From the NCBI RefSeq assembly GCF_000299395.1, contig NC_018656.1, positions 1,488,001 through 1,552,000 of the forward strand: a stretch of 64,000 nucleotides of DNA. The letters run 5' to 3'. The notes under the pieces were generated by a model. It did no database searches and had not been told where the DNA came from. It worked only from the letters and a program-made list of their open reading frames with translations. Shown piece after piece: positions 1 through 64,000 of this stretch. This stretch comes from Candidatus Nitrosopumilus sediminis. GTDB lineage: Archaea; Thermoproteota; Nitrososphaeria; Nitrososphaerales; Nitrosopumilaceae. Position 1 is the stretch's first letter. Every line of letters starts with the position of its first letter. The position numbers were made by a program, and so were the translations under genes.

Positions 1-627
1 TACAACGTGACCCTCAAAGGATTCATCTCCAACTGAATAAAGATCTGTTATTTTATTTTCAACTGAATCAGAGAAATGCCCCTTTTGAAATCCTCCAAGC
101 ACAATACAGGCATTATTTGTAATCTCTTTTGCAATTTTTTCATATGTACTATTCGTACCCTTTGTTGAGAAACCAATCACTTTGGAAGGATTGATCTCAT
201 CAATTAGTTGAGAAAATGTTTTTTCTTCAATTTCTAATAAAAGATCATTGTCTTTTGTAGTAATTCTTTTTTCCTGATATAATTTTTCTATCACTCCTTC
301 AAATCTGTGATATGATTTGGGAATGTGAACATTTTTGCCAAAAGAGATTACTTTGTCATCAAGTGTATGAACATAAAGTTTCATTTTATTTTGAAGGTAT
401 AATGGAATAGTTGTTGCTTCTAGTATTGAAAAGTGTACTAGATCAGGTCTGCCTCGTTTCAGTTCATTTTCAATCCCTTTCATAGCTGCAAAATGCCATG
501 AATTATCTAGTAAAATTTCTGATGGATGTTTTCCCAGTTTTTGCGCATGTGAAATTATTGATGGATGATGTTCTAATTCAACTGGAACAAGTTCTAATGA
601 AGATTCAGATAAAATTAAAGAAATCAT
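1..627 (-). CDS. nep1: Nep1/Emg1 rRNA pseudouridine N1-methyltransferase (3' part cut by window edge)
   Basis: The frame is open from an ATG at 627 to the window edge, so about 209 N-terminal residues are present and the C-terminus is missing. The N-terminal strand MISLILSESSLELVP and the stretches RPDLVHFSILEA and LYVHTLDDKVI match the SPOUT-class Nep1 family. Nep1 methylates a pseudouridine in the small-subunit rRNA and assists ribosome assembly in the cytoplasm. The later segment SKVIGFSTKGTNSTYEKIAKE fits the SAM-binding half. The start lies one base beyond the stop of the upstream gene (629-1744), so the two are probably co-transcribed. Confidence is good from these motifs. Confidence 0.85.
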   Translation of the reverse strand, partial: MISLILSESSLELVPVELEHHPSIISHAQKLGKHPSEILLDNSWHFAAMKGIENELKRGRPDLVHFSILEATTIPLYLQNKMKLYVHTLDDKVISFGKNVHIPKSYHRFEGVIEKLYQEKRITTKDNDLLLEIEEKTFSQLIDEINPSKVIGFSTKGTNSTYEKIAKEITNNACIVLGGFQKGHFSDSVENKITDLYSVGDESFEGHVV

Positions 628-628
628 T

Positions 629-1744
629 TTAGTTTATCATTTCAATTTGCTTCTTAAATTCATTCCAACTAGATTTAGGATTTCCATCATTGTCTATCAA
701 CCCTGCACTACAAATGTAATGACTTAGTCTTTCAGCTACATGTTCACTACTTCCAAAACCAGATCCTCCTACAGTTAGGGTATCTTCTCCTATGGTAGGC
801 GCTTCAACTATACAAGTTCCATCAGGCCTATCGTATTGCCTATACCAATTAAAAAATTCTATTTTAGATTCATTTTCTGTATAAAATTCAAATGATTTGC
901 CTACAAACTCTCTTTGTTGGGAGTCACTTCCTCCAACAAAATCAGAAGTACTCCAGCTAATCTCAAAAAGTCCAACTTTCTTCTCACCTGCTAAATCAAA
1001 GATTTGTTGTAATTCTTCTTTTGCTTGTTCAGGAGTTTTTACAATATCATTAAGTGAATCTACTGGTGAATAAGAGAATGCTACAAAATCACCAACAGAT
1101 AATTCAGTTACGATATATTGCAGATTTTTGTTTAAAACTTGATGTAATGCAAATGAATTTCCTATTTTTACATCAGGATGTTTTTCTTTAATTTTTTCAT
1201 ATACACCATTGAATAATTCCTTATACACAGGAATATTTTGCTCATAGAATCTGAATTGTGATTCTGTTTGTCCTGCAAGAATTACTGTATCTACAATATC
1301 ATATCTTGATAATATTTCATCTAGTACACTAACAACTCTGTCTTTACCTATAGAATTAAGGGATGGTTTTCCAATCCAATTTGGAAAAGGTCCAAGTGTT
1401 TCACCGTTAATTATAGAAAAGTATAAAGTAACTTTGAGATTGTTTTTTTCATTCATACCCATCAAAATATCAGATTGTTTCCAATCAAATTCTCCACGTA
1501 TCGGTTCGACTATATTCCAGAATAGATAGACATTACTTCTTCCAATTCCAGTATCTGAAGCTTCAGAATAAACCTGGTCTAACTCTTGTAAGGTTGTGGA
1601 CTGATTTGGAGAATTGATCACAAGGCCAATTTTTTCATTTGTTTGCTGATTAGAGACAACATCAACATTAGTGATCAATATTACAGAGACGATTGCAATA
1701 ATTACGGCTATGCCTGTAATTATGCCTAGGGATTTTTTATCCAT
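629..1744 (-). CDS. membrane-anchored TIM-barrel glycoside-hydrolase-like protein
   Basis: 371 residues with one N-terminal membrane helix (about residues 7-26) and a large extracellular domain. The segment YLFWNIVEPIRGEFDW resembles the start of the barrel in clan-A glycoside hydrolases, where a W-x-x-x-E-P-x-x-G-x-F-D-W pattern is common. Later acidic residues (AGQTESQ and LFEISWS) sit where barrel-end catalytic acids could lie. The substrate and activity cannot be read from the sequence. It ends one base before nep1 starts, so translation may be coupled although the functions look unrelated. It could also be a non-catalytic barrel protein. Confidence 0.6.
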   Translation of the reverse strand: MDKKSLGIITGIAVIIAIVSVILITNVDVVSNQQTNEKIGLVINSPNQSTTLQELDQVYSEASDTGIGRSNVYLFWNIVEPIRGEFDWKQSDILMGMNEKNNLKVTLYFSIINGETLGPFPNWIGKPSLNSIGKDRVVSVLDEILSRYDIVDTVILAGQTESQFRFYEQNIPVYKELFNGVYEKIKEKHPDVKIGNSFALHQVLNKNLQYIVTELSVGDFVAFSYSPVDSLNDIVKTPEQAKEELQQIFDLAGEKKVGLFEISWSTSDFVGGSDSQQREFVGKSFEFYTENESKIEFFNWYRQYDRPDGTCIVEAPTIGEDTLTVGGSGFGSSEHVAERLSHYICSAGLIDNDGNPKSSWNEFKKQIEMIN

Positions 1745-1790
1745 GTAGATTGAAAAAGAAAAGTAAGTAAAAAAGTTGTGATTCTGTTAT

Positions 1791-4442
1791 TTATCCAGAA
1801 GTACAACCACTGTATCCACATTCAATGCAGATACTACAACCTTCAACAAATACTAGATTGTTTTTACATGTTGGACATAGACGATCTTCAGAAACCTCTT
1901 CAATTTTCGGAGGTTCTAATTTGATTTCTTCATCATGTACCTTTAATGCAAGTGCAGCATTAACTTGAGACTTGATGTATGGGTTGGTGATTTTTGTAGT
2001 CACATATTCAGTCATGTAATCACTTGGAGATACGTCAAACGTCTTTGTTGCATTCTCGTTTGTCATGTGAAGAACTTGTTTGTGTCTAGAGCCATCACGA
2101 TAAACAGTCATTCCTTTTAGACCAATTTCGTGTGCCAATAGATATGCAGATTTCACATCTTCTACTGTTACATCATATGGCATGTTGATTGTTTTTGCAA
2201 TTGCATTTCCAATCCAATCTTGCCATACACCTTGAGCCATTAGATGATCAGCCCAATGGATATCCATTGCTGTAACAAAGACATCTTGCATCCATTGTGG
2301 AATCTCTTCAATTCCTTTCAACGAGCCATAGTTGTCTGCAATCTTTTCAAGAATTTCATCACTGTAGAGACCTTCTTCTTTCAGAGCTTCTTCAAGAATC
2401 TTGTTAGTATAGAAGAATCGTCCAACTGTAACTCTCTTTTCAAACACTAGAGCAAATGCAGGTTCCATTCCATTTGAACAGTCTGCAATCATAGATAGTG
2501 TTCCAGTTGGAGCCACTGTAGTGGTTAAGACATTTCTAATACCATGTTTTTGGATTTTCTCAATGAGTGGATCCCATTCATAAGAATGAGAATCTTTTGG
2601 TTTCTCATAGTATCCAGACACAGGGATTTTTCCTTCAGGATATTCTGTTTTTGCACATAATGGGAATTCGCCACGAGCATTAGCAAGTGCAACACTTTCT
2701 TCCATTGAATAGTATGTTAGGGCTTCAGATAGTTTTGATTGTAGTTCATAGCCTTCTTTAGAATTGTATGGAATCTTTAGTCTGTATAACAGATCAGCTA
2801 CTCCCATAACTCCTAGTCCAATTCTTCTAGACTCTTTTGATGCTACATTGATTTCTGGTACTGGATAATTATTTACATCAATGATGTTATCCAAGAATCT
2901 TGTTGTCTTGCGGATAATCTCTTCATATCCTTGCCAATCAAATTCATAAGAACCATCTGCTTGTCTTTTTGCAAGATTTACCAAATTGATAGAACCTAGA
3001 TTGCATGATTCGTATGGATAGAGACTTTGTTCACCACATGGATTTGTAGCTCTTAGTGGGGCTTGTCTAGCTTTTGCAAATACGTTATACTTGTTAATTT
3101 GATCAAAGAAGATCAAACCTGGTTCTGCACTTTTCCATGCAGATAATGCAATTAGATCAATTAGTTGATGTGCATTGATTTCTTTTACAGGTTTTTTGTC
3201 ACGTGGGCTACGTAGGACATAGTTACCATCAGTTGTGTTTACAAGTGCATGCCAAAAGTCTTCCCAGATTCCAACACTTATGTTGAAGTTCTCCAAAACT
3301 CCTGCCTCGGTTTTGTTTGTGATGAATTTTTCAACATCAGGATGCCATGCTTCAATGATTCCCATGTTTGCACCACGTCTTTTTCCACCTTGTTTTACAA
3401 CTTCAGTTACAGTATTGATGATATTCATGAAAGATACGGGGCCGGATGCAACGCCAGATGTTGAGGCTACAATATCACCTTCTTCACGAAGATCCGAATA
3501 ATTGATTCCAACTCCACCGCCAGACTTGAAGATTAATGCTGCATCAGAAGTTGATTTCATGATTTCTTCCATGCCATCATTCATTCCAAGTACAAAGCAT
3601 GCTGAGAGCTGTCCTAGTCTTCCACCTGCATTCATCATTGTTGGTGAATTGGGTAGAAAGTCTTGTGCAGTCATCATCTGGAAGTATTCAGTAATTTTAT
3701 CTGCATACACTTCGAGTTTCTTTCCTGCTAGGAGTGTCAAAAGATCTTTGAAACTTATTTTCATCTGACCTTTGCTTGCAAGAGTCACATAGTGATTGAT
3801 TAAAGCTCTAAAATGCCATTTGTTGAAGAAATAATCTCCAACTTTGAATTTATAATCAAAGGCATCTAGTTTTTCAAGATAAGATTTTGCTTCATCTATA
3901 TCCTGTTTGTTATTTCCAGATTTATCAAATATTTGAGAATCATAAAGCATGTCACCAATTCCTACTAGAATTGCGACTCTTTCAAACATTTGAGTTGGAG
4001 ATTCAATAATCTCACTTTTGGAATTTCTAAAAAGATATCTTGAGGCTAGAACTCTAAGACAGTTCAAGTCAAATTTCTTTGAGACTGGATCAAGGGTCTT
4101 TAGATTCAAGACCTTCATTTTTTCATCTCTTAATTTCCTTCTCTCATGTCTATAGACGATGTATGCTTTTGCAATATCGCTATTGCCACTATCAATTAAA
4201 GTAGATTCTACAATATCTTGAATATCTTCAACTGTAGGTGATCTAGAGCTAGTAAATCCTTGCTCAACTAACTTGTTAACTACATCATTTGCTAGTTTGT
4301 CGGCAACGCCACGGTCGGCTTTAGAGGTGGCTGCCAATGCCCGATAAATGGCATTTGAAATTTTATCTTTATTGAAAGCCGTTACTGCGCCACTGCGCTT
4401 ACGGATCTCAGTGATCGTATTTTCTATTTGTGAATTGTCCAT
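1791..4442 (-). CDS. nrdJ: adenosylcobalamin-dependent ribonucleotide reductase (class II)
   Basis: 883 residues. It reduces ribonucleotides to deoxyribonucleotides with B12 as the radical source. The order is an N-terminal ATP-cone (about residues 13-105, RKRSGAVTAFNKDKI) giving allosteric control by ATP/dATP, then the RNR barrel. The barrel has a conserved cysteine in LSACFVLGM, the radical cysteine in NPCGEQ, the partner motif SCNLGSINL and the phosphate-binding TVAPTGTLSMIADCSNG. The C-terminus carries a cysteine cluster (CPTC, then CSICIECGYSGC) that can relay electrons from thioredoxin-like donors. The gene follows the HTH/ATP-cone RNR-like gene across a 214-base gap holding repeated TGATC motifs. 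Confidence 0.95.
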   Translation of the reverse strand: MDNSQIENTITEIRKRSGAVTAFNKDKISNAIYRALAATSKADRGVADKLANDVVNKLVEQGFTSSRSPTVEDIQDIVESTLIDSGNSDIAKAYIVYRHERRKLRDEKMKVLNLKTLDPVSKKFDLNCLRVLASRYLFRNSKSEIIESPTQMFERVAILVGIGDMLYDSQIFDKSGNNKQDIDEAKSYLEKLDAFDYKFKVGDYFFNKWHFRALINHYVTLASKGQMKISFKDLLTLLAGKKLEVYADKITEYFQMMTAQDFLPNSPTMMNAGGRLGQLSACFVLGMNDGMEEIMKSTSDAALIFKSGGGVGINYSDLREEGDIVASTSGVASGPVSFMNIINTVTEVVKQGGKRRGANMGIIEAWHPDVEKFITNKTEAGVLENFNISVGIWEDFWHALVNTTDGNYVLRSPRDKKPVKEINAHQLIDLIALSAWKSAEPGLIFFDQINKYNVFAKARQAPLRATNPCGEQSLYPYESCNLGSINLVNLAKRQADGSYEFDWQGYEEIIRKTTRFLDNIIDVNNYPVPEINVASKESRRIGLGVMGVADLLYRLKIPYNSKEGYELQSKLSEALTYYSMEESVALANARGEFPLCAKTEYPEGKIPVSGYYEKPKDSHSYEWDPLIEKIQKHGIRNVLTTTVAPTGTLSMIADCSNGMEPAFALVFEKRVTVGRFFYTNKILEEALKEEGLYSDEILEKIADNYGSLKGIEEIPQWMQDVFVTAMDIHWADHLMAQGVWQDWIGNAIAKTINMPYDVTVEDVKSAYLLAHEIGLKGMTVYRDGSRHKQVLHMTNENATKTFDVSPSDYMTEYVTTKITNPYIKSQVNAALALKVHDEEIKLEPPKIEEVSEDRLCPTCKNNLVFVEGCSICIECGYSGCTSG

Positions 4443-4656
4443 TATAATCTCCCCAAAAGGGTTAGAATGAATATGGATATAACTTGTGTGCTCGAAAAAT
4501 TTTGATCTTGCTCTGCTATTAGGTCAATATTTTTAACACCGCTACTATGAACATCATATTGGCATAATATTACTTACAGTTGACGATGATCGCGAAATCT
4601 GAAACTGATCAAAAAATTTTGAAAAATGATCGGAACTAGTTTAACATTTACGATTT
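4443..4656. promoter_or_regulatory. nrdJ upstream region with three TGATC repeats
   Basis: This gap between the RNR-like regulator gene and nrdJ (both minus strand) contains TGATC at 4587-4591, 4606-4610 and 4627-4631. The spacings are 19 and 21 bases, close to two helical turns, so the sites would lie on one face of the DNA. The outer two share ATGATCG and the middle one is the palindrome TGATCA. A TATA-like stretch (GTTATATCC on the minus strand, near 4475-4483) lies 33-41 bases before the nrdJ start. An operator role is inferred from spacing and location. Confidence 0.35.
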
Positions 4657-6846
4657 TCAGACAACGTAAGGGGATTTACACTTTGGACACTTGTCATCAA
4701 ATTGCTCATCTTTGAAACCACACTCACCACAAATTGCAGTATGTCTTACTAGTTTGAATGAAGGTGTAAGTTCAGAAGTTTTCTCTATTGATTTTTTGAT
4801 AGCCTCAATCTTTGCATTTTTGTCAATATCTAATGTCACAAGTAATCCACCATTGAGTAGTTTTGAGAGTTTATTACACTCAGAGATAGGCTCGCTTTTG
4901 TTAGTATAATCAGAGACTTCAGATGCTTTGATTACTACACCTTGAGAATAGAAATCAGATTCCATTGAATTTAGAGATGAATTTTTGCCATATTTTTCGC
5001 CATCAAGGGTTGCAAATCGGGCAGAACCTTCAGTTTCAGTCATGGAAATGGCCACGGTATCACCTAATTCCTTGCCTTTTTTGGCACCTACATCAACTGC
5101 AGTTTCAATGACCTTGTGAAGAATATCTCGACCTTCCTTGTTGTCTTGGAATCCAAGTATGTTAAAGACTGCCTCTTTGAGTCCTACCAAATTTACAACC
5201 AAAGATACAGAACTTCTTTGCATGTATTGTGTATTTTTTGCAAGAATTGGATTGAGACCTCTTCGTGTAAGATCTGAGATCTCTTTCTTTCTTAATGCCA
5301 TAGAAGCTAAGGCAGGTTTCATTAGTAGAGCAAGTCTTGCTCTAAAGTAAGTTTCATCTTTGTTTGATTCAAATGCTAATCTTGGAAGATTAATGGAAAC
5401 AGATTGTAAAGTTATTGAAAGTGGACCAGAGGCCTTTGTTGATCCATTTGTAATTCCATAGCTTGATGTTTGGCCTTTAGCAAACATTACTTTTCCACCA
5501 ATTGAAATAATTTCTGCTACTGCTTGTGATACATCAGTAACTTTTCCTTTATCAGCATCAATTACCAAACCAATTTTTGGAATTGGTGTTATCTTTGCAT
5601 AATTTTTGTATGCATTAATTATTGAATTAATTATTTTTGTATCAGTTCCAAGTTGCAAGCGAATTGAAACATTAGTGCTAGTTTTATTGTATTTTGATGT
5701 TGTGGATGCAGTTGCAAATGCAAAAGTTAATTTTTGTTCAAGTTCTGGAAGTGACTTTGAATGCTTTGTAAATAATGGAACTAAACCATCAAGTACAACT
5801 TCTTGTGAAGCTTCTTTTGAAAGAAGGGCGATAACTACAGACAATGAACTTGTAATTTCATCAAGTTGTTTTGATGCAGGAATTCTTGATACATCAAGAT
5901 ATTTTCCACCAAGATCAATTCCATCTTCAATTAATTCTTTAACGTTAACAAAGATTGTATCAGGAATCATTGACCAGATTCCAGGATTTGAAATATGCAA
6001 GTCGCCAGAAAGATGCGAGTCTGCTACATCTTTTGGTAAAATATTTGTAAGAAGATGTTCAGCAAATACTCGCTGTCCAGCATTAAACAAGAGGCCTTCA
6101 GCACCATTATCTACATTATCTAGATTAGAAATCATTTCTTGAACATCATACACAGGCAAACCTAGGCGTGCGAGTTTGTTCCTATATTCCTCATGGCCAT
6201 GCTCAAGCAGGACAGAATTGACCATTTCACGAATTAATGCGCCTGTAAGATATGTAGTCTGATATTTGTAAATTCTATTTTCAACTTCTTCAGTAATTTT
6301 TTGTGCTAGTTCTAATGGAAGGCTTCCTTCACGAACTAGAGATTGAATAATTTTATGTGAGTTAAATTCCTCAATTGACTCAGATGATGTTCTAACATAC
6401 ATTTTTCCACTTTCAATAATTGATCTTTCTTCAATTTGTCTTGCTAAACTTAGAACAAGTTTTCCAAGATTTGTAATGGTATAACGTCTTTCAGATTTGT
6501 TTAGTGCAACAAGTGATTGTCTAAGTAATTTTCTCAAATGGTATGCAAATTTGCCACTTTCTTTTTTTGACTTGAATCCAGCTAGGGATTTTAGTTCAGA
6601 GTAAGTTAAAGGACCTTTAGAATTCAGGATTCTGAGAATATCAATTCTATTTGGACTTGCCATGACAGAGAAAATCATTCTGACACGTTTTGAAGTAGAC
6701 TGTAATATTCCACCTCGCTTTGGATCTGAATCGTCATCAGAGTCCAAGTCGACATCTAGATCTGCATCATCAATATCTGCATCTAGGTCTGTATCTAAGT
6801 CGGGATCTATATCTAATTCAAGTTCCTCTTTACTTAGTTTCATCAT
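4657..6846 (-). CDS. winged-helix + ATP-cone + anaerobic-RNR-like protein, probably a non-catalytic regulator
   Basis: 729 residues. The order is an Asp/Leu-rich acidic N-terminus (about 8-45), an ArsR-like winged helix (about 52-135, ASPNRIDILRILNSKGPLTYSEL), an ATP-cone (about 148-240), a long domain like class III (NrdD) reductase (SITLQSVSINLPRLAFESN), and a terminal zinc ribbon (CGECG...CPKC). Apart from the four ribbon cysteines I find only one cysteine (SECNK). The MGCR-type thiyl-radical cysteine and the C-terminal glycyl-radical RxxGY loop of NrdD are absent. I infer a nucleotide-sensing transcription factor built on a dead RNR, perhaps controlling the adjacent nrdJ. Databases may simply label it anaerobic RNR. 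Confidence 0.8.
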   Translation of the reverse strand: MMKLSKEELELDIDPDLDTDLDADIDDADLDVDLDSDDDSDPKRGGILQSTSKRVRMIFSVMASPNRIDILRILNSKGPLTYSELKSLAGFKSKKESGKFAYHLRKLLRQSLVALNKSERRYTITNLGKLVLSLARQIEERSIIESGKMYVRTSSESIEEFNSHKIIQSLVREGSLPLELAQKITEEVENRIYKYQTTYLTGALIREMVNSVLLEHGHEEYRNKLARLGLPVYDVQEMISNLDNVDNGAEGLLFNAGQRVFAEHLLTNILPKDVADSHLSGDLHISNPGIWSMIPDTIFVNVKELIEDGIDLGGKYLDVSRIPASKQLDEITSSLSVVIALLSKEASQEVVLDGLVPLFTKHSKSLPELEQKLTFAFATASTTSKYNKTSTNVSIRLQLGTDTKIINSIINAYKNYAKITPIPKIGLVIDADKGKVTDVSQAVAEIISIGGKVMFAKGQTSSYGITNGSTKASGPLSITLQSVSINLPRLAFESNKDETYFRARLALLMKPALASMALRKKEISDLTRRGLNPILAKNTQYMQRSSVSLVVNLVGLKEAVFNILGFQDNKEGRDILHKVIETAVDVGAKKGKELGDTVAISMTETEGSARFATLDGEKYGKNSSLNSMESDFYSQGVVIKASEVSDYTNKSEPISECNKLSKLLNGGLLVTLDIDKNAKIEAIKKSIEKTSELTPSFKLVRHTAICGECGFKDEQFDDKCPKCKSPYVV

Positions 6847-6956
6847 TGCATCTATAGAGTAGGAGTAAATAAGACTTGTGACTAGATTATTTTTTTAAGA
6901 TTTTAGATCATATTTCCTAAAAATGTAAAAAGATCTTTATTGAAGATCAATTTGTA

Positions 6957-7118
6957 TTAATTTTCTTGAACATCCAGTGAAAACTCAGATGTTGAAAGTT
7001 TCTGTCCACATGATGGGCATTTCCCATTTGTTGGATGAAGTACGTCTTTTAGCGATTTTAGCATCTTCATGTTTGTGATCTTTTCACCGCATTTACCACA
7101 TGTAATTTCTACTGACAT
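6957..7118 (-). CDS. 53-aa zinc-ribbon protein
   Basis: A short frame starting with ATG at 7118. The protein has two CxxC knuckles, TCGKCGEKI near the start and GKCPSCGQKL in the middle, typical of a small zinc ribbon. No further domain is visible. It lies between the RNR-like regulator and the DUF35/thiolase pair on the same strand. The cysteine pattern and good codon context support it as real. Function unknown; it may bind nucleic acid or serve as a protein-interaction module. Confidence 0.6.
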   Translation of the reverse strand: MSVEITCGKCGEKITNMKMLKSLKDVLHPTNGKCPSCGQKLSTSEFSLDVQEN

Positions 7119-7188
7119 GGAAATGATCAGATACACAAAATTATTAAGAAAAGATTTTGATTTTTTTTAATAATTCAAGCAAATTATT

Positions 7189-7554
7189 TTACTGCTTTTC
7201 GATGAGAATTCCGCGTTCATCAAAACCAGCAATTTTGGCTCTTGTTCCAACTGGCAAATCTGCTGGGGTGGCAACATCTGCCATAAATCCAGATATTCTC
7301 AAATCTGTATTATCTACCTGAAGGACGACAAAAGCATATGGAGTATATTTTTCAAAGCCTGCAGGAGCCACTGTAATTATGGTATATGTGGCAATAGAGC
7401 CCACTCCATCTAATATTACATCTTCAAATCCTTTACTTCCGCATTTTCGGCAATAATATGCAGTAGACAAATGAAGGAATCCACAATCAGTACATTTGTG
7501 AGTCAGGAATTTTCCTTGCTTTGCATATTCAATAACTTGTTCTTCAATAGTCAT
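7189..7554 (-). CDS. DUF35 zinc-ribbon/OB-fold protein paired with thiolase
   Basis: 121 residues from the ATG at 7554 (MTIEEQVIEY). A longer frame to 7605 would intrude on the thiolase gene, and the chosen ATG lies one base after the thiolase stop, so it is the natural coupled start. A rubredoxin-like ribbon (CTDC...CRKC, about residues 21-38) precedes an OB-fold (about 45-115). In archaea such proteins bind thiolase and pass acetoacetyl-CoA on to HMG-CoA synthase. Here it should partner the acyltransferase immediately upstream. Confidence 0.85.
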   Translation of the reverse strand: MTIEEQVIEYAKQGKFLTHKCTDCGFLHLSTAYYCRKCGSKGFEDVILDGVGSIATYTIITVAPAGFEKYTPYAFVVLQVDNTDLRISGFMADVATPADLPVGTRAKIAGFDERGILIEKQ

Positions 7555-7555
7555 T

Positions 7556-8719
7556 TTACACACTTTGGAATACATGAACAGCACAACTTGCACCAGTTGC
7601 ACCAAAATTATGAGTTAAACCAATTTTTGCATCTTTAACAGTTCTAGCACCAGCTTTTCCAGTTAGTTGATCAAATACTTCTACAACTTGTCCAACACCT
7701 GTTGCTCCAATTGGATGTCCTTTTGATTTAAGACCACCTGAAGGATTAATTGAAATATCAGAATTTAATTTTGTTCTACCTTCACGAACTGCTTGAACGC
7801 CTTGTCCTTTATCAAAGAATCCCAAGTCTTCAGTGTCAACAACTTCTGCAATTGTAAAACAATCATGAACTTCTGCAAAGTCAATATCTTTTGCAGTGAT
7901 TCCTGCCATTTTGTATGCATCTGCTGCTGCAATCTTTGTACTAGGAATTGTAGTCATATGTTCACGTCCTTGTAATGCTGCAGGTGAACCACCTCTACCA
8001 GAACCAATTACTTCTATGTAGTCACCACCATGTTCTTTTGCAAACTTTTCAGAACAAAGAATAACAGAACTTGCACCATCAGAGAACGGACAGCAATCAT
8101 AAAGTTTTAGTGGACTTGCAACTACTGCAGATTTCATTACATCATCAACTGTAATTTTCTTTTGCATGTGAGCTTTTGGATTAAGAAAACCATTATCATG
8201 ATTCTTTACTGCAACTGCTGCAAAGTCTTCTTCAGTTGCATCAAATTCTGTCAAGTAAGCTCTTGCCATAGATGCAAATAAACCTGGAAATGATGCACCA
8301 GCCTGACCCTCATAAAAAAAGTCAGAACAATATGCAAAGTAAGTTGTCGTCCATTCAGTTCCAGTGTGAGTTACTTTTTCAACACCAGTTACTACAAGAC
8401 AATCATAAAATCCTGCTGCAACATTAGCATATGCTTCTCTAAAAGATACAGAGCCGCTTCCACATGCAGACTCTATTGTTAATGATGGTTTATCAGGAAT
8501 TCCCAATCTACTCATTAAGACAGGACCAAGGTGAACTTGCTTGTCAGCAACTCCGAAAACGTTTGAAATGTAAGATGCTTGAATGTCTTTTGGGGAAATT
8601 CCTGCACTTTCTATGGCTGAAACTGATGCCTGAGTAGTAATATCTGCAATACTTTCACTTAATTTTCCATATTTGGTGCTACCAGCGCCAAGAACACAAA
8701 CCTTTTCCACAAATGTCAC
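7556..8719 (-). CDS. thiolase family acetyl-CoA C-acetyltransferase
   Basis: 387 residues of the archaeal, SCP2-like thiolase type. The nucleophilic cysteine is in ESACGSGS (about C86) and the C-terminal motif is NPSGGLKSKGHPIGATG with its catalytic histidine. A second conserved histidine is in EVHDCFTIAE. It makes or cleaves acetoacetyl-CoA. In thaumarchaea this serves the mevalonate pathway and the end of the 3-hydroxypropionate/4-hydroxybutyrate carbon-fixation cycle. It is transcribed with the DUF35 partner and diverges from the gene at 8767 across 47 bases. Confidence 0.9.
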   Translation of the reverse strand: MTFVEKVCVLGAGSTKYGKLSESIADITTQASVSAIESAGISPKDIQASYISNVFGVADKQVHLGPVLMSRLGIPDKPSLTIESACGSGSVSFREAYANVAAGFYDCLVVTGVEKVTHTGTEWTTTYFAYCSDFFYEGQAGASFPGLFASMARAYLTEFDATEEDFAAVAVKNHDNGFLNPKAHMQKKITVDDVMKSAVVASPLKLYDCCPFSDGASSVILCSEKFAKEHGGDYIEVIGSGRGGSPAALQGREHMTTIPSTKIAAADAYKMAGITAKDIDFAEVHDCFTIAEVVDTEDLGFFDKGQGVQAVREGRTKLNSDISINPSGGLKSKGHPIGATGVGQVVEVFDQLTGKAGARTVKDAKIGLTHNFGATGASCAVHVFQSV

Positions 8720-8766
8720 TGACCCATTTCCCTATAAAAATTGTTTTAGTAAATTCATCATAGATA

Positions 8767-9231
8767 ATGCAAAGGAAATCAAATCTCAAAATTGTTCAAG
8801 TCAAAAAACCGGTTATTAGACATATAGTCAAAACTACAAAGTCTAGAACCAGTATTTTCAAAAAAGAAATAATTCAGTATTTTGATAGTAACGGATTTCT
8901 CTCTTGGTCATCAAAAGAGAAAAAATACATTATTCTTGGAACAAATTCTCCAAAAAATGGATTGGTTCCATGTCCTGAATGCAAACTAGGGGAGTTGATG
9001 GTGATTAGATCTAAAGCAACAAGAAAGCGATTCATGGGTTGTTCAAACTTTTATGGAGGATGTAAAGCATCATCACCTTTATTACAAAAAGCAAGAATGA
9101 GGGCAACAAAAATGCCATGTGATGTGTGTAAATGGCCAATGATAATCTTTCGTTACTCACGAAATCAAAAATGGACTAAACAATGTGGTAACTTTAATTG
9201 TGAAAGCCGGAAAACTAAGCTTTCAAAGTAG
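8767..9231 (+). CDS. topoisomerase-type zinc-finger protein
   Basis: 154 residues with a basic N-terminus (many K and R in the first 50) followed by two zinc fingers of the kind found at the C-terminus of type IA topoisomerases. These are CPECKLGELMVI...FMGCSNFYGGC (about 60-97) and CDVCKWPMIIFRYS...CGNFNC (about 118-146). There is no topoisomerase core, so it is a free-standing single-stranded nucleic-acid-binding module. Its 3' end overlaps the convergent nitrilase-family gene by 17 bases. Confidence 0.7.
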   Translation: MQRKSNLKIVQVKKPVIRHIVKTTKSRTSIFKKEIIQYFDSNGFLSWSSKEKKYIILGTNSPKNGLVPCPECKLGELMVIRSKATRKRFMGCSNFYGGCKASSPLLQKARMRATKMPCDVCKWPMIIFRYSRNQKWTKQCGNFNCESRKTKLSK

Positions 9232-10021
9232 GATAGACATCTGTTCTTCTGTTTTTAAGTAATGGTAAAAGTTTTCGTGTCTGTTTTACTTTATTTAAAT
9301 CAATATTTACAAAACCTATTCCTTGCTTCTTTTTCATATCAAGTAAAATTTTTCCATAAGGATCAACTACTAGACTACGACCACAGTAAATATTTCCAAC
9401 TTGATCTGGAGCAATAACATAACATCCATTCTCAATTGCACGTGTTTTGTTTAATGTAATCCAGTGTTCTTCTTTCATGTATCCTTTAACCCAGGCAGAA
9501 GGTGCAACTAAAACTTCAGAGCCTGCAGATGCAAGTGATCTGGACATCTCTGGAAATCTTAAATCATAGCAGATCATCATGCCTGTTTTTCCAATAGATG
9601 TATTGGTTGGTTTTGTAATTTTTGAGCCTGATATCATTTTATCAGACTCCCTAAATCCTAATGCATCATAGAGGTGAATTTTTCTATAGGTAGAGATAAC
9701 TTTGCCTGTTTTGTCAATTATAAATGCAGTATCATAAACTCTATCTTTCTTTCTGCTCTTCTCATAAAATGATCCTATAACTTGAATTTTATTTTCTTTT
9801 GCAGCCTTTGCAATAGTTGAAACAAAATTTCCATTAATCATTTCAGCTAGACTTGCTAGTTGTTTTGCATTTTGAGATGAATTTGTGTAAAACATCATAA
9901 ATTCTGGTAGTGCACATAGTGTTGCGTTTTTTGATGCAGCTCTTGAAATATATGAAAGAATTTTTTTAAGATTAACTTCTTTGTTAGTTGATGCTTTGAA
10001 TTGAATTACTGCAACTTTCAT
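9215..10021 (-). CDS. carbon-nitrogen hydrolase (nitrilase/omega-amidase family)
   Basis: 268 residues, the usual length for this family. The Glu-Lys-Cys triad is visible as LPEFMMF (E40), TYRKIHLYD and MICYDLRFPE. The C-terminal NxDxxxV-like end (FVNIDLNKVKQTR) is typical of the Nit2/omega-amidase branch, which hydrolyses deaminated glutamine or other small amides, including repair of deaminated metabolites. The exact substrate cannot be fixed. It overlaps the convergent zinc-finger gene at its 3' end. Confidence 0.85.
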   Translation of the reverse strand: MKVAVIQFKASTNKEVNLKKILSYISRAASKNATLCALPEFMMFYTNSSQNAKQLASLAEMINGNFVSTIAKAAKENKIQVIGSFYEKSRKKDRVYDTAFIIDKTGKVISTYRKIHLYDALGFRESDKMISGSKITKPTNTSIGKTGMMICYDLRFPEMSRSLASAGSEVLVAPSAWVKGYMKEEHWITLNKTRAIENGCYVIAPDQVGNIYCGRSLVVDPYGKILLDMKKKQGIGFVNIDLNKVKQTRKLLPLLKNRRTDVYPTLKA

Positions 10022-10144
10022 GACATTAGTAAATCATATCGCAATAAAAGGATAAACTTGTGGTACAAATCAGAAATGTACCATTTTCTTATTATGTAAA
10101 TTCATTCTATACAATACAACTGATCATAGTGTGTATGTCATCCC

Positions 10145-10171
10145 TTGACTGGAGAGATATTTTCCAGTCAA
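10145..10171. repeat. perfect 9-bp inverted repeat in intergenic region
   Basis: TTGACTGGA (10145-10153) and TCCAGTCAA (10163-10171) form a hairpin with a 9-base loop, and a G-T and an A-T pair could extend it inward. It lies in the 166-base gap between the tautomerase gene and the nitrilase-family gene. T-rich sequence follows it on the plus strand. It may be a terminator, an operator or part of a small RNA. Confidence 0.4.
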
Positions 10172-10187
10172 ATATTTTTAAAAATAA

Positions 10188-10364
10188 TTAAAGTTGGTTT
10201 CCTGCTAAAAACCAATTTTCCTTAGGATTGTCTTCAAAAACAACAATTACGTGATTTTCTTTCGTTTTTAGAATCTCAACTGCTGATTTTGTTATTGCTT
10301 TTGCATATTCGTCTTTTTGTTCCTGAGTTCTACCAGGATACATTGATACTGTAATCAAAGGCAT
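10188..10364 (-). CDS. 4-oxalocrotonate tautomerase-like protein
   Basis: 58 residues beginning MPLITVSMYPGRT. After removal of Met, Pro becomes the N-terminal catalytic base of the tautomerase superfamily. The remainder (DEYAKAITKSAVEIL and VIVVFEDNPKENW) follows the beta-alpha-beta fold and usual length of the 4-OT family. It should act on keto-enol acids, but the substrate is not evident. The gene is preceded by the rhomboid gene on the same strand, 33 bases away. Confidence 0.85.
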   Translation of the reverse strand: MPLITVSMYPGRTQEQKDEYAKAITKSAVEILKTKENHVIVVFEDNPKENWFLAGNQL

Positions 10365-10397
10365 ACCTTGTTCAGAATATTTCAGCGATTTATTCTT

Positions 10398-11156
10398 TCA
10401 ATAGTCTGGTCTGTAACCGTATCTTGTTCCATATGTATAGTCAGAACTATGTGTTTTCTTGTACAGATATCCAGTTGCAAATCCTATTGCAAATCCTCCA
10501 ATGTGAGCCATATATGCAACACCACCACCTGCAACACCAAAGCCACCTATGAAAAATGGTAACAGATTTTGAAAGACTAGCCAAAAGGGTAAGAACCATT
10601 TTGCTTGAATATGCATCATTCTCCAGAAAAATCCCAACATAAGAAAAGTGGTAATTCTAACTCTAGGGAAGATTGCTAAATATGCACCAAGTATTCCAGA
10701 TATTGCTCCTGATGCACCTACTGCAGGAATAGAGCTTGTTGGATCTATGACAATGTGAGCTAAACCTGCACCAATCCCCCAGCCAAAATAAATTAAAAGA
10801 AATTTTGCTTTACCAAACTTTAGTTCAATGTTATCACCGAAGATCCACAAAAATAACATGTTACCACCCAAGTGCATCAGACCACCATGCATGAAAATAG
10901 AACTAAATAGTGAAACGTATGACATATCTGGACATAAAATTCCAGGTTGTATTACAGATGAAAAACCAGTAACACAGCTTGGAACTGCACCCCATTCAAA
11001 AAACATCAATGCAGCTTGTTGATTAGAAAATTCCCAAAATTGACCAGTTACAGCTATTTCATACAAAAATATTACAACATTTATGATGATTAAAGAAATG
11101 GTTATTTTTGGTTTGAATCCTGGAGGATGGGGGTTTTCATCACGTAATGGTAACAT
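10398..11156 (-). CDS. rhomboid family intramembrane serine protease
   Basis: 252 residues with about six membrane helices. The conserved GNMLFLWIFGDNIE segment in helix 2, the catalytic serine in GASGAISGILGA and the catalytic histidine in HIGGFAIGF show the Ser-His dyad in order. It cleaves other membrane proteins within the bilayer. A cytosolic tail with Tyr and Arg follows the last helix. A TATA-like TTATTATA on the minus strand at 11183-11190 lies about 27-34 bases upstream of the ATG, fitting a leaderless transcript. Confidence 0.92.
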   Translation of the reverse strand: MLPLRDENPHPPGFKPKITISLIIINVVIFLYEIAVTGQFWEFSNQQAALMFFEWGAVPSCVTGFSSVIQPGILCPDMSYVSLFSSIFMHGGLMHLGGNMLFLWIFGDNIELKFGKAKFLLIYFGWGIGAGLAHIVIDPTSSIPAVGASGAISGILGAYLAIFPRVRITTFLMLGFFWRMMHIQAKWFLPFWLVFQNLLPFFIGGFGVAGGGVAYMAHIGGFAIGFATGYLYKKTHSSDYTYGTRYGYRPDY

Positions 11157-11273
11157 TAGTTGCTTTGTTTGAATAAAATTTGTATAATAAGATTATTCCA
11201 TTCTATATTGATAGTATAATTAAAGTTCAATCAAAATTATTTGTATAATTCAAGATACATTTTCAAAATCTTT

Positions 11274-11335
11274 AGCAAAATAGATGGTGTGAGGTAAACG
11301 GTCTGGGAATAGCCTCCATCCTATCTATTTGAAAA
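11274..11335 (+). ncRNA. candidate structured small RNA
   Basis: AAATAGAT (11278-11285) pairs with ATCTATTT (11323-11330), and inside it GAGG (11291-11294) pairs with CCTC (11313-11316), with GG/CC pairs between. The enclosed loop is GC-richer than its surroundings (ACGGTCTGGG). TATAAT at 11244-11249 lies about 26 bases before the predicted 5' end. I do not recognise a known RNA family. The strand is chosen from the promoter position and is an inference. Confidence 0.4.
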
Positions 11336-11398
11336 TAATTATTGATATTTGAATAAAAGAGACACGTAGAAATCATTCATACAAATCATTAGTGTTTC

Positions 11399-11412
11399 CT
11401 AAATACTATTTT
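11399..11412 (+). promoter_or_regulatory. promoter box of small-RNA element copy A
   Basis: CTAAATACTATTTT is identical, base for base, to the box at 35876-35889 on the minus strand. In both cases its first base lies 27 bases before the first base of CAATTGGAA. This is the spacing expected between an archaeal TATA box and its transcription start. Confidence 0.55.
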
Positions 11413-11425
11413 AGAAAATACAATA

Positions 11426-11487
11426 CAATTGGAATTGTCACCAAACAACTAACCATTGATGGTCTTAAATTCCAATTTTATTAATTT
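11426..11487 (+). ncRNA. small-RNA element copy A (three-copy family)
   Basis: The outer helix is AATTGGAATT (11427-11436) with AATTCCAATT (11468-11477). Then comes an asymmetric internal loop, GTC against CTTA. The inner helix is ACCA with TGGT plus CAA with TTG, closed by a seven-base loop. A T-rich tail follows. The motifs GTCACC and TGGTCTTAA are shared with the copies at 35.8 kb and 47.9 kb. The nearest plus-strand coding sequence is far downstream, so it appears to be an independent RNA gene. Function unknown. Confidence 0.6.
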
Positions 11488-11545
11488 AAAAATAAAAAAA
11501 GGATTTAAAATCCTAATTTTGAGCATGTGTCAGAGTTTGAATCGA

Positions 11546-13147
11546 TCAAACACGAATAATTCCTTGTTTTATTAAAAACTCTAGCCCTTGAACAAAAGTT
11601 TCATCATCTATTTGTCCTGCTGCCCACCATTCTGCATTGTTTCTAATCCACGAGGGAATCTGTTGAGTTTCAGTTATTTCTTGTTGTGTTTGAGGAATTA
11701 CAATAATATCATTTTTTATCAAATATTCTATTCCCTGAATGAATGTATTATCATCAATTTGTTCTTCAGACCACCACAATGCATTGTTTCTAATCCAATC
11801 AGGTATTGAAATTTCATTTTGGTTTGCAACTCGATTAATTACAATGGGAATCGAAGTCTTTGCCAGATTATTGTTATCTAAGTTATAGAAATTCAGATTA
11901 GCAATTCCCGATACATCTTCAGGGACCATAAATTCTGCAATGTTGTGTTGATCTTTAGAATCAGTACTAGTGCCACTCTGCTCATAAATTATTTTTTCAT
12001 TTTGGGTAACTGAAAAATCATAATTTGTAGAAACAGGTCTGTTCTTTAAGAAAATATCAGTTACATCAAAAATTATCTTTGCATTAGAATTAGATGTTAA
12101 ATTTTCAGGTTCCATAGATGCTAAAATTCTAAACTGCCCATTTTCTGTGACTGAACTCAAATGAACATAATCACGATCTGGTTTGATCACAAAATTCATT
12201 TCATTTTGATTAGATCCATTTTCAAATACATTTAGCAATTCTTTTTGATAAATAATAAAATGAACAACACGTCCATCGGAGAAAAAATCATCAATGGTTG
12301 TAATATCATCAGAGAGTTTGACTCCGTTTACATACATTGAAAATCCAGATACTAGTAAATCACCAAATGTTTTTGGAATTACAAGTTCTTCATGAACAAC
12401 AGAAGTTTGGTTGATATTAGATTTACTCCACTCAAAAGGCATAGAATAACTGATTTCTTTTAAATTTGAATCATATTGAAAATCTGAAATTTCGTCATAG
12501 TATGTAACTACATCAATGGTTTGCTCTCCAAAGTTTGGATCAACAAAACTGTGTTTTGTGGTTTGAGCAATAGATATTCCAGCATTGAAGACAAGTGGTA
12601 CTTCCAATTTTTGTGAATAGTCATCAGCTGTAAGTATGCTAATATCAAATTTGTATAATCCTCCTTCGCTGAGTTTCGGTCCCTTTACATGAACCATTCT
12701 GCTTTCAAAGCCTAGCAAAGAGCCAAGAAGTCCATTATCAGTCTCTTCTTCAATTACAACAGCATCTACATCTTCTGATACAAAATTAAAAACTATGAAT
12801 CCGTTATCTGCCTTGAATTCTTGCTCAAATAGAAAAGTCTCACCACGATAAGATTTTATCAAAAATGTAACATCTCGTAAAGTTATTTTAGAATCAAAAT
12901 CAATCATCGAGATAGAAATTTGTTGATCATCACTTGCTTCAGAATCACTTTTAGACGATGAAATTTCTAGTGTTACTTGTTTTCCATTTAGATCAACAGG
13001 TGGAAAAGTTTCACTGCCTACACCATGACCAAAAACACTATCAAATCCAAAAATAAATACAGTTGAAAATATCAAAAGGGCAAATAATGCTAGATGATTC
13101 AATCTAAGTCCACTTGTTTGGATCTTTTTTTCTAATTTCTTTTCCAT
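11546..13147 (-). CDS. secreted protein with two C-terminal WIRNNAxWW repeats
   Basis: 533 residues from the ATG at 13147; an in-frame ATG at 13195 is also possible. I prefer 13147 because it puts the signal sequence (basic KKLEKK, then a hydrophobic stretch ending near FGHG) at the N-terminus and reduces overlap with the upstream 68-aa gene. The body is beta-rich and related to the 568-aa and 452-aa secreted proteins of this window, sharing an early GHGxG and DLNGKQV-like segment. Two copies of W-I-R-N-N-A-x-W-W...Q-I-D-D-x-T-F end the protein. It is probably a cell-surface protein. Confidence 0.75.
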   Translation of the reverse strand: MEKKLEKKIQTSGLRLNHLALFALLIFSTVFIFGFDSVFGHGVGSETFPPVDLNGKQVTLEISSSKSDSEASDDQQISISMIDFDSKITLRDVTFLIKSYRGETFLFEQEFKADNGFIVFNFVSEDVDAVVIEEETDNGLLGSLLGFESRMVHVKGPKLSEGGLYKFDISILTADDYSQKLEVPLVFNAGISIAQTTKHSFVDPNFGEQTIDVVTYYDEISDFQYDSNLKEISYSMPFEWSKSNINQTSVVHEELVIPKTFGDLLVSGFSMYVNGVKLSDDITTIDDFFSDGRVVHFIIYQKELLNVFENGSNQNEMNFVIKPDRDYVHLSSVTENGQFRILASMEPENLTSNSNAKIIFDVTDIFLKNRPVSTNYDFSVTQNEKIIYEQSGTSTDSKDQHNIAEFMVPEDVSGIANLNFYNLDNNNLAKTSIPIVINRVANQNEISIPDWIRNNALWWSEEQIDDNTFIQGIEYLIKNDIIVIPQTQQEITETQQIPSWIRNNAEWWAAGQIDDETFVQGLEFLIKQGIIRV

Positions 13148-13310
13148 CAATGGTAATTTGATCTTGTTCTTCAAATACAGTATGCCACTTTCCATTGTCT
13201 GGAAAAATTTTGTTCATCTCTTTTACTTTATCACTAGTTGGTGCTTTGTTCATTAAAGCTCCCCATCTCATGTTTGGAACCTTTGGCATGATATCATTGA
13301 TGTCTTTCAT
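13104..13310 (-). CDS. 68-aa hypothetical protein overlapping the next gene
   Basis: A hydrophilic 68-residue protein (MKDINDIMPKVPNMRWGALM at the start, KKDPNKWT at the end) with no recognisable domain. It is supported by a TATA-like TTTAAATAAA on the minus strand at 13331-13340, 21-30 bases before the ATG, which is the leaderless spacing seen throughout. Its 3' end overlaps the start of the 533-aa secreted protein by 44 bases in another frame. That would couple their translation. Confidence 0.5.
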   Translation of the reverse strand: MKDINDIMPKVPNMRWGALMNKAPTSDKVKEMNKIFPDNGKWHTVFEEQDQITIDGKEIRKKDPNKWT

Positions 13311-13343
13311 TATACTATCACTTTACAGAATTTATTTAAAAAC

Positions 13344-15050
13344 CTATGATTGTATTCGCATAATTCCTTCTTTAATCAAGAACTGAATTCCTTGAATGAA
13401 TGAATCATCATCTATTTGTCCTGCTGCCCACCATTCTGCATTGTTTTTAATCCAACTAGGGATTTCATTTAAGCCAGAGCCAGAGCCTTGTGTGGTTGGA
13501 GGAATCTTTATGATATCTTCTTTAATTAAATATTGAATTCCTTGAACAAATGAGTTATCATCTATTTGTCCTGCTGCCCACCATTCTGCATTGTTTTTAA
13601 TCCAACTAGGGATTGGTGTTTTTTCAGGAACCGCAGGTATAGTCGTTGAGCCTGGACCAATCTCAATAATTGCAGAGCCAATTCCGGCATATGTTGGATC
13701 ATAATCTAATCCTGTTCCATAAACTAGAATGTCAACTCGGATTTGTCCTGCAGATGGAACATAGATTCTTTGAATATCTAATCCTTCAATAGATGTTATT
13801 CCAGGATTAATTGGATCATCACCATCATTTCGTGCTATTTCTTTATCAAATTCATCTAAAACAACATAAGCATATTTTACATCTTTGAGTAGTTCTCTAT
13901 TTTCATTAAAGAATGTAAATTCAAATGGAATTTCTTGATTTGCACCATATTTTCCATCCCATGAAATATTTACAGTGGTTGGAACTTGCTCATAGTTTTT
14001 AGTATCTACAAGATAAAATTCAGTGGAACTCTTTGATGCCTCATCTAACGGAACTAATTTCAAATCCATTTTTTTATTATTATAATTGCTTGAACCTAAT
14101 TTTTCATTAATTTTTTGTAATTCATTTTTGGTAATCAAGAAATGAACGATATTGGTATCTTCATATGAGTATGGATCATTTAGTAATGCTCTTTGATCTA
14201 TTTCTACACCGTTAACATATCCTTTGAATTGCTTACCTTCTGCATAAGGTGTAAAAGATTTAGGAACTCTTACTTCTTCATGTACTACTTGAACTAAATC
14301 AACATAATCAGGATTCCAATTAAAGGGCATATCAAATGAAATAGAATTATCAGACTTGTTAAAGTCAAAATTGTCAACATCATCATAGTATGTTTTTATA
14401 ATTACTGGAACTTCTTCAGCATTTGCTGTTTGAAAAGAAAAGTTTTGTTCTTGTGCTACACTGACATAAGTCTCATAACTTAATAAATTAGCAAGCACAG
14501 TTCTTGGACTAGTAGCTGCTTCAATATCAACTCTAATTTTGTATAATCCACCTTTTACAAATATTGGACCTGTGATTGATGGTCTTGCACATATATCTAA
14601 ATTATCATCAGTACAAGCTGCACCTTGAACAAATAATGCACCTGGGGCACTGACATGTTCAGAACCGCCATAAATTGAGCATTTTTCTAAATCAGCTTCA
14701 TTACAATTTTCTTTTGGTTTAATCTTTACATCTAATCTTCCGTCTGGATCGTAGAATAGATTTCTAGCTAATAGTTCACCACTTTGCCAAACTTCTATTC
14801 GATATGTAACTTTGTCAAGATTTGTATCAGTTAAAGTATCAAAAAATCGTACTTGCATATTTGCAGAATCAATCTCTCCTACAGTAATATCAGATGGACT
14901 CAATTGAGTTCGAACTGTTACTTTCATATCACCGAATGTTATTGGCGGAGCTTGATCTCCTCCAAGTCCATGTCCAAATGCATCAGGAAGAACAGTAACA
15001 ATTGAGAAAATACCAATTATTGAAATGAATAATGCAAACTTGCTATACAA
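13344..15050 (-). CDS. secreted protein with two C-terminal WIKNNAEWW repeats
   Basis: 568 residues with an N-terminal signal peptide (about 1-25, ending VLPDAFGHG) and a beta-sandwich-rich body. The body has a cysteine-containing segment ([24 protein letters not shown]) that may form disulfides. The C-terminus has two near-identical modules with [16 protein letters not shown]. Their DNA is identical over 58 bases (13407-13464 and 13557-13614), so they duplicated or converted recently. It is a paralogue of the neighbouring 533-aa protein and likely surface-exposed. Confidence 0.78.
13407..13614 (-). repeat. 58-bp identical direct repeats encoding WW modules
   Basis: Positions 13407-13464 and 13557-13614 are identical and 150 bases apart. 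A closely similar stretch lies at about 11605-11650 in the neighbouring paralogue. All encode the W[15 protein letters not shown] core. Confidence 0.85.
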
Positions 15051-15164
15051 TACAAAATTTGGGGTTAAACCATATTTAAAGATGGCACAGGATTTCTAAG
15101 CATGAGAATTTTTTTATTTCTAAAATAGAGAACAACTTTTATTCGTGATTTTCAAAGAATCAGT

Positions 15165-15986
15165 ATGAAATTTCTATTTGCAGTATTACTAGTTCCATTA
15201 TTAATTATTCCAGCATTTGCTGAGGAACAAACATTATCTACAGATAAAGGAACATTAGATGTAAAATTATCTTATGATGATATTGTTCCAGGAGATTTGA
15301 ACAGCATAAGAGTAGATTTTCTAAACGGCAAAACAAAAAATACACAAGTACATATTGATTATAAAATTAAAGTTTCAAAAGATAATGAAATTATATTTCA
15401 GACTCCAAATCTAATGCATACATCAGAGGGTTTTTTGAAGGGATTAAAGATTGAATTTCCTGAAGATGGGGTTTATTCTATGGATTTTGAAATAGAAGGA
15501 ATTTTGTTTAATCCAATTCCAACTGAAACAGTATCATTTGATATTACAGTAGGAGAAGCACATGCTCAACCACCTATATCTGATAATGATGTTCCACCTA
15601 CCGAAGAAAATGGAGGATGTTTAATTGCAACTGCAGCATATGGTTCTGAAATGGCACCACAAGTTCAACAACTAAGAGAAATTAGAGATAATACTGTTTT
15701 GTCAACAGAATCTGGAACTGCTTTTATGAGTGGATTTAATCAATTTTATTATTCATTTTCTCCAGGTGTGGCTGATCTAGAAAGAGAAAATCCAGTTTTC
15801 AAAGAAATGGTAAAAGTTGGATTAACTCCAATGTTATCATCATTATCATTGTTAAATTATGTAGATATTGATTCAGAACAAGAAATGCTAGGATATGGTG
15901 TATCTATAATTCTACTAAATATTGGAATGTATGTAGGAATTCCTGTATTTGGGATTCTAAAGTTGTACCAGTTTAGAAAAAACTAG
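15165..15986 (+). CDS. secreted CFI-box C-terminal domain protein
   Basis: 273 residues with a clear signal peptide (MKFLFAVLLVPLLIIPAFAE) and a beta-sandwich-like domain (about 25-130). A low-complexity linker leads to GGCLIATAAYGSEMAPQV and a following REIRDNTVLST segment, the signature of the CFI-box (CFIATAAYGS) C-terminal domain. A hydrophobic helix near the end (about 245-265) would anchor it in the membrane. The CFI-box is common on archaeal and bacterial surface proteins but its role is not established. It diverges from the 568-aa gene across 114 bases. Confidence 0.8.
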   Translation: MKFLFAVLLVPLLIIPAFAEEQTLSTDKGTLDVKLSYDDIVPGDLNSIRVDFLNGKTKNTQVHIDYKIKVSKDNEIIFQTPNLMHTSEGFLKGLKIEFPEDGVYSMDFEIEGILFNPIPTETVSFDITVGEAHAQPPISDNDVPPTEENGGCLIATAAYGSEMAPQVQQLREIRDNTVLSTESGTAFMSGFNQFYYSFSPGVADLERENPVFKEMVKVGLTPMLSSLSLLNYVDIDSEQEMLGYGVSIILLNIGMYVGIPVFGILKLYQFRKN

Positions 15987-16043
15987 TTTTATTTCTGGAA
16001 ATTCCAGTGAAGTTTTTATGTATCCATCCAAGTAATTTGTTTA

Positions 16044-16847
16044 ATGAAGACTAAAGCATTAAGCTCTTTCTTCGTACTATTTGCTATCGCAGCAGGTATT
16101 GTCGCTATGACACCAGCTGCTTTTGCAGATCATTCAGAAGTCACAATCACTCCTGCACCAGGTTCTGGTGCACCAGGTTGTGAAGATACAGCAGAAGGAT
16201 GTTACATTCCAAGTACTGCAACAGTAGATGTCGGTGGTAAAGTAATCATGACAAATACTGACAGTGCAGCACATACATTTACATCAGGAACTCCAGATGG
16301 CGGACCAGATGGTGTATTTGATACAAGTCTACTAATGGTAGATGGTTCATACGAATGGACTCCAGAAACTGTAGGTGAACAACCATATTTCTGTATGGTA
16401 CATCCTTGGATGCAAGGACTGATCATAGTACAAGAAGCAAACGCTGACGAAATGATGGGTGGCGACTTGATGGTAACAGTTACAGACTCTGCAGTAAAAG
16501 GCGGAACTCAAGTAGAACTTGAGTTCAGTGAATTACATGTCAACTATGTAATTACTGCAACACAAAAGGGTGAAACAGTTTACACTGAAACTGCACATGC
16601 AATGGAACACACAGCAACTCATCAAATAGATGCAGTTGGTTCTGATGCAAATCCAATTAACATTGAAGTTGTTTCTTTGGGAATTGGAGCACCAGGTGAA
16701 GAAGATAGCTGGACTGGACCAACAGGCATAGTATCTACATCAAAAGTTGTCCCAGAATTTGGTACAATTGCAATGATGATACTAGCTGTTGCAATCATAA
16801 GCATAGTTGCAGTAACTGCAAAATCTAGAGTCGTTCCAAGATTTTAG
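16044..16847 (+). CDS. plastocyanin-like blue-copper protein with PEFG C-terminal anchor
   Basis: 267 residues: signal peptide (about 1-28, ending AAFADH), cupredoxin domain (about 35-130), a second beta domain, and a C-terminal VVPEFGTIAMM tail with a hydrophobic helix and basic end. Type I copper ligands are visible as H in AHTFTSG and C, H and M in YFCMVHPWMQG. Such small copper proteins replace haem cytochromes as electron carriers in ammonia-oxidising thaumarchaea. PEFG is an archaeosortase-type sorting signal, so it should be anchored on the outer face of the membrane. Confidence 0.93.
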   Translation: MKTKALSSFFVLFAIAAGIVAMTPAAFADHSEVTITPAPGSGAPGCEDTAEGCYIPSTATVDVGGKVIMTNTDSAAHTFTSGTPDGGPDGVFDTSLLMVDGSYEWTPETVGEQPYFCMVHPWMQGLIIVQEANADEMMGGDLMVTVTDSAVKGGTQVELEFSELHVNYVITATQKGETVYTETAHAMEHTATHQIDAVGSDANPINIEVVSLGIGAPGEEDSWTGPTGIVSTSKVVPEFGTIAMMILAVAIISIVAVTAKSRVVPRF

Positions 16848-16861
16848 GAATACCTCTTTTT

Positions 16862-17491
16862 CTATTTTCTTTTTACTAGAGATATTATTGCCAAGATGAT
16901 AGCTGCTCCAGCAATGGATAACCCAAATATTGCAAAGTCATATGCTGCGCCACCATCAGAAGAAACTTTAGTTTCACCTGAGCTTAGTTTAGAAACATCT
17001 TGTTGTAAAGAAGAAATTGCATTTTTCAATGCAACAATGTCAGTATCACCTCCACCAGAAGTTGGAGGAAAGTCTAAGACTGCAGTAGGTTCTACGTCTT
17101 CAACTGGAATTTTAATATCAATTGGAGTACCACGAAGGTCGCCTTTTAGTTCTACCAAATAGGTTCCAGTTTTAGTTGGAATAATTGGTGAGAAATAATA
17201 TCCAGGTTTAACATCAGAATTAATATCAATTTTTTTAGATACACCTCCAAACATTATAGTTGCATCAACATTTTTGAAAGCACTTGTTATTCCTGTAAAT
17301 GTACCTTCTTTTTCTCCTCTTTCAATAATTTTAAGAACCAAATCATTTCGAATGCCTACAACAGGAGGTTCAATTCCCCAACCTACTTCAATTTCATATT
17401 GTTCTACATGAGCAGTAGTATGAGCAAATGAGGGCACAACCATCCCAATAGAAAATAACAGTCCTATAAAGACAAAAAGCGTAATCTTCAC
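16862..17491 (-). CDS. membrane-anchored secreted protein, possibly linked to copper handling
   Basis: 209 residues from a GTG at 17491, which yields a clean signal peptide (MKITLFVFIGLLFSIGMVVP); a TTG at 17500 is the alternative. The mature domain begins HTTAHVEQYEIEVGWGIEPP and is beta-rich. An Asp/Ser linker and coiled segment (ALKNAISSLQQDVSKL) lead to a C-terminal membrane helix ending KRK. I do not recognise the family. Histidines at the mature N-terminus and its place between a cupredoxin and a CopC-CopD gene suggest a role in copper delivery; this is inference. Confidence 0.7.
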   Translation of the reverse strand: MKITLFVFIGLLFSIGMVVPSFAHTTAHVEQYEIEVGWGIEPPVVGIRNDLVLKIIERGEKEGTFTGITSAFKNVDATIMFGGVSKKIDINSDVKPGYYFSPIIPTKTGTYLVELKGDLRGTPIDIKIPVEDVEPTAVLDFPPTSGGGDTDIVALKNAISSLQQDVSKLSSGETKVSSDGGAAYDFAIFGLSIAGAAIILAIISLVKRK

Positions 17492-17594
17492 TACAACCAA
17501 TTTAGAATAACACGTTATTATCTTTACGTGAATTGGTACAAATCCCGAATAATTTGAAAACTGTTTAAATTATCAAAGATGACCTGAAGATTAA

Positions 17595-20378
17595 ATGAAG
17601 AAATTATTGATATTTTTAGTTATTTTATCATCTATATCACTACCATTTGTATATGCACATCCATTTACAGAACAAACTATTCCAAGCTTAGAAACTAATT
17701 CACCTACCGGAACCACAAAAGTAATTGTATTTTTTTCAGAACCAGTTGACATAAACTTTAGTGAACTTAAGGTGCTTGACAATAATGGAAATCAAATAGA
17801 TAACAAAGATACAGATTACTATGAAGGAGAACAATCCCTTATTGTTACAACACCACCATTAGAAGATGGGGTATATACTGCAACAACCAAAGTACTCTCT
17901 AAAGTTGACGGACATCTTGTTCCAGGTGCATTTTTGTTTGCAGTTGGAGATGTGATAGTTGATCCTTCCATTCTAGGAATAGAAAGACCATCAGAGATTG
18001 TATTTTTACCTGAGGCAGGTGCAAGATTTCCAGGGATTGTAGGACAGACAATTGTTCTAGGAGTTGTGATTGCATCTCTATTCATTTGGGGAACACAAAA
18101 TAAAAAAATTATCAAAGAAGAGTTAGAAAAAATTGAAAATATTCATCACGGAAAATTCATGTCGCTTACTGGTATTGGTCTTGGATTAGTTTTTGTTTCA
18201 AATATTTTGATGATTGCAGTACAAAGTATAAGATTAGAAGCATCACCTCTAGATGCAATTCAAACAGACTTTGGAATGACATGGATTCTAAGAATGATCA
18301 TCACAGTGATTTTGTTAGGCATCTGGTTTGGATTAGATAGAAGTAAGAGTTTATCAAATAAAAATCAAATTCCTATGCTTGTTGCTATGCTTGCATTAAT
18401 TTCTACTTCAAGTTTAATTGGACATGGAGCAGCTAGTGGGGAAATGCCTGCACTAGTATTGGATTACATTCACAATTTAGTTTCAGGAATATGGATAGGC
18501 GGAATGATTTATTTTGTTTTTACATTGTTACCAACATTTTCTCAACTTAAAGAACCAAAACGAGAAATGATGAGCCTATTAATGATTCCAAGATTCTCAA
18601 TTGCATTTATCATCGCAGTAGGAATTGTAATCATTACAGGTCCAACACTAATGTGGTTCCTCGAAAGTGATGTAGGATTAATCACTGAATCAGTATATGG
18701 TCAATTAATTATTCTAAAAATTGCAATTGCGGCAGTCATGGTATTGTTAGGAGGATTTTTTCAGTTTAAAGTTCAAAAAAATGCTGAAAAGAATTTTTCA
18801 TCTGGAAAAATTTCAGTCCATAAAAAATTAAAGAGATCACTCAAAGTTGATGCAGTATTAGGAATTATTCTTCTTGGAGTAGTTGCATTACTAACTAATG
18901 GAACGCTTCCTGCAGGTGAAATCCAAAAAGTTGATGCTCAAGAGGTTGTTTATGGTTTTAAGACAATAGAGTTTACTGAAAATGCTAAATTTGATATCGA
19001 TATCTCACCATTTTCTAGCGGTACAAACACAATTCTGGTACAAGTAAGCGACTTTGAAGGGAATCAGCTTTCTGATTTAGATGAAGTCAAAGTAAAGGTT
19101 TCAAACCCATCACGAAATATTGCTCCAATTGAAGTTCCCATGCAAATAATGAAGCAAGGTGAGGATAATGTATCTGAGTTTCAGGGGGAATTAACATTTG
19201 GATTTTCTGGAGAATGGCTAGTGGAAATTGATGCCCAGAGAACTGAAAACGCAAATGAATCAAAATTGATGAATTTGCTTGTAAAACCAAAACTAGCAAA
19301 TATTCAAACTCAGATTACAGAGTATGAATTACCAGAAGACGCAAAGCCTCTCTTTCCAGTATATGATGGAAATAATTCAATTTGGTTAAGTGACGCATCA
19401 TCTCCTAAATTATGGCAATTTTCACTTGACACTCTAGAATTTTCTTCATATTCATTTGATGGACTAACTACAACATTTCTTACACAAGACAATAAAGGAA
19501 ATATTTGGTTTACAGACACTCCAGCAAATCAAATAGGATTTATCGATCCTGATACAAAACAAATTACAACAAAAACAATTCCAAAATTAGATCCGGTAAT
19601 TTCAAAGAATACACCATTATTCATCAAATCAGATTTTGATGGGAATATTTGGATTACCATAGTTAACAAAGATAGAATTGTAAAATATTTACCTGAAGAA
19701 GATGAATTTGAAGAAATTGTATTATCAGGAAAAGAAAATCTGCCGTTTGCTTTAGCATTTGATGATAATGGAAGGATGTGGTATACTAGTACGGGTTCAG
19801 GAAAGATTGGATATATTGATCCTGATGACAATGATATAACTGAAATCTCAACTGATACAGTTTTACAAGGTCCTGAAGCATTGTTATTTGACAAGGACGG
19901 AAACCTATGGATTGCAGAGCATACAGGCTTGGCAATCACTAAATTTAATCCAGTCTTAGAGACTTTTGAGAGAATTTCAGTTCCTGATGAGGAAGCATTA
20001 CCATTTGGAATGACATTTGACAAATATGGAAATGTATGGTTTGCACAACATACGATTGATTCACTTGGAGTATATGATCCTGATAATAATAATTTAATCG
20101 AAGTTCCTATTCCGACTGAAACATCATTTGTTCAATTTATGACATCAGATGGAAATGACAATGTATGGTTTGTTGAGCAGCAATCAAATAAAATTGGAAT
20201 GGTTAAACTTACAGAGATTCCAGTAATACCATCACAAATAGAATCGTTAAATGAAATTAAAATTAAATATGCTGAACTTGCATCTCCTCTAATTGCTTTG
20301 GGAATAATAGCAACATCGTTATTTTATGTAAAAAGCATACAAGATAAAAGAAGATTAAATTCCTTGATTAATTCTTAG
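17595..20378 (+). CDS. CopC-CopD fusion with a C-terminal beta-propeller
   Basis: 927 residues. The order is a signal peptide, a CopC domain (about 22-118, AHPFTEQTIPSLETNSPTG at its start), and a CopD multi-helix membrane domain (about 150-430). Then come an extracellular beta domain and a propeller of repeated GN-I/V-WF units with FID/YD-PD turns (about 560-880), resembling virginiamycin-B-lyase-type propellers, and a final membrane helix. CopC binds copper and CopD is thought to move it across the membrane. I infer the propeller is a surface interaction or sensor module. The 3' end overlaps the convergent permease gene by 11 bases. Confidence 0.88.
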   Translation: MKKLLIFLVILSSISLPFVYAHPFTEQTIPSLETNSPTGTTKVIVFFSEPVDINFSELKVLDNNGNQIDNKDTDYYEGEQSLIVTTPPLEDGVYTATTKVLSKVDGHLVPGAFLFAVGDVIVDPSILGIERPSEIVFLPEAGARFPGIVGQTIVLGVVIASLFIWGTQNKKIIKEELEKIENIHHGKFMSLTGIGLGLVFVSNILMIAVQSIRLEASPLDAIQTDFGMTWILRMIITVILLGIWFGLDRSKSLSNKNQIPMLVAMLALISTSSLIGHGAASGEMPALVLDYIHNLVSGIWIGGMIYFVFTLLPTFSQLKEPKREMMSLLMIPRFSIAFIIAVGIVIITGPTLMWFLESDVGLITESVYGQLIILKIAIAAVMVLLGGFFQFKVQKNAEKNFSSGKISVHKKLKRSLKVDAVLGIILLGVVALLTNGTLPAGEIQKVDAQEVVYGFKTIEFTENAKFDIDISPFSSGTNTILVQVSDFEGNQLSDLDEVKVKVSNPSRNIAPIEVPMQIMKQGEDNVSEFQGELTFGFSGEWLVEIDAQRTENANESKLMNLLVKPKLANIQTQITEYELPEDAKPLFPVYDGNNSIWLSDASSPKLWQFSLDTLEFSSYSFDGLTTTFLTQDNKGNIWFTDTPANQIGFIDPDTKQITTKTIPKLDPVISKNTPLFIKSDFDGNIWITIVNKDRIVKYLPEEDEFEEIVLSGKENLPFALAFDDNGRMWYTSTGSGKIGYIDPDDNDITEISTDTVLQGPEALLFDKDGNLWIAEHTGLAITKFNPVLETFERISVPDEEALPFGMTFDKYGNVWFAQHTIDSLGVYDPDNNNLIEVPIPTETSFVQFMTSDGNDNVWFVEQQSNKIGMVKLTEIPVIPSQIESLNEIKIKYAELASPLIALGIIATSLFYVKSIQDKRRLNSLINS

Positions 20379-21192
20379 ATAATAATCCTGCAGATTTTAT
20401 TCCCATGGTTCCTGCAAGTAAACCAATTGCCATCAGTACAATAGTTCCTGCTGGCGTAATATCAAATATGTAAGATATCAAAATTCCTACAACCACCGAA
20501 AAGATTGAAAAGCTCATTGAAATTATTGCAGTTTGCTTGAATCCCTTTCCATACATTATTGCAGTTACATTTGGAATTACAAATAGAGCTGAAATTAGTA
20601 ATACACCTACCAGTTGAATTGATGTAACTACAGTGATTCCTGCCATAAAGACTATCAAATAATTTATTTTTTCTACAGGAACCCCACTGACTTTAGCTTG
20701 TTCCTCATTGAATGTGGAATAAAGAAATTGTCTATAGAATATCAAAATTACAATTAGAATAACACCAGTCAAAGCTAAGATTAAGATCGTGTCATCAACA
20801 CTAACTAACAAAATACTACCAAACAGAAAGCTAAAGATATCAATTGTAAAGCCTCCAGATAATCCAATAATTACGAGCCCAACTGCTATGCCTGAGGACA
20901 GTAATACAGCAATTGATGCATCTCCAGAAATATTGTATCTATCTTTGATTTTTGTTATAATTAGTGCACTAGCAATAGAAACACCATATGCTGTCCATAA
21001 TGGATAAACACCTGCTAGTAATCCTAATGCAATTCCACCAAATGATGAATGAGCAATTGCGTCACCAAATAATGAATAACGTCTTAAAACTAGAAAGAGT
21101 CCTACAACTGAACAAAGAATTGCAATAGCAATTCCTGAAATTAATGCTCTATGCATAAAACTGAAAGTTAAAATCTCAAAAGACATGATCAA
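20368..21192 (-). CDS. metal ABC transporter permease (ZnuB/MntB family)
   Basis: 274 residues with about eight membrane helices. It carries the family's GDAIAHSSFGGIALG loop and the QLVGVLLISALFVIPN segment of ABC-3 permeases, which import Zn, Mn or related divalent metals. It is the last gene of the binding protein-ATPase-permease operon and its start overlaps the ATPase gene by four bases. The metal cannot be decided from the permease. The divergent NikR-like regulator and the His-rich binding protein point to zinc or nickel. Confidence 0.9.
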   Translation of the reverse strand: MIMSFEILTFSFMHRALISGIAIAILCSVVGLFLVLRRYSLFGDAIAHSSFGGIALGLLAGVYPLWTAYGVSIASALIITKIKDRYNISGDASIAVLLSSGIAVGLVIIGLSGGFTIDIFSFLFGSILLVSVDDTILILALTGVILIVILIFYRQFLYSTFNEEQAKVSGVPVEKINYLIVFMAGITVVTSIQLVGVLLISALFVIPNVTAIMYGKGFKQTAIISMSFSIFSVVVGILISYIFDITPAGTIVLMAIGLLAGTMGIKSAGLLSKN

Positions 21193-21911
21193 TGATGATG
21201 CATATGTTCCTGCATCGAGGCCTCAGAATATTGCTTAACTAGCGCATCATCAGAAAAGAATTTTTCAGATTCGCCATGAAAGAATAATGTTCTATTCAAA
21301 CATGCCACATGATTTGCTAATTTATTAACAGCATCCAAATCATGCGATGACCAAATGATTGTAATTTTTTGTTTAGAGTTTAATTCACGAAGAATACTGT
21401 AAAACAAATCAATACTCTGTTGATCAATTCCTGTAACTGGTTCATCTAAGATCAATATCTTAGGATTATTTACAAGAGCTTTTGCAATAAAGACACGTTG
21501 TTGTTGTCCTCCAGACAGTTCTCCTATTCTTCTATTACGTAATTCATGTATCCATAACTGCTGTAAAATCTCATCAATTTTATTTTCATCAGATTCTTTT
21601 CTTAGTCCCATTCGGACTACATCAGTAACTGTGACAGGGAAGTTTTTTTCAAAGATTGGCTTTTGTGGAACATATCCAAGTTCTTTAAGGTAATTTTTTG
21701 ATTTTTTTATGTCTTCATCAAAAAATTTGATAGTTCCTTTGTATTTTGTATGAAGTCCAAGCATAGATGCAAAGAGGGTAGATTTTCCTGCTCCGTTAGG
21801 TCCAATTATGCCTAGAAAATCACCTTGATTGACAACTAGACTGACATTATCTAGAGCCTTTACATCAGGATATTGAACTGTCAAATTGTTAATTTCAACT
21901 ACTTTCAACAT
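21189..21911 (-). CDS. metal ABC transporter ATP-binding protein (ZnuC-like)
   Basis: 240 residues with Walker A GPNGAGKST (about 37-45), Q-loop, signature LSGGQQQRV, Walker B ILILDEPVTG and the H-loop histidine in IIWSSHDLDA. The tail is His-rich (EHMHHH), common in zinc-importer ATPases. It powers uptake with the permease at 20368 and the binding protein at 21905. Both joints are overlaps of a few bases, so the three are one operon. Confidence 0.93.
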   Translation of the reverse strand: MLKVVEINNLTVQYPDVKALDNVSLVVNQGDFLGIIGPNGAGKSTLFASMLGLHTKYKGTIKFFDEDIKKSKNYLKELGYVPQKPIFEKNFPVTVTDVVRMGLRKESDENKIDEILQQLWIHELRNRRIGELSGGQQQRVFIAKALVNNPKILILDEPVTGIDQQSIDLFYSILRELNSKQKITIIWSSHDLDAVNKLANHVACLNRTLFFHGESEKFFSDDALVKQYSEASMQEHMHHH

Positions 21912-22819
21912 AATGCCTCCTTGAGATTTTCAAGATTTTTAGTCATTTTTGAAATATAATTCCCTTCTGATACAATTTCAAGTGGAGACAAAACCAAAAC
22001 TTTGCCACCGATTTCGTTAGCAATTATTTGTGAAGTTTTTGTGTTAATAGTTTCTTCACTAAAAATTATGTTAATGTTTAATTCTCTAGCTGTTGATATA
22101 ATATTCTCTAATGTTTTTGCTGTAACTTCCCCATGTAAATCATTTGTTGCAATAATAGTATGTTGATTTAGATCATATTCCTTTGCAAAATATGAAAATG
22201 AATCATGAAATGCAATGAAATCATTATTACAATTCGATAATTCATTTCTAATTTTTGAATCAAGTAAATCTAATTGTTCATTATATTTTTCTGCATTTGT
22301 TTGATAAAATTCTCTATTTTCAGGATCTGCATCAGAGAATGCTAGTGCAATATTTTGGACTTGTTTTTTAGCAAAAACAGGATTCAGCCAAATGTGTGGA
22401 TCTTCTAATTTTTCAGAATGTTCTTTATCATCATCTTGAGGATGTATTATTGTAATTCCAATACTTGTATCAACTATAGTTCCTTGATAATTATTTTCAA
22501 CCAAATTATCAACCCAACTTTCAAAACCAACGCCATTTATTACAATCAGATCTGATTTTTGCATTTGTTGTACATCTTTGATTGTAGGTTCCCAATCATG
22601 TGGTTCAACTCCAACTGGGACCAATAATGTAACATCTACTTTTTCCTGACCGACTATTTGTGAAAATTCATGAAGCGGGTTAAATGATGAGATTACCTGA
22701 AGTTTTGGATTATCAATATGTGTAAACTGCTGATTTGAATTTGTGCTATAAACAACAAGAGAAGATAATGGAATCACTATAGATATCGCAATTATTGCTA
22801 GTTTTGTTTGGGTATTCAC
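21905..22819 (-). CDS. metal ABC transporter substrate-binding protein (ZnuA-like)
   Basis: 304 residues starting with GTG at 22819. One hydrophobic N-terminal segment anchors or exports it. Metal-site histidines of cluster A-I solute-binding proteins are in PVGVEPHDWEPT, EDPHIWLNP and FIAFHDSFSYF, with a late acidic ligand region near NIIFSEETI. Between them lies a short His/Asp-rich loop (HPQDDDKEHSEKLEDPH) typical of zinc-specific members. A TATA-like box at 22846-22856 sits about 26 bases upstream, consistent with a leaderless GTG start. Confidence 0.9.
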   Translation of the reverse strand: MNTQTKLAIIAISIVIPLSSLVVYSTNSNQQFTHIDNPKLQVISSFNPLHEFSQIVGQEKVDVTLLVPVGVEPHDWEPTIKDVQQMQKSDLIVINGVGFESWVDNLVENNYQGTIVDTSIGITIIHPQDDDKEHSEKLEDPHIWLNPVFAKKQVQNIALAFSDADPENREFYQTNAEKYNEQLDLLDSKIRNELSNCNNDFIAFHDSFSYFAKEYDLNQHTIIATNDLHGEVTAKTLENIISTARELNINIIFSEETINTKTSQIIANEIGGKVLVLSPLEIVSEGNYISKMTKNLENLKEALC

Positions 22820-22855
22820 GTTGCAATTCCAACCAAATTATTAATAAATTTATAA

Positions 22856-22870
22856 AATCTTAATAAGATT
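22856..22870. promoter_or_regulatory. palindromic operator candidate between znuA-like and nikR-like genes
   Basis: AATCTTA-A-TAAGATT is a perfect palindrome around a single central base. It lies exactly between the TATA-like box of the leftward binding-protein gene (about 22846-22856) and that of the rightward regulator (CTTATAAG, 22881-22888). A repressor bound here would block both promoters. The likely ligand is the ribbon-helix-helix regulator encoded next to it; this is inference. Confidence 0.5.
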
Positions 22871-22909
22871 AATTGCTAAACTTATAAGATAATTAATAAC
22901 ATTAGGCAT

Positions 22910-23293
22910 ATGCCAATAGTCTCAATCTCATTAAATGATGAGATTCTCTCAGAATTAGACAAGCTTCAATCTTCTATGGGATTTTCAGGAAGATCTGAAG
23001 CTATCAGAGCTGGAATTAGAGCGTTTGTTTCAGAGGAAAAACAAAAGGCAGATTTGGCAGGAAATATTCATGCAATTCTTTTGGTAGTGCACAATGATGA
23101 ATTTGATCATGTTGTTTCTGGAATCACACATAATTTTGAAGATCTTATTACAACACATCTTCATAGTAAAATTGAGAAAGAGAAATGTATGGAACTTTTT
23201 CTCATCGATGGAGATGCAGAAAAGGTATCCACAATGACAAAAGATTTTCAAATAAATAAAAACATGGATACTGTTAAGCTGGTAGCACTTTAG
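22910..23293 (+). CDS. NikR-like metal-responsive ribbon-helix-helix regulator
   Basis: 127 residues. An N-terminal ribbon-helix-helix (about 1-45, MPIVSISLNDEILSELDKLQ, then GFSGRSEAIRAGIR) is followed by an ACT-like C-terminal domain. The four nickel ligands of NikR appear in order: H in GITHNFEDL, H-L-H in TTHLHSK and C in EKCMELFLIDGDA. It diverges from a zinc-type importer operon across 90 bases with a shared palindrome. I infer that it represses that operon when metal is replete. The metal could be nickel or another divalent ion. Confidence 0.88.
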   Translation: MPIVSISLNDEILSELDKLQSSMGFSGRSEAIRAGIRAFVSEEKQKADLAGNIHAILLVVHNDEFDHVVSGITHNFEDLITTHLHSKIEKEKCMELFLIDGDAEKVSTMTKDFQINKNMDTVKLVAL

Positions 23294-24648
23294 ATATTAA
23301 GTGAACTTTTCCTTGTTACAAAAATTACACTCATTATAGAAATTGTTAATACAAAAATTACAATACTCCCAAATTCAGGTACAACAACTAAAGCAAATTC
23401 AGTTTCTTGTCCTGTATTTCGAATATTTTCAAATTTGATTATTGTCGGACCTGTTTGACCTTCACCAAATGTAAATTTTTCAAAGTCTCCACCAACTTGC
23501 GCCATTCCAGATACACGATGAATTTCTTTACCATTTTGGATTATTACAAATGTATAATCAGAACTTCTCAGAGGTTCATTTGTTCTTCCATCTCTAATAG
23601 TGAAAATGAAATTTGTGGGAACTTCAGGTTGAACTTCTAATGGATCCCAAGACAAATTAACTTTAAAGTCTTCACTTTTTGTATAAGCTTCTAAAGGAAA
23701 TGCAATATCTTCGCTAGTAGATAATGTAAATAACATATTATCAGGTAGGGGTTTATCAGATTTTTTCATTTCATTTTTCATATAACGCAAATGATCTTGC
23801 AGTAGAACAAGATGAACAATTCTTTCATTGTCTTCTGTATAATCATCAACTGATACAGATGATTTGAAAAGTTCAATTCCATTAACAGTTGCAGAATAAC
23901 TAGGAGGCAAAAATTCTACAAAATCTTTAGGGAAATGTGTTTCAACATGAACTACAGATACATGTGACATTTGTTTTTCACTCCAGTCAAAAGGCATTTC
24001 AAATCGAATTTCTTTTGCATCAGAGTCATATACGAAATTAGTTACAGTATCAAAATATGATTTTGAGCGGAATTCAACATCATTATTTTCAGAGTCTTGT
24101 TGTATGAAAGATATAGTCTCAATCAGGCTCAAATCTGCATTATAGATGCCTGAATCCTCTATGATATTGGTAGGCTCATCAATTGTTCTGACCTCAATCT
24201 CAAAATTGTATAAACCACCTGAATTAAACAAAGGTCCTGAAATTTCTACAGGATTAGATTCAGTTCCATGCCAAGCCCCAAGCAAAGAGTCTTGCTCACC
24301 ATGAATTGTTATTTCAGAATCTTCAGTTGGAGTAACTATAATCGGTAAAACACCATTTTCAGAAAAGAAATAATTTCTAAAAATCATTTTATCTTTATGG
24401 AATAATCCAATCAGAAAAGTTACATTTTTTGCATTTTCTTTGGATTCATCTTCTACTGCAGTGATTGTAATTTGATCCTGTCGATTCTCAAAATACATTG
24501 GCATTTCTACCATGATGGACAGTTGCTTCCCTTGAACATCTACAGATGAAATTGTGTCAACACCAAATCCATGTCCATAAACACTAGATGCAGGAAACAA
24601 CAAACATACGACTATCGCAAAGATTCCAAAATTTTTTAAGGATATCAT
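23290..24648 (-). CDS. secreted PEFG-CTERM surface protein
   Basis: 452 residues with a signal peptide (about 1-25, ending SSVYGHGFG) and a C-terminal VVPEFGSIVIFVLT tail plus basic end, an archaeosortase-type sorting signal. The body is paralogous to the 533-aa and 568-aa proteins of this window: early GHGFG and DVQGKQLSI, a central MPFDWS, and VVHVETHFPKDF before a VNGIEL turn. It lacks their WW modules and carries the PEFG anchor instead. Its start overlaps the LON-domain gene by four bases. Confidence 0.82.
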   Translation of the reverse strand: MISLKNFGIFAIVVCLLFPASSVYGHGFGVDTISSVDVQGKQLSIMVEMPMYFENRQDQITITAVEDESKENAKNVTFLIGLFHKDKMIFRNYFFSENGVLPIIVTPTEDSEITIHGEQDSLLGAWHGTESNPVEISGPLFNSGGLYNFEIEVRTIDEPTNIIEDSGIYNADLSLIETISFIQQDSENNDVEFRSKSYFDTVTNFVYDSDAKEIRFEMPFDWSEKQMSHVSVVHVETHFPKDFVEFLPPSYSATVNGIELFKSSVSVDDYTEDNERIVHLVLLQDHLRYMKNEMKKSDKPLPDNMLFTLSTSEDIAFPLEAYTKSEDFKVNLSWDPLEVQPEVPTNFIFTIRDGRTNEPLRSSDYTFVIIQNGKEIHRVSGMAQVGGDFEKFTFGEGQTGPTIIKFENIRNTGQETEFALVVVPEFGSIVIFVLTISIMSVIFVTRKSSLNI

Positions 24649-25355
24649 TGTACTGTTAGTAATTTTTCAACTCGTTTAATTAGTTCATCCATGGATGTTG
24701 CTTCTAAAATGGGTTGGAGGTCATTAGGATCCTTGGCGCCTAATGCTGATAAAGAGTAAATATAGTCAATTGTCGGTGTGTCAGTATTCAGATAATATTG
24801 TTCTAAAACATGATCCAATGAATGAGAATCAACGACTTGAGGTAAAGCTTGTTTGATTATTTTCTTTTTCCACATTTCAACTAAATGTTCCCATTTTTCA
24901 AGTGAGATATTCTCATCAATTTCAGGAATCATTTCAACTTCAGCTTGAATGTACATTTTTTCTTCTGTTCCTATTTTTTCATGCAATTCAGAAATTTCTT
25001 GGTGTCCCTCTACTGAAAGGGGATCATAATTTTCAGGTTGAGTAATTGATGGTGGAATAATTCTTTTAATTTTAAATGAATTTCTTCCAATGGTTTCAAT
25101 GTGCAATTGCAATCCATCAAGTTCTACATCTTCACACTTTGAAATTTTGGCAATGGTACCTATCAATTTAGGAGAGTTCCATCCATTGATAGAGTTATTT
25201 TCATCAATCAAACATACACCAAACTGGCCATCACCAAGCATGCAATCATCAACTAGTTGCTTATATCGAGGCTCAAAAATTCGAAGTGGTAGTTCTTGCC
25301 TTGGAAATAATACCAGGTCTAGTGGAAAAATGGGAATTATTTTAGTTTCAGTCAA
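24645..25355 (-). CDS. stand-alone LON substrate-binding domain protein
   Basis: 236 residues that match only the N-terminal domain of Lon protease: FPLDLVLFPRQELPLRIFEPRYKQLVDDCM, then GQFGVCLIDE and GTIAKISKCED. There is no AAA+ or protease part. Such free LON domains occur in many prokaryotes and are assumed to bind protein substrates; the role is not settled. It lies between pyrB and the PEFG protein on one strand, overlapping the latter by four bases, so it may be part of a longer transcript. Confidence 0.82.
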   Translation of the reverse strand: MTETKIIPIFPLDLVLFPRQELPLRIFEPRYKQLVDDCMLGDGQFGVCLIDENNSINGWNSPKLIGTIAKISKCEDVELDGLQLHIETIGRNSFKIKRIIPPSITQPENYDPLSVEGHQEISELHEKIGTEEKMYIQAEVEMIPEIDENISLEKWEHLVEMWKKKIIKQALPQVVDSHSLDHVLEQYYLNTDTPTIDYIYSLSALGAKDPNDLQPILEATSMDELIKRVEKLLTVQ

Positions 25356-25406
25356 CTACTGATATTGGAATGTCTCTAGATATATGGAATACGGATTTTC
25401 TAAAAA

Positions 25407-26336
25407 TTAAAATCCATTTTCATTGATAATCATACCTAATAGTGCAGAACGAGTATATTTTCCATATTCGGCTTGCTCAAAATATTTGGCATTTTTTGTT
25501 TTGTCAACATCAGCTGAAATTTCATCTATTCTTGGCAGTGGATGTAAAATTATGGCATCGTCTTTCATTCTTTTTAACATATCTAATCCTACAACATAAC
25601 TTCCTTTAACTTTGAGATATTCTTCTTCATCAGGAAATCTCTCTTTTTGGATTCTTGTGACATAGAGAACATCAAGATCATCTAGATGTTCTTCAATGTC
25701 AGTAGTTTCAGTCAAGTCTAATCTTTTTTTAATTTCATAAGTTGAATCTGATCTTATTCTTAGTGATTCAGGAGAAATCAATCTTACATCTACATCATAA
25801 TTTCCTAGTCCATGTAATAGAGAATATACTGTGCGACCATATTTTAAATCCCCTACAATTCCGATTTTTAGCCCATCAATCTTTTTCTTTTCTTTTTTGA
25901 TTGTAAACAAATCTTGAATTGCTTGAGTTGGATGTTCTTCAGTTCCACTACCTGCATTGATTACTGGTTTATCAGAAATTTCAGCTGCAAATCTACTTGA
26001 CCCATCCAAAGGATGACGTAAAACAAGAATATCTGAATAAATTGACATAATCCTAACAGTATCTGCAAGACTCTCACCTTTCTGAGTGGATGAAGATGTA
26101 ATATCAGAAATTCCCAATGAGTTGCCACCAATTGAGGCCATAGCCGAATCAAAACTTAAACGAGTTCTGGTACTTGGTTCATAAAACAAATATCCTAATG
26201 TTTTTCCTTTACAAATTTCTCTTCTATCAAAGGGGCTCAGATTAAGGATTTTATCAGTGGATGTAAAGATAGTTTCTAATTGTTCTTTAGTATAGTCCTT
26301 AATCGAGATTATGTCTTTTTGGTAGAACTCGTTCAT
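25407..26336 (-). CDS. pyrB: aspartate carbamoyltransferase catalytic subunit
   Basis: 309 residues, the usual length. It joins carbamoyl phosphate and aspartate in pyrimidine synthesis. The carbamoyl-phosphate motif FYEPSTRTRLSF (about 50-60) and the HPLPRIDEIS segment near the C-terminus are both intact, and the aspartate-binding domain carries the expected loop. It diverges from pyrI with only 41 bases between the starts, so the two promoters must overlap. Confidence 0.96.
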   Translation of the reverse strand: MNEFYQKDIISIKDYTKEQLETIFTSTDKILNLSPFDRREICKGKTLGYLFYEPSTRTRLSFDSAMASIGGNSLGISDITSSSTQKGESLADTVRIMSIYSDILVLRHPLDGSSRFAAEISDKPVINAGSGTEEHPTQAIQDLFTIKKEKKKIDGLKIGIVGDLKYGRTVYSLLHGLGNYDVDVRLISPESLRIRSDSTYEIKKRLDLTETTDIEEHLDDLDVLYVTRIQKERFPDEEEYLKVKGSYVVGLDMLKRMKDDAIILHPLPRIDEISADVDKTKNAKYFEQAEYGKYTRSALLGMIINENGF

Positions 26337-26377
26337 TCTTTCAATAATATATACAGGTGACTATACAAAGTATTCTG

Positions 26378-26839
26378 ATGGAACAGTCCGACCTTATGGT
26401 TCGACGAATTAAGGAAGGTACTGTAATTGACCATATAGATGAAGGCAAGGGTCTTCAGGTTCTTAATGCTTTGAGAATAAACGGGGAGGATGGAAGTCTA
26501 ATCACCATAGCCCTAAATGTTCCAAGTGGTAAATTCAAGAAAAAAGACATTATCAAAGTTGAAAACAAGTTTCTAAAAGACGATGACACAAACAAGCTAG
26601 CAGTCATTGCCCCAAAGGCAACAATCAACATGATTAAAGAATACAAACTTGTGGAGAAGAGAAGAGTGGCATTGCCTAATGAGATTGACAGGATTTTTAG
26701 ATGTTCAAATCCTGATTGCATTACAAACAGTACAGAATACATTGAATCAGTGATGGATGTAATTGACAAGGAAGGAAGAGTTCTCAAGTGCAGATATTGT
26801 GCAAGAGTACTGGATGTTAACAAGCTAAAATACAATTAA
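26378..26839 (+). CDS. pyrI: aspartate carbamoyltransferase regulatory subunit
   Basis: 153 residues from the ATG at 26378 (MEQSDLMVRRIKEG), chosen over an in-frame GTG at 26357 because family members begin just before the VRRIKEGTVIDHI strand and a TATA-like AATATATA lies about 26-33 bases upstream. The nucleotide-binding domain is followed by a C-terminal four-cysteine zinc domain (CSNPDC...CRYCARV) that contacts PyrB. It confers feedback control by CTP and activation by ATP in known enzymes. Confidence 0.93.
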   Translation: MEQSDLMVRRIKEGTVIDHIDEGKGLQVLNALRINGEDGSLITIALNVPSGKFKKKDIIKVENKFLKDDDTNKLAVIAPKATINMIKEYKLVEKRRVALPNEIDRIFRCSNPDCITNSTEYIESVMDVIDKEGRVLKCRYCARVLDVNKLKYN

Positions 26840-26877
26840 ACAAAAAATCTAAAAATTTGAAAAATATGTAGTTTGGA

Positions 26878-27183
26878 CTATTGTCCTAAGATGATAAACA
26901 TCATAACTATACCGTAGATTGCGATTGACTCGACCATACCTACGAAGATGAACACCTTTGACTGTAAAGCTGGGTTCTCACTAATGACTGCAAGACCTGC
27001 TGCACCTACTTGACCAAGACCTATTCCTGCTCCACCGGCTGCAATACCAAATGCTAAACCAGCACCTAAGAGTTTCATAGAGTCGCCACCAGATGCACCA
27101 TCTTCTGCTGCAAATGCAACTCCAGTTGAACCTAGAATTGAAATTGCTGATGCTGCCAAAAGTAACATGACGATAGATTTCAT
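26878..27183 (-). CDS. atpK: A-type ATP synthase proteolipid (K/c) subunit
   Basis: 101 residues. A cleavable-looking N-terminal segment (ends GVAFAAEDG) precedes two glycine-rich membrane helices. Helix 1 is GAGLAFGIAAGGAGIGLGQV, and helix 2 contains VGMVESIAIYG with the ion-carrying glutamate. These form the rotor ring. It is the last gene of the atpE-A-B-D-small ORF-K run. Confidence 0.95.
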   Translation of the reverse strand: MKSIVMLLLAASAISILGSTGVAFAAEDGASGGDSMKLLGAGLAFGIAAGGAGIGLGQVGAAGLAVISENPALQSKVFIFVGMVESIAIYGIVMMFIILGQ

Positions 27184-27235
27184 TTACGATCAAGCTCCAT
27201 GATATCCATATTTAAATCATGATGAGATAAGAGTC

Positions 27236-27367
27236 TCAAATTCGATCTAATGTTTTCTTTTTGAATGAGGTTAGATCGTCTTGGATAGATTTTACAAAAT
27301 CATCATAATTTCCATCTAATTCTTTCTTTGAATTCTCAAGTAATTTTTTAATTTCTTCTTTTGCCAT
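27236..27367 (-). CDS. 43-aa helical protein coupled to atpD
   Basis: A short protein, MAKEEIKKLLENSKKELDG at its start, almost wholly charged helix with coiled-coil character. Its ATG overlaps the atpD stop by one base (TAATG), so it should be translated with atpD. It sits between atpD and atpK. It is too short for the known F or H subunits but could be a reduced peripheral-stalk or assembly factor; that is inference from position and helix. Confidence 0.6.
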   Translation of the reverse strand: MAKEEIKKLLENSKKELDGNYDDFVKSIQDDLTSFKKKTLDRI

Positions 27368-27999
27368 TATTTTCCACTTTCCATCTTTTCTTTCACTTTT
27401 TTTAACTTTGCGAATTCTTCTCTTTCCCTCTCTTCAAGAGTAGAAAGAATAAATCGAATATTATCTTTGTATTGAGGAATAATGACATTTTCAAGTGCGT
27501 TAAGTAATTTTTGTGTCTTTTCTAATGCTTTTGCAAGACTGAAAATTGAATTTTCATATTCAGCTGCTTTACAAATTTTTGGCATTAATTCTTTAATTTG
27601 TTTTGCCGCTCTATCAATTGAAGAATTTGTATCTGCAAATCCATAAGGCATTGATTTAGTATCTTTTTCAGTTACGGTTAATGCTGGAATTTTAACATCA
27701 ACTACTCTTCTAACATGAACATCTACTTCCATTACAGGAGGGGTAGATTCTGCTACAGAATCAACAGTGTTAGTACCTAGTGCTAGATAAGCTTCGTTTA
27801 CTGATTTGTAAATATCTTGTAATGGATCCCAAATTCCACCTCTTGCTTTAGATGCTTCTTGAATCATCTCTTCAATATTTTTTAAGAGAACTTTACGTTT
27901 ATCATCTAAAATTTGTTGAACCATTGTGGCTATTTGGCTGGATTTTTTATATTTGAAAAGTTCAATTTTTGTTGCTGCAACGTTTTGTCCAAATGACAT
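27367..27999 (-). CDS. atpD: A-type ATP synthase subunit D
   Basis: 210 residues, mostly two long helices, as expected for the central-shaft D subunit (KIELFKYKKSSQIATMVQQILDDKR at the start and a long charged helix at the end). It rotates inside the A3B3 head and links it to the membrane ring. It begins four bases after atpB ends and its stop overlaps the small helical gene, so it is inside the operon. Confidence 0.93.
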   Translation of the reverse strand: MSFGQNVAATKIELFKYKKSSQIATMVQQILDDKRKVLLKNIEEMIQEASKARGGIWDPLQDIYKSVNEAYLALGTNTVDSVAESTPPVMEVDVHVRRVVDVKIPALTVTEKDTKSMPYGFADTNSSIDRAAKQIKELMPKICKAAEYENSIFSLAKALEKTQKLLNALENVIIPQYKDNIRFILSTLEEREREEFAKLKKVKEKMESGK

Positions 28000-28003
28000 T
28001 TAG

Positions 28004-29389
28004 TTACTCTTCCTTGTAATATTGCTCTACGTACTTGTCTTTGATTTTAGTAATCTCATTCTTTGGTAATTTTGAGACAATCTTCCACATAAGAGTAAGT
28101 GTTTCTTCAATAGTTCTGTTCTCATCAGTTGCTTGTGTAAGGAATTCTTTTTCAAAGGTATCACCTACTTCCAAGTATTTGAGGTCAATTTCAGTAAGTC
28201 CTGCTTTACCTACAATACCTGCTAGTGCTCTTACTTCTTGTGCTCTAGAATATGCATCATAAACTTGGTTAGAAACTTCACTGTGATCTTCTCTTGTACT
28301 TCCTTCACCGATTCCGTCTTTCATCAGTCTACTAAGACTCATCAAAATATTGATTGGTGGATAAACTCCTTGTCTGAATAAATCTCTACCAACTACTATT
28401 TGTCCTTCAGTAATGTAACCGGTAAGGTCAGGTATTGGGTGGGTAATGTCATCTGATGGCATTGATAAAATTGGAACTTGTGTAACACTACCTTTTCTTC
28501 CATTAAGTTTTCCTGCTCTTTCATAAAGTGTTGAAAGGTCAGTGTAAAGATAACCAGGATATCCTTTTCTTCCAGGAACTTCCTCTCTTGCTGCACTAAT
28601 TTCTCTAAGTGCTTCTGCATAGTTTGTCATATCAGTAATTACAACCAGAACGTGCATTCCTAATTCAAATGCCAAATATTCTGCCACAGTTAAAGCAACA
28701 CGAGGAGTAATGATTCTTTCAATTGCAGGATCATCTGCTGTATTTAGAAATAGAACACTTCTTTTTAGTGCACCAGACTCTTCAAGACTTCGTCTGAAAT
28801 ATTCTGCCTCACTGTACTGCACACCAATTGCTGCAAAGACAACAGCAAAGTCGTCTTGTGTTCCAACAACACTTGCTTGTCTTGCGATTTGTGCTGCCAA
28901 AAGATTGTGAGACATACCAGAACCTGAAAAGATTGGAAGTTTTTGTCCTCTAACTAGAGTCATCAAACCATCAATTACAGATACACCAGTTTGGATGAAG
29001 TCTTTTGGGTATTCACGTTGTTCTGGATTCATTGGTTCTCCGTTAATGTCTACAAATTTATCAGCAATTGGATCTGGTAGTCCATCTTTTGGTCTTCCTA
29101 ATCCATCAAATACTCTACCAAGCACCTCTTTTGATACTGGCATTTCCATAACTTTACCTACAAATTTTGCACTGGTTCCAGAGATTGATAATCCAGTTGT
29201 TCCCTCAAAAACTTGAACGATAGCTTTGCCGTTTCCTACTTCAAGAACTTTACCTAGTCTTTTTTCACCTTCAGTAGTTTCAATTTCAACAAGTTCATCA
29301 AATGCTGCATTTTCAACATCATCTACAACAACTAGAGGTCCTTTGATTTCTGCAATCTTACTGTATTGAACTCCGCCTTCTGTTGTCAA
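28004..29389 (-). CDS. atpB: A-type ATP synthase subunit B
   Basis: 461 residues. This is the non-catalytic nucleotide-binding subunit of the A3B3 head. The region corresponding to the P-loop reads [18 protein letters not shown], as usual for B subunits, with no canonical GKT. The later [19 protein letters not shown] and [22 protein letters not shown] are family hallmarks. It overlaps atpA by four bases. Confidence 0.97.
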
Positions 29390-31164
29390 TTTGATACCTT
29401 CACTCCTGAAATTGATTTGAATTGTTCTTGCATATCTTTATCTAATTGATCAAGTTTTGGCATTTCATCATCTTTGACATCCATTCTTGCCTTGAGTAAA
29501 CTGCTTACTACACCTAACTCACGTATGTCAGATAATGATGCACCTTCTTTGAGTGCTTGTTGTCCCTTTTTGTAAAAGTCAACACACAATTTCATTAATT
29601 TGAATTGTTTTTCTGGACTACAATAAGTATCAACATCATCAAATGAGTTTTGTTGTAACAAAGCAATCTTTACCATTCTTGCAACTTCAAGAATTAATTT
29701 TTCTTCATCAGGTAATGCTTCAGGACCTAAGAGTCTGACAATTTCTTTTAGTGTATCTTCTCTTTGTAAAACACCATAAGTTTCACTTCTAATGCTAAAC
29801 CAATCTTCACTAATGTTTTCACTCCACCATTTTGCAATATCTGCAAGATAACCCGAATAGCTGTTCATCCAGTTAATTGATGGGTAGTGTCTAGAGTATG
29901 CGAGTTTTGCATCCAATGCCCAGAAAGTTTTGATAAATCTCATTGTGTGGGTTGTGACTGGTTCTGTAAAGTCACCGCCAGATGGAGATACAGCACCAAT
30001 CAAAGTAACTGAGCCATCACGTTCTGGACTACCAGTTGCTTGAACACGACCTGCTCTTTCATAAAATTCTGCTAATCTAGATGCTAAATATGATGGATAA
30101 CCTTCTTCTGCAGGCATCTCTTCTAATCTACCACTCATTTCTCTGAGTGATTCAGCCCATCTGCTTGTTGAATCTGCTACAAGTACAACGTCTTTACCCA
30201 TATCTCTGTAATATTCTGCAATCGTGACACCAGTGTAGATACTTGCTTCTCTTGCTGCTACTGGCATGTTACTAGTATTTGCTACTAGGACAGTTCTATC
30301 CATTAATGGTTTTCCACTACGTGGATCTTTGAGATGTGGGAATTCAACTAATACTTCAGTCATTTCATTTCCTCTTTCACCACAACCAATGTAAACAACA
30401 ACTTGAGAATCAGCCCATTTTGCAATTTGGTGCAATGTTACAGTCTTTCCTGTTCCAAATGCTCCAGGAATTGAACCAGTTCCTCCTTTTGCAATTGGGA
30501 AGAATGTGTCGATTACACGTTGTCCAGTTAAAAGTGGGACAGTTGGATCATATCTCTTATTGTAAGGACGTGGTTTTCGTACAGGCCATCTATGATACAT
30601 TTTAACTTGAATTGATTGTCCATCTTTTTCAGTAGTAGCTAGTACAGTTTCTAAGTCATAATCGCCTTCTGATACAATGTTTGAAATTTTTCCACCTGCA
30701 TGATCTGGTGGAAGCATAATAGAGTGTTCGATAAGATCAGTTTCTTGAACAGTTCCAATAATATTTCCTGCAGATACTTCATCTCCATTATTTACTGTTG
30801 GGACAAAGTGATATTTTTTTGTCATATCTACAGCAGATGTTGTAATACCCCTTCCGATGAAGGAACCAGATGCTTTAGATAGTTCTCTTAGTGGTCTTTG
30901 AATTCCATCATAAAGTTGTCCAATAATTCCAGGACCCAATAATACACTGAGTGGGTTTCCAGTACCTACTACAGGCTCACCAGGTTTTAATCCACTTGTT
31001 GATTCGTATACTTGAATAAATGCTACATCTCCAGTAAGTCGAATAACCTCACCTACTAATTTTGAATTTCCTACTGTAACAGTTTCATACATTTTTGCAT
31101 CAGACATACCGTCTGCTCTTACAGCTGGGCCACTTACCCAAACAATTCTACCTTGAGCTGCCAT
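29386..31164 (-). CDS. atpA: A-type ATP synthase catalytic subunit A
   Basis: 592 residues, standard for A subunits. It carries Walker [11 protein letters not shown], a Walker-B-like [17 protein letters not shown], the catalytic GERGNEM loop and the A-specific insertion near residues 110-200. No intein is visible. It makes ATP at the A/B interface, driven by ion flow through K and I. It starts four bases from the end of atpE in one operon. Confidence 0.98.
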
Positions 31165-31167
31165 TTT

Positions 31168-31785
31168 CTAATTTCCCACTCCGAATTTTGCTGCAATATC
31201 TTTCCTTATTAAAGGCTTCATACGTTCAATTCTAGCATCGATCGTATTATCGAATGTCATGGTACCATCTTTTGATTTTACTTTAATTCCTCCAAGACAA
31301 TCAATTGTCTCAGATGATAGTTCAGCACCAGAGAATTGAGATAATGCAGACTGAACAATATCTCTATCTTTTGCATTTGTAGAAATTGAAATTTCTGATG
31401 TACCTAAAGTTTGAATTGATTCTTCAATCAAAGTCTTAATGAGATTTGAATAATCGCCACTGCGATCAGCATTTGCAATTTGGTCTAATGCTGTAGAAAA
31501 TACTCTATCAACTGCTTCCTCTAATGCCATAAGTTGTTTATTTCTGGCTTCAATATCAGAACTTCCTGTGATCTGTTTTTCAATCTTATCAGCCTCTTTT
31601 TTGCCATCTGAAATGATTTTATCGTATTCACTTTCCAATTTAGGAATAGCATCATCTAGATTTTGTTGCGATTCTTCTAAGCCGGATTTGATATTAGACA
31701 AAATATCTTGTTCAGTATTTTTTAAAATTTTATCAATTGTACTTTCTAATGCAGAATTAGATACCAATGGGTGCAGTTGACCCAT
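31168..31785 (-). CDS. atpE: A-type ATP synthase peripheral-stalk subunit E
   Basis: 205 residues: a long charged N-terminal helix (about 10-100) followed by a compact C-terminal domain (TLGTSEISISTNAKDRDIV, later GGIKVKSKDGTMTFDNTIDARIE), the layout of the E stalk subunit that braces the A3B3 head. It is the first gene of the leftward operon. The 69-base gap to the rightward atpI holds both promoters. Confidence 0.9.
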   Translation of the reverse strand: MGQLHPLVSNSALESTIDKILKNTEQDILSNIKSGLEESQQNLDDAIPKLESEYDKIISDGKKEADKIEKQITGSSDIEARNKQLMALEEAVDRVFSTALDQIANADRSGDYSNLIKTLIEESIQTLGTSEISISTNAKDRDIVQSALSQFSGAELSSETIDCLGGIKVKSKDGTMTFDNTIDARIERMKPLIRKDIAAKFGVGN

Positions 31786-31854
31786 AATGGATTTTAATGT
31801 TTGGGAAGCAAATCAGAAAGATATTAAACTCAATGAAAGTACCCAAAATTTGTC

Positions 31855-33954
31855 TTGGGAACAGCCGATCTAAAATTAGGAACCGTAATTTTACCAAGAA
31901 GTGAGTCTCCTAGAGCAATTTCAAGATTAACTGAGTTTGAGTGGTATCACAAAATTGATTCTGCCAGTGATTTGGTTACGCCTGAAATTGATGATTTGCT
32001 ACTAAAAGCACAGCAAACATACCAATCTATTGATGACGTCATCAAAGGAATGGGAATTCCTCTTGAAGTAGGAATTATGGAGATTTTGTTCAAAGGAACT
32101 GTGATCAAGAAAAAAGACTATGAGATTAATGAAATTGAAGATATGGTTGAACAACTACAAAAAGAAGCTCCATCTATCATTGATAAGCCAGCAAAACTGC
32201 TAGGAGAGGCAGCAACAGCTAAAGTTTCCATTGAAGAATACAAAGCTCTCAAAGATACCTTAGAAGTAATCAAAAAGATGAAGATTGATATTTCCGGATT
32301 TGGTTTGATGAGACACTTTTTTACAAATCTCTTTGTGATAAACTCTGCAGACTTTGATGAGATCAATCGCTCATTGGAAGGCATTACAGTTTACAAGTAT
32401 GATTTAGAGAATAAAGAAAAAGCAGCAATATTAGTAATTTCAGACATAACAGATGCTGAGAAAGTTCTCAAAGTTTTACGAAGTTTCAATTCCAACACAT
32501 TTAAAATTCCAGAAGGATTTCCTCAAATTCCTAGCGAGGCATATGCGCTAGCAGAATCAAAAATCAAAGAACTAGAAACAAAACAAGCTTCAATTAAAAA
32601 AGAATTAGGAAAAATTACAAAGAAAATTAGACGAGACATTCTATCACTTCACGAAAAAGCACAAATTGCAAAAGATGTTCTTGAGACTTTAAGAAAGCCT
32701 GGAGGAACAAAAAACTTTGCAGTAATTCAAGGCTTTATTCCAAAGAAGATGGAAGCAAAATTCACAGAGTCAACTAAACAATGGATGTCAGTTGTTGAAG
32801 ACATTACAGATCCTAAACTAAAAGAAGAGATTCCAACCTTATTTGACAATAAACGATTTGTTAGAACATTTGAAGTAATTACAAAGAGTCAAGGCATTCC
32901 AAAGGCTGGAGAGCCAGATCCTACTCCTATGATTGCTCTAATGTGGCCAATTTTCTACGGATTAATGTTTGCAGATATGGGTCATGGATTGTTACTCATG
33001 GCATTAGGTTTACTTTTCAAGTTTAAGGGACAAGGTGAACTATCAAAATGGGGAATGCTCATTGCAATCTCTGGGGCCTCAGCAGCAATTGCGGGTGTGG
33101 CGGCAGGAGAGGCGTTTGGTTTCCATCTTGATCACATGGGTCCGTTTGAAGGATTGTTAGAAGAAGGCGGAGCATTGCATTCAGTTAGTTGGATAGTTGG
33201 AATTCTTAGTGTTGCAGAATTAACATTTGATCAAGTAATCAATATTCTCAAAGTTTCATTATTCATCGGAATTGTGCATTTGGTTTGGGCAATGACTCTA
33301 CGTGTAATTAGATTGCTAAAAGAGGGACACAAGATGGTAGTCTTTACTGAAGCAATTCCAAACATTACACTCTATGGAGGAATTGTTGTAATCATGATGT
33401 GTGCAATTGGTTCACAATATGATGTAATGAACATGTATTCCAAAGTTCACACAGAAGCTGTACCTTGGGTAACGATGTTCCTTGGAGATTGGGCAGAGGT
33501 TTGGATTATTACAAGAATTTCAGTTATTATCGTAATTGCATCAATGGTCATTATGATGGTTGGTGGTGTAATGCATGCAAAGAAACATCCCGAAGACGGA
33601 GCGGATCCTGCAAGTGTAATCATGGAAGTTCTCTTAGGAAAAACAGTAGAAAGTTTAGCTCACACAATCAGTTATGCTCGACTTGGAATTATGTTACTTG
33701 TGCATGCGGCCTTGCTGATGACAGTAAACAATGCGTTCTCATCTCTAGGAGGTGCTGAATCAGGTGGTGCAATGGCCATGATTATTGGAGGTAACTTGGG
33801 AATTATGATGATTGAAGGATTAATTGTGTATATCCAGTCTCTCAGATTGCACTTGTATGAATTCTTTACAAAATGGTACGTAGGTGGAGCACAACCATTT
33901 AGACAAATCAGACCAGAATTGATTTACAATCAATTCATTTGGAAGAAAAAATAA
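31855..33954 (+). CDS. atpI: A-type ATP synthase membrane subunit I (a)
   Basis: 699 residues with a soluble N-terminal half containing coiled coils (about 90-270) and a C-terminal half of about seven to eight membrane helices. The first membrane segment PMIALMWPIFYGLMFADMGHG and the late ARLGIMLLVHAALL, with its conserved arginine, form the ion half-channels. The frame starts with TTG at 31855; a nearby ATG at 31833 is out of frame. ATATTAAA about 27-35 bases upstream supports a leaderless TTG start. Confidence 0.93.
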   Translation: MGTADLKLGTVILPRSESPRAISRLTEFEWYHKIDSASDLVTPEIDDLLLKAQQTYQSIDDVIKGMGIPLEVGIMEILFKGTVIKKKDYEINEIEDMVEQLQKEAPSIIDKPAKLLGEAATAKVSIEEYKALKDTLEVIKKMKIDISGFGLMRHFFTNLFVINSADFDEINRSLEGITVYKYDLENKEKAAILVISDITDAEKVLKVLRSFNSNTFKIPEGFPQIPSEAYALAESKIKELETKQASIKKELGKITKKIRRDILSLHEKAQIAKDVLETLRKPGGTKNFAVIQGFIPKKMEAKFTESTKQWMSVVEDITDPKLKEEIPTLFDNKRFVRTFEVITKSQGIPKAGEPDPTPMIALMWPIFYGLMFADMGHGLLLMALGLLFKFKGQGELSKWGMLIAISGASAAIAGVAAGEAFGFHLDHMGPFEGLLEEGGALHSVSWIVGILSVAELTFDQVINILKVSLFIGIVHLVWAMTLRVIRLLKEGHKMVVFTEAIPNITLYGGIVVIMMCAIGSQYDVMNMYSKVHTEAVPWVTMFLGDWAEVWIITRISVIIVIASMVIMMVGGVMHAKKHPEDGADPASVIMEVLLGKTVESLAHTISYARLGIMLLVHAALLMTVNNAFSSLGGAESGGAMAMIIGGNLGIMMIEGLIVYIQSLRLHLYEFFTKWYVGGAQPFRQIRPELIYNQFIWKKK

Positions 33955-33969
33955 AATTAGAAAAAGAAT

Positions 33970-34134
33970 CTAATCGTTTTTAGCTTTGTCGTGTCCTTTC
34001 TTTGCAGCATCTTTAGTACCATCATAGGCTTTAGTACCTGCCTCTGTACCTTTTTCGATTCCTTTCTTTCCAAGATCTGTTCCTTTCTCAACACCTTTTT
34101 CTGCAGTGTCTTTGATTGTCTTAAGAAATCCCAT
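33970..34134 (-). CDS. 54-aa Lys/Gly-rich repeat protein
   Basis: A short, highly charged protein made of imperfect units such as AEKGVEKGTDLGKKGIEKGT and ending KGHDKAKND. The period is about 11 residues (helical repeats like those of LEA-type stress proteins). There is no membrane segment. It begins close to the stop of the next upstream gene (34167) and converges with atpI. I treat it as a real gene because repeat and charge pattern are consistent. Function unknown; a LEA-like protective role is a guess. Confidence 0.55.
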   Translation of the reverse strand: MGFLKTIKDTAEKGVEKGTDLGKKGIEKGTEAGTKAYDGTKDAAKKGHDKAKND

Positions 34135-34166
34135 GAAATTACTTGGTAATATTGTAAATAAATGAT

Positions 34167-34961
34167 CTAATTATTTTCATATAGATTTACTGTAACTTTG
34201 GTAGTCCATGGTTTAAGATCATCAGGAAAAATCACAAGCAGTCCACTGTCTTTTTTGATGTCATGACATGTACCACTATAGCTTTGTTTGTTTTGTCCAT
34301 AGCAACCAGATTCGGTGTAATAATCAAATTTAGAATTTACAAAGTTTTCGCGTTGATCTGAGGATGAAACAAAGTATACGTCAAAACCCAAATCTTTGTT
34401 GTCAGTTTTTACACTAAAATTGTATGATGTAGTATCTTTTGATGTGCAAATAGGGAAAAACTGTACAAATCCATTCTTGATTTTTGACTGTTGTTCTGAG
34501 TTGTCATAATTTTCATTTTCAGTGTCCGGATATACAGAAACACTAGGATCTGTACTTAGTTGCTGTCCTTGAACATATTCTATCTCATGTCTTACTGTAT
34601 CAACAGCTTTTCGATATAACATTGGTTGCCATTCTTCTTGACAGTCACTAAATTCATGCTTTAATTCAACATAGGATTTGCCATTAATTTCATGAAGTTG
34701 ATTTGAGTTGTATTCTTTAGATTCTGCATCAAATACATGATTGGTATTTCTAATTTTATCTGATTTGTACCAGGTGTTAGTTACATCAAAAATAATATTT
34801 TTTGATTCACTTTGCCATTCTGATAATAAATGAACATAAACTGAATACTTGTTTATCACTTCTTGAGTTTCTGATTCAAAAACTAGATGGCCAAAAAACA
34901 TGTTTAGAAAAATTATAGAAAATGCAAGAATTGGAATAATTGCATAAAGAATTTTTTTCAT
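34167..34961 (-). CDS. hypothetical protein with N-terminal membrane helix
   Basis: 264 residues. One N-terminal hydrophobic helix (about 5-25) leads to an extracellular beta-rich domain with five cysteines in two regions (SDCQEEW, PICTSKD, then SGCYGQ and GTCHDIKK), which could form disulfides outside the cell. The end NTWTK-like stretch (KPWTTKVTVNLYENN) looks like a closing beta strand. No family is recognised. It has no obvious functional link to the small genes on either side. Confidence 0.6.
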   Translation of the reverse strand: MKKILYAIIPILAFSIIFLNMFFGHLVFESETQEVINKYSVYVHLLSEWQSESKNIIFDVTNTWYKSDKIRNTNHVFDAESKEYNSNQLHEINGKSYVELKHEFSDCQEEWQPMLYRKAVDTVRHEIEYVQGQQLSTDPSVSVYPDTENENYDNSEQQSKIKNGFVQFFPICTSKDTTSYNFSVKTDNKDLGFDVYFVSSSDQRENFVNSKFDYYTESGCYGQNKQSYSGTCHDIKKDSGLLVIFPDDLKPWTTKVTVNLYENN

Positions 34962-34979
34962 TATTAATATCTGAAAAAA

Positions 34980-35066
34980 TTATTTTTTATTGATATCTGT
35001 TCCGCAATGAACACAAAAATAAGAACTATTAGGAGTCCAATAATGCTCACAATCAGAATTAGGCAT
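34980..35066 (-). CDS. 28-aa zinc-knuckle microprotein
   Basis: MPNSDCEHYWTPNSSYFCVHC is the core of a 28-residue frame. One Cys and a His lie near the start and a CxxC-G near the end, a minimal treble-clef or ribbon-like arrangement. Length makes chance possible, but four potential zinc ligands in so few residues argue for a real gene. Function unknown. Confidence 0.4.
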   Translation of the reverse strand: MPNSDCEHYWTPNSSYFCVHCGTDINKK

Positions 35067-35159
35067 ATCATATTATGAGATTTTTAATTCATTATCTTCA
35101 AAGATTGGGATTTTATACTAAAGACGAAAATTAATTCACTGATTTATTGTTCTCAAATG

Positions 35160-35225
35160 GGTCCACGGGGATTTAGCTACTAAATATGGGGGGATAGAAA
35201 TGGACGCAGATTAGTCTATTGTAGC
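35160..35225. other. GC-rich structured element, strand uncertain
   Basis: GTCCA (35161-35165) pairs with TGGAC (35201-35205). Inside, ATTTAG (35171-35176) pairs with CTAAAT (35180-35185) around a three-base loop, flanked by runs of four and six G. TTTTATACT at 35111-35119 could be a plus-strand TATA box. Alternatively the stretch is a relic of a gene, because one frame reads VHGDLATKYGGIEMDAD then stop. I cannot decide between these. Confidence 0.3.
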
Positions 35226-35279
35226 ATAGAAACCATTGTAACATAATTTTCTAATAGGATACATTCTAAAATCTAGAAT

Positions 35280-35720
35280 CTATGAGGGTTTTGTTGTTAA
35301 AAGATGGCAATGAGATTTATGATGAATTATACTTATAATGTCATCAAAAAGTGTAATTTCTTCCATAGATAGTTTTGGATAATCCACAATTAACAAATCA
35401 ATCTTGTTTTCTTTAACATAATCAACTACCCAATGTGAAATATTGTCAGTTAATGCTAATTTTGTCTTAATGGGAATTCCTTGTTTCTGAGCAACCGCCT
35501 TCCAGTTTTCCAATTCTGCTTTAAGTTTTGTAATCTGATTTTGTGTTGTTTTTTTATCAGACTTTGTTTCAAAAAAATAAAACTTTGGTGGAGTTTTATA
35601 CATACATTCTATCACAGTCAGTTCTGAATCAAATTTTTTAGCCATTTCGAGACCAAGTTCAAAAGATTTCTTGGTATGGGTTGGAGTGATGATTGCAACA
35701 GCTACTTTATGAAATGTCAT
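35280..35720 (-). CDS. universal stress protein (UspA family)
   Basis: 146 residues with the Usp alpha/beta fold: first strand VAVAIITPTHTKKSFELGLEMAKKF, a middle VIECMY strand, and the late IDLLIVDYPK segment in place of the usual DLIVMG. The G-x-x-x-x-G-x-x-x-S ATP motif is not evident, so nucleotide binding is uncertain. A TATA-like ATTAATTT on the minus strand at 35743-35750 gives it its own leaderless promoter, downstream of small-RNA copy B. Confidence 0.8.
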   Translation of the reverse strand: MTFHKVAVAIITPTHTKKSFELGLEMAKKFDSELTVIECMYKTPPKFYFFETKSDKKTTQNQITKLKAELENWKAVAQKQGIPIKTKLALTDNISHWVVDYVKENKIDLLIVDYPKLSMEEITLFDDIISIIHHKSHCHLLTTKPS

Positions 35721-35804
35721 ATTATTAGTTCACTACAATTGTAAATTAATACCATCCTATTTCCACCATTATGAAGATAAAATGGGACATATAATTAGAG
35801 AAAT

Positions 35805-35862
35805 AATAAAAAATGGATCTTAAGACCAACAACGATTAATTGTTTGGTGACAGTTCCAATTG
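35805..35862 (-). ncRNA. small-RNA element copy B (three-copy family)
   Basis: On the minus strand CAATTGGAA begins at 35862. GTCACC follows, then an inner helix of eight pairs with one bulged A (ACCAA-CAA against TTGTTGGT), then TGGTCTTAA, a weaker outer helix (TGGA/TCCA core), and a run of six T. The box CTAAATACTATTTT at 35876-35889 is identical to that of copy A and at the same 27-base distance. The stress-protein gene downstream has its own promoter, so this is likely an independent RNA. Confidence 0.6.
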
Positions 35863-35875
35863 AATTTAGTTTGAA

Positions 35876-35889
35876 AAAATAGTATTTAG
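35876..35889 (-). promoter_or_regulatory. promoter box of small-RNA copy B
   Basis: CTAAATACTATTTT on the minus strand, identical to 11399-11412 (+), 27 bases before CAATTGGAA. Confidence 0.55.
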
Positions 35890-35902
35890 AATATAGTTAA
35901 GA

Positions 35903-36070
35903 TTACTTTAATTCATCAAGTATGTCTTCATCTTTTTTGAAGATCCATGTAAGACCAACCATATCCAATGCAGTTATTCTAGATGAAACGGGATTCTCAG
36001 ATTCCTGTTTAACCAGAGAAATAGACTGATTTGGGACAGGTTCATGTTTGTATTGTATTAAAGTTGACAT
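35903..36070 (-). CDS. 55-aa hypothetical protein
   Basis: A 55-residue frame from the ATG at 36070 (MSTLIQYKHEPVPNQS) to a helical, acidic end (FKKDEDILDELK). It has no domain or membrane segment I can name. It is supported by a plausible start and lack of any competing frame in the gap. It may be translated from a transcript that begins upstream of the ATG, where TAAATTTTG-like A/T-rich sequence lies. Confidence 0.45.
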   Translation of the reverse strand: MSTLIQYKHEPVPNQSISLVKQESENPVSSRITALDMVGLTWIFKKDEDILDELK

Positions 36071-36145
36071 AATTTAGATATACAAAATTTACTTAAAACG
36101 TTAATGAATAAATGATCCATAAAGGCTTGAACCTTTTTTGGAGGT

Positions 36146-36922
36146 TTATTTTTCCACAGGAAGATCTAATTTATTTCCCCATTCTCCCCAAGAACCTAGA
36201 TAAACTCGAACATTTTCAAATCCCAATTTTTTCAAAACCAAAAAGGAATTAGCTGCACGATATGCTCCCTGACAATAAGTGACAATTTCAGAGTCTTTGG
36301 GATAATCATACATTTTAGATAATTCATCATCATCTTTGAAAGTCCCATCCTCATTGAGATTTTGATTCCAATCAATATTGATTGCATTTGGTATATGGCC
36401 AGATTGAGCTGCGCGGACTGTGGTTCCATCATATTCACCAGTAGAGCGAGCATCAAGGATTTTTAAATTATCTAGATTATCTCTAATGTATTCAAATCCT
36501 GAAATAATATTAGGATTAATTTTTCCTGAAAATTTAGAGGGTTTGAAACCATTAGGTTTTGTTTCAATGGATAGATTTTCTTTTTTCCATTTTGTAATTC
36601 CTCCATCTAACATGAAGACATTTTGATGTGAAAAATACATTAGCATCCAGACACCCCTTGCTGCCAACATACCAGAAACAGAATCATAAAATACAATTTT
36701 CTTTTCAGGTGTTACTCCAAGAAATGAAAGAAGGTTGCGGGATTGATTATTGAAATTTTCTATTCCTTCTTTTGTAGTATCAATCCAATGAAATGCAAAT
36801 AGATCCAAATGAACAGCTCCTGGGATATGTCCTTCTGAATATTCCTTAAATGAGCGTGTATCGGCTATGATGAGATTAGATTCGTTTAGGATTGAATTTA
36901 GTTCAGTTGTGGAAATTAGCAC
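36146..36922 (-). CDS. two-domain rhodanese sulfurtransferase
   Basis: 258 residues from a GTG at 36922. A TTG at 36937 is possible, but the A/T-rich box AAATTAAT at 36943-36951 is 21-29 bases from the GTG, the leaderless distance seen elsewhere. Two rhodanese domains are present: an inactive N-terminal one (IIADTRSFKEYSEGHIPGA) and a C-terminal one with the catalytic cysteine in VTYCQGAYRAAN. It transfers sulfur from thiosulfate or 3-mercaptopyruvate to cyanide or thiols in the cytoplasm. The active-site loop is neither the classic CRKGVT nor CGSGVT, so the donor is unclear. Confidence 0.9.
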   Translation of the reverse strand: MLISTTELNSILNESNLIIADTRSFKEYSEGHIPGAVHLDLFAFHWIDTTKEGIENFNNQSRNLLSFLGVTPEKKIVFYDSVSGMLAARGVWMLMYFSHQNVFMLDGGITKWKKENLSIETKPNGFKPSKFSGKINPNIISGFEYIRDNLDNLKILDARSTGEYDGTTVRAAQSGHIPNAINIDWNQNLNEDGTFKDDDELSKMYDYPKDSEIVTYCQGAYRAANSFLVLKKLGFENVRVYLGSWGEWGNKLDLPVEK

Positions 36923-37330
36923 AATAGAGGTTTTCAATAATCAAATTAATTTCTTTGAATTATTGACTATAACATTAGGCGTTGAGTTCCTCTATTCACG
37001 ATAATAATCTTATTTCTACTAGGAATTCCTATGAGAGGTTTTTTTATAATCCACCTTGATTTTGTGCCCCTATTGGTTGTGATTTTATTACCTTTAGGTA
37101 TGTATGAAAATAGGGTAATTTGATTTGTTTTTTCAAACCGTTTTTGTGATAAATTATTTGAAAAATATGATGATGTGCCCCTTTGATTATTCATAAGAAC
37201 CAATTTCATGTGTTTGTTTCAAAAGTATGTATTTATGTGTTTCAGAAAGTATGATGTTATGCTGTTTTGAAAAAAGCTAAATCACAGATTAAGAGAATCT
37301 AATAAAAAGAAGAAAAGAAAAGGATTTTTT
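36923..37330. other. 408-base region between sulfurtransferase and amt
   Basis: It contains the sulfurtransferase promoter, one doubtful 80-aa frame with internal repeats, and about 120 bases of A/T-rich sequence downstream of amt. No RNA structure stands out. Confidence 0.45.
36967..37209 (-). CDS. 80-aa repeat-containing hypothetical protein (doubtful)
   Basis: An 80-residue basic protein with imperfect units of the form IP-x-x-NKI...NRGT (SYIPKGNKITTNRGTK and GIPSRNKIIIVNRGTQ) and a shorter NNQRGT near the start. The repeats are seen in the protein and only weakly in the DNA, which favours a coding origin. There is no recognised family and no clear promoter. It could also be a degenerate repeat tract. 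Confidence 0.35.
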   Translation of the reverse strand: MKLVLMNNQRGTSSYFSNNLSQKRFEKTNQITLFSYIPKGNKITTNRGTKSRWIIKKPLIGIPSRNKIIIVNRGTQRLML

Positions 37331-38893
37331 CTATTCGTTTACGTATGCTCTTTCGCCATGCTGTGCCAAATCGAGACCAATCTCCTCTTCTTTAGGAGTG
37401 ACTCTGATTCCGCCAGGCCATACGGCATCCATTACCTTAAGGATTACAATTGTTACACCAAAGGCATAGCCTATTGATATAGCAGCACCAATGATGCTGA
37501 TTGCTTGCTGTTCCATTCCTTCTGCAGTGCCAGTCCATGCTCCGATACCGTCTCCAGTATCCCAAACGTGTGGGCTAGCTAATGTACCAGTCAAAATTGC
37601 ACCTGTAAGACCACCCATTCCGTGTACTCCCCATACATCTAATGCGTCGTCCCATTTGCGTGCACTCTTGAATGCTATTGCTGCATAACAAATTGTACCA
37701 GCTGCAATACCGATTATAATCGCAGCCATTGGACCTACCCAACCAGAGGCTGGTGTGATTGCTACCAATCCTGCTACTGCTCCTGATGCAGCTCCTACGA
37801 CACTTGGTTTTCCTGTATGTGCCCAAGACATGAGCACCCAAGTGACTGCAGCCATACCAGTTGCTGTATTTGTAACAGTCCATGCGCTGACGGTAATGCC
37901 GTCTACCATAACTTCACTTCCTGCATTGAAACCAAACCATCCAAACCAGAGTATTCCTGCTCCGAGGACTACCATTGGGATATTGTGTGGTTCCATTGGC
38001 ACTTTGCCGTATCCAAGACGTCTGCCAAGGACTAAGGCTCCAGCCAATGCTGCAAATCCTGAAGATATGTGTACTACAGTACCACCTGCAAAGTCTAATG
38101 CATATGATGGCGATAATTCTGGATCGAGGTCAATTGCACCTCCTCCTATGTAGCCTCCTCCCCATACCCAATGTGCTATTGGGTCATAAACGAAGGTTCC
38201 CCATAAGAGTACGAATATGATCAATGCGCTGAATTTGATTCTGTCAATCAAACCACCAATAATTAGAACTGGTGTAATGATTGCGAAGGTTGCTTGGAAC
38301 ATTGCAAATAGTTGGTGAGGTACTGTACCTGGCCAACCTTGACTACAAAAGTCCCCTTCCTTAAATTCATTCATCTGATAAGCTGCAGACCATGTGTCAT
38401 GACAAGGACCAACTTCACCTAACGGTGCCCAAGCTGATACCATGTTAAATCCAACATAATCTAGGTTACCCATGAATAAGTTTGCATCAGAATCAACTCC
38501 ACCAAATGCTAGTGAGTATCCCCATAGAACCCATTGTACTGACATTAGACCCATTACAATGAGGGTCATACCAAGTACGTTGACGATGTTCTTTGATCTG
38601 GCTAAACCACCATAAAAGAAACCGACTCCTGGAGACATGAAGAGTACTAATGATGTTGCTGTTAGCATCCATGCTGTATCACCTGTGTCTATAAGACAAG
38701 GTAGCATGCCGCCTTCGCCATCATCATACCAACATTCGTTAGGGTTACCAGTGTAAATTCCACTGGTTCCTTTGACATATCCGTCCATACCATCTTCAAC
38801 ACTTTGTGCATATGCCTGAGACATAGCACCAGTTGCTGTGATAGATACTGCGGCTACAAGTAATAGAGCATACTTGTAGTTCCTAGAATTCAT
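37331..38893 (-). CDS. amt: ammonium transporter
   Basis: 520 residues: a signal-like N-terminus (ends AMSQAYAQS), then about eleven membrane helices. Family marks include FFYGGLARSKNIVNVLG, the segment PIAHWVWGGGYIG, and the pore histidines in DFAGGTVVHISSGFAALAG and WGVHGMGGLTGA. It takes up ammonium, the energy and nitrogen source of ammonia oxidisers. TTAAATAAT at 38915-38923 on the minus strand is at -22 to -30, so the ATG is leaderless. No PII (GlnK) gene is adjacent. Confidence 0.96.
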   Translation of the reverse strand: MNSRNYKYALLLVAAVSITATGAMSQAYAQSVEDGMDGYVKGTSGIYTGNPNECWYDDGEGGMLPCLIDTGDTAWMLTATSLVLFMSPGVGFFYGGLARSKNIVNVLGMTLIVMGLMSVQWVLWGYSLAFGGVDSDANLFMGNLDYVGFNMVSAWAPLGEVGPCHDTWSAAYQMNEFKEGDFCSQGWPGTVPHQLFAMFQATFAIITPVLIIGGLIDRIKFSALIIFVLLWGTFVYDPIAHWVWGGGYIGGGAIDLDPELSPSYALDFAGGTVVHISSGFAALAGALVLGRRLGYGKVPMEPHNIPMVVLGAGILWFGWFGFNAGSEVMVDGITVSAWTVTNTATGMAAVTWVLMSWAHTGKPSVVGAASGAVAGLVAITPASGWVGPMAAIIIGIAAGTICYAAIAFKSARKWDDALDVWGVHGMGGLTGAILTGTLASPHVWDTGDGIGAWTGTAEGMEQQAISIIGAAISIGYAFGVTIVILKVMDAVWPGGIRVTPKEEEIGLDLAQHGERAYVNE

Positions 38894-39020
38894 TAAATTA
38901 ATCGAAATTGAAAATTATTTAAGCATTGAAGACTCGAAAGCATGCAAAAAAGTAACTTATTATATTTCAGTGTATTCTGATAATAACATAAAAGAGGAAT
39001 ATTATGATAAAGGTGAGTAA

Positions 39021-39689
39021 ATGAAAGTCAAATCAGATACAAAATTAGCAATTTTTGATACATTCAAGACAAAAGGCAATGATCTAACTGGAGAAGCAAA
39101 TAGACAAAGAGCGATCATTGCAATTCTTGGAAGTAATGCAAATCCAGCAGAAAGAACAAGGACAGGTATTTCTCAAAGAATTGCAAAAAAACATGGTATT
39201 GCTTGGAAGAATATCTATTCAGGAATATTTCGAGATCTTGATGAAATCTTACTTCCTATGGAGATTGCCGAAGAAGATGGCAGATTACCTTTGAAAAGAG
39301 GTCCTAAAGCTCTACAAGAGAAAGGTATTCCATATTATCATTTGACAAAAAAAGGAATTTTGGTAGCATTATCCATTAATGAATGTAAAAACAGAGAAAA
39401 ACTACTAAGCGAGTTTTTCTCAAAGTCCGAACCTGCTGAAAAAGAATTTGAAAAGGTCTTATCGAGACTTGTGAAGACAAGTCCAATTTTCACATATTCA
39501 ATTTTCCAAAAATACGTTAAGGCTTTTTGTGAAAATAAAATCAAAGAATTGTTGCCTTTTGATCTCTCAAAATTACAAGATATTTCTGATGAATCTTTGA
39601 TAATTCAGAAAGAGATTCTTTCAGCATTTGCTAAACTGTCAAAACAGGAAAAAGATGAAGCGATCGTATTTTTAGATAAAATTACTTAG
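39021..39689 (+). CDS. hypothetical protein with winged-helix-like region
   Basis: 222 residues, soluble. The middle (YYHLTKKGILVALSINECK) resembles the wing and third helix of DNA-binding winged helices, and the preceding GISQRIAKKHGIAWKNIYSGI could be a helix-turn-helix. The C-terminal third is helical with many Lys and Glu. It may be a transcription factor; the specific family is not recognised. A GGTGAG ribosome-binding-like sequence lies a few bases upstream of the ATG, unlike the many leaderless genes here. Confidence 0.55.
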   Translation: MKVKSDTKLAIFDTFKTKGNDLTGEANRQRAIIAILGSNANPAERTRTGISQRIAKKHGIAWKNIYSGIFRDLDEILLPMEIAEEDGRLPLKRGPKALQEKGIPYYHLTKKGILVALSINECKNREKLLSEFFSKSEPAEKEFEKVLSRLVKTSPIFTYSIFQKYVKAFCENKIKELLPFDLSKLQDISDESLIIQKEILSAFAKLSKQEKDEAIVFLDKIT

Positions 39690-39751
39690 AATTTGTTCCT
39701 AGGACCAGATCGCCAAACATTAAAATCAGTTGCCTAAGGAGATTGATCGAA

Positions 39752-40789
39752 ATGGGCGGTTCTAAGAATGTCTATGCCTCAGTAAAAGCATACAGTAAAC
39801 GAGGTAAATTACTCACAAAATCTGATTTTCAAACACTTGCTGAATCTAGAGATTTAGAGGAATTAATGACTAGAATCAAAAATACTGTATATGGGGAAGC
39901 AGTAGCAGACGTTCAAAAACCATATTCTTCACAAAGTATTGAATCAGCCCTTAGAAGCAAATTAGCAGATATTCATTATTCAATAGCAAAAACATCTGGA
40001 AGTTCTGGCGTCCTAGATGCATATTATATGAAATTTATTGTTTCAAATCTAAAATTAATATTAAAAGGGAAAATCCTAGGAAAATCTCAAGAAGAAATTG
40101 AATCTCATGTTAACCTTCATGCAGAAGAATTAATCAAACAGAGAGATGTTATAGTTAAGGCATTAGTTGCAAAAGACTTTGAGGAAGCAGTAGCAAGTTT
40201 GAATTCAGTTGAATTTGCAGATGAGATTGCAAAAGCTGCTGCATTATACAATGAAAAGAAAAACCTCCAAATCTTTGACACATATTTTGATAAGATATTA
40301 TTTCAACATCTAGCAGGTGCAATGAAAAATTATGCCGACAAAGAAGCAACAAAAATTGTTTCAATGGATATTGACTTTTATAATATTTTGAGTGTGATTA
40401 GAGGAAAATTCTGGGGATTGCAAGAAGAACAAATTCAAGATTTGATAATCAACACCAGTCCGCCAGCTAAAGAATTACTTGGAAGAATGATGGCAGCAGG
40501 TACAGTTAGAGATGCATTTAATGAATTATCAAGTACAAAATACAAAGACTTGGTTCCTCAAGTTGAAAATGAACTAGACGCTATTGCAGAGTTTGAAAGA
40601 GCATTTGAGATGTCAATATACAGTGCATCACTTAGATCATTTACAAAGATGTTCAGCTTTGCAACAATCGTGGGAATTACAAAATTAACTGCATTTGAAA
40701 TAAGAAATCTAGCAGCCATTGCATTTGCTGTTGAGCAAAAGATTCCAACCGAGACTACAATGTCAAAATTAATCCTAGAAGAAGAATAG
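39752..40789 (+). CDS. atpC: A-type ATP synthase subunit C
   Basis: 345 residues from the ATG at 39752, which follows AAGGAG with an 8-10 base spacing; an in-frame TTG at 39743 lies too near that site. The first helix MGGSKNVYASVKAYSKRG and repeated all-alpha units with conserved Y/F and R match the funnel-shaped C (V-ATPase d) subunit that joins the shaft to the ring. It is separated from the other ATP synthase genes by about 6 kb of unrelated genes. Confidence 0.9.
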   Translation: MGGSKNVYASVKAYSKRGKLLTKSDFQTLAESRDLEELMTRIKNTVYGEAVADVQKPYSSQSIESALRSKLADIHYSIAKTSGSSGVLDAYYMKFIVSNLKLILKGKILGKSQEEIESHVNLHAEELIKQRDVIVKALVAKDFEEAVASLNSVEFADEIAKAAALYNEKKNLQIFDTYFDKILFQHLAGAMKNYADKEATKIVSMDIDFYNILSVIRGKFWGLQEEQIQDLIINTSPPAKELLGRMMAAGTVRDAFNELSSTKYKDLVPQVENELDAIAEFERAFEMSIYSASLRSFTKMFSFATIVGITKLTAFEIRNLAAIAFAVEQKIPTETTMSKLILEEE

Positions 40790-40800
40790 GATTTTCTGAA

Positions 40801-41034
40801 ATGTTTAATTTTTCAAAAAAAACAGAGGTTTCTACAGAAGTATTAATCAAGTTTATTTGGGTTAGCTCATTTTTAGCCATGATTTTTTCCCTTCCTCCTT
40901 TAGCAGTATTTTTGGGAATCTATTTTCTTACAGGAGAACTCATTATTGGAGCAGTCATAGGTTTTGGCCTTCATTTTGTAATTCTAGCCTTTTCAGGAAG
41001 AATCTCAAAAGTGATTACAAAACTGGTGAGCTAA
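40801..41034 (+). CDS. 77-aa two-helix membrane protein
   Basis: 77 residues with two hydrophobic helices (about 19-50, IWVSSFLAMIFSLPPLAVFLG, and about 51-66) and short charged ends. It begins 12 bases after atpC, so it is probably co-transcribed with it. Role unknown; membership in the ATP synthase or an assembly role is possible but unsupported by motif. Confidence 0.6.
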   Translation: MFNFSKKTEVSTEVLIKFIWVSSFLAMIFSLPPLAVFLGIYFLTGELIIGAVIGFGLHFVILAFSGRISKVITKLVS

Positions 41035-41066
41035 GTATAAGAAGTTAAACTAAAAGATGATGTATT

Positions 41067-41717
41067 ATGATGGGAGATAGAGATTTTCGAAGTATTGTTG
41101 AAAACGCATTGGACTCTATTGGAAAAGAGTTAGAAATTGATATTGATTCAGCGGATATTCAAACAATACATCTACACGAGGTTGTTCATTGTCTAAGACG
41201 TTCATATTATGATAGGATTGATCCTCAAGAGATCCAAAGAAGGGGATTCAATGAACTTCTTTCAGGACTACTTAGAAAATTACAATATGGAAGCGACCCA
41301 AAAGAATTTGCTATTGATGATATCAAACTGAAGGGTCAGGTGGATATGTTAATTGATGATTCAATATTCTTATTCAGAGGAGCAACAAATGAGTTAGAAA
41401 ATCCACATGCAAATGATGTTCTTTATCTTAATGCATGTATGTGGATTTATGATAAGCCAGATGGAATTATTGTTTACATTACTGGCGATAGAAAAGAAAC
41501 AACATTTTCAATCTCACGAAATAAAAAAATGTTTGAAGAAGTAATTAGAAGGGTTAGAGTTCTAAATGATCTTCTCAAAGAGCAAAAAACTCCTATCATA
41601 GAGCCTTCCACTGAGTGCTCTGAATGTCAATATTATGAAAGATGTTTCATGAAAAAGAAGAATACTAAACAACTGGATCTTGCAGAAATGTTAGGGTTTG
41701 GTAACAAGAAAGATTAG
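41067..41717 (+). CDS. Cas4-like PD-(D/E)xK protein with degenerate nuclease motif
   Basis: 216 residues. The four cysteines of Cas4-type iron-sulfur nucleases are visible: one in VVHCLRRSYYDR and three in ECSECQYYERC. The first catalytic motif is LKGQVDMLIDD with its aspartate. The E-x-K that should follow in Cas4 is replaced: the strand reads SIFLFRGAT, leaving no Glu or Lys at those positions. It therefore looks like an iron-sulfur DNA-binding protein that has lost or altered nuclease activity. No cas genes or CRISPR array are nearby. Two ATGs open the frame; either could be used. Confidence 0.7.
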   Translation: MMGDRDFRSIVENALDSIGKELEIDIDSADIQTIHLHEVVHCLRRSYYDRIDPQEIQRRGFNELLSGLLRKLQYGSDPKEFAIDDIKLKGQVDMLIDDSIFLFRGATNELENPHANDVLYLNACMWIYDKPDGIIVYITGDRKETTFSISRNKKMFEEVIRRVRVLNDLLKEQKTPIIEPSTECSECQYYERCFMKKKNTKQLDLAEMLGFGNKKD

Positions 41718-41757
41718 TGAAAATTAGAAAAATGTTGTAAAGGAAAAATTCCTTTGT

Positions 41758-41868
41758 TTAATCTAGTGGTTCTGGATGTCCTTTACCACGAAGAGCGAAA
41801 CACACTACTGCGAGTGCAATTGCGACTCCTGCTGCTGCGCCATATGCGGCCATACCTGCTTCTGCCAT
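41758..41868 (-). CDS. 36-aa single-helix membrane protein
   Basis: MAEAGMAAYGAAAGVAIALA starts a 36-residue protein: an Ala/Gly-rich membrane helix (about 8-26) and a short polar tail (RGKGHPEPLD). The composition and clean frame support it as a real small membrane gene. It may be an accessory subunit of a membrane complex; nothing specific can be read. Confidence 0.5.
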   Translation of the reverse strand: MAEAGMAAYGAAAGVAIALAVVCFALRGKGHPEPLD

Positions 41869-41957
41869 TTGATAAAAAACAATGAAACGGGCTTTTATAA
41901 CTTTGCCAATATTTTTTCTCTAAAAACATAATATCATAATTTTAAGATTTTGTGATA

Positions 41958-42518
41958 CTATTGGGTTTGTTTTGTAAATTCAAAATTAAGTCTATTCTCT
42001 TGACCACTAGTCATTGAACTTAGATTATAAAATACAGTGCCAGAAACTCTCCAAGATTGATTATCATCTTGAAGAACTGCCCATAATTCGGAAGTATTTT
42101 CAGAGCCTTTCAATTCAATAGTTTCCTTTAGAATTATCGAATTTTCACCAAGAAGAGTATAGTAATTTGATCCAAATTCAACCATCCCTGTAGGTCTGCT
42201 TCCAATTTCGCCACCCGAAATTTGTTCAGAGTCAGAATAACTTGTTTCAAATAATTGATAATCCATAGTTTGGACAATTACTGCTCGTGGATTAGGATTA
42301 GAGATCTTAAATGCAATGTTGATTTTAGCTGATCTTTCTGTAACCCTTTCAACAGAAATATCATCTAATTCAATTTGAATTGCTTGAGCTTCTGGTTTAT
42401 TTTGAGTTCCTGTATTGTCTTGAGAAGGTATAACGATTGTAGGTCCCACAAAAAGAATTCCTCCCAAAATTAGAGCTAGTACTGCAACTGCAATACCAAC
42501 AAAAATTTTAGGATTCAT
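41958..42518 (-). CDS. LEA14/WHy-domain-like membrane-anchored protein
   Basis: 186 residues. An N-terminal membrane helix (about 4-26) precedes a polar linker and a single beta-sandwich. INIAFKISNPNPRAVIVQT contains the NPNP turn characteristic of the water-stress WHy/LEA-2 domain. In archaea such proteins sit on the outer face of the membrane; the role is not known. It diverges from the gene at 42588. Confidence 0.68.
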   Translation of the reverse strand: MNPKIFVGIAVAVLALILGGILFVGPTIVIPSQDNTGTQNKPEAQAIQIELDDISVERVTERSAKINIAFKISNPNPRAVIVQTMDYQLFETSYSDSEQISGGEIGSRPTGMVEFGSNYYTLLGENSIILKETIELKGSENTSELWAVLQDDNQSWRVSGTVFYNLSSMTSGQENRLNFEFTKQTQ

Positions 42519-42587
42519 AGTTTTGCATTACCTCTTGACATCTTAAATGTTGAGATAGTTATTATACCATTCCCGATAGAAAAAATT

Positions 42588-42941
42588 GTGCAATATTTTC
42601 AAGCGGTACAACAAGGAAAACAAAGAGCAAGTAAATCACAAATGAAGATGTTTGAAGTGGCAGGATTTGGTATGTTAACTTTGACAACTAAAAAGATTGA
42701 TGGAAAATTTCATCCAGTAGGAGAAGAAGAATTTACCGCAGTAATCAGTTCTCCAGATGGTCATGTTGCAGTAATTGTTGATAAAGATGGTTTTACAAAG
42801 GCTCAATCTAAGGCTGTTAGTAAAGAAGAAGCCATATCAATTTACAAAAAACTTAGAGAAACTGGGATGTTAGAATATCCTGAAAATGAGATTCAAATTT
42901 GGTCTGAAACAAGACCTACTATTCAAAACGATACTGAATAA
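42588..42941 (+). CDS. 117-aa conserved-looking hypothetical protein
   Basis: A soluble 117-residue protein beginning with GTG at 42588, with TTATAC about 26-30 bases upstream. The core (VAGFGMLTLTTKKIDGKFHPV, then EFTAVISSPDGHVAVIVDKDGF) is beta-rich, and the C-terminus is a helix and a polar tail. I do not recognise the family. It meets the convergent pyrH gene with no gap. Confidence 0.55.
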   Translation: MQYFQAVQQGKQRASKSQMKMFEVAGFGMLTLTTKKIDGKFHPVGEEEFTAVISSPDGHVAVIVDKDGFTKAQSKAVSKEEAISIYKKLRETGMLEYPENEIQIWSETRPTIQNDTE

Positions 42942-43625
42942 CTATTTTGAAGAGAGTATGATTTCAGTACCAACATCGCCACCCTTTATTGCCTTTTCAA
43001 TATTTTTTGTAGTGGCTTTTAGAATTCGCGTTTTTATTTTAGAACGTTCAATAATTTTTAGAGCCACAATATCCATCAAGTCATAGCCACCAGCTACAGA
43101 ATCTTCATGAACCAACATATTTTTCAAATTTTTCAATTCAATTCGTTTGAATTTTTTGGCATTTTTGAATTTGTTTGGATCCCTATCATAAACTCCATCT
43201 ACATCAGTAGCATTAAGGAATTGTTCGGCTTTTACTTTTTCTGCAATTAATGCAGCAGTACCATTTGTACTTTGACCAGGATGAAGACCTCCTGTCACTA
43301 CAATCAATCCATCATCTACTGCATGTTTTACTTCCTGTAAAGTAGTTGGTGGATGAGAATATGCTTTATTTTTTAGAGCATAAATTAGTAATTTTGCATT
43401 TAATCTTGAAATTTCAATTCCTAATTCATCAAGAGTAGATTCATCAGCTCCAGAATATCTTGCATGGGAAATATAATGTCGTGCAATTGTTCCACCACCA
43501 GCAATAACAATTGGTTGGCAAATCTTATTTATTTTTACTAAAAATGCAGCATAGTCTTTTAGGGCTTTGACATTATCCATGCCAAAAATTTTACCTGATA
43601 ATTTAATGACAATTCGTTTTTTCAT
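42942..43625 (-). CDS. pyrH: UMP kinase
   Basis: 227 residues of the amino-acid-kinase fold, archaeal UMP kinase branch. Motifs are [10 protein letters not shown] at the N-terminus, [13 protein letters not shown], the [16 protein letters not shown] segment, and the terminal [10 protein letters not shown]. It phosphorylates UMP to UDP. Its start overlaps the HD-domain gene by four bases, which in turn overlaps tmk, making a nucleotide-metabolism operon. Confidence 0.92.
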
Positions 43626-44857
43626 TTTAGATCACCAATGATTGATTTTGCGGCAATTTCAACTTTTTTTCTGTTTTTTTGATGAGTGTATATTCTAAGT
43701 ATGTTCATAAAGCCAGAAATAGCTGAAACTACAGGTATTTCAGAAATTGGCATCTCGTTTGCAGATGATTTTCCACCTTCATTAGAAATCAAAACTATTG
43801 ATTTTGACTCATGTTTTGATGGTGCAAGTGGAATAGATGGAGTAACTGAACTATCTACAAAAATTTCATCTTCGTCAATTTTTGATTTCTTAGAAAGTTC
43901 TATTCTGAGTTCATCAGTACGTGTTTTTTTCAAATTTCTTTGACTTGTAAGTATTCTCTCAAAGACACATTTTAGTAATTTTCGATTTTGATAATCTTCA
44001 GCTAATTGCCTGGCTCGTTTTAGTTTAGTAGATTTTGAGGAGATAAGAGATGATAGGACAAATTCATCAGTTAGTTTAACAAATTCATTTAGATTAAAAG
44101 ATGTGAAACCAAATTCATCATCAGACAACCTTAGTGCTTGAATCAGCATTACTTCTGCAGCACGTACAGTCTTATGAAAATATACTGCTTTGAACATTTG
44201 ATATCTAGAATGCATCATTGATTCAAAAGAATACAATGCTGAACGTTCCAAAGCAAGTTTTTTCTTGTAAATATCAAGGGATTGTGTTATTCTTTTATGA
44301 TCTACTTTAGCATGTTCAGCTCCTGTAAAATAACCATCTCTAAGCAAATAATCCATCATATCTGCACTCAAAGCCCCAGAAACAATTTCATTTAGATATT
44401 GAAATTTTGATTCTCCAAATGCAATTTTTGTTACTAGTTTTTTATCAAATCCAGTTTTTGATAATATATCACCAATCTCAGAATTTAAAATAATTTTTTT
44501 ACCGTAATCCTCATGTGAAATTTTTTTTTCTTGAATTATTTCTTCAAACAAATGAGAAAAAGGTCCATGACCAATATCATGTAACAAACCTGCAAGACGT
44601 AAAATTTGAACATCGTCTGAATTTAGAAATCCTTTTTCATTTAACGCAAAGCCAGCTTGACTGGCAATATGCATAACTCCAAGAGAATGTTCAAATCTAC
44701 TGTGTTGAGCTGCAGGATAAGTCAAATGAGCACCAGAAAGCTGTTTTATCCGTCTTAATCTTTGAAAAATAGGGCTATCAATGATTGGAAGTTCATAATC
44801 ATATACACGAACAAAGTCATGAATAGGATCTATGATATCAAGGTAGTTTTTTTTCAT
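43622..44857 (-). CDS. HD-domain phosphohydrolase (SAMHD1/dGTPase-like)
   Basis: 411 residues. The metal-binding HD motifs are clear: [14 protein letters not shown] and [16 protein letters not shown], with later [14 protein letters not shown]. These proteins hydrolyse dNTPs to nucleosides and triphosphate, or act on other nucleotides. The flanking tmk and pyrH genes support a role in nucleotide pools. The C-terminal segment (about 320-411) is more variable. Confidence 0.9.
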
Positions 44858-45456
44858 AGCCCAAGTTTCTTTGAAAATGTCTTTAGAATTTCTTCATGAA
44901 TTTCTAGTTTAGGTTTTGATGCATCAATGATTTTCCAATGTTTTTTCTTTGCAGTAGTACGATAAATTTGAGATATTTTTCTTGAAAATTGTTTATTTTT
45001 TTCAAACTTGTCTCTTTTCATAATTTTACCTCTTTGATTTTGTGGAGATCTTGAAAAAGATTCTTTTTGTGTAACGTCAAGTAATATTACAAGATCAGCT
45101 TTTGGTAAACCATCATCAAGAGTTTCAAGCCATTTTTGCTTCAAGCCATTTGCTAACCCATATACCAAGTTTGAATGATAATATCTATTCATAATTAATA
45201 CGGAATTTTTTTCTTCAGCTGCTAAAATTTCATCAAATTTTTCCCATCTATTTGCTGCCAAAAGACAGTGAATTACTTGAGGAGGAAATTTTCGTTTCCC
45301 ATCAAGATATTTCCTAATTTCTTTACCTATTGGTGTATCATAATCAGGGAAATGAAATAGTTTAGTTTTGATCTTTTGTTTTTTCAGGGCTTTTTCTAAC
45401 AGAGTTGATTGTGTTAATTTTCCTGCCTGGTCTCCTCCTTCAATAACAATAATCAT
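44854..45456 (-). CDS. tmk: thymidylate kinase
   Basis: 200 residues. It phosphorylates dTMP to dTDP. The start IVIEGGDQAGKLTQSTLLEKAL is the P-loop region, in which a Leu follows the Lys where Ser or Thr is usual, though Thr comes next. The NRYYHSNLVYG (DR-like) motif and the lid VTQKESFSRSPQNQRG are present. It is the first gene of the tmk-HD-pyrH operon. The atypical P-loop residue leaves the enzyme plausible but unusual. Confidence 0.88.
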   Translation of the reverse strand: MIIVIEGGDQAGKLTQSTLLEKALKKQKIKTKLFHFPDYDTPIGKEIRKYLDGKRKFPPQVIHCLLAANRWEKFDEILAAEEKNSVLIMNRYYHSNLVYGLANGLKQKWLETLDDGLPKADLVILLDVTQKESFSRSPQNQRGKIMKRDKFEKNKQFSRKISQIYRTTAKKKHWKIIDASKPKLEIHEEILKTFSKKLGL

Positions 45457-45532
45457 AAGTTATCAAAACTGAGAAATTAATTGATTAAAAATCTATCAAG
45501 TTTATATCCAAAAATTGAGCATGTAACACAAA

Positions 45533-45913
45533 ATGGGACTTGTAAAAGAAGTAATCAAAGAGATTGGAAATAAATCAAGAGAATTTTATGAATTTGTTTT
45601 ACCGCCAATTGACATGTATCTTTATGATGACAATCTAAAAATTATAATCGATATTCCAGGATTTGCAAAAAAAGACATTGAATTATCTTTATGTGGAGAT
45701 ATTCTCTCTATCAATGCCAAAAAAATTATTGATGAAAAAGAATCCGAATTTTTGATTTCCAATCAAAGACCAAATGTCATTGATAAAAAAATAAGACTTC
45801 CAATTGAAATTAAACAAGGTGAAGAAAAAATTAAATCTGCAAAATATGAAAATGGTATCTTAACATTAATAATTCCTGTAATAAAAAAGGGAAAAGATAT
45901 TCCTATAGAGTAA
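45533..45913 (+). CDS. small heat shock protein (Hsp20)
   Basis: 126 residues with an alpha-crystallin domain (about 28-115): LKIIIDIPGFAKKDIELSL and KYENGILTLIIPV (the GxLxL motif). The C-terminal IPIE gives the I-x-I motif needed for oligomer assembly. It acts as an ATP-independent holdase chaperone. It converges with the UbiB-like kinase gene, one base apart. Confidence 0.93.
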   Translation: MGLVKEVIKEIGNKSREFYEFVLPPIDMYLYDDNLKIIIDIPGFAKKDIELSLCGDILSINAKKIIDEKESEFLISNQRPNVIDKKIRLPIEIKQGEEKIKSAKYENGILTLIIPVIKKGKDIPIE

Positions 45914-45914
45914 T

Positions 45915-47459
45915 CTAATATTTTCGAAATAGTCCTGAAATTGTTATTACAATACCAGAGATAATCATTCCAATAATTCCAAGTGATTCATTTGACTGAT
46001 GCAAAAATACTGATCCCATAAAAATTGCTGATGCAAAAATACTTCCACTTAGTAAAACCATTGGCTTTCTTTTTTTCATAAAAATTTGAGCTTCATCCAT
46101 TAATTTTTGTATCTCAGGTCCTAAACGAATTGCAGAATCAATTGATTTTGAAAAATTATCAAATGAAATTTTTAATTCTTGTACATATGCTTGTGGAATA
46201 AGATTTTCTTCTTCAAGAATATTTTTTAAAACTTTAACAAATTTAAAATCAACGTTATGTGTTTTGTAAATTCCTTCAATAATAGATGCCATTCTCATGT
46301 ATAATGCTAAATTTTTTGGCAATACAAATGGAAATTTGCTCATAGTTTGGTTTGCAAGCTCCATTAAACTTTGTACTTCCATTTCATCAGGTTTGTTTCC
46401 GTACATTGCACGAATGGATAGTTCAATTCCTTTTTCAATTACAGATCTATTATATCCAGGAGTAAGCATTGAAAGTTCACTCATCGCATTGACTACTCTT
46501 GAAGGATTTCTTTCAACTAACGCAAGATAAAGTCGAATTAACTTGAATCTTGTTTCATTGTTTATTCGTCCAACCATTCCATAATCGTACAAAATGAGTT
46601 TTCCATCATCAGTGACTGATATGTTACCTGGGTGGGGATCAGCATGAAAAATAGAATGTTTGAGAAGCATTGTAAAAAATACCTTATGGACATCTATGAC
46701 TAGTTGCTCTCTATCGATACCTTGCTCATCTAGAGCTTGCACATTTGTTACCTTAATTCCCGGTAGATATTCCATGGTAAGTACATTTTTTGATGATAAA
46801 TCATCATAAACAGATGGTACGACAACTTTATTCGAATCTGCCATATCATTTTTGATTGTTTTAAGATTCTGTAATTCATTAGTATAATCCATTTCTTCAT
46901 AAATTGTCTCAATAAATTGAGATAGCATTGCATTAGCGGAATAGCGTAAATTAGGATCAACGAATCTTAATGCTAGTGGAAGAATTTTTTTTAAAACTTT
47001 GAGATCTTCTGCTACAATTTTTTCAATTCCTGGTCTCTTTACTTTTACAACTATTTGTTGGTCTGAAACAGTTCCACGATAAACTTGACCTAATGAAGCA
47101 CCTGAAATAGAATTAGGATCAATCTCATCAAATTTTTCATTAATTGGTCCAAGTTCTTTTTCAATTATTGGTTTTACTTGATCGAAAGGAGCAGGTGGTA
47201 CACTATCTTGAAGTTTGGAGAGTTCATCTAAATATGGTTGAGGTAAGATATCTGCTCTTGAAGAAAGCCATTGTCCTAGTTTAATGTAAACAGGTCCTAA
47301 TGAAATGAAGGTGTCAAGGACTTTACGTGCATTTTTTCTAAACTGTTCAGAATCAATTTGATTTTTTTCTTGGTTAATCCATTTCTTTCTATCTTTACGT
47401 AATGCAAAAATAGACGGTAGAAGTTTAACGAGTACTTGAATTGTTCTAACAGTAGACAT
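45915..47459 (-). CDS. ABC1/UbiB-family atypical protein kinase
   Basis: 514 residues. The family hallmarks are the KxGQ motif in VYIKLGQWLSSR, the alanine-rich loop GASLGQVYRG, the lysine in IVVKVKRPGIE, the HADPHPGN catalytic loop and the metal-binding LYDYGMVG. The C-terminus has two membrane helices (about 465-510). Members act on isoprenoid-quinone or lipid metabolism; in thaumarchaea the partner pathway is not defined. It lies six bases from the upstream 127-aa gene. Confidence 0.9.
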   Translation of the reverse strand: MSTVRTIQVLVKLLPSIFALRKDRKKWINQEKNQIDSEQFRKNARKVLDTFISLGPVYIKLGQWLSSRADILPQPYLDELSKLQDSVPPAPFDQVKPIIEKELGPINEKFDEIDPNSISGASLGQVYRGTVSDQQIVVKVKRPGIEKIVAEDLKVLKKILPLALRFVDPNLRYSANAMLSQFIETIYEEMDYTNELQNLKTIKNDMADSNKVVVPSVYDDLSSKNVLTMEYLPGIKVTNVQALDEQGIDREQLVIDVHKVFFTMLLKHSIFHADPHPGNISVTDDGKLILYDYGMVGRINNETRFKLIRLYLALVERNPSRVVNAMSELSMLTPGYNRSVIEKGIELSIRAMYGNKPDEMEVQSLMELANQTMSKFPFVLPKNLALYMRMASIIEGIYKTHNVDFKFVKVLKNILEEENLIPQAYVQELKISFDNFSKSIDSAIRLGPEIQKLMDEAQIFMKKRKPMVLLSGSIFASAIFMGSVFLHQSNESLGIIGMIISGIVITISGLFRKY

Positions 47460-47464
47460 AGCAT

Positions 47465-47848
47465 TTACTCCAAATAATTTTTAATTTTTTTAGTAGCTAA
47501 GTATCCAACATATCCAGAAATTATTGATGAGAATAAACCAGAAGTAACAGTTGATTTTTTTGAATTTTTATTCATCATTTTTTTTGCAATTTCTGAACCT
47601 CCAAAAATTGCACATGCCAATCCAATCAAAACCTCAGGCGCATCATAAACCAAATGTCCTATTGGATCTTTTCTGGGATCTATTTTGTCATTATGAACCA
47701 AAAATTTGTCATCATATTCTCTAATGTGCAAATTACCATAACGATATTGTTTTTCTGCTCCATTTTTTTGTCCAAGGAATGTTTCTTCAGCTTCTTCTAG
47801 CATGAATTCACGTAATTCCTTTGGGACTTCAATTTCATCCCTAGGCAT
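47465..47848 (-). CDS. 127-aa hypothetical protein
   Basis: An acidic N-terminal helix (VPKELREFMLEEAEETFLGQK) is followed by a soluble core and a weakly hydrophobic C-terminal part (GLACAIFGGSEIAKKM and LFSSIISGYVGYLATKK), perhaps membrane-associated. No family recognised. TTATAAT on the minus strand at 47871-47877 lies 23-29 bases from the ATG, so it has its own leaderless promoter downstream of small-RNA copy C. It is probably co-transcribed with the ABC1 kinase gene. Confidence 0.6.
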   Translation of the reverse strand: MPRDEIEVPKELREFMLEEAEETFLGQKNGAEKQYRYGNLHIREYDDKFLVHNDKIDPRKDPIGHLVYDAPEVLIGLACAIFGGSEIAKKMMNKNSKKSTVTSGLFSSIISGYVGYLATKKIKNYLE

Positions 47849-48080
47849 AATCGCATGATCAAGTAATTGCTTATAATCTTACTCTATACATTGTGAATAG
47901 CTTAAGACCAAAAACGAATTGTATTTTGATGACGGCTAGATGAAGATTTTAGAATATAATATTTAGATCTCACTGATAATTTCTACGAATTGATTTTAGA
48001 AAAATATAATTTTAAACTAAATAGTTAGGAAGAATGTTATTTTAAAAATTCTAATATTGTTTATGATGGTAAATTAGAAA
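47849..48080. other. 232-base intergenic region with small-RNA copy C
   Basis: The left end is the promoter of the 127-aa gene, then the RNA element (47897-47966 with its box). The right part is A/T-rich with no frame or structure I can support. Confidence 0.45.
47897..47942 (-). ncRNA. small-RNA element copy C (three-copy family)
   Basis: On the minus strand, GTCATC (47933-47928), a variable hairpin and TGGTCTTAA (47910-47902) occur at the same relative distance as in copies A and B. The inner helix has become ATCAAAA with TTTTGGT, so paired positions changed together. The outer helix is TAGC (47938-47935) with GCTA (47901-47898). The promoter-like CTAAATA begins at 47966 and sits five bases nearer the GTCA motif than in A and B. 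No run of T follows, so the 3' end is uncertain. Confidence 0.5.
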
Positions 48081-48278
48081 TCACTTTAGTTGATTTTTTG
48101 TAAACATTACAAAACTAATTGAAAATGCAATTAACATTGCAACTCCTGTGATATATGCATAGTTAAATCCGATATCGGGATGATTTTCTTGATGATAGTA
48201 ATTAATCAAAAAAGTAACAACTAACAAAACTACTCCAACAACTGTTAATTTTTGATGTATTTCCAATAACCATAACAT
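48081..48278 (-). CDS. 65-aa two-helix membrane protein
   Basis: 65 residues with two membrane helices (about 10-27, LTVVGVVLLVVTFLI, and about 39-58, ITGVAMLIAFSISFVMF) separated by a short polar loop. No family recognised. It starts from an ATG at 48278 and may be monocistronic, with 181 bases to the next gene upstream. Confidence 0.55.
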   Translation of the reverse strand: MLWLLEIHQKLTVVGVVLLVVTFLINYYHQENHPDIGFNYAYITGVAMLIAFSISFVMFTKNQLK

Positions 48279-48459
48279 TGTTAATAACCATATGAATTTA
48301 GGAAAATTATCTTATTCACTTACAGTAAAGGTGTTGTGATAAATCCTACAATACTACCTGCTAGAAATAAAAATATGCCCTTTGCCATACCCAATATTAT
48401 TCCCTTAAGATGTGATATAATTATAATGTAAATTTCCCAAAAATGGAAATCAGAATTTT
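48279..48459. other. 181-base intergenic region
   Basis: A/T-rich sequence. No frame, repeat or hairpin stands out. Confidence 0.4.
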
Positions 48460-48792
48460 TTATGGATTAGATTCCATTTGAGACAATTTTGTGATTACTT
48501 GTTCCAATTCTGCTTTATTTTCTTTAATTACTCGTTTTATTACTTTGATCTCTTCATTAATCTGATCAAGATGAACATCATCAGAATTTTTTATTTGTTC
48601 TTCAAGATCTTTTAACATTTGTTGATTATGTTGGTTAATTTTTTCCAATTCATTCTTGTATCTCTCCAATTTTTCATATTGATTAGAAATTTCAGGAACA
48701 TCAATGTATTCTTGAGATGTTAAAAAACCCAAAGAAATTACTATACTTCCTATAGATAAAACTGCAATGAGAACGATGATAGTTAATCTCAA
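48460..48792 (-). CDS. 110-aa membrane-anchored coiled-coil protein
   Basis: An N-terminal hydrophobic helix (about 4-27) leads to a long charged coiled coil (YEKLERYKNELEKINQHNQQ onwards, to about residue 105) with heptad-like spacing of Ile/Leu. It would project from the membrane as a rod. No family recognised. It follows the secreted-protein gene of the exporter operon on the same strand, 44 bases downstream, and may share its transcript. Confidence 0.6.
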   Translation of the reverse strand: MRLTIIVLIAVLSIGSIVISLGFLTSQEYIDVPEISNQYEKLERYKNELEKINQHNQQMLKDLEEQIKNSDDVHLDQINEEIKVIKRVIKENKAELEQVITKLSQMESNP

Positions 48793-48836
48793 TATTATTA
48801 TCCTTATATCTCCATTTCAGATTTAAAATTATATAG

Positions 48837-50138
48837 TTAACTTGCCTCAATTGTAGCTTTTTTACGCCTACGAATTATGTAAATTGCAGCTCCTACAATT
48901 AAAATGATTGGTATTATGATCATTGTAGGATCAGTTGTATCATCATCATTTGAGGGCTTAACAATAGTAATTATTTGATCTTGAGTTAGAAATATCTCAT
49001 CTCTAGTACTATCCTTGTATCTAACTGTAATTGTAATCTCATGTTCACCATATCTTGGTTGACCTTTAAATTCGATTGGAACATTAAATGGTACAGGTGC
49101 ATCAACTTCAATTTCATCAATAAATTGAGTACTTGGTTTAATATTAGAATCACCTTTTGGTTCAATAGAAACAAAACCAAATAATCCATCTTCATTTCCT
49201 TCATTAATAATTTCCCCAATTACCATTTGTGTTCCAGATAATTCTATCACATCAACATTGAAGATTGTTAAATCAATCAGCCCTTTGATGTAAAAATCAA
49301 CTATTTTTGAAATAGTATGAAGATCTCCATGTGCATTATAATATGAAATAGATAACGGAATTCTTAAAGTGTCACCCTTTAATGATTCAGGAACATATAC
49401 AGTTGCAGTAAAATATCTTGCAGATTTTGGATTAATGTTTCCAATGTCCCAGCTTGATTCTAAAATTACAACATTTTCAACATTAGTAGTTGATGATGAA
49501 GTGGATGCCAATTCTGTAGAGGTATTTGTTGCAACAATGTCTACACCGGAAATTGGTGCAGTACCATCATTAGCAATCTCAATAACTACATTATTGGTCG
49601 TTAAAGATGTAAGAAAAGGATCTTGTGCTTTAACATTTATCACACTATCTCCAGTAATCTTAAAATCAAAATCAGCAAATGCTGTTCGAACTCCAGATTC
49701 TCTTAATCTAGAATAATCAACTTTTACAGTTCCTGGATACTGTTGAATCTTGACATTTTGATCAATATTTACAAAAAATGTGATGTGAAAATTTTCCCCT
49801 GCCAATGAATTTGAGTCACTGTCAGCACGAATAATTGAGCCTGGACCATCAGATGCTGAAAAACCCATAGGTAAAGATAGTTGACCTCGAATTCCTGTGA
49901 TGTCCTGAGTTCCAACATTTGCAAATACTACTGTAAAGGGGACATTTCCATCACCTGGTTCAATTTCAATTTTTTCATCAATTGTACCAAAATATGCGTC
50001 TAAAAATTTCACATCTCCAAAATCTCTTTCAAATGGAGATTGACCAAATCCGCCAGAAGTGATTTGTGCATAAGAATTATCAAAAATAAGTGGTAAAAAT
50101 CCAATTAAAAATAGTGAAAAAATAATTTTAGAATTCAT
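48837..50138 (-). CDS. secreted COG1361-like protein of the ABC exporter operon
   Basis: 433 residues with a signal peptide (about 1-24, ending NSYAQ), repeated beta-sandwich domains of about 100 residues (GNVPFTVVFANVGTQDITGI, NVVIEIANDGTAPISGVDI and VIGEIINEGNEDG each hold the N-x-G strand pattern), and a C-terminal membrane helix ending RRRKK. Archaeal proteins of this type are often encoded with MacB-like permeases. It overlaps the ATPase gene by one base. It may be a surface partner or export accessory. Confidence 0.78.
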   Translation of the reverse strand: MNSKIIFSLFLIGFLPLIFDNSYAQITSGGFGQSPFERDFGDVKFLDAYFGTIDEKIEIEPGDGNVPFTVVFANVGTQDITGIRGQLSLPMGFSASDGPGSIIRADSDSNSLAGENFHITFFVNIDQNVKIQQYPGTVKVDYSRLRESGVRTAFADFDFKITGDSVINVKAQDPFLTSLTTNNVVIEIANDGTAPISGVDIVATNTSTELASTSSSTTNVENVVILESSWDIGNINPKSARYFTATVYVPESLKGDTLRIPLSISYYNAHGDLHTISKIVDFYIKGLIDLTIFNVDVIELSGTQMVIGEIINEGNEDGLFGFVSIEPKGDSNIKPSTQFIDEIEVDAPVPFNVPIEFKGQPRYGEHEITITVRYKDSTRDEIFLTQDQIITIVKPSNDDDTTDPTMIIIPIILIVGAAIYIIRRRKKATIEAS

Positions 50139-50842
50139 TATGCAATGATCTCCATTTCTGATGGTTGATCACCTTCAAATGCCTTACCATCTTTAATTGT
50201 AATTACTCTATCAACATCACCAAAATGTTCTTTATCGTGTGTAACAACAATGAATGTTTGATTAAGTTTTTTGGCCATGGATTTCATTAATTCTACTATA
50301 GTTTGAGACGTTACAGAATCAAGATTACCAGTTGGTTCGTCTGCTAATATTATTGAAGGTTTGTTGATCAATCCTCTTGCAATAGCGACTCTTTGAGCTT
50401 GTCCACCAGATATTTTATTTGCACGTTTATTCATTTGATCTTCTAGTCCAACTGCTTTTAGTAAATTCTTTGCATCTTTTTCATCAGTAGCACTTGATCC
50501 CGCAATTTGAATTGGAAGTAATACATTTTCTAAAACTGAAAGATCAGTAAGTAAATTAGAAAATTGAAAAATAAATCCTAATTTTTTATTTCTAAATGAG
50601 GAAATTTGATCATCTCCAAGTGATGTAGTGTTTGTACCATCAATGAAAATTTTTCCATTACTTGGGGAATCTAATAATCCAATCATGTTTAGTAATGTAG
50701 ATTTACCAGAACCTGAACTTCCAACAATTAATACAAATTCTCCTTTTTTAATTGAAAATGAAACATTGTCAAGTGCTTTTACTTGATTTTCGCCTTCTCC
50801 GTAGATTTTACTGAGATTATTTATTTCAAGTACGTTAGACAG
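50138..50842 (-). CDS. MacB/LolD-type ABC exporter ATP-binding protein, CTG start
   Basis: 234 residues if it starts with CTG at 50842, giving MSNVLEINNLSKIYGEGENQ; the frame has no ATG, GTG or TTG before Walker A. An ATG at 50686 would delete the P-loop. Walker A is VGSSGSGKST, the signature ISGGQAQRVAIARG, Walker B IILADEPTG and the H-loop VVTHD. The start overlaps the permease stop by eight bases, as expected for coupled translation. It powers the permease at 50835. Confidence 0.88.
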   Translation of the reverse strand: MSNVLEINNLSKIYGEGENQVKALDNVSFSIKKGEFVLIVGSSGSGKSTLLNMIGLLDSPSNGKIFIDGTNTTSLGDDQISSFRNKKLGFIFQFSNLLTDLSVLENVLLPIQIAGSSATDEKDAKNLLKAVGLEDQMNKRANKISGGQAQRVAIARGLINKPSIILADEPTGNLDSVTSQTIVELMKSMAKKLNQTFIVVTHDKEHFGDVDRVITIKDGKAFEGDQPSEMEIIA

Positions 50843-52034
50843 TTCTCATCGCCTCCACAGGTAACAATTTTGTAGCCCTATACGATGGATATAGAGATGC
50901 AATAATAGCCAAAGCAAATGAAGTTAAGGCAGTCTGAATGATTTTTTCCCAATTGTAACTTACTTCTAGAGGAAGACTGTTGTTAAACGACATTTTTGTC
51001 TCTTTTGCGTACACAGTATATCCCAATCCTGCAGCTGTTCCTACACCAGCTCCAATTGCTCCAATAATCATACCTTGGAAAATAAAAATAATTAGAATGT
51101 CTTTTCTTTTTGCTCCAATTGCCCTCATTACACCAATTTCTTTTGTTTTTCCATTTACTAACATCATCTGAATTGTAACAATTGCAAATGCAGATGACAT
51201 CATTCCAAAGTATCCAATCATGTTAATCATCGCTATACCGGATCTAAATCCAGCAAGTTGTTGTTCTGCTGATTCTTCTATAGTTTCTGCAAGAAAATCA
51301 TCATTTGGAAATGAACGTAAAAAGAATTCTTTTACTTCAAATGCTTTAGAAGGATCATTTAGTTTTACCATAAATGAACCGGTATCTCCAGATCTCTTCA
51401 TCATATCACGTAAAGTATCAATATGTACAACTGCAGTGTAATCAAATCCTTGACCTCCAGGTGATTTTGCAATTCCAGAAACAGTAAATCTCTTAATTTG
51501 ATCTTGACCCCATCTATCAACTACAAGAACTTTAACACTATCTCCTACTTGAGCTCCACCAAGATCTTCTGCCACAGAGGTTCCCAATACGATTGAGTTT
51601 CTTGAAAATACATAGCTTCCTTCAGAAACAGTTTCATGTACAGTTGATGCTAAAATATCACGAAATGGATCAACACCAACTATTGGTACTCTAGTTTCTT
51701 CAATTAATTTACCATTTTTAGTCATATTCATTTCAGCCGTCGATGAAAGCCGAGGTGTCGCCGCATCAACATATGGGATTCTTTCAAACCAATTTACAAT
51801 CGATAAATCGGATTTGTCTATAAAATCAGCTTCATCAGTTACAAGAATATCTCCATTTCTATAATCACTGATGTCTCTAACAATTGCATCGAACAATCCT
51901 TGAAAAATTACAAAATTTACATGAATTACTAAAATTCCAATTGTTACTGCTAATACTGCTCCAATCAAACTGCCTTTTTTATTGAATAGCATACGTTTTG
52001 CCAGCTTTAATCGATAATCCACGAAATAAGTCAA
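50835..52034 (-). CDS. FtsX/MacB-type ABC exporter permease
   Basis: 399 residues: an N-terminal membrane helix (about 22-45), a large extracellular domain (about 50-265), and three C-terminal helices with the FtsX-type cytosolic loop KTKEIGVMRAIGAKRKDI and a terminal YPSYRATKLLPVEAMRTV. It is typical of MacB or LolC/E transporters that move lipids, lipoproteins or peptides. It is the first gene of the leftward operon. A divergent Lrp regulator is 104 bases away. Confidence 0.9.
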   Translation of the reverse strand: MTYFVDYRLKLAKRMLFNKKGSLIGAVLAVTIGILVIHVNFVIFQGLFDAIVRDISDYRNGDILVTDEADFIDKSDLSIVNWFERIPYVDAATPRLSSTAEMNMTKNGKLIEETRVPIVGVDPFRDILASTVHETVSEGSYVFSRNSIVLGTSVAEDLGGAQVGDSVKVLVVDRWGQDQIKRFTVSGIAKSPGGQGFDYTAVVHIDTLRDMMKRSGDTGSFMVKLNDPSKAFEVKEFFLRSFPNDDFLAETIEESAEQQLAGFRSGIAMINMIGYFGMMSSAFAIVTIQMMLVNGKTKEIGVMRAIGAKRKDILIIFIFQGMIIGAIGAGVGTAAGLGYTVYAKETKMSFNNSLPLEVSYNWEKIIQTALTSFALAIIASLYPSYRATKLLPVEAMRTV

Positions 52035-52050
52035 ATAGTCTAATATTTAA

Positions 52051-52083
52051 TGTCTATTATGTATAGTGCTAACAGTATAGACA
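52051..52083. promoter_or_regulatory. inverted repeat between exporter permease and Lrp regulator
   Basis: TGTCTAT (52051-52057) and ATAGACA (52077-52083) form a perfect 7-bp inverted repeat, 26 bases between starts. It lies in the promoter zone shared by the leftward permease gene and the rightward regulator. It is a candidate site for the encoded double-HTH regulator; this is inference. Confidence 0.4.
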
Positions 52084-52138
52084 ATTTTATATCATATTAG
52101 TAATTTCTATATCTTAAGGAGTCAACAAAGGTGATATA

Positions 52139-53041
52139 ATGGACAATTTAGATATGAAAATCCTTACTAGATTATTAAATAATTGCAGAGAATCTGACAG
52201 GCAAATAGGCATAGAATTAGGAATTTCCGGTGGGGCAGTAAGAGCCAGAATTAGAAAAATGCAGGCAAAGGAGATTATTGAAGAATTTTTTATCAAAGTT
52301 GAACCACCAGTTTTGGGTTATGGTGTCTTGTACTTTGTGGTGTCAGGTGAAAATATCAAAGAAATTTTAGAGCAAGCAAGCCTCGTTGGTGAACCATATT
52401 TTGTAGTTCCATGTGTTGGAGGAATAACGGTTTGTGGTATTTCTGTAAAAGAGAATATAGAGCAAAAAATAGAACTGGCAAAGAAATTGATGAAAGATGT
52501 TAAAGTCTTATCGATTTTTGAAGCAGAGAATCCAGGATATATTTCAAATCTTACAAAAACAGATTTGGAAATTTTAGAAGAGTTGATTAAAGATCCTAGA
52601 CAAAAAATAGAACAAATTGCAAAAAATACAAAAATGTCAACAAAAACAATAACAAGATGTATTGAAAAATTGCATGAAAATGAGGGGATTCAATTTACGT
52701 TAGTATACGATCCTAAAAAAATTGAGAATTTCATTCCTCATGCTATATTAACTTGGATAGAAGGAGATCTGAAAGAAACTTTAGAAAATCTTAATGATTC
52801 ATTTTCTGAATCATACTTGCAAATTCCATTTGTAGCAAAAAATCAAATTGTTCTGTTTATGTACAGTAATGATATTTACAAAATGGATGAATTAACACAA
52901 AAAGTTAGAAATATTCAAAATGTAAAAACAGCTGATTTATTCATTCCAAAAAAGATTTCATTTTATGTAAAATGGATTGAAAAAGCTATTAATGATTTCA
53001 AAAAATCTCCAAAATTACATTTAACATATCAAACAAATTAA
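52139..53041 (+). CDS. Lrp/AsnC-family regulator with two DNA-binding domains
   Basis: 300 residues. An N-terminal HTH (MDNLDMKILTRLLNNCRESD, IGISGGAVRARIRKMQ) and a ligand-like domain (about 55-135) are followed by a second HTH (LTKTDLEILEELIKDPRQKI, MSTKTITRCIEKL) and a further C-terminal domain. Tandem AsnC-type HTHs are found in some archaeal regulators. The divergent exporter operon is a likely target. A GGTGAT ribosome-binding sequence precedes the ATG. Confidence 0.82.
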   Translation: MDNLDMKILTRLLNNCRESDRQIGIELGISGGAVRARIRKMQAKEIIEEFFIKVEPPVLGYGVLYFVVSGENIKEILEQASLVGEPYFVVPCVGGITVCGISVKENIEQKIELAKKLMKDVKVLSIFEAENPGYISNLTKTDLEILEELIKDPRQKIEQIAKNTKMSTKTITRCIEKLHENEGIQFTLVYDPKKIENFIPHAILTWIEGDLKETLENLNDSFSESYLQIPFVAKNQIVLFMYSNDIYKMDELTQKVRNIQNVKTADLFIPKKISFYVKWIEKAINDFKKSPKLHLTYQTN

Positions 53042-53066
53042 ATAAGAATAATTTTCAACTTTTTGT

Positions 53067-53581
53067 ATGAAAGAAACAAAGATCTATGAAGGAAAAATTT
53101 TAGGTCTCAGTGTTTTTAATGGAAAAATAGAAGGCAGAGAAGTCAAACGAGAAGTAATCAAACATAGGGGTGCAGCAGCAATGCTTGCTTTTGATGAAGA
53201 AAAAAAGTAATTCTAGTCAAACAACATAGATTTCCACATGGCTATGTTTTAGAAATTCCTGCAGGTACACTAGAAAAGAAGGAAGAGCCAGTAAAATGTG
53301 CATTTAGAGAATTGGAGGAAGAAACAGGCTATAGAGCAAAAAAAATGACTCCTCTCATTACATATTATCCATCAATCGGTTATAATTCAGAGATTATTCA
53401 TTGTTTTGTAGCCTCAGGATTAAAGAAAATATCTGATTTGAACCTTGATGAGGATGAAATATTATCAGTAGTAAAAATGGATTTCAAAAAAGTTCTATCA
53501 ATGATCAAGTCAGGTAAAATACAGGATTCAAAAACAATATGTGCAATTTTGGCATATGCTTCAAAGAAAAAAATATACTAA
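53067..53581 (+). pseudogene. Nudix hydrolase (ADP-ribose-pyrophosphatase-like) with frameshift
   Basis: The first frame, ATG 53067, gives 47 residues ending AFDEEKK then a stop at 53208-53210. The other frame continues [20 protein letters not shown] with a perfect Nudix box (GTLEKKE...RELEEETGY) to 53581. One extra A in the run of seven at 53200-53206 would fuse both into about 171 residues, the usual size. So the gene has lost an A by mutation or sequencing error, or slips at the A-run. As written only the C-terminal part is translatable from its own start (53312 or upstream). Confidence 0.82.
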
Positions 53582-54562
53582 TCATTCATTATAGATAGGT
53601 TGTACAAGATCTGCAACATCAGCCCAAGACTGTGCAATTCTTTCAAACATGTACAGCAAATCTAGAAAATCCAATGGAATTTGTTTTTTATTTCCTAATG
53701 AAGTTCGTAATAAACTAAGTTTTCTTTCATATTGTTTATGCATAGATATAGCTTCAATAGCTAAAAGTCTATCAGGTTTTGTAAATGCATCAATAGATTT
53801 TTCAGCAACTTTATTAAAATCTTTTACCACATCATAGATTTTTTTTGAATATTCTTTGGATAAAGAAAAGTTGAAGATAAAATCAGATAATTCTACAATA
53901 GAGTCACCTGCATTTTCAAGAACACTTGCTGCGACTCTATAATCTAATACATCAATATTTTCTAAATTAAATACATTGGCTAATCTTTTGTCAACTAAGG
54001 TACTTCGTATTAAACGTACAAGTAAGAAATATTGTCTGTTTACTTCAACATCACGTTTTGATAATGTTTGTAAATTTGATTTGTCATCTGAAATTAATCC
54101 ATTTAATACATCATCATACATCCCTAGTGCAATAGAACTCATTCGTTTCAGAATTTTTGCAGGATTGAGAGTTGTTGCATCCAAAAGAAATTGCATGTTA
54201 ATATGAGATGCATCTTCTTCAATTATTTCCATACCTACTAAACGTCTCATTGAATTACGAATGTCTTCTCTATCTTTACCAGGAATAATTGATTTTGAAT
54301 TAATTACTATGATGTCATATCCTAAAAGATAAGCTCCTGTGATGTTAGCTACAATGTTTTCTTCTTTAGGTAACGGATAAGAAATCACAAGTTCTTTTGT
54401 AGGCCTTGTTTCTTTATTTGCAGATATCGAAATACTGTCTTGACCAGTTTCAATTTCAACTTGGCTACTTTTATCCAAATTATTTGCATCAACCCATTCC
54501 TTAGGTAATGACACTAAGATACTACTTCCAATTCTTTGTAGGCGTCGAACAAATTTAGTCAA
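53582..54562 (-). CDS. AbrB-like + PhoU-domain regulator
   Basis: 326 residues. The N-terminus (FVRRLQRIGSSILVSLPKEW) is a SpoVT-AbrB swapped-hairpin-type DNA-binding segment, followed by two PhoU-like three-helix bundles (about 115-215 and 225-320). This archaeal architecture is seen in phosphate-related regulators that control uptake or, by analogy with PhoU, repress signalling. No phosphate transporter genes are in the window. The 3' end abuts the Nudix gene, convergent. Confidence 0.82.
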   Translation of the reverse strand: MTKFVRRLQRIGSSILVSLPKEWVDANNLDKSSQVEIETGQDSISISANKETRPTKELVISYPLPKEENIVANITGAYLLGYDIIVINSKSIIPGKDREDIRNSMRRLVGMEIIEEDASHINMQFLLDATTLNPAKILKRMSSIALGMYDDVLNGLISDDKSNLQTLSKRDVEVNRQYFLLVRLIRSTLVDKRLANVFNLENIDVLDYRVAASVLENAGDSIVELSDFIFNFSLSKEYSKKIYDVVKDFNKVAEKSIDAFTKPDRLLAIEAISMHKQYERKLSLLRTSLGNKKQIPLDFLDLLYMFERIAQSWADVADLVQPIYNE

Positions 54563-54627
54563 TTTATACTAATATAATTAATTTAAGCCATATTCTTATA
54601 TTTTGTGTAAAGTTTAAACTCAGATCA

Positions 54628-55542
54628 ATGGAGGCCACGGCATTTTGTCCTGCACATATCACAGGTTTTTTCAAAGCCCATTTAGAAGGTAAACATTACA
54701 ATTTAGAGAATTTAGGTTCAATGGGGGCTGGTTTTTCAATAAAAGAAGGAGTTACTACTACAGTTAAAGTTCAAGCAAAAGACAATCAAGGATCAAATTT
54801 TAAAATTACAACAAAAGGATATCAAGCAGACAAAACTGATGTTTCACAATACGTGTTAAATGAATTTTTAAAACTTGGGGAATTTTCAACAAAGTTTTTT
54901 GATATCAGACACGAAATATCAATCCCCGTTGGGTATGGTTTGGGATCTAGTAGTGCAGTTGCATTATCATTATCATTTGCATTAGATCAAGCTCTTAATA
55001 CAAAATTAAATAAAACAATGATAGGACAAATTGCTCATAACGCAGAAGTAAGTTGTAAAACTGGGTTAGGAGACGTTTTAGCATCATATTATGGTGGATT
55101 TGAAATTCGTATTAAACCAGGTGCACCAGGAATAGGTCAAGTTAAAAAAATTACTACAGATAAAATTTCTGTAATCATGATTTGTTTTTCTCCAATATCT
55201 ACAAATAAATTCATCAAAGAACGTTTATCTCAAATTAATGGACTTGGAGGAAAAATGGTAAACAAATTATTAGAATCAAAAAATTATGAACATTTTCAAG
55301 ATATGTCTTTAGAATTTGCAAAATATGTAGATGTTATGACTCCAAGAATGCAAAAAATTGTTGAAGAGTTATCGGAAAATAATATCAAATGCGGAATAGC
55401 ACTTTTTGGCGAAACGATTTTTTCAATGATTCCACAAAAAATAGAATCTAAAGTTTTAGAAATATTGCAGAAATATAGTAATGATGGAATAATTATTAAA
55501 TCAGAATTAGATGATATTGGAGCAAGAGTTCTAAATAACTAA
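54628..55542 (+). CDS. pantoate kinase (archaeal CoA pathway)
   Basis: 304 residues of the GHMP-kinase superfamily. The phosphate-binding segment is PVGYGLGSSSAVALSLSFA and the start ATAFCPAHITGFF is a family hallmark (CPAHITGF). It phosphorylates pantoate, the first archaeal-specific step to CoA. The next gene encodes the matching phosphopantothenate synthetase nine bases downstream, which makes the assignment strong. Confidence 0.92.
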   Translation: MEATAFCPAHITGFFKAHLEGKHYNLENLGSMGAGFSIKEGVTTTVKVQAKDNQGSNFKITTKGYQADKTDVSQYVLNEFLKLGEFSTKFFDIRHEISIPVGYGLGSSSAVALSLSFALDQALNTKLNKTMIGQIAHNAEVSCKTGLGDVLASYYGGFEIRIKPGAPGIGQVKKITTDKISVIMICFSPISTNKFIKERLSQINGLGGKMVNKLLESKNYEHFQDMSLEFAKYVDVMTPRMQKIVEELSENNIKCGIALFGETIFSMIPQKIESKVLEILQKYSNDGIIIKSELDDIGARVLNN

Positions 55543-55551
55543 TTAGAAGTC

Positions 55552-56316
55552 ATGTCTTTAATTCCTAAATCTCATCCAAGAGCTAAATCACTATTAATTC
55601 GTGAAAAACTCGTTGATGGATTTGATAATGGATTAGTTGCAAAAGAAGGTCTTTTAGCTCAAGGTAGAGGAGAAGCTTTTGATTATCTTTTAGGAGAAAA
55701 AACAAGTAAGGCTGCTATGCAGGCAATTAGGGCTGCAGCATCACAATTACTCTTAGCAGAAATGCCTGTCATCTCTGTAAATGGTAATATTGCAGCATTA
55801 TGCCCAAAACAGATTGTAAGACTTTCTAAGCAAGTTAAAGCAAAACTAGAGGTAAATCTATTCTATTCAAATGAGAAAAGAAAACAGGCGATCATCAAAA
55901 CTCTCAAAAAAAATGGCGCAAAAGAAATTCTAGGTTCAAAAAATACTTCCTCAAAAAAACTTCCAGGTATTGATTCAGCAAGAAGGATTGTAGATAAGGA
56001 TGGAATTTTTGTAGCAGATGTAGTAGTAGTTCCATTAGAAGATGGGGATAGAACAATGGCACTTAGAAGGGCAGGAAAAACAGTCATTACATTTGATCTA
56101 AATCCTCTCTCTAGGACTTCAGAAACCGCAAACATTACAATTGTAGATAATGTAACACGAGCAATTGATTTGTTGATTATAGAATCAAAAAAATTATCAA
56201 AAAAGAACCAAAAAACTCTTCAAAAAATTATCAGTGATTTTGACAACAAAAAAAATCTTAGGGACAATGTTATTCAAATAAAAAATAATTTGACAAGGAG
56301 AGCCAAAATTGCATAA
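55552..56316 (+). CDS. 4-phosphopantoate-beta-alanine ligase (phosphopantothenate synthetase)
   Basis: 254 residues. The start SLIPKSHPRAKSLLIREKLVDGF and the central GRGEAFDYLLGE match the archaeal PPS family, with the later VPLEDGDRTMALRRAGK and FDLNPLSRTSETANI. It joins 4-phosphopantoate to beta-alanine using ATP, replacing bacterial PanC. It sits between pantoate kinase and panB, with the panB start overlapping its end. Confidence 0.93.
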   Translation: MSLIPKSHPRAKSLLIREKLVDGFDNGLVAKEGLLAQGRGEAFDYLLGEKTSKAAMQAIRAAASQLLLAEMPVISVNGNIAALCPKQIVRLSKQVKAKLEVNLFYSNEKRKQAIIKTLKKNGAKEILGSKNTSSKKLPGIDSARRIVDKDGIFVADVVVVPLEDGDRTMALRRAGKTVITFDLNPLSRTSETANITIVDNVTRAIDLLIIESKKLSKKNQKTLQKIISDFDNKKNLRDNVIQIKNNLTRRAKIA

Positions 56317-57147
56317 AACTGTTCAAGATATAATAAATATGAAAAAAGAAAAAAGAAAATTTCTGTGATTACAAGTTATGATTACACTTTAGCCTCATTA
56401 TGTGATAAAGCAGGAATTGATGTATTGTTAGTTGGCGATAGTGCTGGAATGGTAATGCTTGGGTATGAAAATACAATCCCTGTAACAATGGATCAAATGT
56501 GTATGTTTACTGAGGCAGTAAGTAGAGCAAGAAAAGATTCCCTATTGGTATCAGACTTGCCTTTCATGTCATACCAAGCAAGTATTGAAGATGCAATTAA
56601 CAATTCTGGTAAATTGATCAAAGCAGGAGCAGATGCCGTAAAATTGGAAGGAGGTTCAATTATGGCCGAAACAATTAGTGCAATAGTAGATGTTGGGATT
56701 CCTGTAATGGGTCATATTGGATTGCAGCCTCAAACTACAATGCTTTCAGAAGGCTACAAAGTTCAAGGCAAAACCAAAGATTCTGCAATGAAGTTGATTG
56801 AGGATGCAAAAGAACTTGAAGATGCAGGAGTGTTCAGTATCGCTTTGGAAATGATTAGTCATGAAGTTGCACAAATTATTTCTGAAACAGTCAATATTCC
56901 TGTAATTGGGATTGGTTCAGGAGTAAATTGTGATGGTCAAGTACTGGTTGTTCAAGATTTGTTAGGCATGTATGATAAAATCAAACCAAAATTTGCTAAA
57001 AGATACATGAATTTGTCTGAAGATATTGTGAATTCACTTGAGGATTATAGAAGAGATGTGCAGACAGGTCAATTTCCTTCTAAAGAAAATTCATTTTCTA
57101 TGAATGAAGAAGAATTAAAGAAATTACGTGAACAAATTGGTAGTTAA
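56309..57147 (+). CDS. panB: ketopantoate hydroxymethyltransferase, N-terminal frameshift
   Basis: The main frame is 56365-57147 (GTG start), giving 260 residues with VGDSAGMVMLGYENT, VKLEGGS and GHIGLQPQ motifs of PanB, which adds a hydroxymethyl group to ketoisovalerate. Family members start about 18 residues earlier, with a strand before TSYDY. Those residues (KTVQDIINMKKEKRK) are present in the other frame from the TTG at 56309. One base is missing in the A-rich tract 56342-56359. Either a true mutation, a sequencing error, or the GTG is really used and the first strand is shortened. Confidence 0.9.
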
Positions 57148-58387
57148 AAAGAAAATCAAGAAAAAAGATCATCCGTCCTTGGATATTGTTAGTTCACATG
57201 GTGTGGAATTATCTGGGAAAAAAATTGTACTTTGTGTAGCAGGAAGTGTTGCAGCATATAAGGCAATTGAGCTTGCAAGATTACTAATGAGACATGGTGC
57301 TGATGTCAAATGTGTTACAAGTAATGCAGTTACAAAATTAATTCAGCCTGAATATTTCAAGTGGGCTACAGGTAATGAAGTAATTACAAAACTTACAGGT
57401 GAATTAGAACACATTAGATTAGCAGATTATAATCAATCAGATTTGATAATAGTATATCCTGCAACTGCAAATACACTAGGGAAATTAGCTAATGGTATTG
57501 ACGATACACCTGTATCAACAGTACTTACAGTAGGATTTGGTTCAAAAATTCCTATTTTGATGTGTCTTGCTATGCATGCATCAATGTATGAGAATTCAGC
57601 AGTGGAAAAAAATATAGAATTTTTAAAAAATAAAATTGAATTTCTTTCTCCTAAAATGATAGAAGGGAAAGCAAAATCTCCTGAACCTGAAGATGTTTTA
57701 GACTTTGTATTGAAAAAATTTGGATTTTCGTCTGTATTAAAAAATAAAAAAGTGTTGATGACTGCAGGACCTACAATAGAATACATTGATCCTGTTAGAA
57801 TTATTACAAATTTGAGTTCTGGAAAAACAGGATCTCTTTTAGCATCTGAATTGATTTCTGCAGGGGCTAAAGTGACTTTAGTTTATGGTCCTGCAAATGA
57901 AGAGCCACCAGTTGGCGCCAAAATAATCAATGTTACAACAAATAAAGAAATGTTTGGTGAGATAAAAAAAGAGCTAAAGAAAAAATACGATATTGTAATT
58001 ATGGCAGCAGCGGCTTCTGATTATACACCACAAAATATATCAAAATCTAAGATAAAAAGTGACAAAGAATCACTTGTAATTAGGCTCAAAAAGGCTCCAA
58101 AAATAATTGATCAGGTAAAAAAACTACAAAAAGATACACTTCTAATTGGATTTAAGGCAGAAACCAATCTGACAAAAAATGCATTAATCAAATCTGCTCA
58201 AAAAAAGATGAAGGATTCTGGCGCAGATATAATTATTGCAAATGATATTGGTGAAAAATATCAAAAAAATCCAAACTATAACCAAGTATTTTTTGTAGAT
58301 GCCAAAAATATAACTACATCAGGTTGGAAGAGAAAAGAAAAAGTTGTAAAATTTATCAGGAAAGAAATTGAAAAGACATTGAAATGA
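57128..58387 (+). CDS. coaBC: phosphopantothenoylcysteine decarboxylase/synthetase
   Basis: 419 residues. The CoaC flavoprotein half (VLCVAGSVAAYKAIELARLL, later PATANTLGKLANGIDDT, MHASMYEN) precedes the CoaB half (LMTAGPTIEYIDPVRIITNLSSGKTG). It adds cysteine to phosphopantothenate and decarboxylates it, towards CoA. The start is a GTG at 57128 or a TTG at 57137, both inside the panB 3' end, so translation is probably coupled. Confidence 0.94.
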   Translation: MNKLVVKKKIKKKDHPSLDIVSSHGVELSGKKIVLCVAGSVAAYKAIELARLLMRHGADVKCVTSNAVTKLIQPEYFKWATGNEVITKLTGELEHIRLADYNQSDLIIVYPATANTLGKLANGIDDTPVSTVLTVGFGSKIPILMCLAMHASMYENSAVEKNIEFLKNKIEFLSPKMIEGKAKSPEPEDVLDFVLKKFGFSSVLKNKKVLMTAGPTIEYIDPVRIITNLSSGKTGSLLASELISAGAKVTLVYGPANEEPPVGAKIINVTTNKEMFGEIKKELKKKYDIVIMAAAASDYTPQNISKSKIKSDKESLVIRLKKAPKIIDQVKKLQKDTLLIGFKAETNLTKNALIKSAQKKMKDSGADIIIANDIGEKYQKNPNYNQVFFVDAKNITTSGWKRKEKVVKFIRKEIEKTLK

Positions 58388-58563
58388 AAAATTCTGATAT
58401 TAAAAAATTGATTTCGCAATACAAAGATACTATCATGAGACAAAAAAAGAAAAACGTAGATAGTTTTAGATTATCTGAAAAACTCAAAGAGATAGAACAT
58501 AGATACTATCATGAGACAGGAAGAACATTAAAATCAGATTTAAAGGAATTTAAAGAAAATTGA
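58384..58563 (+). CDS. 59-aa charged helical protein
   Basis: A 59-residue basic protein (MKNSDIKKLISQYKDTIMRQ) predicted to be helical, starting ATGA-overlapped with the coaBC stop and ending overlapped with the start of the methyltransferase gene. This tight stacking supports it as real. No family recognised; it may be a small coiled-coil adaptor. Confidence 0.6.
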   Translation: MKNSDIKKLISQYKDTIMRQKKKNVDSFRLSEKLKEIEHRYYHETGRTLKSDLKEFKEN

Positions 58564-59402
58564 GAACAAAATCATCAGAATATAAAAAACGAAATATAAA
58601 AATTTGGAATGAAGTTGCTCCACGATACCATAAAAGATGGGCAACAGCAAGTAAAGGTCCATTTCAAAGTACAAAAAAACTAGTCTCATCACTTGAAATT
58701 AGAAAAGGAGATTATGTTTTGGATGTTGCAAGTGGAACAGGTGTTGTTACTAAATTATTAAAACAAAAAGTAGGAAAAACAGGCTATGTTATTGGTGCAG
58801 ATACATCAACTAGTGCAATAAAGATTGCAAAAAAATGGAATGAAAAATCTCAAAATTTGTTGTTTGTAAATGCTGATGCAGAAAATTTTTCATTCAAAGA
58901 AAAATTTGATGCCATAACATGTCAGTATGCATTATTTTTTTTTCCAAATTCTCAAAAGGCTCTAAAAAATATGAAAAATAGCCTCAAAAAAGATGGAAAA
59001 TTAGGTATTTCAGTTCATGGTCATCCTGATAGAGTACCATATTTTGATTGTATTTTTGAGGCAGTAACTCAATTTATTCCAAATTATGTTCCACCAGGGA
59101 CTCCAGATTTTGATAGATTTGGAACAAAAAAACAACTCAAAGACGAGATAAAAAAAGTAGGATTTTCAAAAATTGAAGTAAATGATTATGATTTTCCATA
59201 TAGTCCTGGAACATTTGAGCAATATTGGAAAAATTATTTGAGATACATTGCAAAACCAGTAAAAGAAAAACTAGACAAATTAGAAAAGTCTCAAAGAAAA
59301 GAACTCAAAGATATGGTAAGAGAAAACACAAAACCATACACAAAAAGAGATGGAACAATCAAATTTCCTTGGGAAGTTTTAATTTTAACAGCAAAATACT
59401 AA
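58560..59402 (+). CDS. SAM-dependent methyltransferase (class I)
   Basis: 280 residues starting with TTG at 58560. The SAM motif I is VLDVASGTGVVTKLL (about 58-72), with motif II-like ADTSTSAI and motif-III-like DAITCQYALFFFPNS. The fold resembles UbiE/COQ5-type enzymes that methylate quinones or other small molecules. The substrate is not evident. It overlaps the 59-aa gene and precedes a membrane-protein gene. Confidence 0.85.
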   Translation: MRTKSSEYKKRNIKIWNEVAPRYHKRWATASKGPFQSTKKLVSSLEIRKGDYVLDVASGTGVVTKLLKQKVGKTGYVIGADTSTSAIKIAKKWNEKSQNLLFVNADAENFSFKEKFDAITCQYALFFFPNSQKALKNMKNSLKKDGKLGISVHGHPDRVPYFDCIFEAVTQFIPNYVPPGTPDFDRFGTKKQLKDEIKKVGFSKIEVNDYDFPYSPGTFEQYWKNYLRYIAKPVKEKLDKLEKSQRKELKDMVRENTKPYTKRDGTIKFPWEVLILTAKY

Positions 59403-59414
59403 AAATTAAGAGAA

Positions 59415-59900
59415 ATGGCCAAAGACAAGAAAAAGAAAGAAGAGGTAAAACCAAAAAAGAATGATTTCAAGTCGTTTTTGAGAAAGAGAGCTCCAATTTA
59501 TCTTGCTTTGATCGCAATGTTAGTTGTCTTTGTAATTCCTGAGATAACAAAAGGAACTCTAGAGAAGAGTTTACCAGAACTTTCAGATGAAAACCAACGA
59601 GCTGTAGATATTTTGATGAAATATAATGGTCCAAATAATGATGGTCTTTCTGTCTTAGAAGCATTAGAGAATAAAATAAGTGAGGAATATCCTGATGAGA
59701 AAATTTTTGATCATAAAAAAACTACAATAGATTTGACAGTAAACAATGTGAATCCTGATGAATACCAAGTGATTTTCAATTTCAAATCACATAAAGGGGA
59801 AATGCATTATGATTGGAAGGTAAATATAAAATCCGAAGAAATTACATCAAACAATCCAGAAGCAAAACACATCATTGATTTAGTAGACTATTATGATTAG
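59415..59900 (+). CDS. hypothetical protein with N-terminal membrane helix
   Basis: 161 residues. A Lys-rich cytosolic N-terminus (about 1-24) is followed by one membrane helix (about 27-45) and a soluble extracellular domain with conserved-looking strands (TTIDLTVNNVNPDEYQVIFNF, KGEMHYDWKVNIK). No family recognised. It follows the methyltransferase by 12 bases and converges with the M24 peptidase gene. Confidence 0.6.
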   Translation: MAKDKKKKEEVKPKKNDFKSFLRKRAPIYLALIAMLVVFVIPEITKGTLEKSLPELSDENQRAVDILMKYNGPNNDGLSVLEALENKISEEYPDEKIFDHKKTTIDLTVNNVNPDEYQVIFNFKSHKGEMHYDWKVNIKSEEITSNNPEAKHIIDLVDYYD

Positions 59901-59902
59901 GC

Positions 59903-60967
59903 TCATATTGTGACTAAATCTTTAGTAAATTTGTGCATTACAATTGGTCGGTCTTTTACAATAAGTGAATCTTCTATTCTAATTCCAAATTTATTTTCAA
60001 TATAAATTCCAGGCTCTATAGTAATTGCCATGTTCTCTTTTAATTTTGTGTTACTTCTGTAAGAAACTGCTGGTAGTTCATGCACTTCTAATCCAATTCC
60101 ATGACCTGTTGAATGTATAAAATATTTACCAAAATTTTTATCTTCAATGTATTTTCTACATGCAGAATCTACATCTTTGCAATCAATATTTGGTTTAACA
60201 GTTTTTAGTCCAAGTTTTTGAGATTCTTTTACAATTTCATATGCTTCATTTGCTTGTGATGAAATTTTTCCAATTGCAAATGTTCTTGTTGCATCAGATA
60301 CATATCCTTTGTATCTTAATGTAAGATCAGTAACTACAAGATCACCTTTTTTGAATTTCCTATTAGTAACTTGTGCATGGGGAAGTGCTCCATTTGGACC
60401 TCCAGCAATAATTAATGGGTTAAGTGTGGATTTGTATCCTGTATCAAACATTTCTTGCTCCATTGCATATGTCATGAGAATTGTCTGTAATTCAGATTCT
60501 TTTTGGCCTATTTTCATATTCTTTGAGCAAATTTGGAACATTTCATCTATGATCTTTGATCCTTTCTTGAGAATGCGTATTTCATTTTCATCTTTGATTA
60601 TACGAGCATTGTAAAATGGTTCAGTTGATGATTTTATTTTTGGAACTGATTTTTTAAGAGACATCATGATAGAGTAGTTTTGACAGTCTGTACAGACTCG
60701 ATTTTTCTTAATTTTTTTAATTACCGAAGTAATCAAACCTTCACCACGTTCGGCAGTTATAACATCACAATCTTCAGATTCTTCTTTTGCTCTTCCAACT
60801 TCAAGTTCAGGGGCAATAATAGTAGTCTTTCCATTTTTTTCAAGTAATCCAATTGCCTCACCCCAAAATCCAGTCATATAAAACAGGTTTTCAGGCTCAA
60901 ATGTAACCAGTGTATCACAATCGATCTTTTGAGCATATTTTAGAAGATTCTTTCTACGTTGCTTCAT
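59903..60967 (-). CDS. M24-family aminopeptidase (Xaa-Pro type)
   Basis: 354 residues. The pita-bread metal ligands are present in order: D in VVTDLTLRYKG, D in YVSDATRTF, H in STGHGIGLEVHE, E in TIEPGIYIE, and E in GIRIEDSL. The N-terminal creatinase-like domain (about 1-120) marks it as Xaa-Pro aminopeptidase type, cleaving N-terminal residues before proline. It diverges from the PP-loop gene. Confidence 0.92.
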   Translation of the reverse strand: MKQRRKNLLKYAQKIDCDTLVTFEPENLFYMTGFWGEAIGLLEKNGKTTIIAPELEVGRAKEESEDCDVITAERGEGLITSVIKKIKKNRVCTDCQNYSIMMSLKKSVPKIKSSTEPFYNARIIKDENEIRILKKGSKIIDEMFQICSKNMKIGQKESELQTILMTYAMEQEMFDTGYKSTLNPLIIAGGPNGALPHAQVTNRKFKKGDLVVTDLTLRYKGYVSDATRTFAIGKISSQANEAYEIVKESQKLGLKTVKPNIDCKDVDSACRKYIEDKNFGKYFIHSTGHGIGLEVHELPAVSYRSNTKLKENMAITIEPGIYIENKFGIRIEDSLIVKDRPIVMHKFTKDLVTI

Positions 60968-61038
60968 ACAGAAATATTTCTAATTCTCAATTTATGTATG
61001 ATGTAAAGTTTGTATATGGAAAATTGAGTTAGATCGCA

Positions 61039-62052
61039 ATGGCTGAAGAAAAAGAGAAGAAAAAAGTAGTTGCATTACTCTCTGGAGGGTTAGATAGTCA
61101 ACTTGCAGTAAGAATGATGCAAGAACAAGGTTTTGATGTTTCAGCTGTTGCAATTAAAACTCCATTTTGTGATTTTGATTGTGGAAGAGGATGTGGATTT
61201 GAAATTAGAGAAAGAGCAGATGATCTTAATGTGAATTTAAAAACAGTTTATCTTGGTGATGAGTATATTGAGATGTTAAAACATCCTAAACATGGGATTG
61301 GTGCTGGATTTAATCCGTGTGTAGATTGTAGAACAATGATGTTTGATGCAGCAAAAAAACACATGGAAGAGATTGGAGCAGAATTTATTATTTCAGGGGA
61401 AGTATTAGGTCAACGTCCAATGAGTCAACATGCACCTGCATTACATATTATTGAAAATGAATCTAATTTGAAGGGAAAAATTGTTAGACCATTATCTGCT
61501 GGATTATTACCACCATCAGATGCTGAAAAAGATGGTTTGATTAAAAGAGAAAATCTTGGGATGATTAGAGGAAGACAAAGAAAAATTCAAATGAAAATGG
61601 CTAAAGAATACGGAATTGAAAATCCACCAAATGCCGGAGGGGGTTGTTTGTTAACAGAGCCACAATTTGGAATTAAAGCTAAAGATTTGTTTGATCATGT
61701 TGAAACTCCATCAATTAATGAGATTGATTTACTAAAAATTGGAAGACATTTCAGATTAGATGAAGAAACAAAATTTGTTGTTGGTAGAAACAAAGATGAA
61801 AATGAAATGATAAAGGCATTGGCCTTGCCAGGAGATATTTTACTTGAAGCTAAAGATTATGTGGGACCAGTCTCAATTTTACGTGGTAAGAATGCAAAAT
61901 CTCATGTGCAATTTGCATCATCAGTAACTTTAAGATATTCTGATGCACCAAAAACTGAACAGAGTATTGTTTCTGTTAAAAATGGAGATTCAACACAAGA
62001 AATTAGTTCAGAATGTGCAGAAGAACAATCTTACATTAATTTTAGAATGTAG
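61039..62052 (+). CDS. PP-loop tRNA thiolation enzyme (MnmA/ThiI-like)
   Basis: 337 residues. The PP-loop SGGLDSQLAVRMMQ (about 15-28) binds ATP, followed by a cysteine-rich segment (CDFDCGRGCGFE) and CVDCRT that could bind a cluster or carry sulfur. The GGGCLLTEPQFG segment lies further on. It should adenylate and sulfurate a tRNA uridine or a related substrate. Assignment to one exact modification is uncertain, since the archaeal members of this family differ from bacterial MnmA. Confidence 0.8.
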   Translation: MAEEKEKKKVVALLSGGLDSQLAVRMMQEQGFDVSAVAIKTPFCDFDCGRGCGFEIRERADDLNVNLKTVYLGDEYIEMLKHPKHGIGAGFNPCVDCRTMMFDAAKKHMEEIGAEFIISGEVLGQRPMSQHAPALHIIENESNLKGKIVRPLSAGLLPPSDAEKDGLIKRENLGMIRGRQRKIQMKMAKEYGIENPPNAGGGCLLTEPQFGIKAKDLFDHVETPSINEIDLLKIGRHFRLDEETKFVVGRNKDENEMIKALALPGDILLEAKDYVGPVSILRGKNAKSHVQFASSVTLRYSDAPKTEQSIVSVKNGDSTQEISSECAEEQSYINFRM

Positions 62053-62125
62053 GCGTGAAATTTTTTAAAAATTAGTGTAAACTAAGGAAGAGTTTTTGAG
62101 GAAGTAGATCTCATTTTCAACAAGG

Positions 62126-62404
62126 ATGCAAAAACAAGAAAATCCAACATATCTAAAGGCTATAACAATTCGAGACATTAGCGATGTTCATTCTATCAAA
62201 GAGGATATCAAAAAAGATATGATTTTAATTCTAAGAGTTACACCATTGGCACAAAAAGATGTGGAGCAACTTCGTAAAGTTGTAGAAGAGTTGTATTCTA
62301 TTGCAAAAGCTGCAGATGCAGAAATTGCAAGATTAGGTGAAGAGAGGATTATTGTTGCTCCATCAAGTATAAAGATCTGGAAACCAGAATACGATCTAAA
62401 ATAA
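62126..62404 (+). CDS. sepF: SepF-like cell-division protein
   Basis: 92 residues with the archaeal SepF/DUF552 fold (LKAITIRDISDVHSIKEDIK, then ILILRVTPLAQKDVEQLRKVV and EIARLGEERIIVAPS). SepF tethers FtsZ to the membrane in archaea that use FtsZ. The N-terminal amphipathic helix is short here. The 3' end overlaps the convergent RNase gene by nine bases. Confidence 0.88.
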   Translation: MQKQENPTYLKAITIRDISDVHSIKEDIKKDMILILRVTPLAQKDVEQLRKVVEELYSIAKAADAEIARLGEERIIVAPSSIKIWKPEYDLK

Positions 62405-64000
62405 TTTTATTGCTTCTTGAACTTGTGGGTAATGTGCAGGTACTTTATACATTCGTCTAATATTCATTGCAAGGTTTTCGGATTTCTTACGTTCACCATG
62501 ATTGACTAACACACGACGAAGTTTTGGTCTAAGTCTTTGTACAAATGACATTAATTGATTATAATCACTATGACCACTGAATCCATCTAATTTTTCGACA
62601 CCACAATTTATTGAAACAACTTCAACTTTACCTTCTTTACCTAACATTGTTGCTTGTTTTGAACCATCTAGAACTCTTCTTCCCAAAGTTCCGTTTACTT
62701 GATATGAAACGAATAGAACTTTGTTCTTTTTATCAGGTGCGATATTTTTGAAATATTCTAAAACAGGTCCTCCTTCTAACATTCCAGATGTTGCCAAGAT
62801 TATACATGGAGAGTTATCTCTCATGGGTTCTTCTCTAGCATCTGCATGTTCAATGTTAGTAAAATACTCTGAATCAAATGGATTATCATCAGTTTCCAAA
62901 ATCTTTTGTTTTAATTCTCTTGCAAGATATTCAGGATATGATTCATGTATTGCTGATGCTTCTGAGATCATTCCTTCAGTAAATACAGGTGCTTCAACCA
63001 TTTCTCCTGATTTCATATAATGATCAATTACCATCATAATTTCTTGTGCACGTCCAACTGCAGGTATTGGAATCAACACTTTGCCCCCATCTGCCAAAGT
63101 GTTGTTTACCGCATTAATGAAAGCAGATTCAACTTCTTGTCTAGTTGGTTGAATATCTTCTTTGAGGCCATACGTACTTTCAATCAATAATGTTTCTACT
63201 CTTGGAAAATTCCAACTAGCAGCTTCAAATAGAATACTTTTTCCAAATTTAATATCACCAGAATAAACAAAATTATGATCACCATTTCCAATATGAAAAT
63301 GACATAATGCAGAACCTAAAATATGACCTGCATTTGCAAGTACAAGTTTGATATCAGGAGAAATATCAGTTACAGTTCCATATGGCAAAGTAATTGTTTG
63401 TCTCATTATCTGTTTTACATCTCGTTCTGAATAAATTGGAGTTCTTCCTTGAGCAGAAGCTACCTTGATTGCATCTAATTGAATCAAATTCATCATCGGT
63501 AATGTTGGTTCAGTACAATAGATTGGGCCTTTATATCCATATTTACAAAGTGTTGGCAAAAATCCAGTATGATCCAAGTGTGCATGTCCAATAACTATTG
63601 CATCAAGTTCATCTAATGTTATGTTTAGAGAGTCTAATCTTGGAAATGCATCCATAGGAGAACGGGCACCAGGATTAATTCCACAATCAATTAGGATTTT
63701 GCTTTCAGGAGTAGATAGTAGTAGTGATGATCTTCCCACTTGACCAAATCCACCAAGAGTATAAAGAGACACTTCTGTCCTTTGAGATAATCTAGGTCTG
63801 AAAATTTCATCACCTACTTGTTTAAGCTGTTTGCTTCGTTCAATTGAGGCTTGTTTTAGAGTTGCATTAATTGTTTGAATTGTGCGTGAAGGAATAGTAG
63901 TGGCTTTTCTAATACGTAATCTCCAACCTATCTTCTCAGTAATTTCAGCATGATTGAATTCTTTAGCATTTCTTTGTAATAACCAGGGTCTTTTTGCTTC
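62396..64000 (-). CDS. aCPSF1-type KH/beta-CASP ribonuclease (5' end outside window)
   Basis: The frame runs from 62396 to the window edge. The metallo-beta-lactamase motifs (VIGHAHLDHTGFLP, GHILGSALCHFH, YSGDIKFG) and beta-CASP motifs (ESTYG, GHSDYNQL, VNHGE) are all present, and about 76 residues of the KH region precede them (KRPWLLQRNAKEF, GWRLRIRKATT). A GTG at 63772 (MSLYTLGGF) begins inside the gene and is not the start. This archaeal enzyme cleaves RNA 3' ends and drives transcription termination. The start lies beyond 64000. Confidence 0.93.
   Translation of the reverse strand, partial: EAKRPWLLQRNAKEFNHAEITEKIGWRLRIRKATTIPSRTIQTINATLKQASIERSKQLKQVGDEIFRPRLSQRTEVSLYTLGGFGQVGRSSLLLSTPESKILIDCGINPGARSPMDAFPRLDSLNITLDELDAIVIGHAHLDHTGFLPTLCKYGYKGPIYCTEPTLPMMNLIQLDAIKVASAQGRTPIYSERDVKQIMRQTITLPYGTVTDISPDIKLVLANAGHILGSALCHFHIGNGDHNFVYSGDIKFGKSILFEAASWNFPRVETLLIESTYGLKEDIQPTRQEVESAFINAVNNTLADGGKVLIPIPAVGRAQEIMMVIDHYMKSGEMVEAPVFTEGMISEASAIHESYPEYLARELKQKILETDDNPFDSEYFTNIEHADAREEPMRDNSPCIILATSGMLEGGPVLEYFKNIAPDKKNKVLFVSYQVNGTLGRRVLDGSKQATMLGKEGKVEVVSINCGVEKLDGFSGHSDYNQLMSFVQRLRPKLRRVLVNHGERKKSENLAMNIRRMYKVPAHYPQVQEAIKLF

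Follow-up and report, generated by a model that had tools for sequence, protein, structure and literature searches.

A putative transcriptional regulator derived from an inactive class III ribonucleotide reductase, encoded upstream of nrdJ in Candidatus Nitrosopumilus sediminis

Gene and domains at the nrdJ locus

The window analysed here is a stretch of 64,000 nucleotides from the genome of Candidatus Nitrosopumilus sediminis, which is available as a single contig of 1.69 Mb. On the reverse strand, an open reading frame at 4657..6846 (start ATG, stop TGA) encodes a protein of 729 amino acids which joins a winged helix, an ATP-cone, an inactive barrel of the NrdD type and a zinc ribbon. Downstream on the same strand follows nrdJ (1791..4442), and the placement of the gene directly upstream of nrdJ by an earlier note on this DNA was confirmed, with a gap of 214 bp. 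The nrdJ gene encodes an adenosylcobalamin-dependent class II ribonucleotide reductase (RNR) with its own ATP-cone and is the only RNR gene of the genome. The spacer between both genes (4443..4656) is presumed to contain the promoter and operator region of nrdJ. On the other side, a short reverse-strand frame at 6960-7186 with a CxxC...CxxC pattern (CGKCGEKITN...CPSCGQKLS), apparently a small zinc-ribbon protein, ends approximately 100 bp upstream of the larger gene.

All parts of the 729-residue protein are given here with their reverse-strand coordinates. An acidic N-terminal tail (residues 1-45; 6712..6846) is predicted to be disordered (pLDDT 40-54). It is mostly restricted to the genus and its close relatives and is missing in many homologues, whose matches start near residues 28-44. 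The winged helix-turn-helix comprises residues 47-132 (6451..6708), with Pfam matches at 58-132 to DUF7347 (40.6 bits, cut-off 27.6) and HTH_20 (32.8 bits, cut-off 27). The ATP-cone comprises residues 148-232 (6151..6405) and is matched by PF03477 over residues 149-221 with 35.6 bits at a cut-off of 25.8, so that both domains described in the earlier note are found above their Pfam cut-offs. Across classes, the ATP-cone is the best-conserved domain (mean pairwise identity 0.57). Its loop, VRTSxxxIEEF, lacks the glycine of the usual KRDG-type loop and thus the ligand preference could differ.

The barrel of the class III RNR type (residues 244-702; 4741..6117) is catalytically dead; it is recognised by PF13597 and by superposition on T4 NrdD. 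The NRDD profile (PF13597) matches residues 244-725 with 97.3 bits (E 1.2e-27, cut-off 26.2) and is covered from position 4 to 529 of 562; the final 33 columns, corresponding to the glycyl loop, are absent. All scores of the NCBIfam NrdD equivalogs are far below cut-off, for example 88.9 versus 326. The C-terminal zinc ribbon, CxxC...CxxC, is located at residues 706-723 (4678..4731), and as the chain stops right after it, the glycyl-radical loop following this ribbon in NrdD is absent. As stated in the earlier note, the cysteines are limited to the ribbon (706, 709, 720, 723) and one isolated residue within 'ISECNKL', giving five in total; the isolated one is not conserved among homologues. 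In genus g19 (L214, C-terminus of 4821-6896, and genomes G019, G064, G078, G084 and G102) the zinc ribbon is absent, matches stop near residue 700 and some sequences have an in-frame TAA. Hence, the ribbon is either dispensable or was recently lost in this genus.

Reductase fold and loss of the catalytic set

An AlphaFold2 model of the protein, built with 61 homologues, reached a pLDDT of 87. Class III RNRs were the top-ranked structures for this model in Foldseek and VIA-align comparisons. The superposition on T4 NrdD (1h78) yielded a Z score of 30.0 and an rmsd of 2.9 Å over 441 residues, supporting the class III-like fold claimed previously, and the ATP-cone-bearing NrdD of S. thermophilus (9d3x) gave a Z score of 30.2. 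The same class III chains are found by the family profile, with an E-value of 6.5e-36 to 9d3x.

In the NrdD of P. copri, the finger loop bears the radical cysteine and a loop C-terminal to the zinc site bears the radical glycine, while the substrate is contacted by an NxN flap (PMC11226230). The alignment of the 61 homologues with 17 intact NrdDs of the same phylum allowed us to compare the catalytic columns. The first active-site cysteine is present in all 17 intact NrdDs and in none of the homologues. At the finger-loop tip (Gly464-Ile465; 5452..5457, reverse strand) the thiyl-radical cysteine is replaced by Ile465; Leu, Ile, Val or Phe occupy this position in most homologues and Cys in two, whereas the preceding Gly464 is retained in 55 of the 61. 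The radical glycine, present in 16 of 17 intact NrdDs, occurs in one homologue, and for the NxN flap (17/17) we detected no genuine case. Within the catalytic set, only the Asn of the NLPR motif (Asn486; 5389..5391, reverse strand) is retained, in 61 of 61 sequences. The barrel also keeps an invariant Arg610 and Asp615. None of the homologues carries the full catalytic set. Thus the earlier observation that the protein lacks both the thiyl cysteine and the glycyl loop was confirmed, and neither superposition nor alignment placed a catalytic cysteine and glycine in position.

A divergent reductase or glycyl radical enzyme that is still active, its radical site having moved, would be compatible with the intact fold, with the invariant NLPR Asn and with the exceptions mentioned above, Cys at the thiyl position in two homologues and Gly at the glycyl position in one. 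However, the catalytic columns led us to reject an active enzyme; in addition, the single cysteine outside the ribbon is not a conserved one, and the activase NrdG (TIGR02491) was not found above cut-off in the genome, where the best match has 37 bits against a cut-off of 126. We regard this explanation as highly improbable. The homologues score above the Pfam cut-off for NRDD and may easily be labelled as anaerobic reductases in annotations, falsely implying that aerobic nitrifiers synthesise DNA anaerobically.

In other classes, the homologues often possess a remnant of the glycyl loop, in most cases lacking the glycine itself (FSRSSATYIP, FSRVSAKHLP and YGRLTTRYET, compared with YSRVVGYLRP in an intact enzyme), and those in the class of the window end at the ribbon. 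From this we infer that catalysis was probably lost first and that the loop vanished afterwards in the lineage of the window.

The genome encodes no other protein with PF13597 and no other NrdD. ATP-cones were detected in NrdJ, in the putative regulator and, below cut-off, in a frame of 279 codons. There is no match to NrdR (TIGR00244) in the genome and, together with this inventory of ATP-cones, it follows that the genome is without NrdR.

Distribution, selection and gene neighbourhood

The distribution check across archaea proposed in the earlier note was run within the phylum. Orthologues were detected in 114 of 121 genomes of the family, including 84 of the 85 with good quality, and in 233 of 250 genomes of the class, some of them by weak matches only. 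Many families in other classes of the phylum, presumably Bathyarchaeia-like groups, show strong matches over the winged helix and the cone. In a maximum-likelihood tree, the 61 homologues are placed on one side and the intact NrdDs on the other, with a branch support of 100; this is consistent with a single origin and, for an unrooted tree obtained by a quick method, does not amount to proof. The only match in IMG/VR (L256) is an intact-looking NrdD that was matched through its ATP-cone, and a virus-borne version was discarded.

NrdR was found above cut-off in one family alone (f20) and in no genome sampled from the class of the window. In family f20, less than 1 kb usually separates nrdR from an intact nrdD (G455:C29:32793-35320, G480:C11:87590-90120 and others), and the pseudo-NrdD regulator is also retained, elsewhere in the genome. 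The nrdR-nrdD pair of this family appears to be a second system gained by horizontal transfer.

The gene is under purifying selection. The median dN/dS from 68 Nitrosopumilaceae sequences is 0.093 for the whole gene and 0.068 for nrdJ. Among the individual domains, the winged helix (0.0088) is constrained most, ahead of the cone (0.033), the ribbon (0.070) and the barrel (0.112); strongest constraint on the DNA-binding module is what one would expect of a regulator, not of a remnant enzyme. A gene in decay would account for the frameshifts or stops in a few genomes and for the missing ribbon of genus g19; against this, retention in nearly all family genomes of good quality and the low dN/dS ratio rule out a pseudogene as well as a fortuitous open reading frame, and we give decay practically no credence. 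Broken copies, with a frameshift or stop due to sequencing error or real, were seen in a 99% complete genome (G001:C1:1756007-1758063) and in a metagenome-assembled genome (L040:1825-4029).

These values also bear on the idea that the protein is an inactive regulatory subunit, which binds the NrdJ (or NrdD) protein to adjust how active it is or where it is localised, DNA binding playing a secondary part. The barrel fold common to the protein and its genomic partner, the co-location of the genes and the invariant barrel residues speak for it. However, it is the winged helix that is most constrained and present throughout the family, and NrdJ retains its own ATP-cone and thus has its own activity switch. 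A regulatory subunit of this kind seems to us rather improbable.

In ammonia oxidisers, the regulator gene is followed by nrdJ, which is convergent in one family (L193, L217). In other classes, the gene is followed by an intact nrdD (L175, L180), by nrdJ (L165), or by a glutaredoxin-like gene and an intact nrdD in this order (L159, L160, L170). Where an RNR gene adjoins, the linkage is independent of RNR class. The glutaredoxin/NrdH-like gene of the three latter loci (L160:3736-4098) precedes an nrdD of the QCC finger-loop type, and its product is a candidate reductant for the adjoining NrdD. Most loci from other classes have no RNR gene within the few kilobases of flank that were fetched. The aspartate carbamoyltransferase genes pyrB and pyrI are located near the regulator gene in 23 and 14 of 57 loci, respectively; this proximity is seen across classes, and the strand is mostly the opposite one. 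With RNR genes and pyrB/pyrI as neighbours, the surroundings often belong to nucleotide metabolism.

The pyr genes and the many loci of other classes without a nearby RNR gene would fit a DNA-binding nucleotide sensor with its main targets elsewhere, for example among the genes of pyrimidine synthesis or in a broad regulon for replication and growth, so that the adjacency to nrdJ would be ancestral synteny. This is unlikely in our view. The adjacency tracks the RNR class that is present, be it nrdJ or nrdD and including the nrdD operon with glutaredoxin, and in ammonia oxidisers the upstream regions of the regulator gene and of nrdJ have a palindrome in common, which is described below.

Candidate operator, proposed mechanism and relation to known systems

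An expectation-maximisation motif search in the nrdJ upstream regions of 19 diverse genomes revealed the palindrome TCAAAA-TTTTGA, with scores of 37.9 at width 16 (at most 32.8 in 8 shuffles) and 41.2 at width 18 (32.9 in shuffles). It was rewritten as GTCAA-N5/6-TTGAC and then tested upstream of genes that had not been used to find it. Upstream of the regulator gene within the class, none of 200 shuffles was as good. With up to two mismatches the palindrome is present in 9 of 20 regulator upstream regions compared to 11 of 119 control genes from the same loci (Fisher p 0.00028), and L201 has a perfect copy, GTCAAGAAGCCTTGAC, upstream of the regulator gene. At nrdJ, the comparison with other genes was not significant in a small control (3/12, p 0.12), and upstream of regulator genes in other classes no enrichment was observed. 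The palindrome is AT-rich, imperfect and derived from these same nrdJ regions, and we treat GTCAA-N5/6-TTGAC as a candidate operator only.

In the window, the spacer contains the candidate operator GTCAATATTTTTAAC at 4523..4537, with one mismatch to GTCAA-N5-TTGAC, and a second candidate, ATCAAAAAATTTTGAA, at 4608..4623, with two mismatches to GTCAA-N6-TTGAC. A probable TATA box upstream of nrdJ, GTTATATCC (4475..4483, reverse strand), is conserved in 46 aligned intergenic regions. The first candidate operator lies approximately 40 bp upstream of this element, a location that would suit activation and repression alike. The palindromes TATGANNNTCATA and CGATCATCG, also upstream of nrdJ within 4443-4656, are frequent and conserved among Nitrosopumilus relatives; as they are absent from other families, they were not adopted as operator and could be sites of other regulators. 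The motif TGTAAGTCGACTTACA was discarded because it represents the end of the regulator gene's coding sequence. No Rfam match near the threshold of its family, and hence no riboswitch, was found in the intergenic region.

A dead copy of NrdD joined to a DNA-binding domain, encoded beside the gene of a working reductase, probably measures nucleotides and sets the expression of this reductase. With fair confidence we propose a dimeric pseudo-reductase transcription factor, whose cone reads ATP/dATP and thereby sets the binding of the winged helix at nrdJ and at its own promoter. An ancestral NrdD would have acquired an N-terminal winged helix and would have lost the flap, the catalytic cysteines and the radical glycine while being retained as a regulator. 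The NrdD-like barrel may form a dimer in which the two winged helices are kept in register. When the ATP-cone is occupied by ATP or dATP, the quaternary structure would change, as in NrdD and NrdR, and this change would switch winged-helix binding to a palindrome of the GTCAA-N5/6-TTGAC type, located upstream of the regulator's own gene and of the RNR gene, which is nrdJ in this genome and nrdD in some other classes. Such a switch is plausible because the oligomeric state of both NrdR and NrdD changes with ATP versus dATP (PMC9110341, PMC12176259, PMC11226230). The strong constraint on the winged helix suggests sequence-specific DNA binding. The invariant residues Asn486, Arg610 and Asp615 are not obviously needed by a pure scaffold, which counts against the proposed mechanism; they leave room for a second nucleotide site in the barrel. 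The suggestion of the earlier note, a nucleotide-sensing regulator of RNR genes similar to NrdR, gains support as a hypothesis, rather than as a demonstrated function, from the fold, the catalytic loss, the constraint on the winged helix, the RNR linkage, the missing NrdR and the shared palindrome.

To our knowledge, the means by which NrdR-less archaea adjust expression of their essential RNR has not been established. The family described here is near-universal in the sampled ammonia-oxidising archaea, which count among the most numerous microorganisms in the ocean, and would be a candidate for their missing RNR regulator. NrdR itself is described as rare in archaea (PMC9110341, PMC12176259). 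In the literature, subscription papers and preprints aside, we found no prior description of such an RNR regulator or pseudoenzyme. More tentatively, and with slightly less than even confidence, a single conversion, at an early point in the history of a major archaeal phylum, may have turned a class III RNR into a transcription factor which senses the products of its former reaction and controls the current reductase of the cell. This would be a second, independent solution of RNR control besides NrdR, with the inactive barrel possibly serving as a second deoxynucleotide sensor. With the relic glycyl loops of other classes as apparent intermediates, the family would clearly exemplify how an enzyme can become a gene regulator.

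NrdD is among the closest known systems. The cone, the barrel, the C-terminal zinc site and the NLPR Asn are common to the protein and the NrdDs of S. thermophilus (9d3x) and P. copri (8p23), T4 NrdD (1h78) being without a cone, and Z scores are around 30. In contrast to NrdD, the protein has an additional winged helix and lacks the NxN flap, the first cysteine, the thiyl cysteine, the glycyl loop and an NrdG partner above cut-off; judged by these features, it is a homologue that does not function as an NrdD. The neighbouring class II enzyme NrdJ shares the ATP-cone and a distant homology of the barrel and is, unlike the protein described here, an intact B12-dependent enzyme.

The winged helix, above cut-off for DUF7347 and HTH_20, resembles the ArsR-like/DUF7347 regulators of archaea. 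Two DUF7347 proteins (L205:3980-5395, L208:1659-3140) carry a glycine-containing beta-repeat tail and no Pfam ATP-cone. Their tails are unrelated to the ATP-cone and pseudo-reductase fused to the winged helix here, and they belong to a different regulator family.

In bacteria, RNR genes are controlled by NrdR, a protein unrelated to the pseudo-reductase. Like NrdR (TIGR00244), a repressor of RNR genes composed of a zinc ribbon and an ATP-cone, the putative regulator joins a DNA-binding domain to an ATP-cone, is linked to RNR genes and is expected to read ATP/dATP. However, the DNA-binding domain of NrdR is an N-terminal zinc ribbon instead of a winged helix, and NrdR has neither the 460-residue NrdD barrel nor the C-terminal ribbon. 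The protein is not NrdR and, by analogy, may work like it.

Follow-up and report, generated by a model that had tools for sequence, protein, structure and literature searches.

The CsrB, RsmY and RsmZ RNAs are protein-titrating small RNAs, occurring as several paralogues in some hosts, and are free-standing RNAs that repeat one recognition hairpin. Tandem riboswitch aptamers, such as those of the glycine riboswitch, are also built from repeated compact modules with a conserved internal loop, combined with a stem and T-run. Archaeal C/D and H/ACA guide sRNAs are small, stable RNAs, and the H/ACA hairpin carries an internal loop. Finally, the non-autonomous hairpin-ended elements derived from IS200/IS605 are dispersed copies with a structured end and a sharp boundary. 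Ammonia-oxidising archaea are among the most abundant microbes of the sea and dominate marine nitrification, and regulatory RNA in these organisms is largely unexplored; in the open-access literature that we searched, neither a small-RNA family of ammonia-oxidising archaea nor an RNA of the kind reported here is described. The RNA analysed here represents a hitherto undescribed family of small RNAs with strong folds in Nitrosopumilaceae-type archaea, and this family resembles each of these systems in some respects and departs from each in others.

The unit of the family is a module of about 60 nt, in which a stem P1 leads through an internal loop, NUC/CUUA, to a stem P2, AYCAA/UUGGU with one bulged base, and an apical loop. 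As in the CsrB type, several recognition elements are found per RNA, in the form of a three-module cloverleaf alongside single-module paralogues, and the RNAs would likewise be free-standing if, as predicted, each is transcribed separately. In contrast with the CsrB type, the recognition element would be the internal loop, the host is archaeal, and the repeated modules form a cloverleaf instead of a string of hairpins; a GGA motif is present in the apical region of 4 of 134 modules, with no GGA-loop theme. With regard to guide RNAs, a search for the C/D boxes (RUGAUGA, CUGA) found box C in 1 of the 134 modules and box C followed by box D in 0 of 134, and an H/ACA box (ACA or ANANNA) lies 3' of P1 in 51 of 134 compared to 52.4 expected from shuffles. 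Moreover, the module internal loop is nearly invariant, unlike that of H/ACA RNAs, which varies with the target as a variable guide. A guide-RNA identity of either type was rejected, the boxes being absent and the internal loop constant.

The window is the whole stretch of DNA that was analysed, 64,000 nucleotides of Candidatus Nitrosopumilus sediminis (NC_018656.1, positions 1,488,001 to 1,552,000). A preliminary description had placed three copies of an intergenic small RNA, designated A, B and C, at 11399-11487 (+), 35805-35889 (-) and 47897-47966 (-), and all three are present at these places. The strict pattern GTCAYC-N(10,35)-TGGTCTTAA occurs at exactly three places in the window (11437-11468 +, 35820-35851 - and 47902-47933 -), is confined to the window within the 1.69-Mb genome, and has 0 matches in 100 dinucleotide shuffles. 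The two motifs are shared as had been claimed, but the gap between them measures 17 nt, or 23 nt from one motif start to the next, and not about 22 bases; similarly, the count of three copies holds for the strict pattern but not for the genome, in which a covariance model gives six modules. Copies A and B have an identical promoter box, CTAAATACTATTTT, and a common 27-nt spacing from the start of this box to the start of CAATTGGAA. The pairings originally proposed for A, B and C coincide with their minimum-free-energy (MFE) folds. Copy A forms AATTGGAATT/AATTCCAATT together with ACCA/TGGT and CAA/TTG (z -2.5), copy B forms ACCAA..TTGGT with a bulge (z -2.1), and copy C forms TAGC/GCTA and ATCAAAA/TTTTGGT (z -2.4). 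The positions of the individual features are given in Table 1.

Table 1. Features of the module copies and of the upstream region of copy A, in window coordinates.
Feature	Position	Strand	Basis
Copy A TATA-like promoter box CTAAATACTATTTT	11399..11412	+	Read directly
Copy A P1 5' strand AATTGGAATT	11427..11436	+	MFE fold, covariation
Copy A internal loop, 5' side GTC (family consensus NUC)	11437..11439	+	Alignment, base counts
Copy A P2 hairpin ACCA-AA-CAA..TTG-A-TGGT and apical loop	11440..11463	+	MFE fold
Copy A internal loop, 3' side CTTA	11464..11467	+	Alignment
Copy A P1 3' strand AATTCCAATT, right boundary of dispersing unit	11468..11477	+	MFE fold, similarity ends
Copy A T-rich tract after P1, possible transcription end	11476..11486	+	Sequence
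Copy B TATA-like box CTAAATACTATTTT	35876..35889	-	Sequence
Copy B module GGAACT GTC ..CTTA AGATCC	35815..35857	-	Covariance-model score 72.9 bits
Copy C TATA-like box CTAAATATTATATT	47953..47966	-	Sequence
Copy C module TAGC C GTC ..CTTA A GCTA	47898..47938	-	Covariance-model score 51.7 bits, MFE fold
Dispersing 200-nt unit of copy A (alpha, promoter and RNA)	11276..11476	+	G096 comparison
Partner element alpha, hairpin AAAATAGATGGTGTGAGG..CCTCCATCCTATCTATTTG	11277..11331	.	Near-fixed distance upstream of copy A module

We built a covariance model, R1, with 41 copies; it detects six modules at five places in the organism's own genome, namely A, B, C, 1060628-1060686 (-) of G000:C1, and a pair of modules within an array of three. 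A seventh module was recognised by eye. A pattern search matched 137 of 250 genomes of the family, a figure that includes chance hits, as the reversed control matches too. R1 matched 119 of the 167 family genomes that are at least 85% complete, with 1-19 matches each and with E-values that are approximate, owing to a shortened model calibration. In a class-wide search the matching genomes all belonged to the same family except G341, a fragmented assembly. Across a collection of 84,980 species, the contigs with a match carried titles that were mostly Nitrosopumilus, Nitrosarchaeum, Nitrosotenuis, Nitrosotalea or unnamed Thaumarchaeota; the few bacterial bins that matched may reflect chance or contamination, and the viral contigs searched contained no match. 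No Rfam 15 family matched the window at gathering score, and no tRNA or tmRNA was found in it. Searched at permissive thresholds, the 401 nt surrounding copy A and eight module loci returned chance-level eukaryotic snoRNA hits far below gathering, and a scan of six loci with upstream elements returned nothing relevant. The initial statement that the RNA has no described archaeal counterpart is thus borne out by Rfam 15, even at permissive thresholds.

In the consensus, P1 comprises 6-10 bp and is free in sequence, and P2 begins with an A-U or G-C pair followed by Y-R, C-G, A-U and A-U pairs, a bulged base on the 5' side, and further P2 pairing; the first pair changes from A-U to G-C in relatives. 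Several invariant bases of the module, including the U and C of the internal loop, are imposed by the search pattern itself. Because an alignment made with the model leans towards the model's own structure, the key tests employed pattern-selected copies and hand-trimmed arrays. Pair counting in the 41-copy alignment gave 95 doubly changed cells compared to 41.2 in shuffles, and 85% of cells were paired, against at most 44% when the helix was slid. Among 114 pattern hits, which are unselected at P1 positions 3-12, pairing exceeded independence at every one of these positions, and, when 100 column pairs were ranked, the top four all proved to be true P1 partners. Under a tree-aware null the P1 helix gave z 4.9 (0 of 500 simulations) and no single P1 column pair was significant alone, the covariation signal lying in the helix as a whole. 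G.U clearly exceeded A.C on the read strand (49:15, 46:9 and 61:17), indicating that the read strand is the RNA. These results imply that the modules almost certainly constitute a structured RNA family. Selection on RNA structure with fixed internal-loop motifs, as put forward in the preliminary description, is supported by covariation above background, and the proposal withstood the two of its checks that were applied, since conservation in other genomes proved wide and the covariation signal exceeded background.

Outside the window, one place in the same genome, G000:C1:301255-301399 (+), which an array model (R2) matches, is a cloverleaf, in which an outer stem surrounds three arms that each contain the same internal loop; R1 had detected a tandem pair here (301297-301396, +), and the third module, just upstream, was found by eye. 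Eighteen three-module arrays share this outer stem, P0, which occurs in variants such as GAAAAGGUGA/UUGCCUUUUC, GAAAAGACAA/UUGUCUUUUC, AGAAAGGU/ACCUUUCU and ACAAGGCU/AGCCUUGU. Folding of three divergent arrays produced as the MFE structure an exact four-way junction of P0 and three arms, each with a 3x4 internal loop (z -4.5 to -5.0; 0 of 200 shuffles as stable). Double changes numbered 89 compared to 32 in shuffles, and covariation reached z 7.3 and 10.6 under the tree-aware null. High-scoring R2 matches (E 1e-18 to 1e-40) occur in about 65 genomes, usually one in each, and a two-module version is present in G052 (1.2 Mb, one contig). G088 carries an array at 324577-324723 (+) as well as single modules at 520097-520155 (-) and 1004141-1004199 (-). 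Chance similarity among AT-rich intergenic hairpins, which the AT-rich window and the finding of three copies by the strict pattern only could suggest, has a negligible probability in view of the absence of this pattern from shuffles, the number of genomes with a cloverleaf match, and the covariation of both module and cloverleaf; conservation and covariation refute it.

The array is usually flanked on one side by a divergent FAD-dependent (geranylgeranyl-reductase-like) gene and on the other, downstream, by a gene for a nitroreductase. At L297, L303 and L319 it is found beside the same divergent gene, with a next downstream gene other than nitroreductase, and at L322 the downstream gene is convergent. 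A TATA-like box is located about 27 nt upstream of P0, and the nitroreductase gene apparently has its own box about 27 nt before the ATG. Because the array persists beside other neighbours, we abandoned an interpretation of it as a nitroreductase leader; as array and nitroreductase also each appear to have a box, we take the array to be an RNA gene in its own right.

Similar signals accompany the single modules. A CTAAATAC box with at most one mismatch lies in the -60..-18 region of 80 of 131 copies (5% expected from shuffles), the modal start of such a box being -38 from the internal loop, and a TATA-like box is typically found about 24 nt before P1. The box at -38 would place the transcript start at the P1 5' strand; in copy A, TATA spacing predicts an RNA 5' end at or just before 11427. 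The standard TATA box is absent from about 39% of copies, among which one recurrent group has a different box, TTCTTTTATGATT. The promoter pattern was not enriched genome-wide in the organism's own genome (44 compared to 46 in the reversed control), and the box therefore seems particular to module loci. T-runs of at least 5 follow P1 in 31% of cases, compared to 10% of control windows, and at L218, L223 and L222, all of one genus, T6-T7 directly follows P1. These sequence signals indicate that the module RNAs are probably transcribed as free-standing units. In the window region 11350-11412 and its equivalents, a second TATA-like box, TGAATAAAAG, was also noticed ahead of the main box, as was a direct repeat, AAATCAT, at 11370 and 11383 before the main box of copy A; some copies lack this 13-nt repeat and others have it, and it is perhaps an operator.

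Three classes of syntenic locus could be distinguished: class I, with a divergent cupredoxin gene on one side and a convergent 126-aa gene on the other; class II, the cloverleaf; and class III, represented by copy C, which precedes by about 45 nt a 127-aa gene (47465-47848, -) that has no Pfam match and its own TATA-like box, an arrangement kept in about nine other Nitrosopumilus genomes. Outside these classes contexts are mostly unique, and no common target gene or functional theme was found among the neighbours. The copy B module, for instance, is 90 nt upstream of a UspA-family gene (Pfam PF00582). Adjoining copy A is a gene for a 549-aa protein (11546-13195) without a Pfam match, whose C-terminal repeat, WIRNNAxWWAxGQIDDxTFxQGxxxLI, has related stretches at about G000:C1:1485575 and 1501357 and in other genomes.

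The arrangement of neighbouring genes bears on whether the module is a cis-acting, riboswitch-like leader or attenuator, in which a ligand or protein bound at the internal loop would stabilise P1, and P1 with the T-run would end transcription. P1 followed by a T-run does resemble a terminator, 31 of the 114 distinct single copies have a same-strand gene no more than 150 nt away, and syntenic copies are kept before the 127-aa gene (copy C) and the nitroreductase gene. However, the orientation of the next gene is near random (same strand 65, opposite 49), convergent genes end within 60 nt of 23 of the 114 single copies, the nitroreductase gene and the copy C gene each have their own TATA-like box some 25-27 nt upstream of the ATG, and the downstream genes have no theme; these neighbour counts are approximate, as genes were called by a simple ORF rule. 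We therefore consider a cis-acting leader unlikely as a general account of the family, although some of the single copies with a close same-strand gene may act in cis. The same data separate the family from tandem riboswitches, since a consistent 5'-leader position before related genes was not found. It differs from them further in having three arms inside one junction, many module copies with convergent neighbours, no consistent regulated gene, and no Rfam match.

As the internal loop and the adjacent pairs are constant, P1 and the apical loop variable, and the neighbours different, docking in trans is the reading that we find most likely, and we propose it tentatively, as a plausible interpretation of these sequence patterns. 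The transcript would start at the P1 5' strand and end in the T-run just after the P1 3' strand, leaving an RNA of about 55-75 nt that would be little more than one sealed hairpin, with NUC/CUUA displayed beside a constrained P2. The module would then serve in trans as a docking site for one protein (or ligand), built three times into the 145-nt cloverleaf RNA as a three-site version, and the regulatory output would be the occupancy or titration of the docked factor. Such a docking RNA would explain the constant loop and variable stems, the occurrence of one or three modules, the possession of separate signals, and the lack of a common target. Promoter-like boxes on dispersed copies, as seen here, could also recall base-pairing sRNAs, of which dispersed trans-encoded copies with promoters of their own are typical; the apical loop or P1 strands would then pair with mRNAs. 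However, these would-be pairing regions are the variable ones, whereas the internal loop and P2 bases are conserved, and we regard an mRNA-pairing role as very doubtful. That most sampled genomes of one ammonia-oxidising archaeal family carry the module RNA points to a regulator or binding partner. As a covariation-supported family with 1-19 copies per genome, known sequence and predicted ends, it provides a testable entry to the subject, and the compact repeated module is suited to a partner search by pulldown.

In addition to its one-module and three-module design, the family is unusual in its 3'-anchored dispersal. We compared 62 pairs of copies from non-orthologous places, each pair at least 82% identical over at least 90 nt. 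In nearly all of them similarity ceases no more than about 15 nt from the 3' end of P1, while on the 5' side it reaches one of several limits, which cluster near -40 to -56, near -160 to -205, and farther out. A pair within G117 is identical over 97-99 nt and abruptly different outside. The copy A unit is 91.5% identical over 201 nt to G096:C12:78789-78989, with abrupt ends; the similarity stops at the P1 3' strand, and neither of the copy A flanking genes is present at the G096 place. In G133, the rhomboid upstream region directly abuts a neighbouring gene, without the copy A unit. Taken together, the G117 pair, the G096 counterpart and the G133 locus indicate that copies come and go as a cassette.

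This raises the question of whether a non-autonomous mobile cassette has the module as its hairpin end, in the form of either single-stranded DNA or RNA, and whether the structure is kept mainly for mobility. The discrete lengths of upstream similarity, the stop at the end of P1 that puts the module exactly at the cassette end, the abruptly bounded G117 pair, the recurrence of the copy A unit at a non-orthologous place, and the presence of up to 19 copies per genome would all agree with this account. We nevertheless judge it to be as unlikely as the cis leader, these two being the main rivals of docking in trans: the cloverleaf, class I and class III loci are syntenic across genomes and genera, implying that many copies are maintained in place, the promoter-like box is at a fixed spacing, the three-arm cloverleaf has its own outer stem, and no terminal repeats or target duplications were noticed by eye at the copy A and G096 ends. 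The syntenic loci, the promoter-like box and the covarying helices likewise set the family apart from IS200/IS605-derived elements, as do its boundaries, the right being constant and the left falling into several size classes. More speculatively, and with a still lower probability, an archaeal noncoding RNA cassette could have this RNA as its product and as its mobility signal at once. The 3' end of the spreading copies would then be fixed at the terminal stem of the RNA, and the upstream stretch, which contains the promoter and a partner hairpin, would vary in length. If true, this would represent a SINE-like or single-strand-mediated mobile regulatory RNA gene, of which the three-arm cloverleaf would be the maintained, oligomerised form.

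The partner hairpin upstream of copy A, alpha, is also found upstream of modules at L238, L263, L275, L306, L211 and L225. The upstream element occurs in three sequence types at a near-constant distance, with beta (GATTGGGC..GCCCAATC) and gamma (TGCAATGGTGC..GCACCATTGCA), which have GGTAAAC-like motifs in common, taking the place of alpha in other copies. When positions in 20 genomes were compared with those of the covariance-model module matches, 15 of 17 well-formed alpha elements proved to precede a module by 120-190 nt and to have its orientation, and perfect beta elements adjoin a module of like orientation in 4 of 4 cases. A promoter-like box on the opposite strand suggests that the partner element may be a divergently transcribed RNA, possibly a second RNA family. 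At L391 and L393 (G120 and G158), the copy A place beside the rhomboid gene is occupied by another hairpin, GAGAAACYGGTACTAT..GACTCCTCYGTTTCTC, with no module, perhaps a further type of upstream element. At L077, gamma lies about 96 nt upstream of the module with its interior inverted between slightly different terminal repeats, as if it had been flipped or inserted the other way round.
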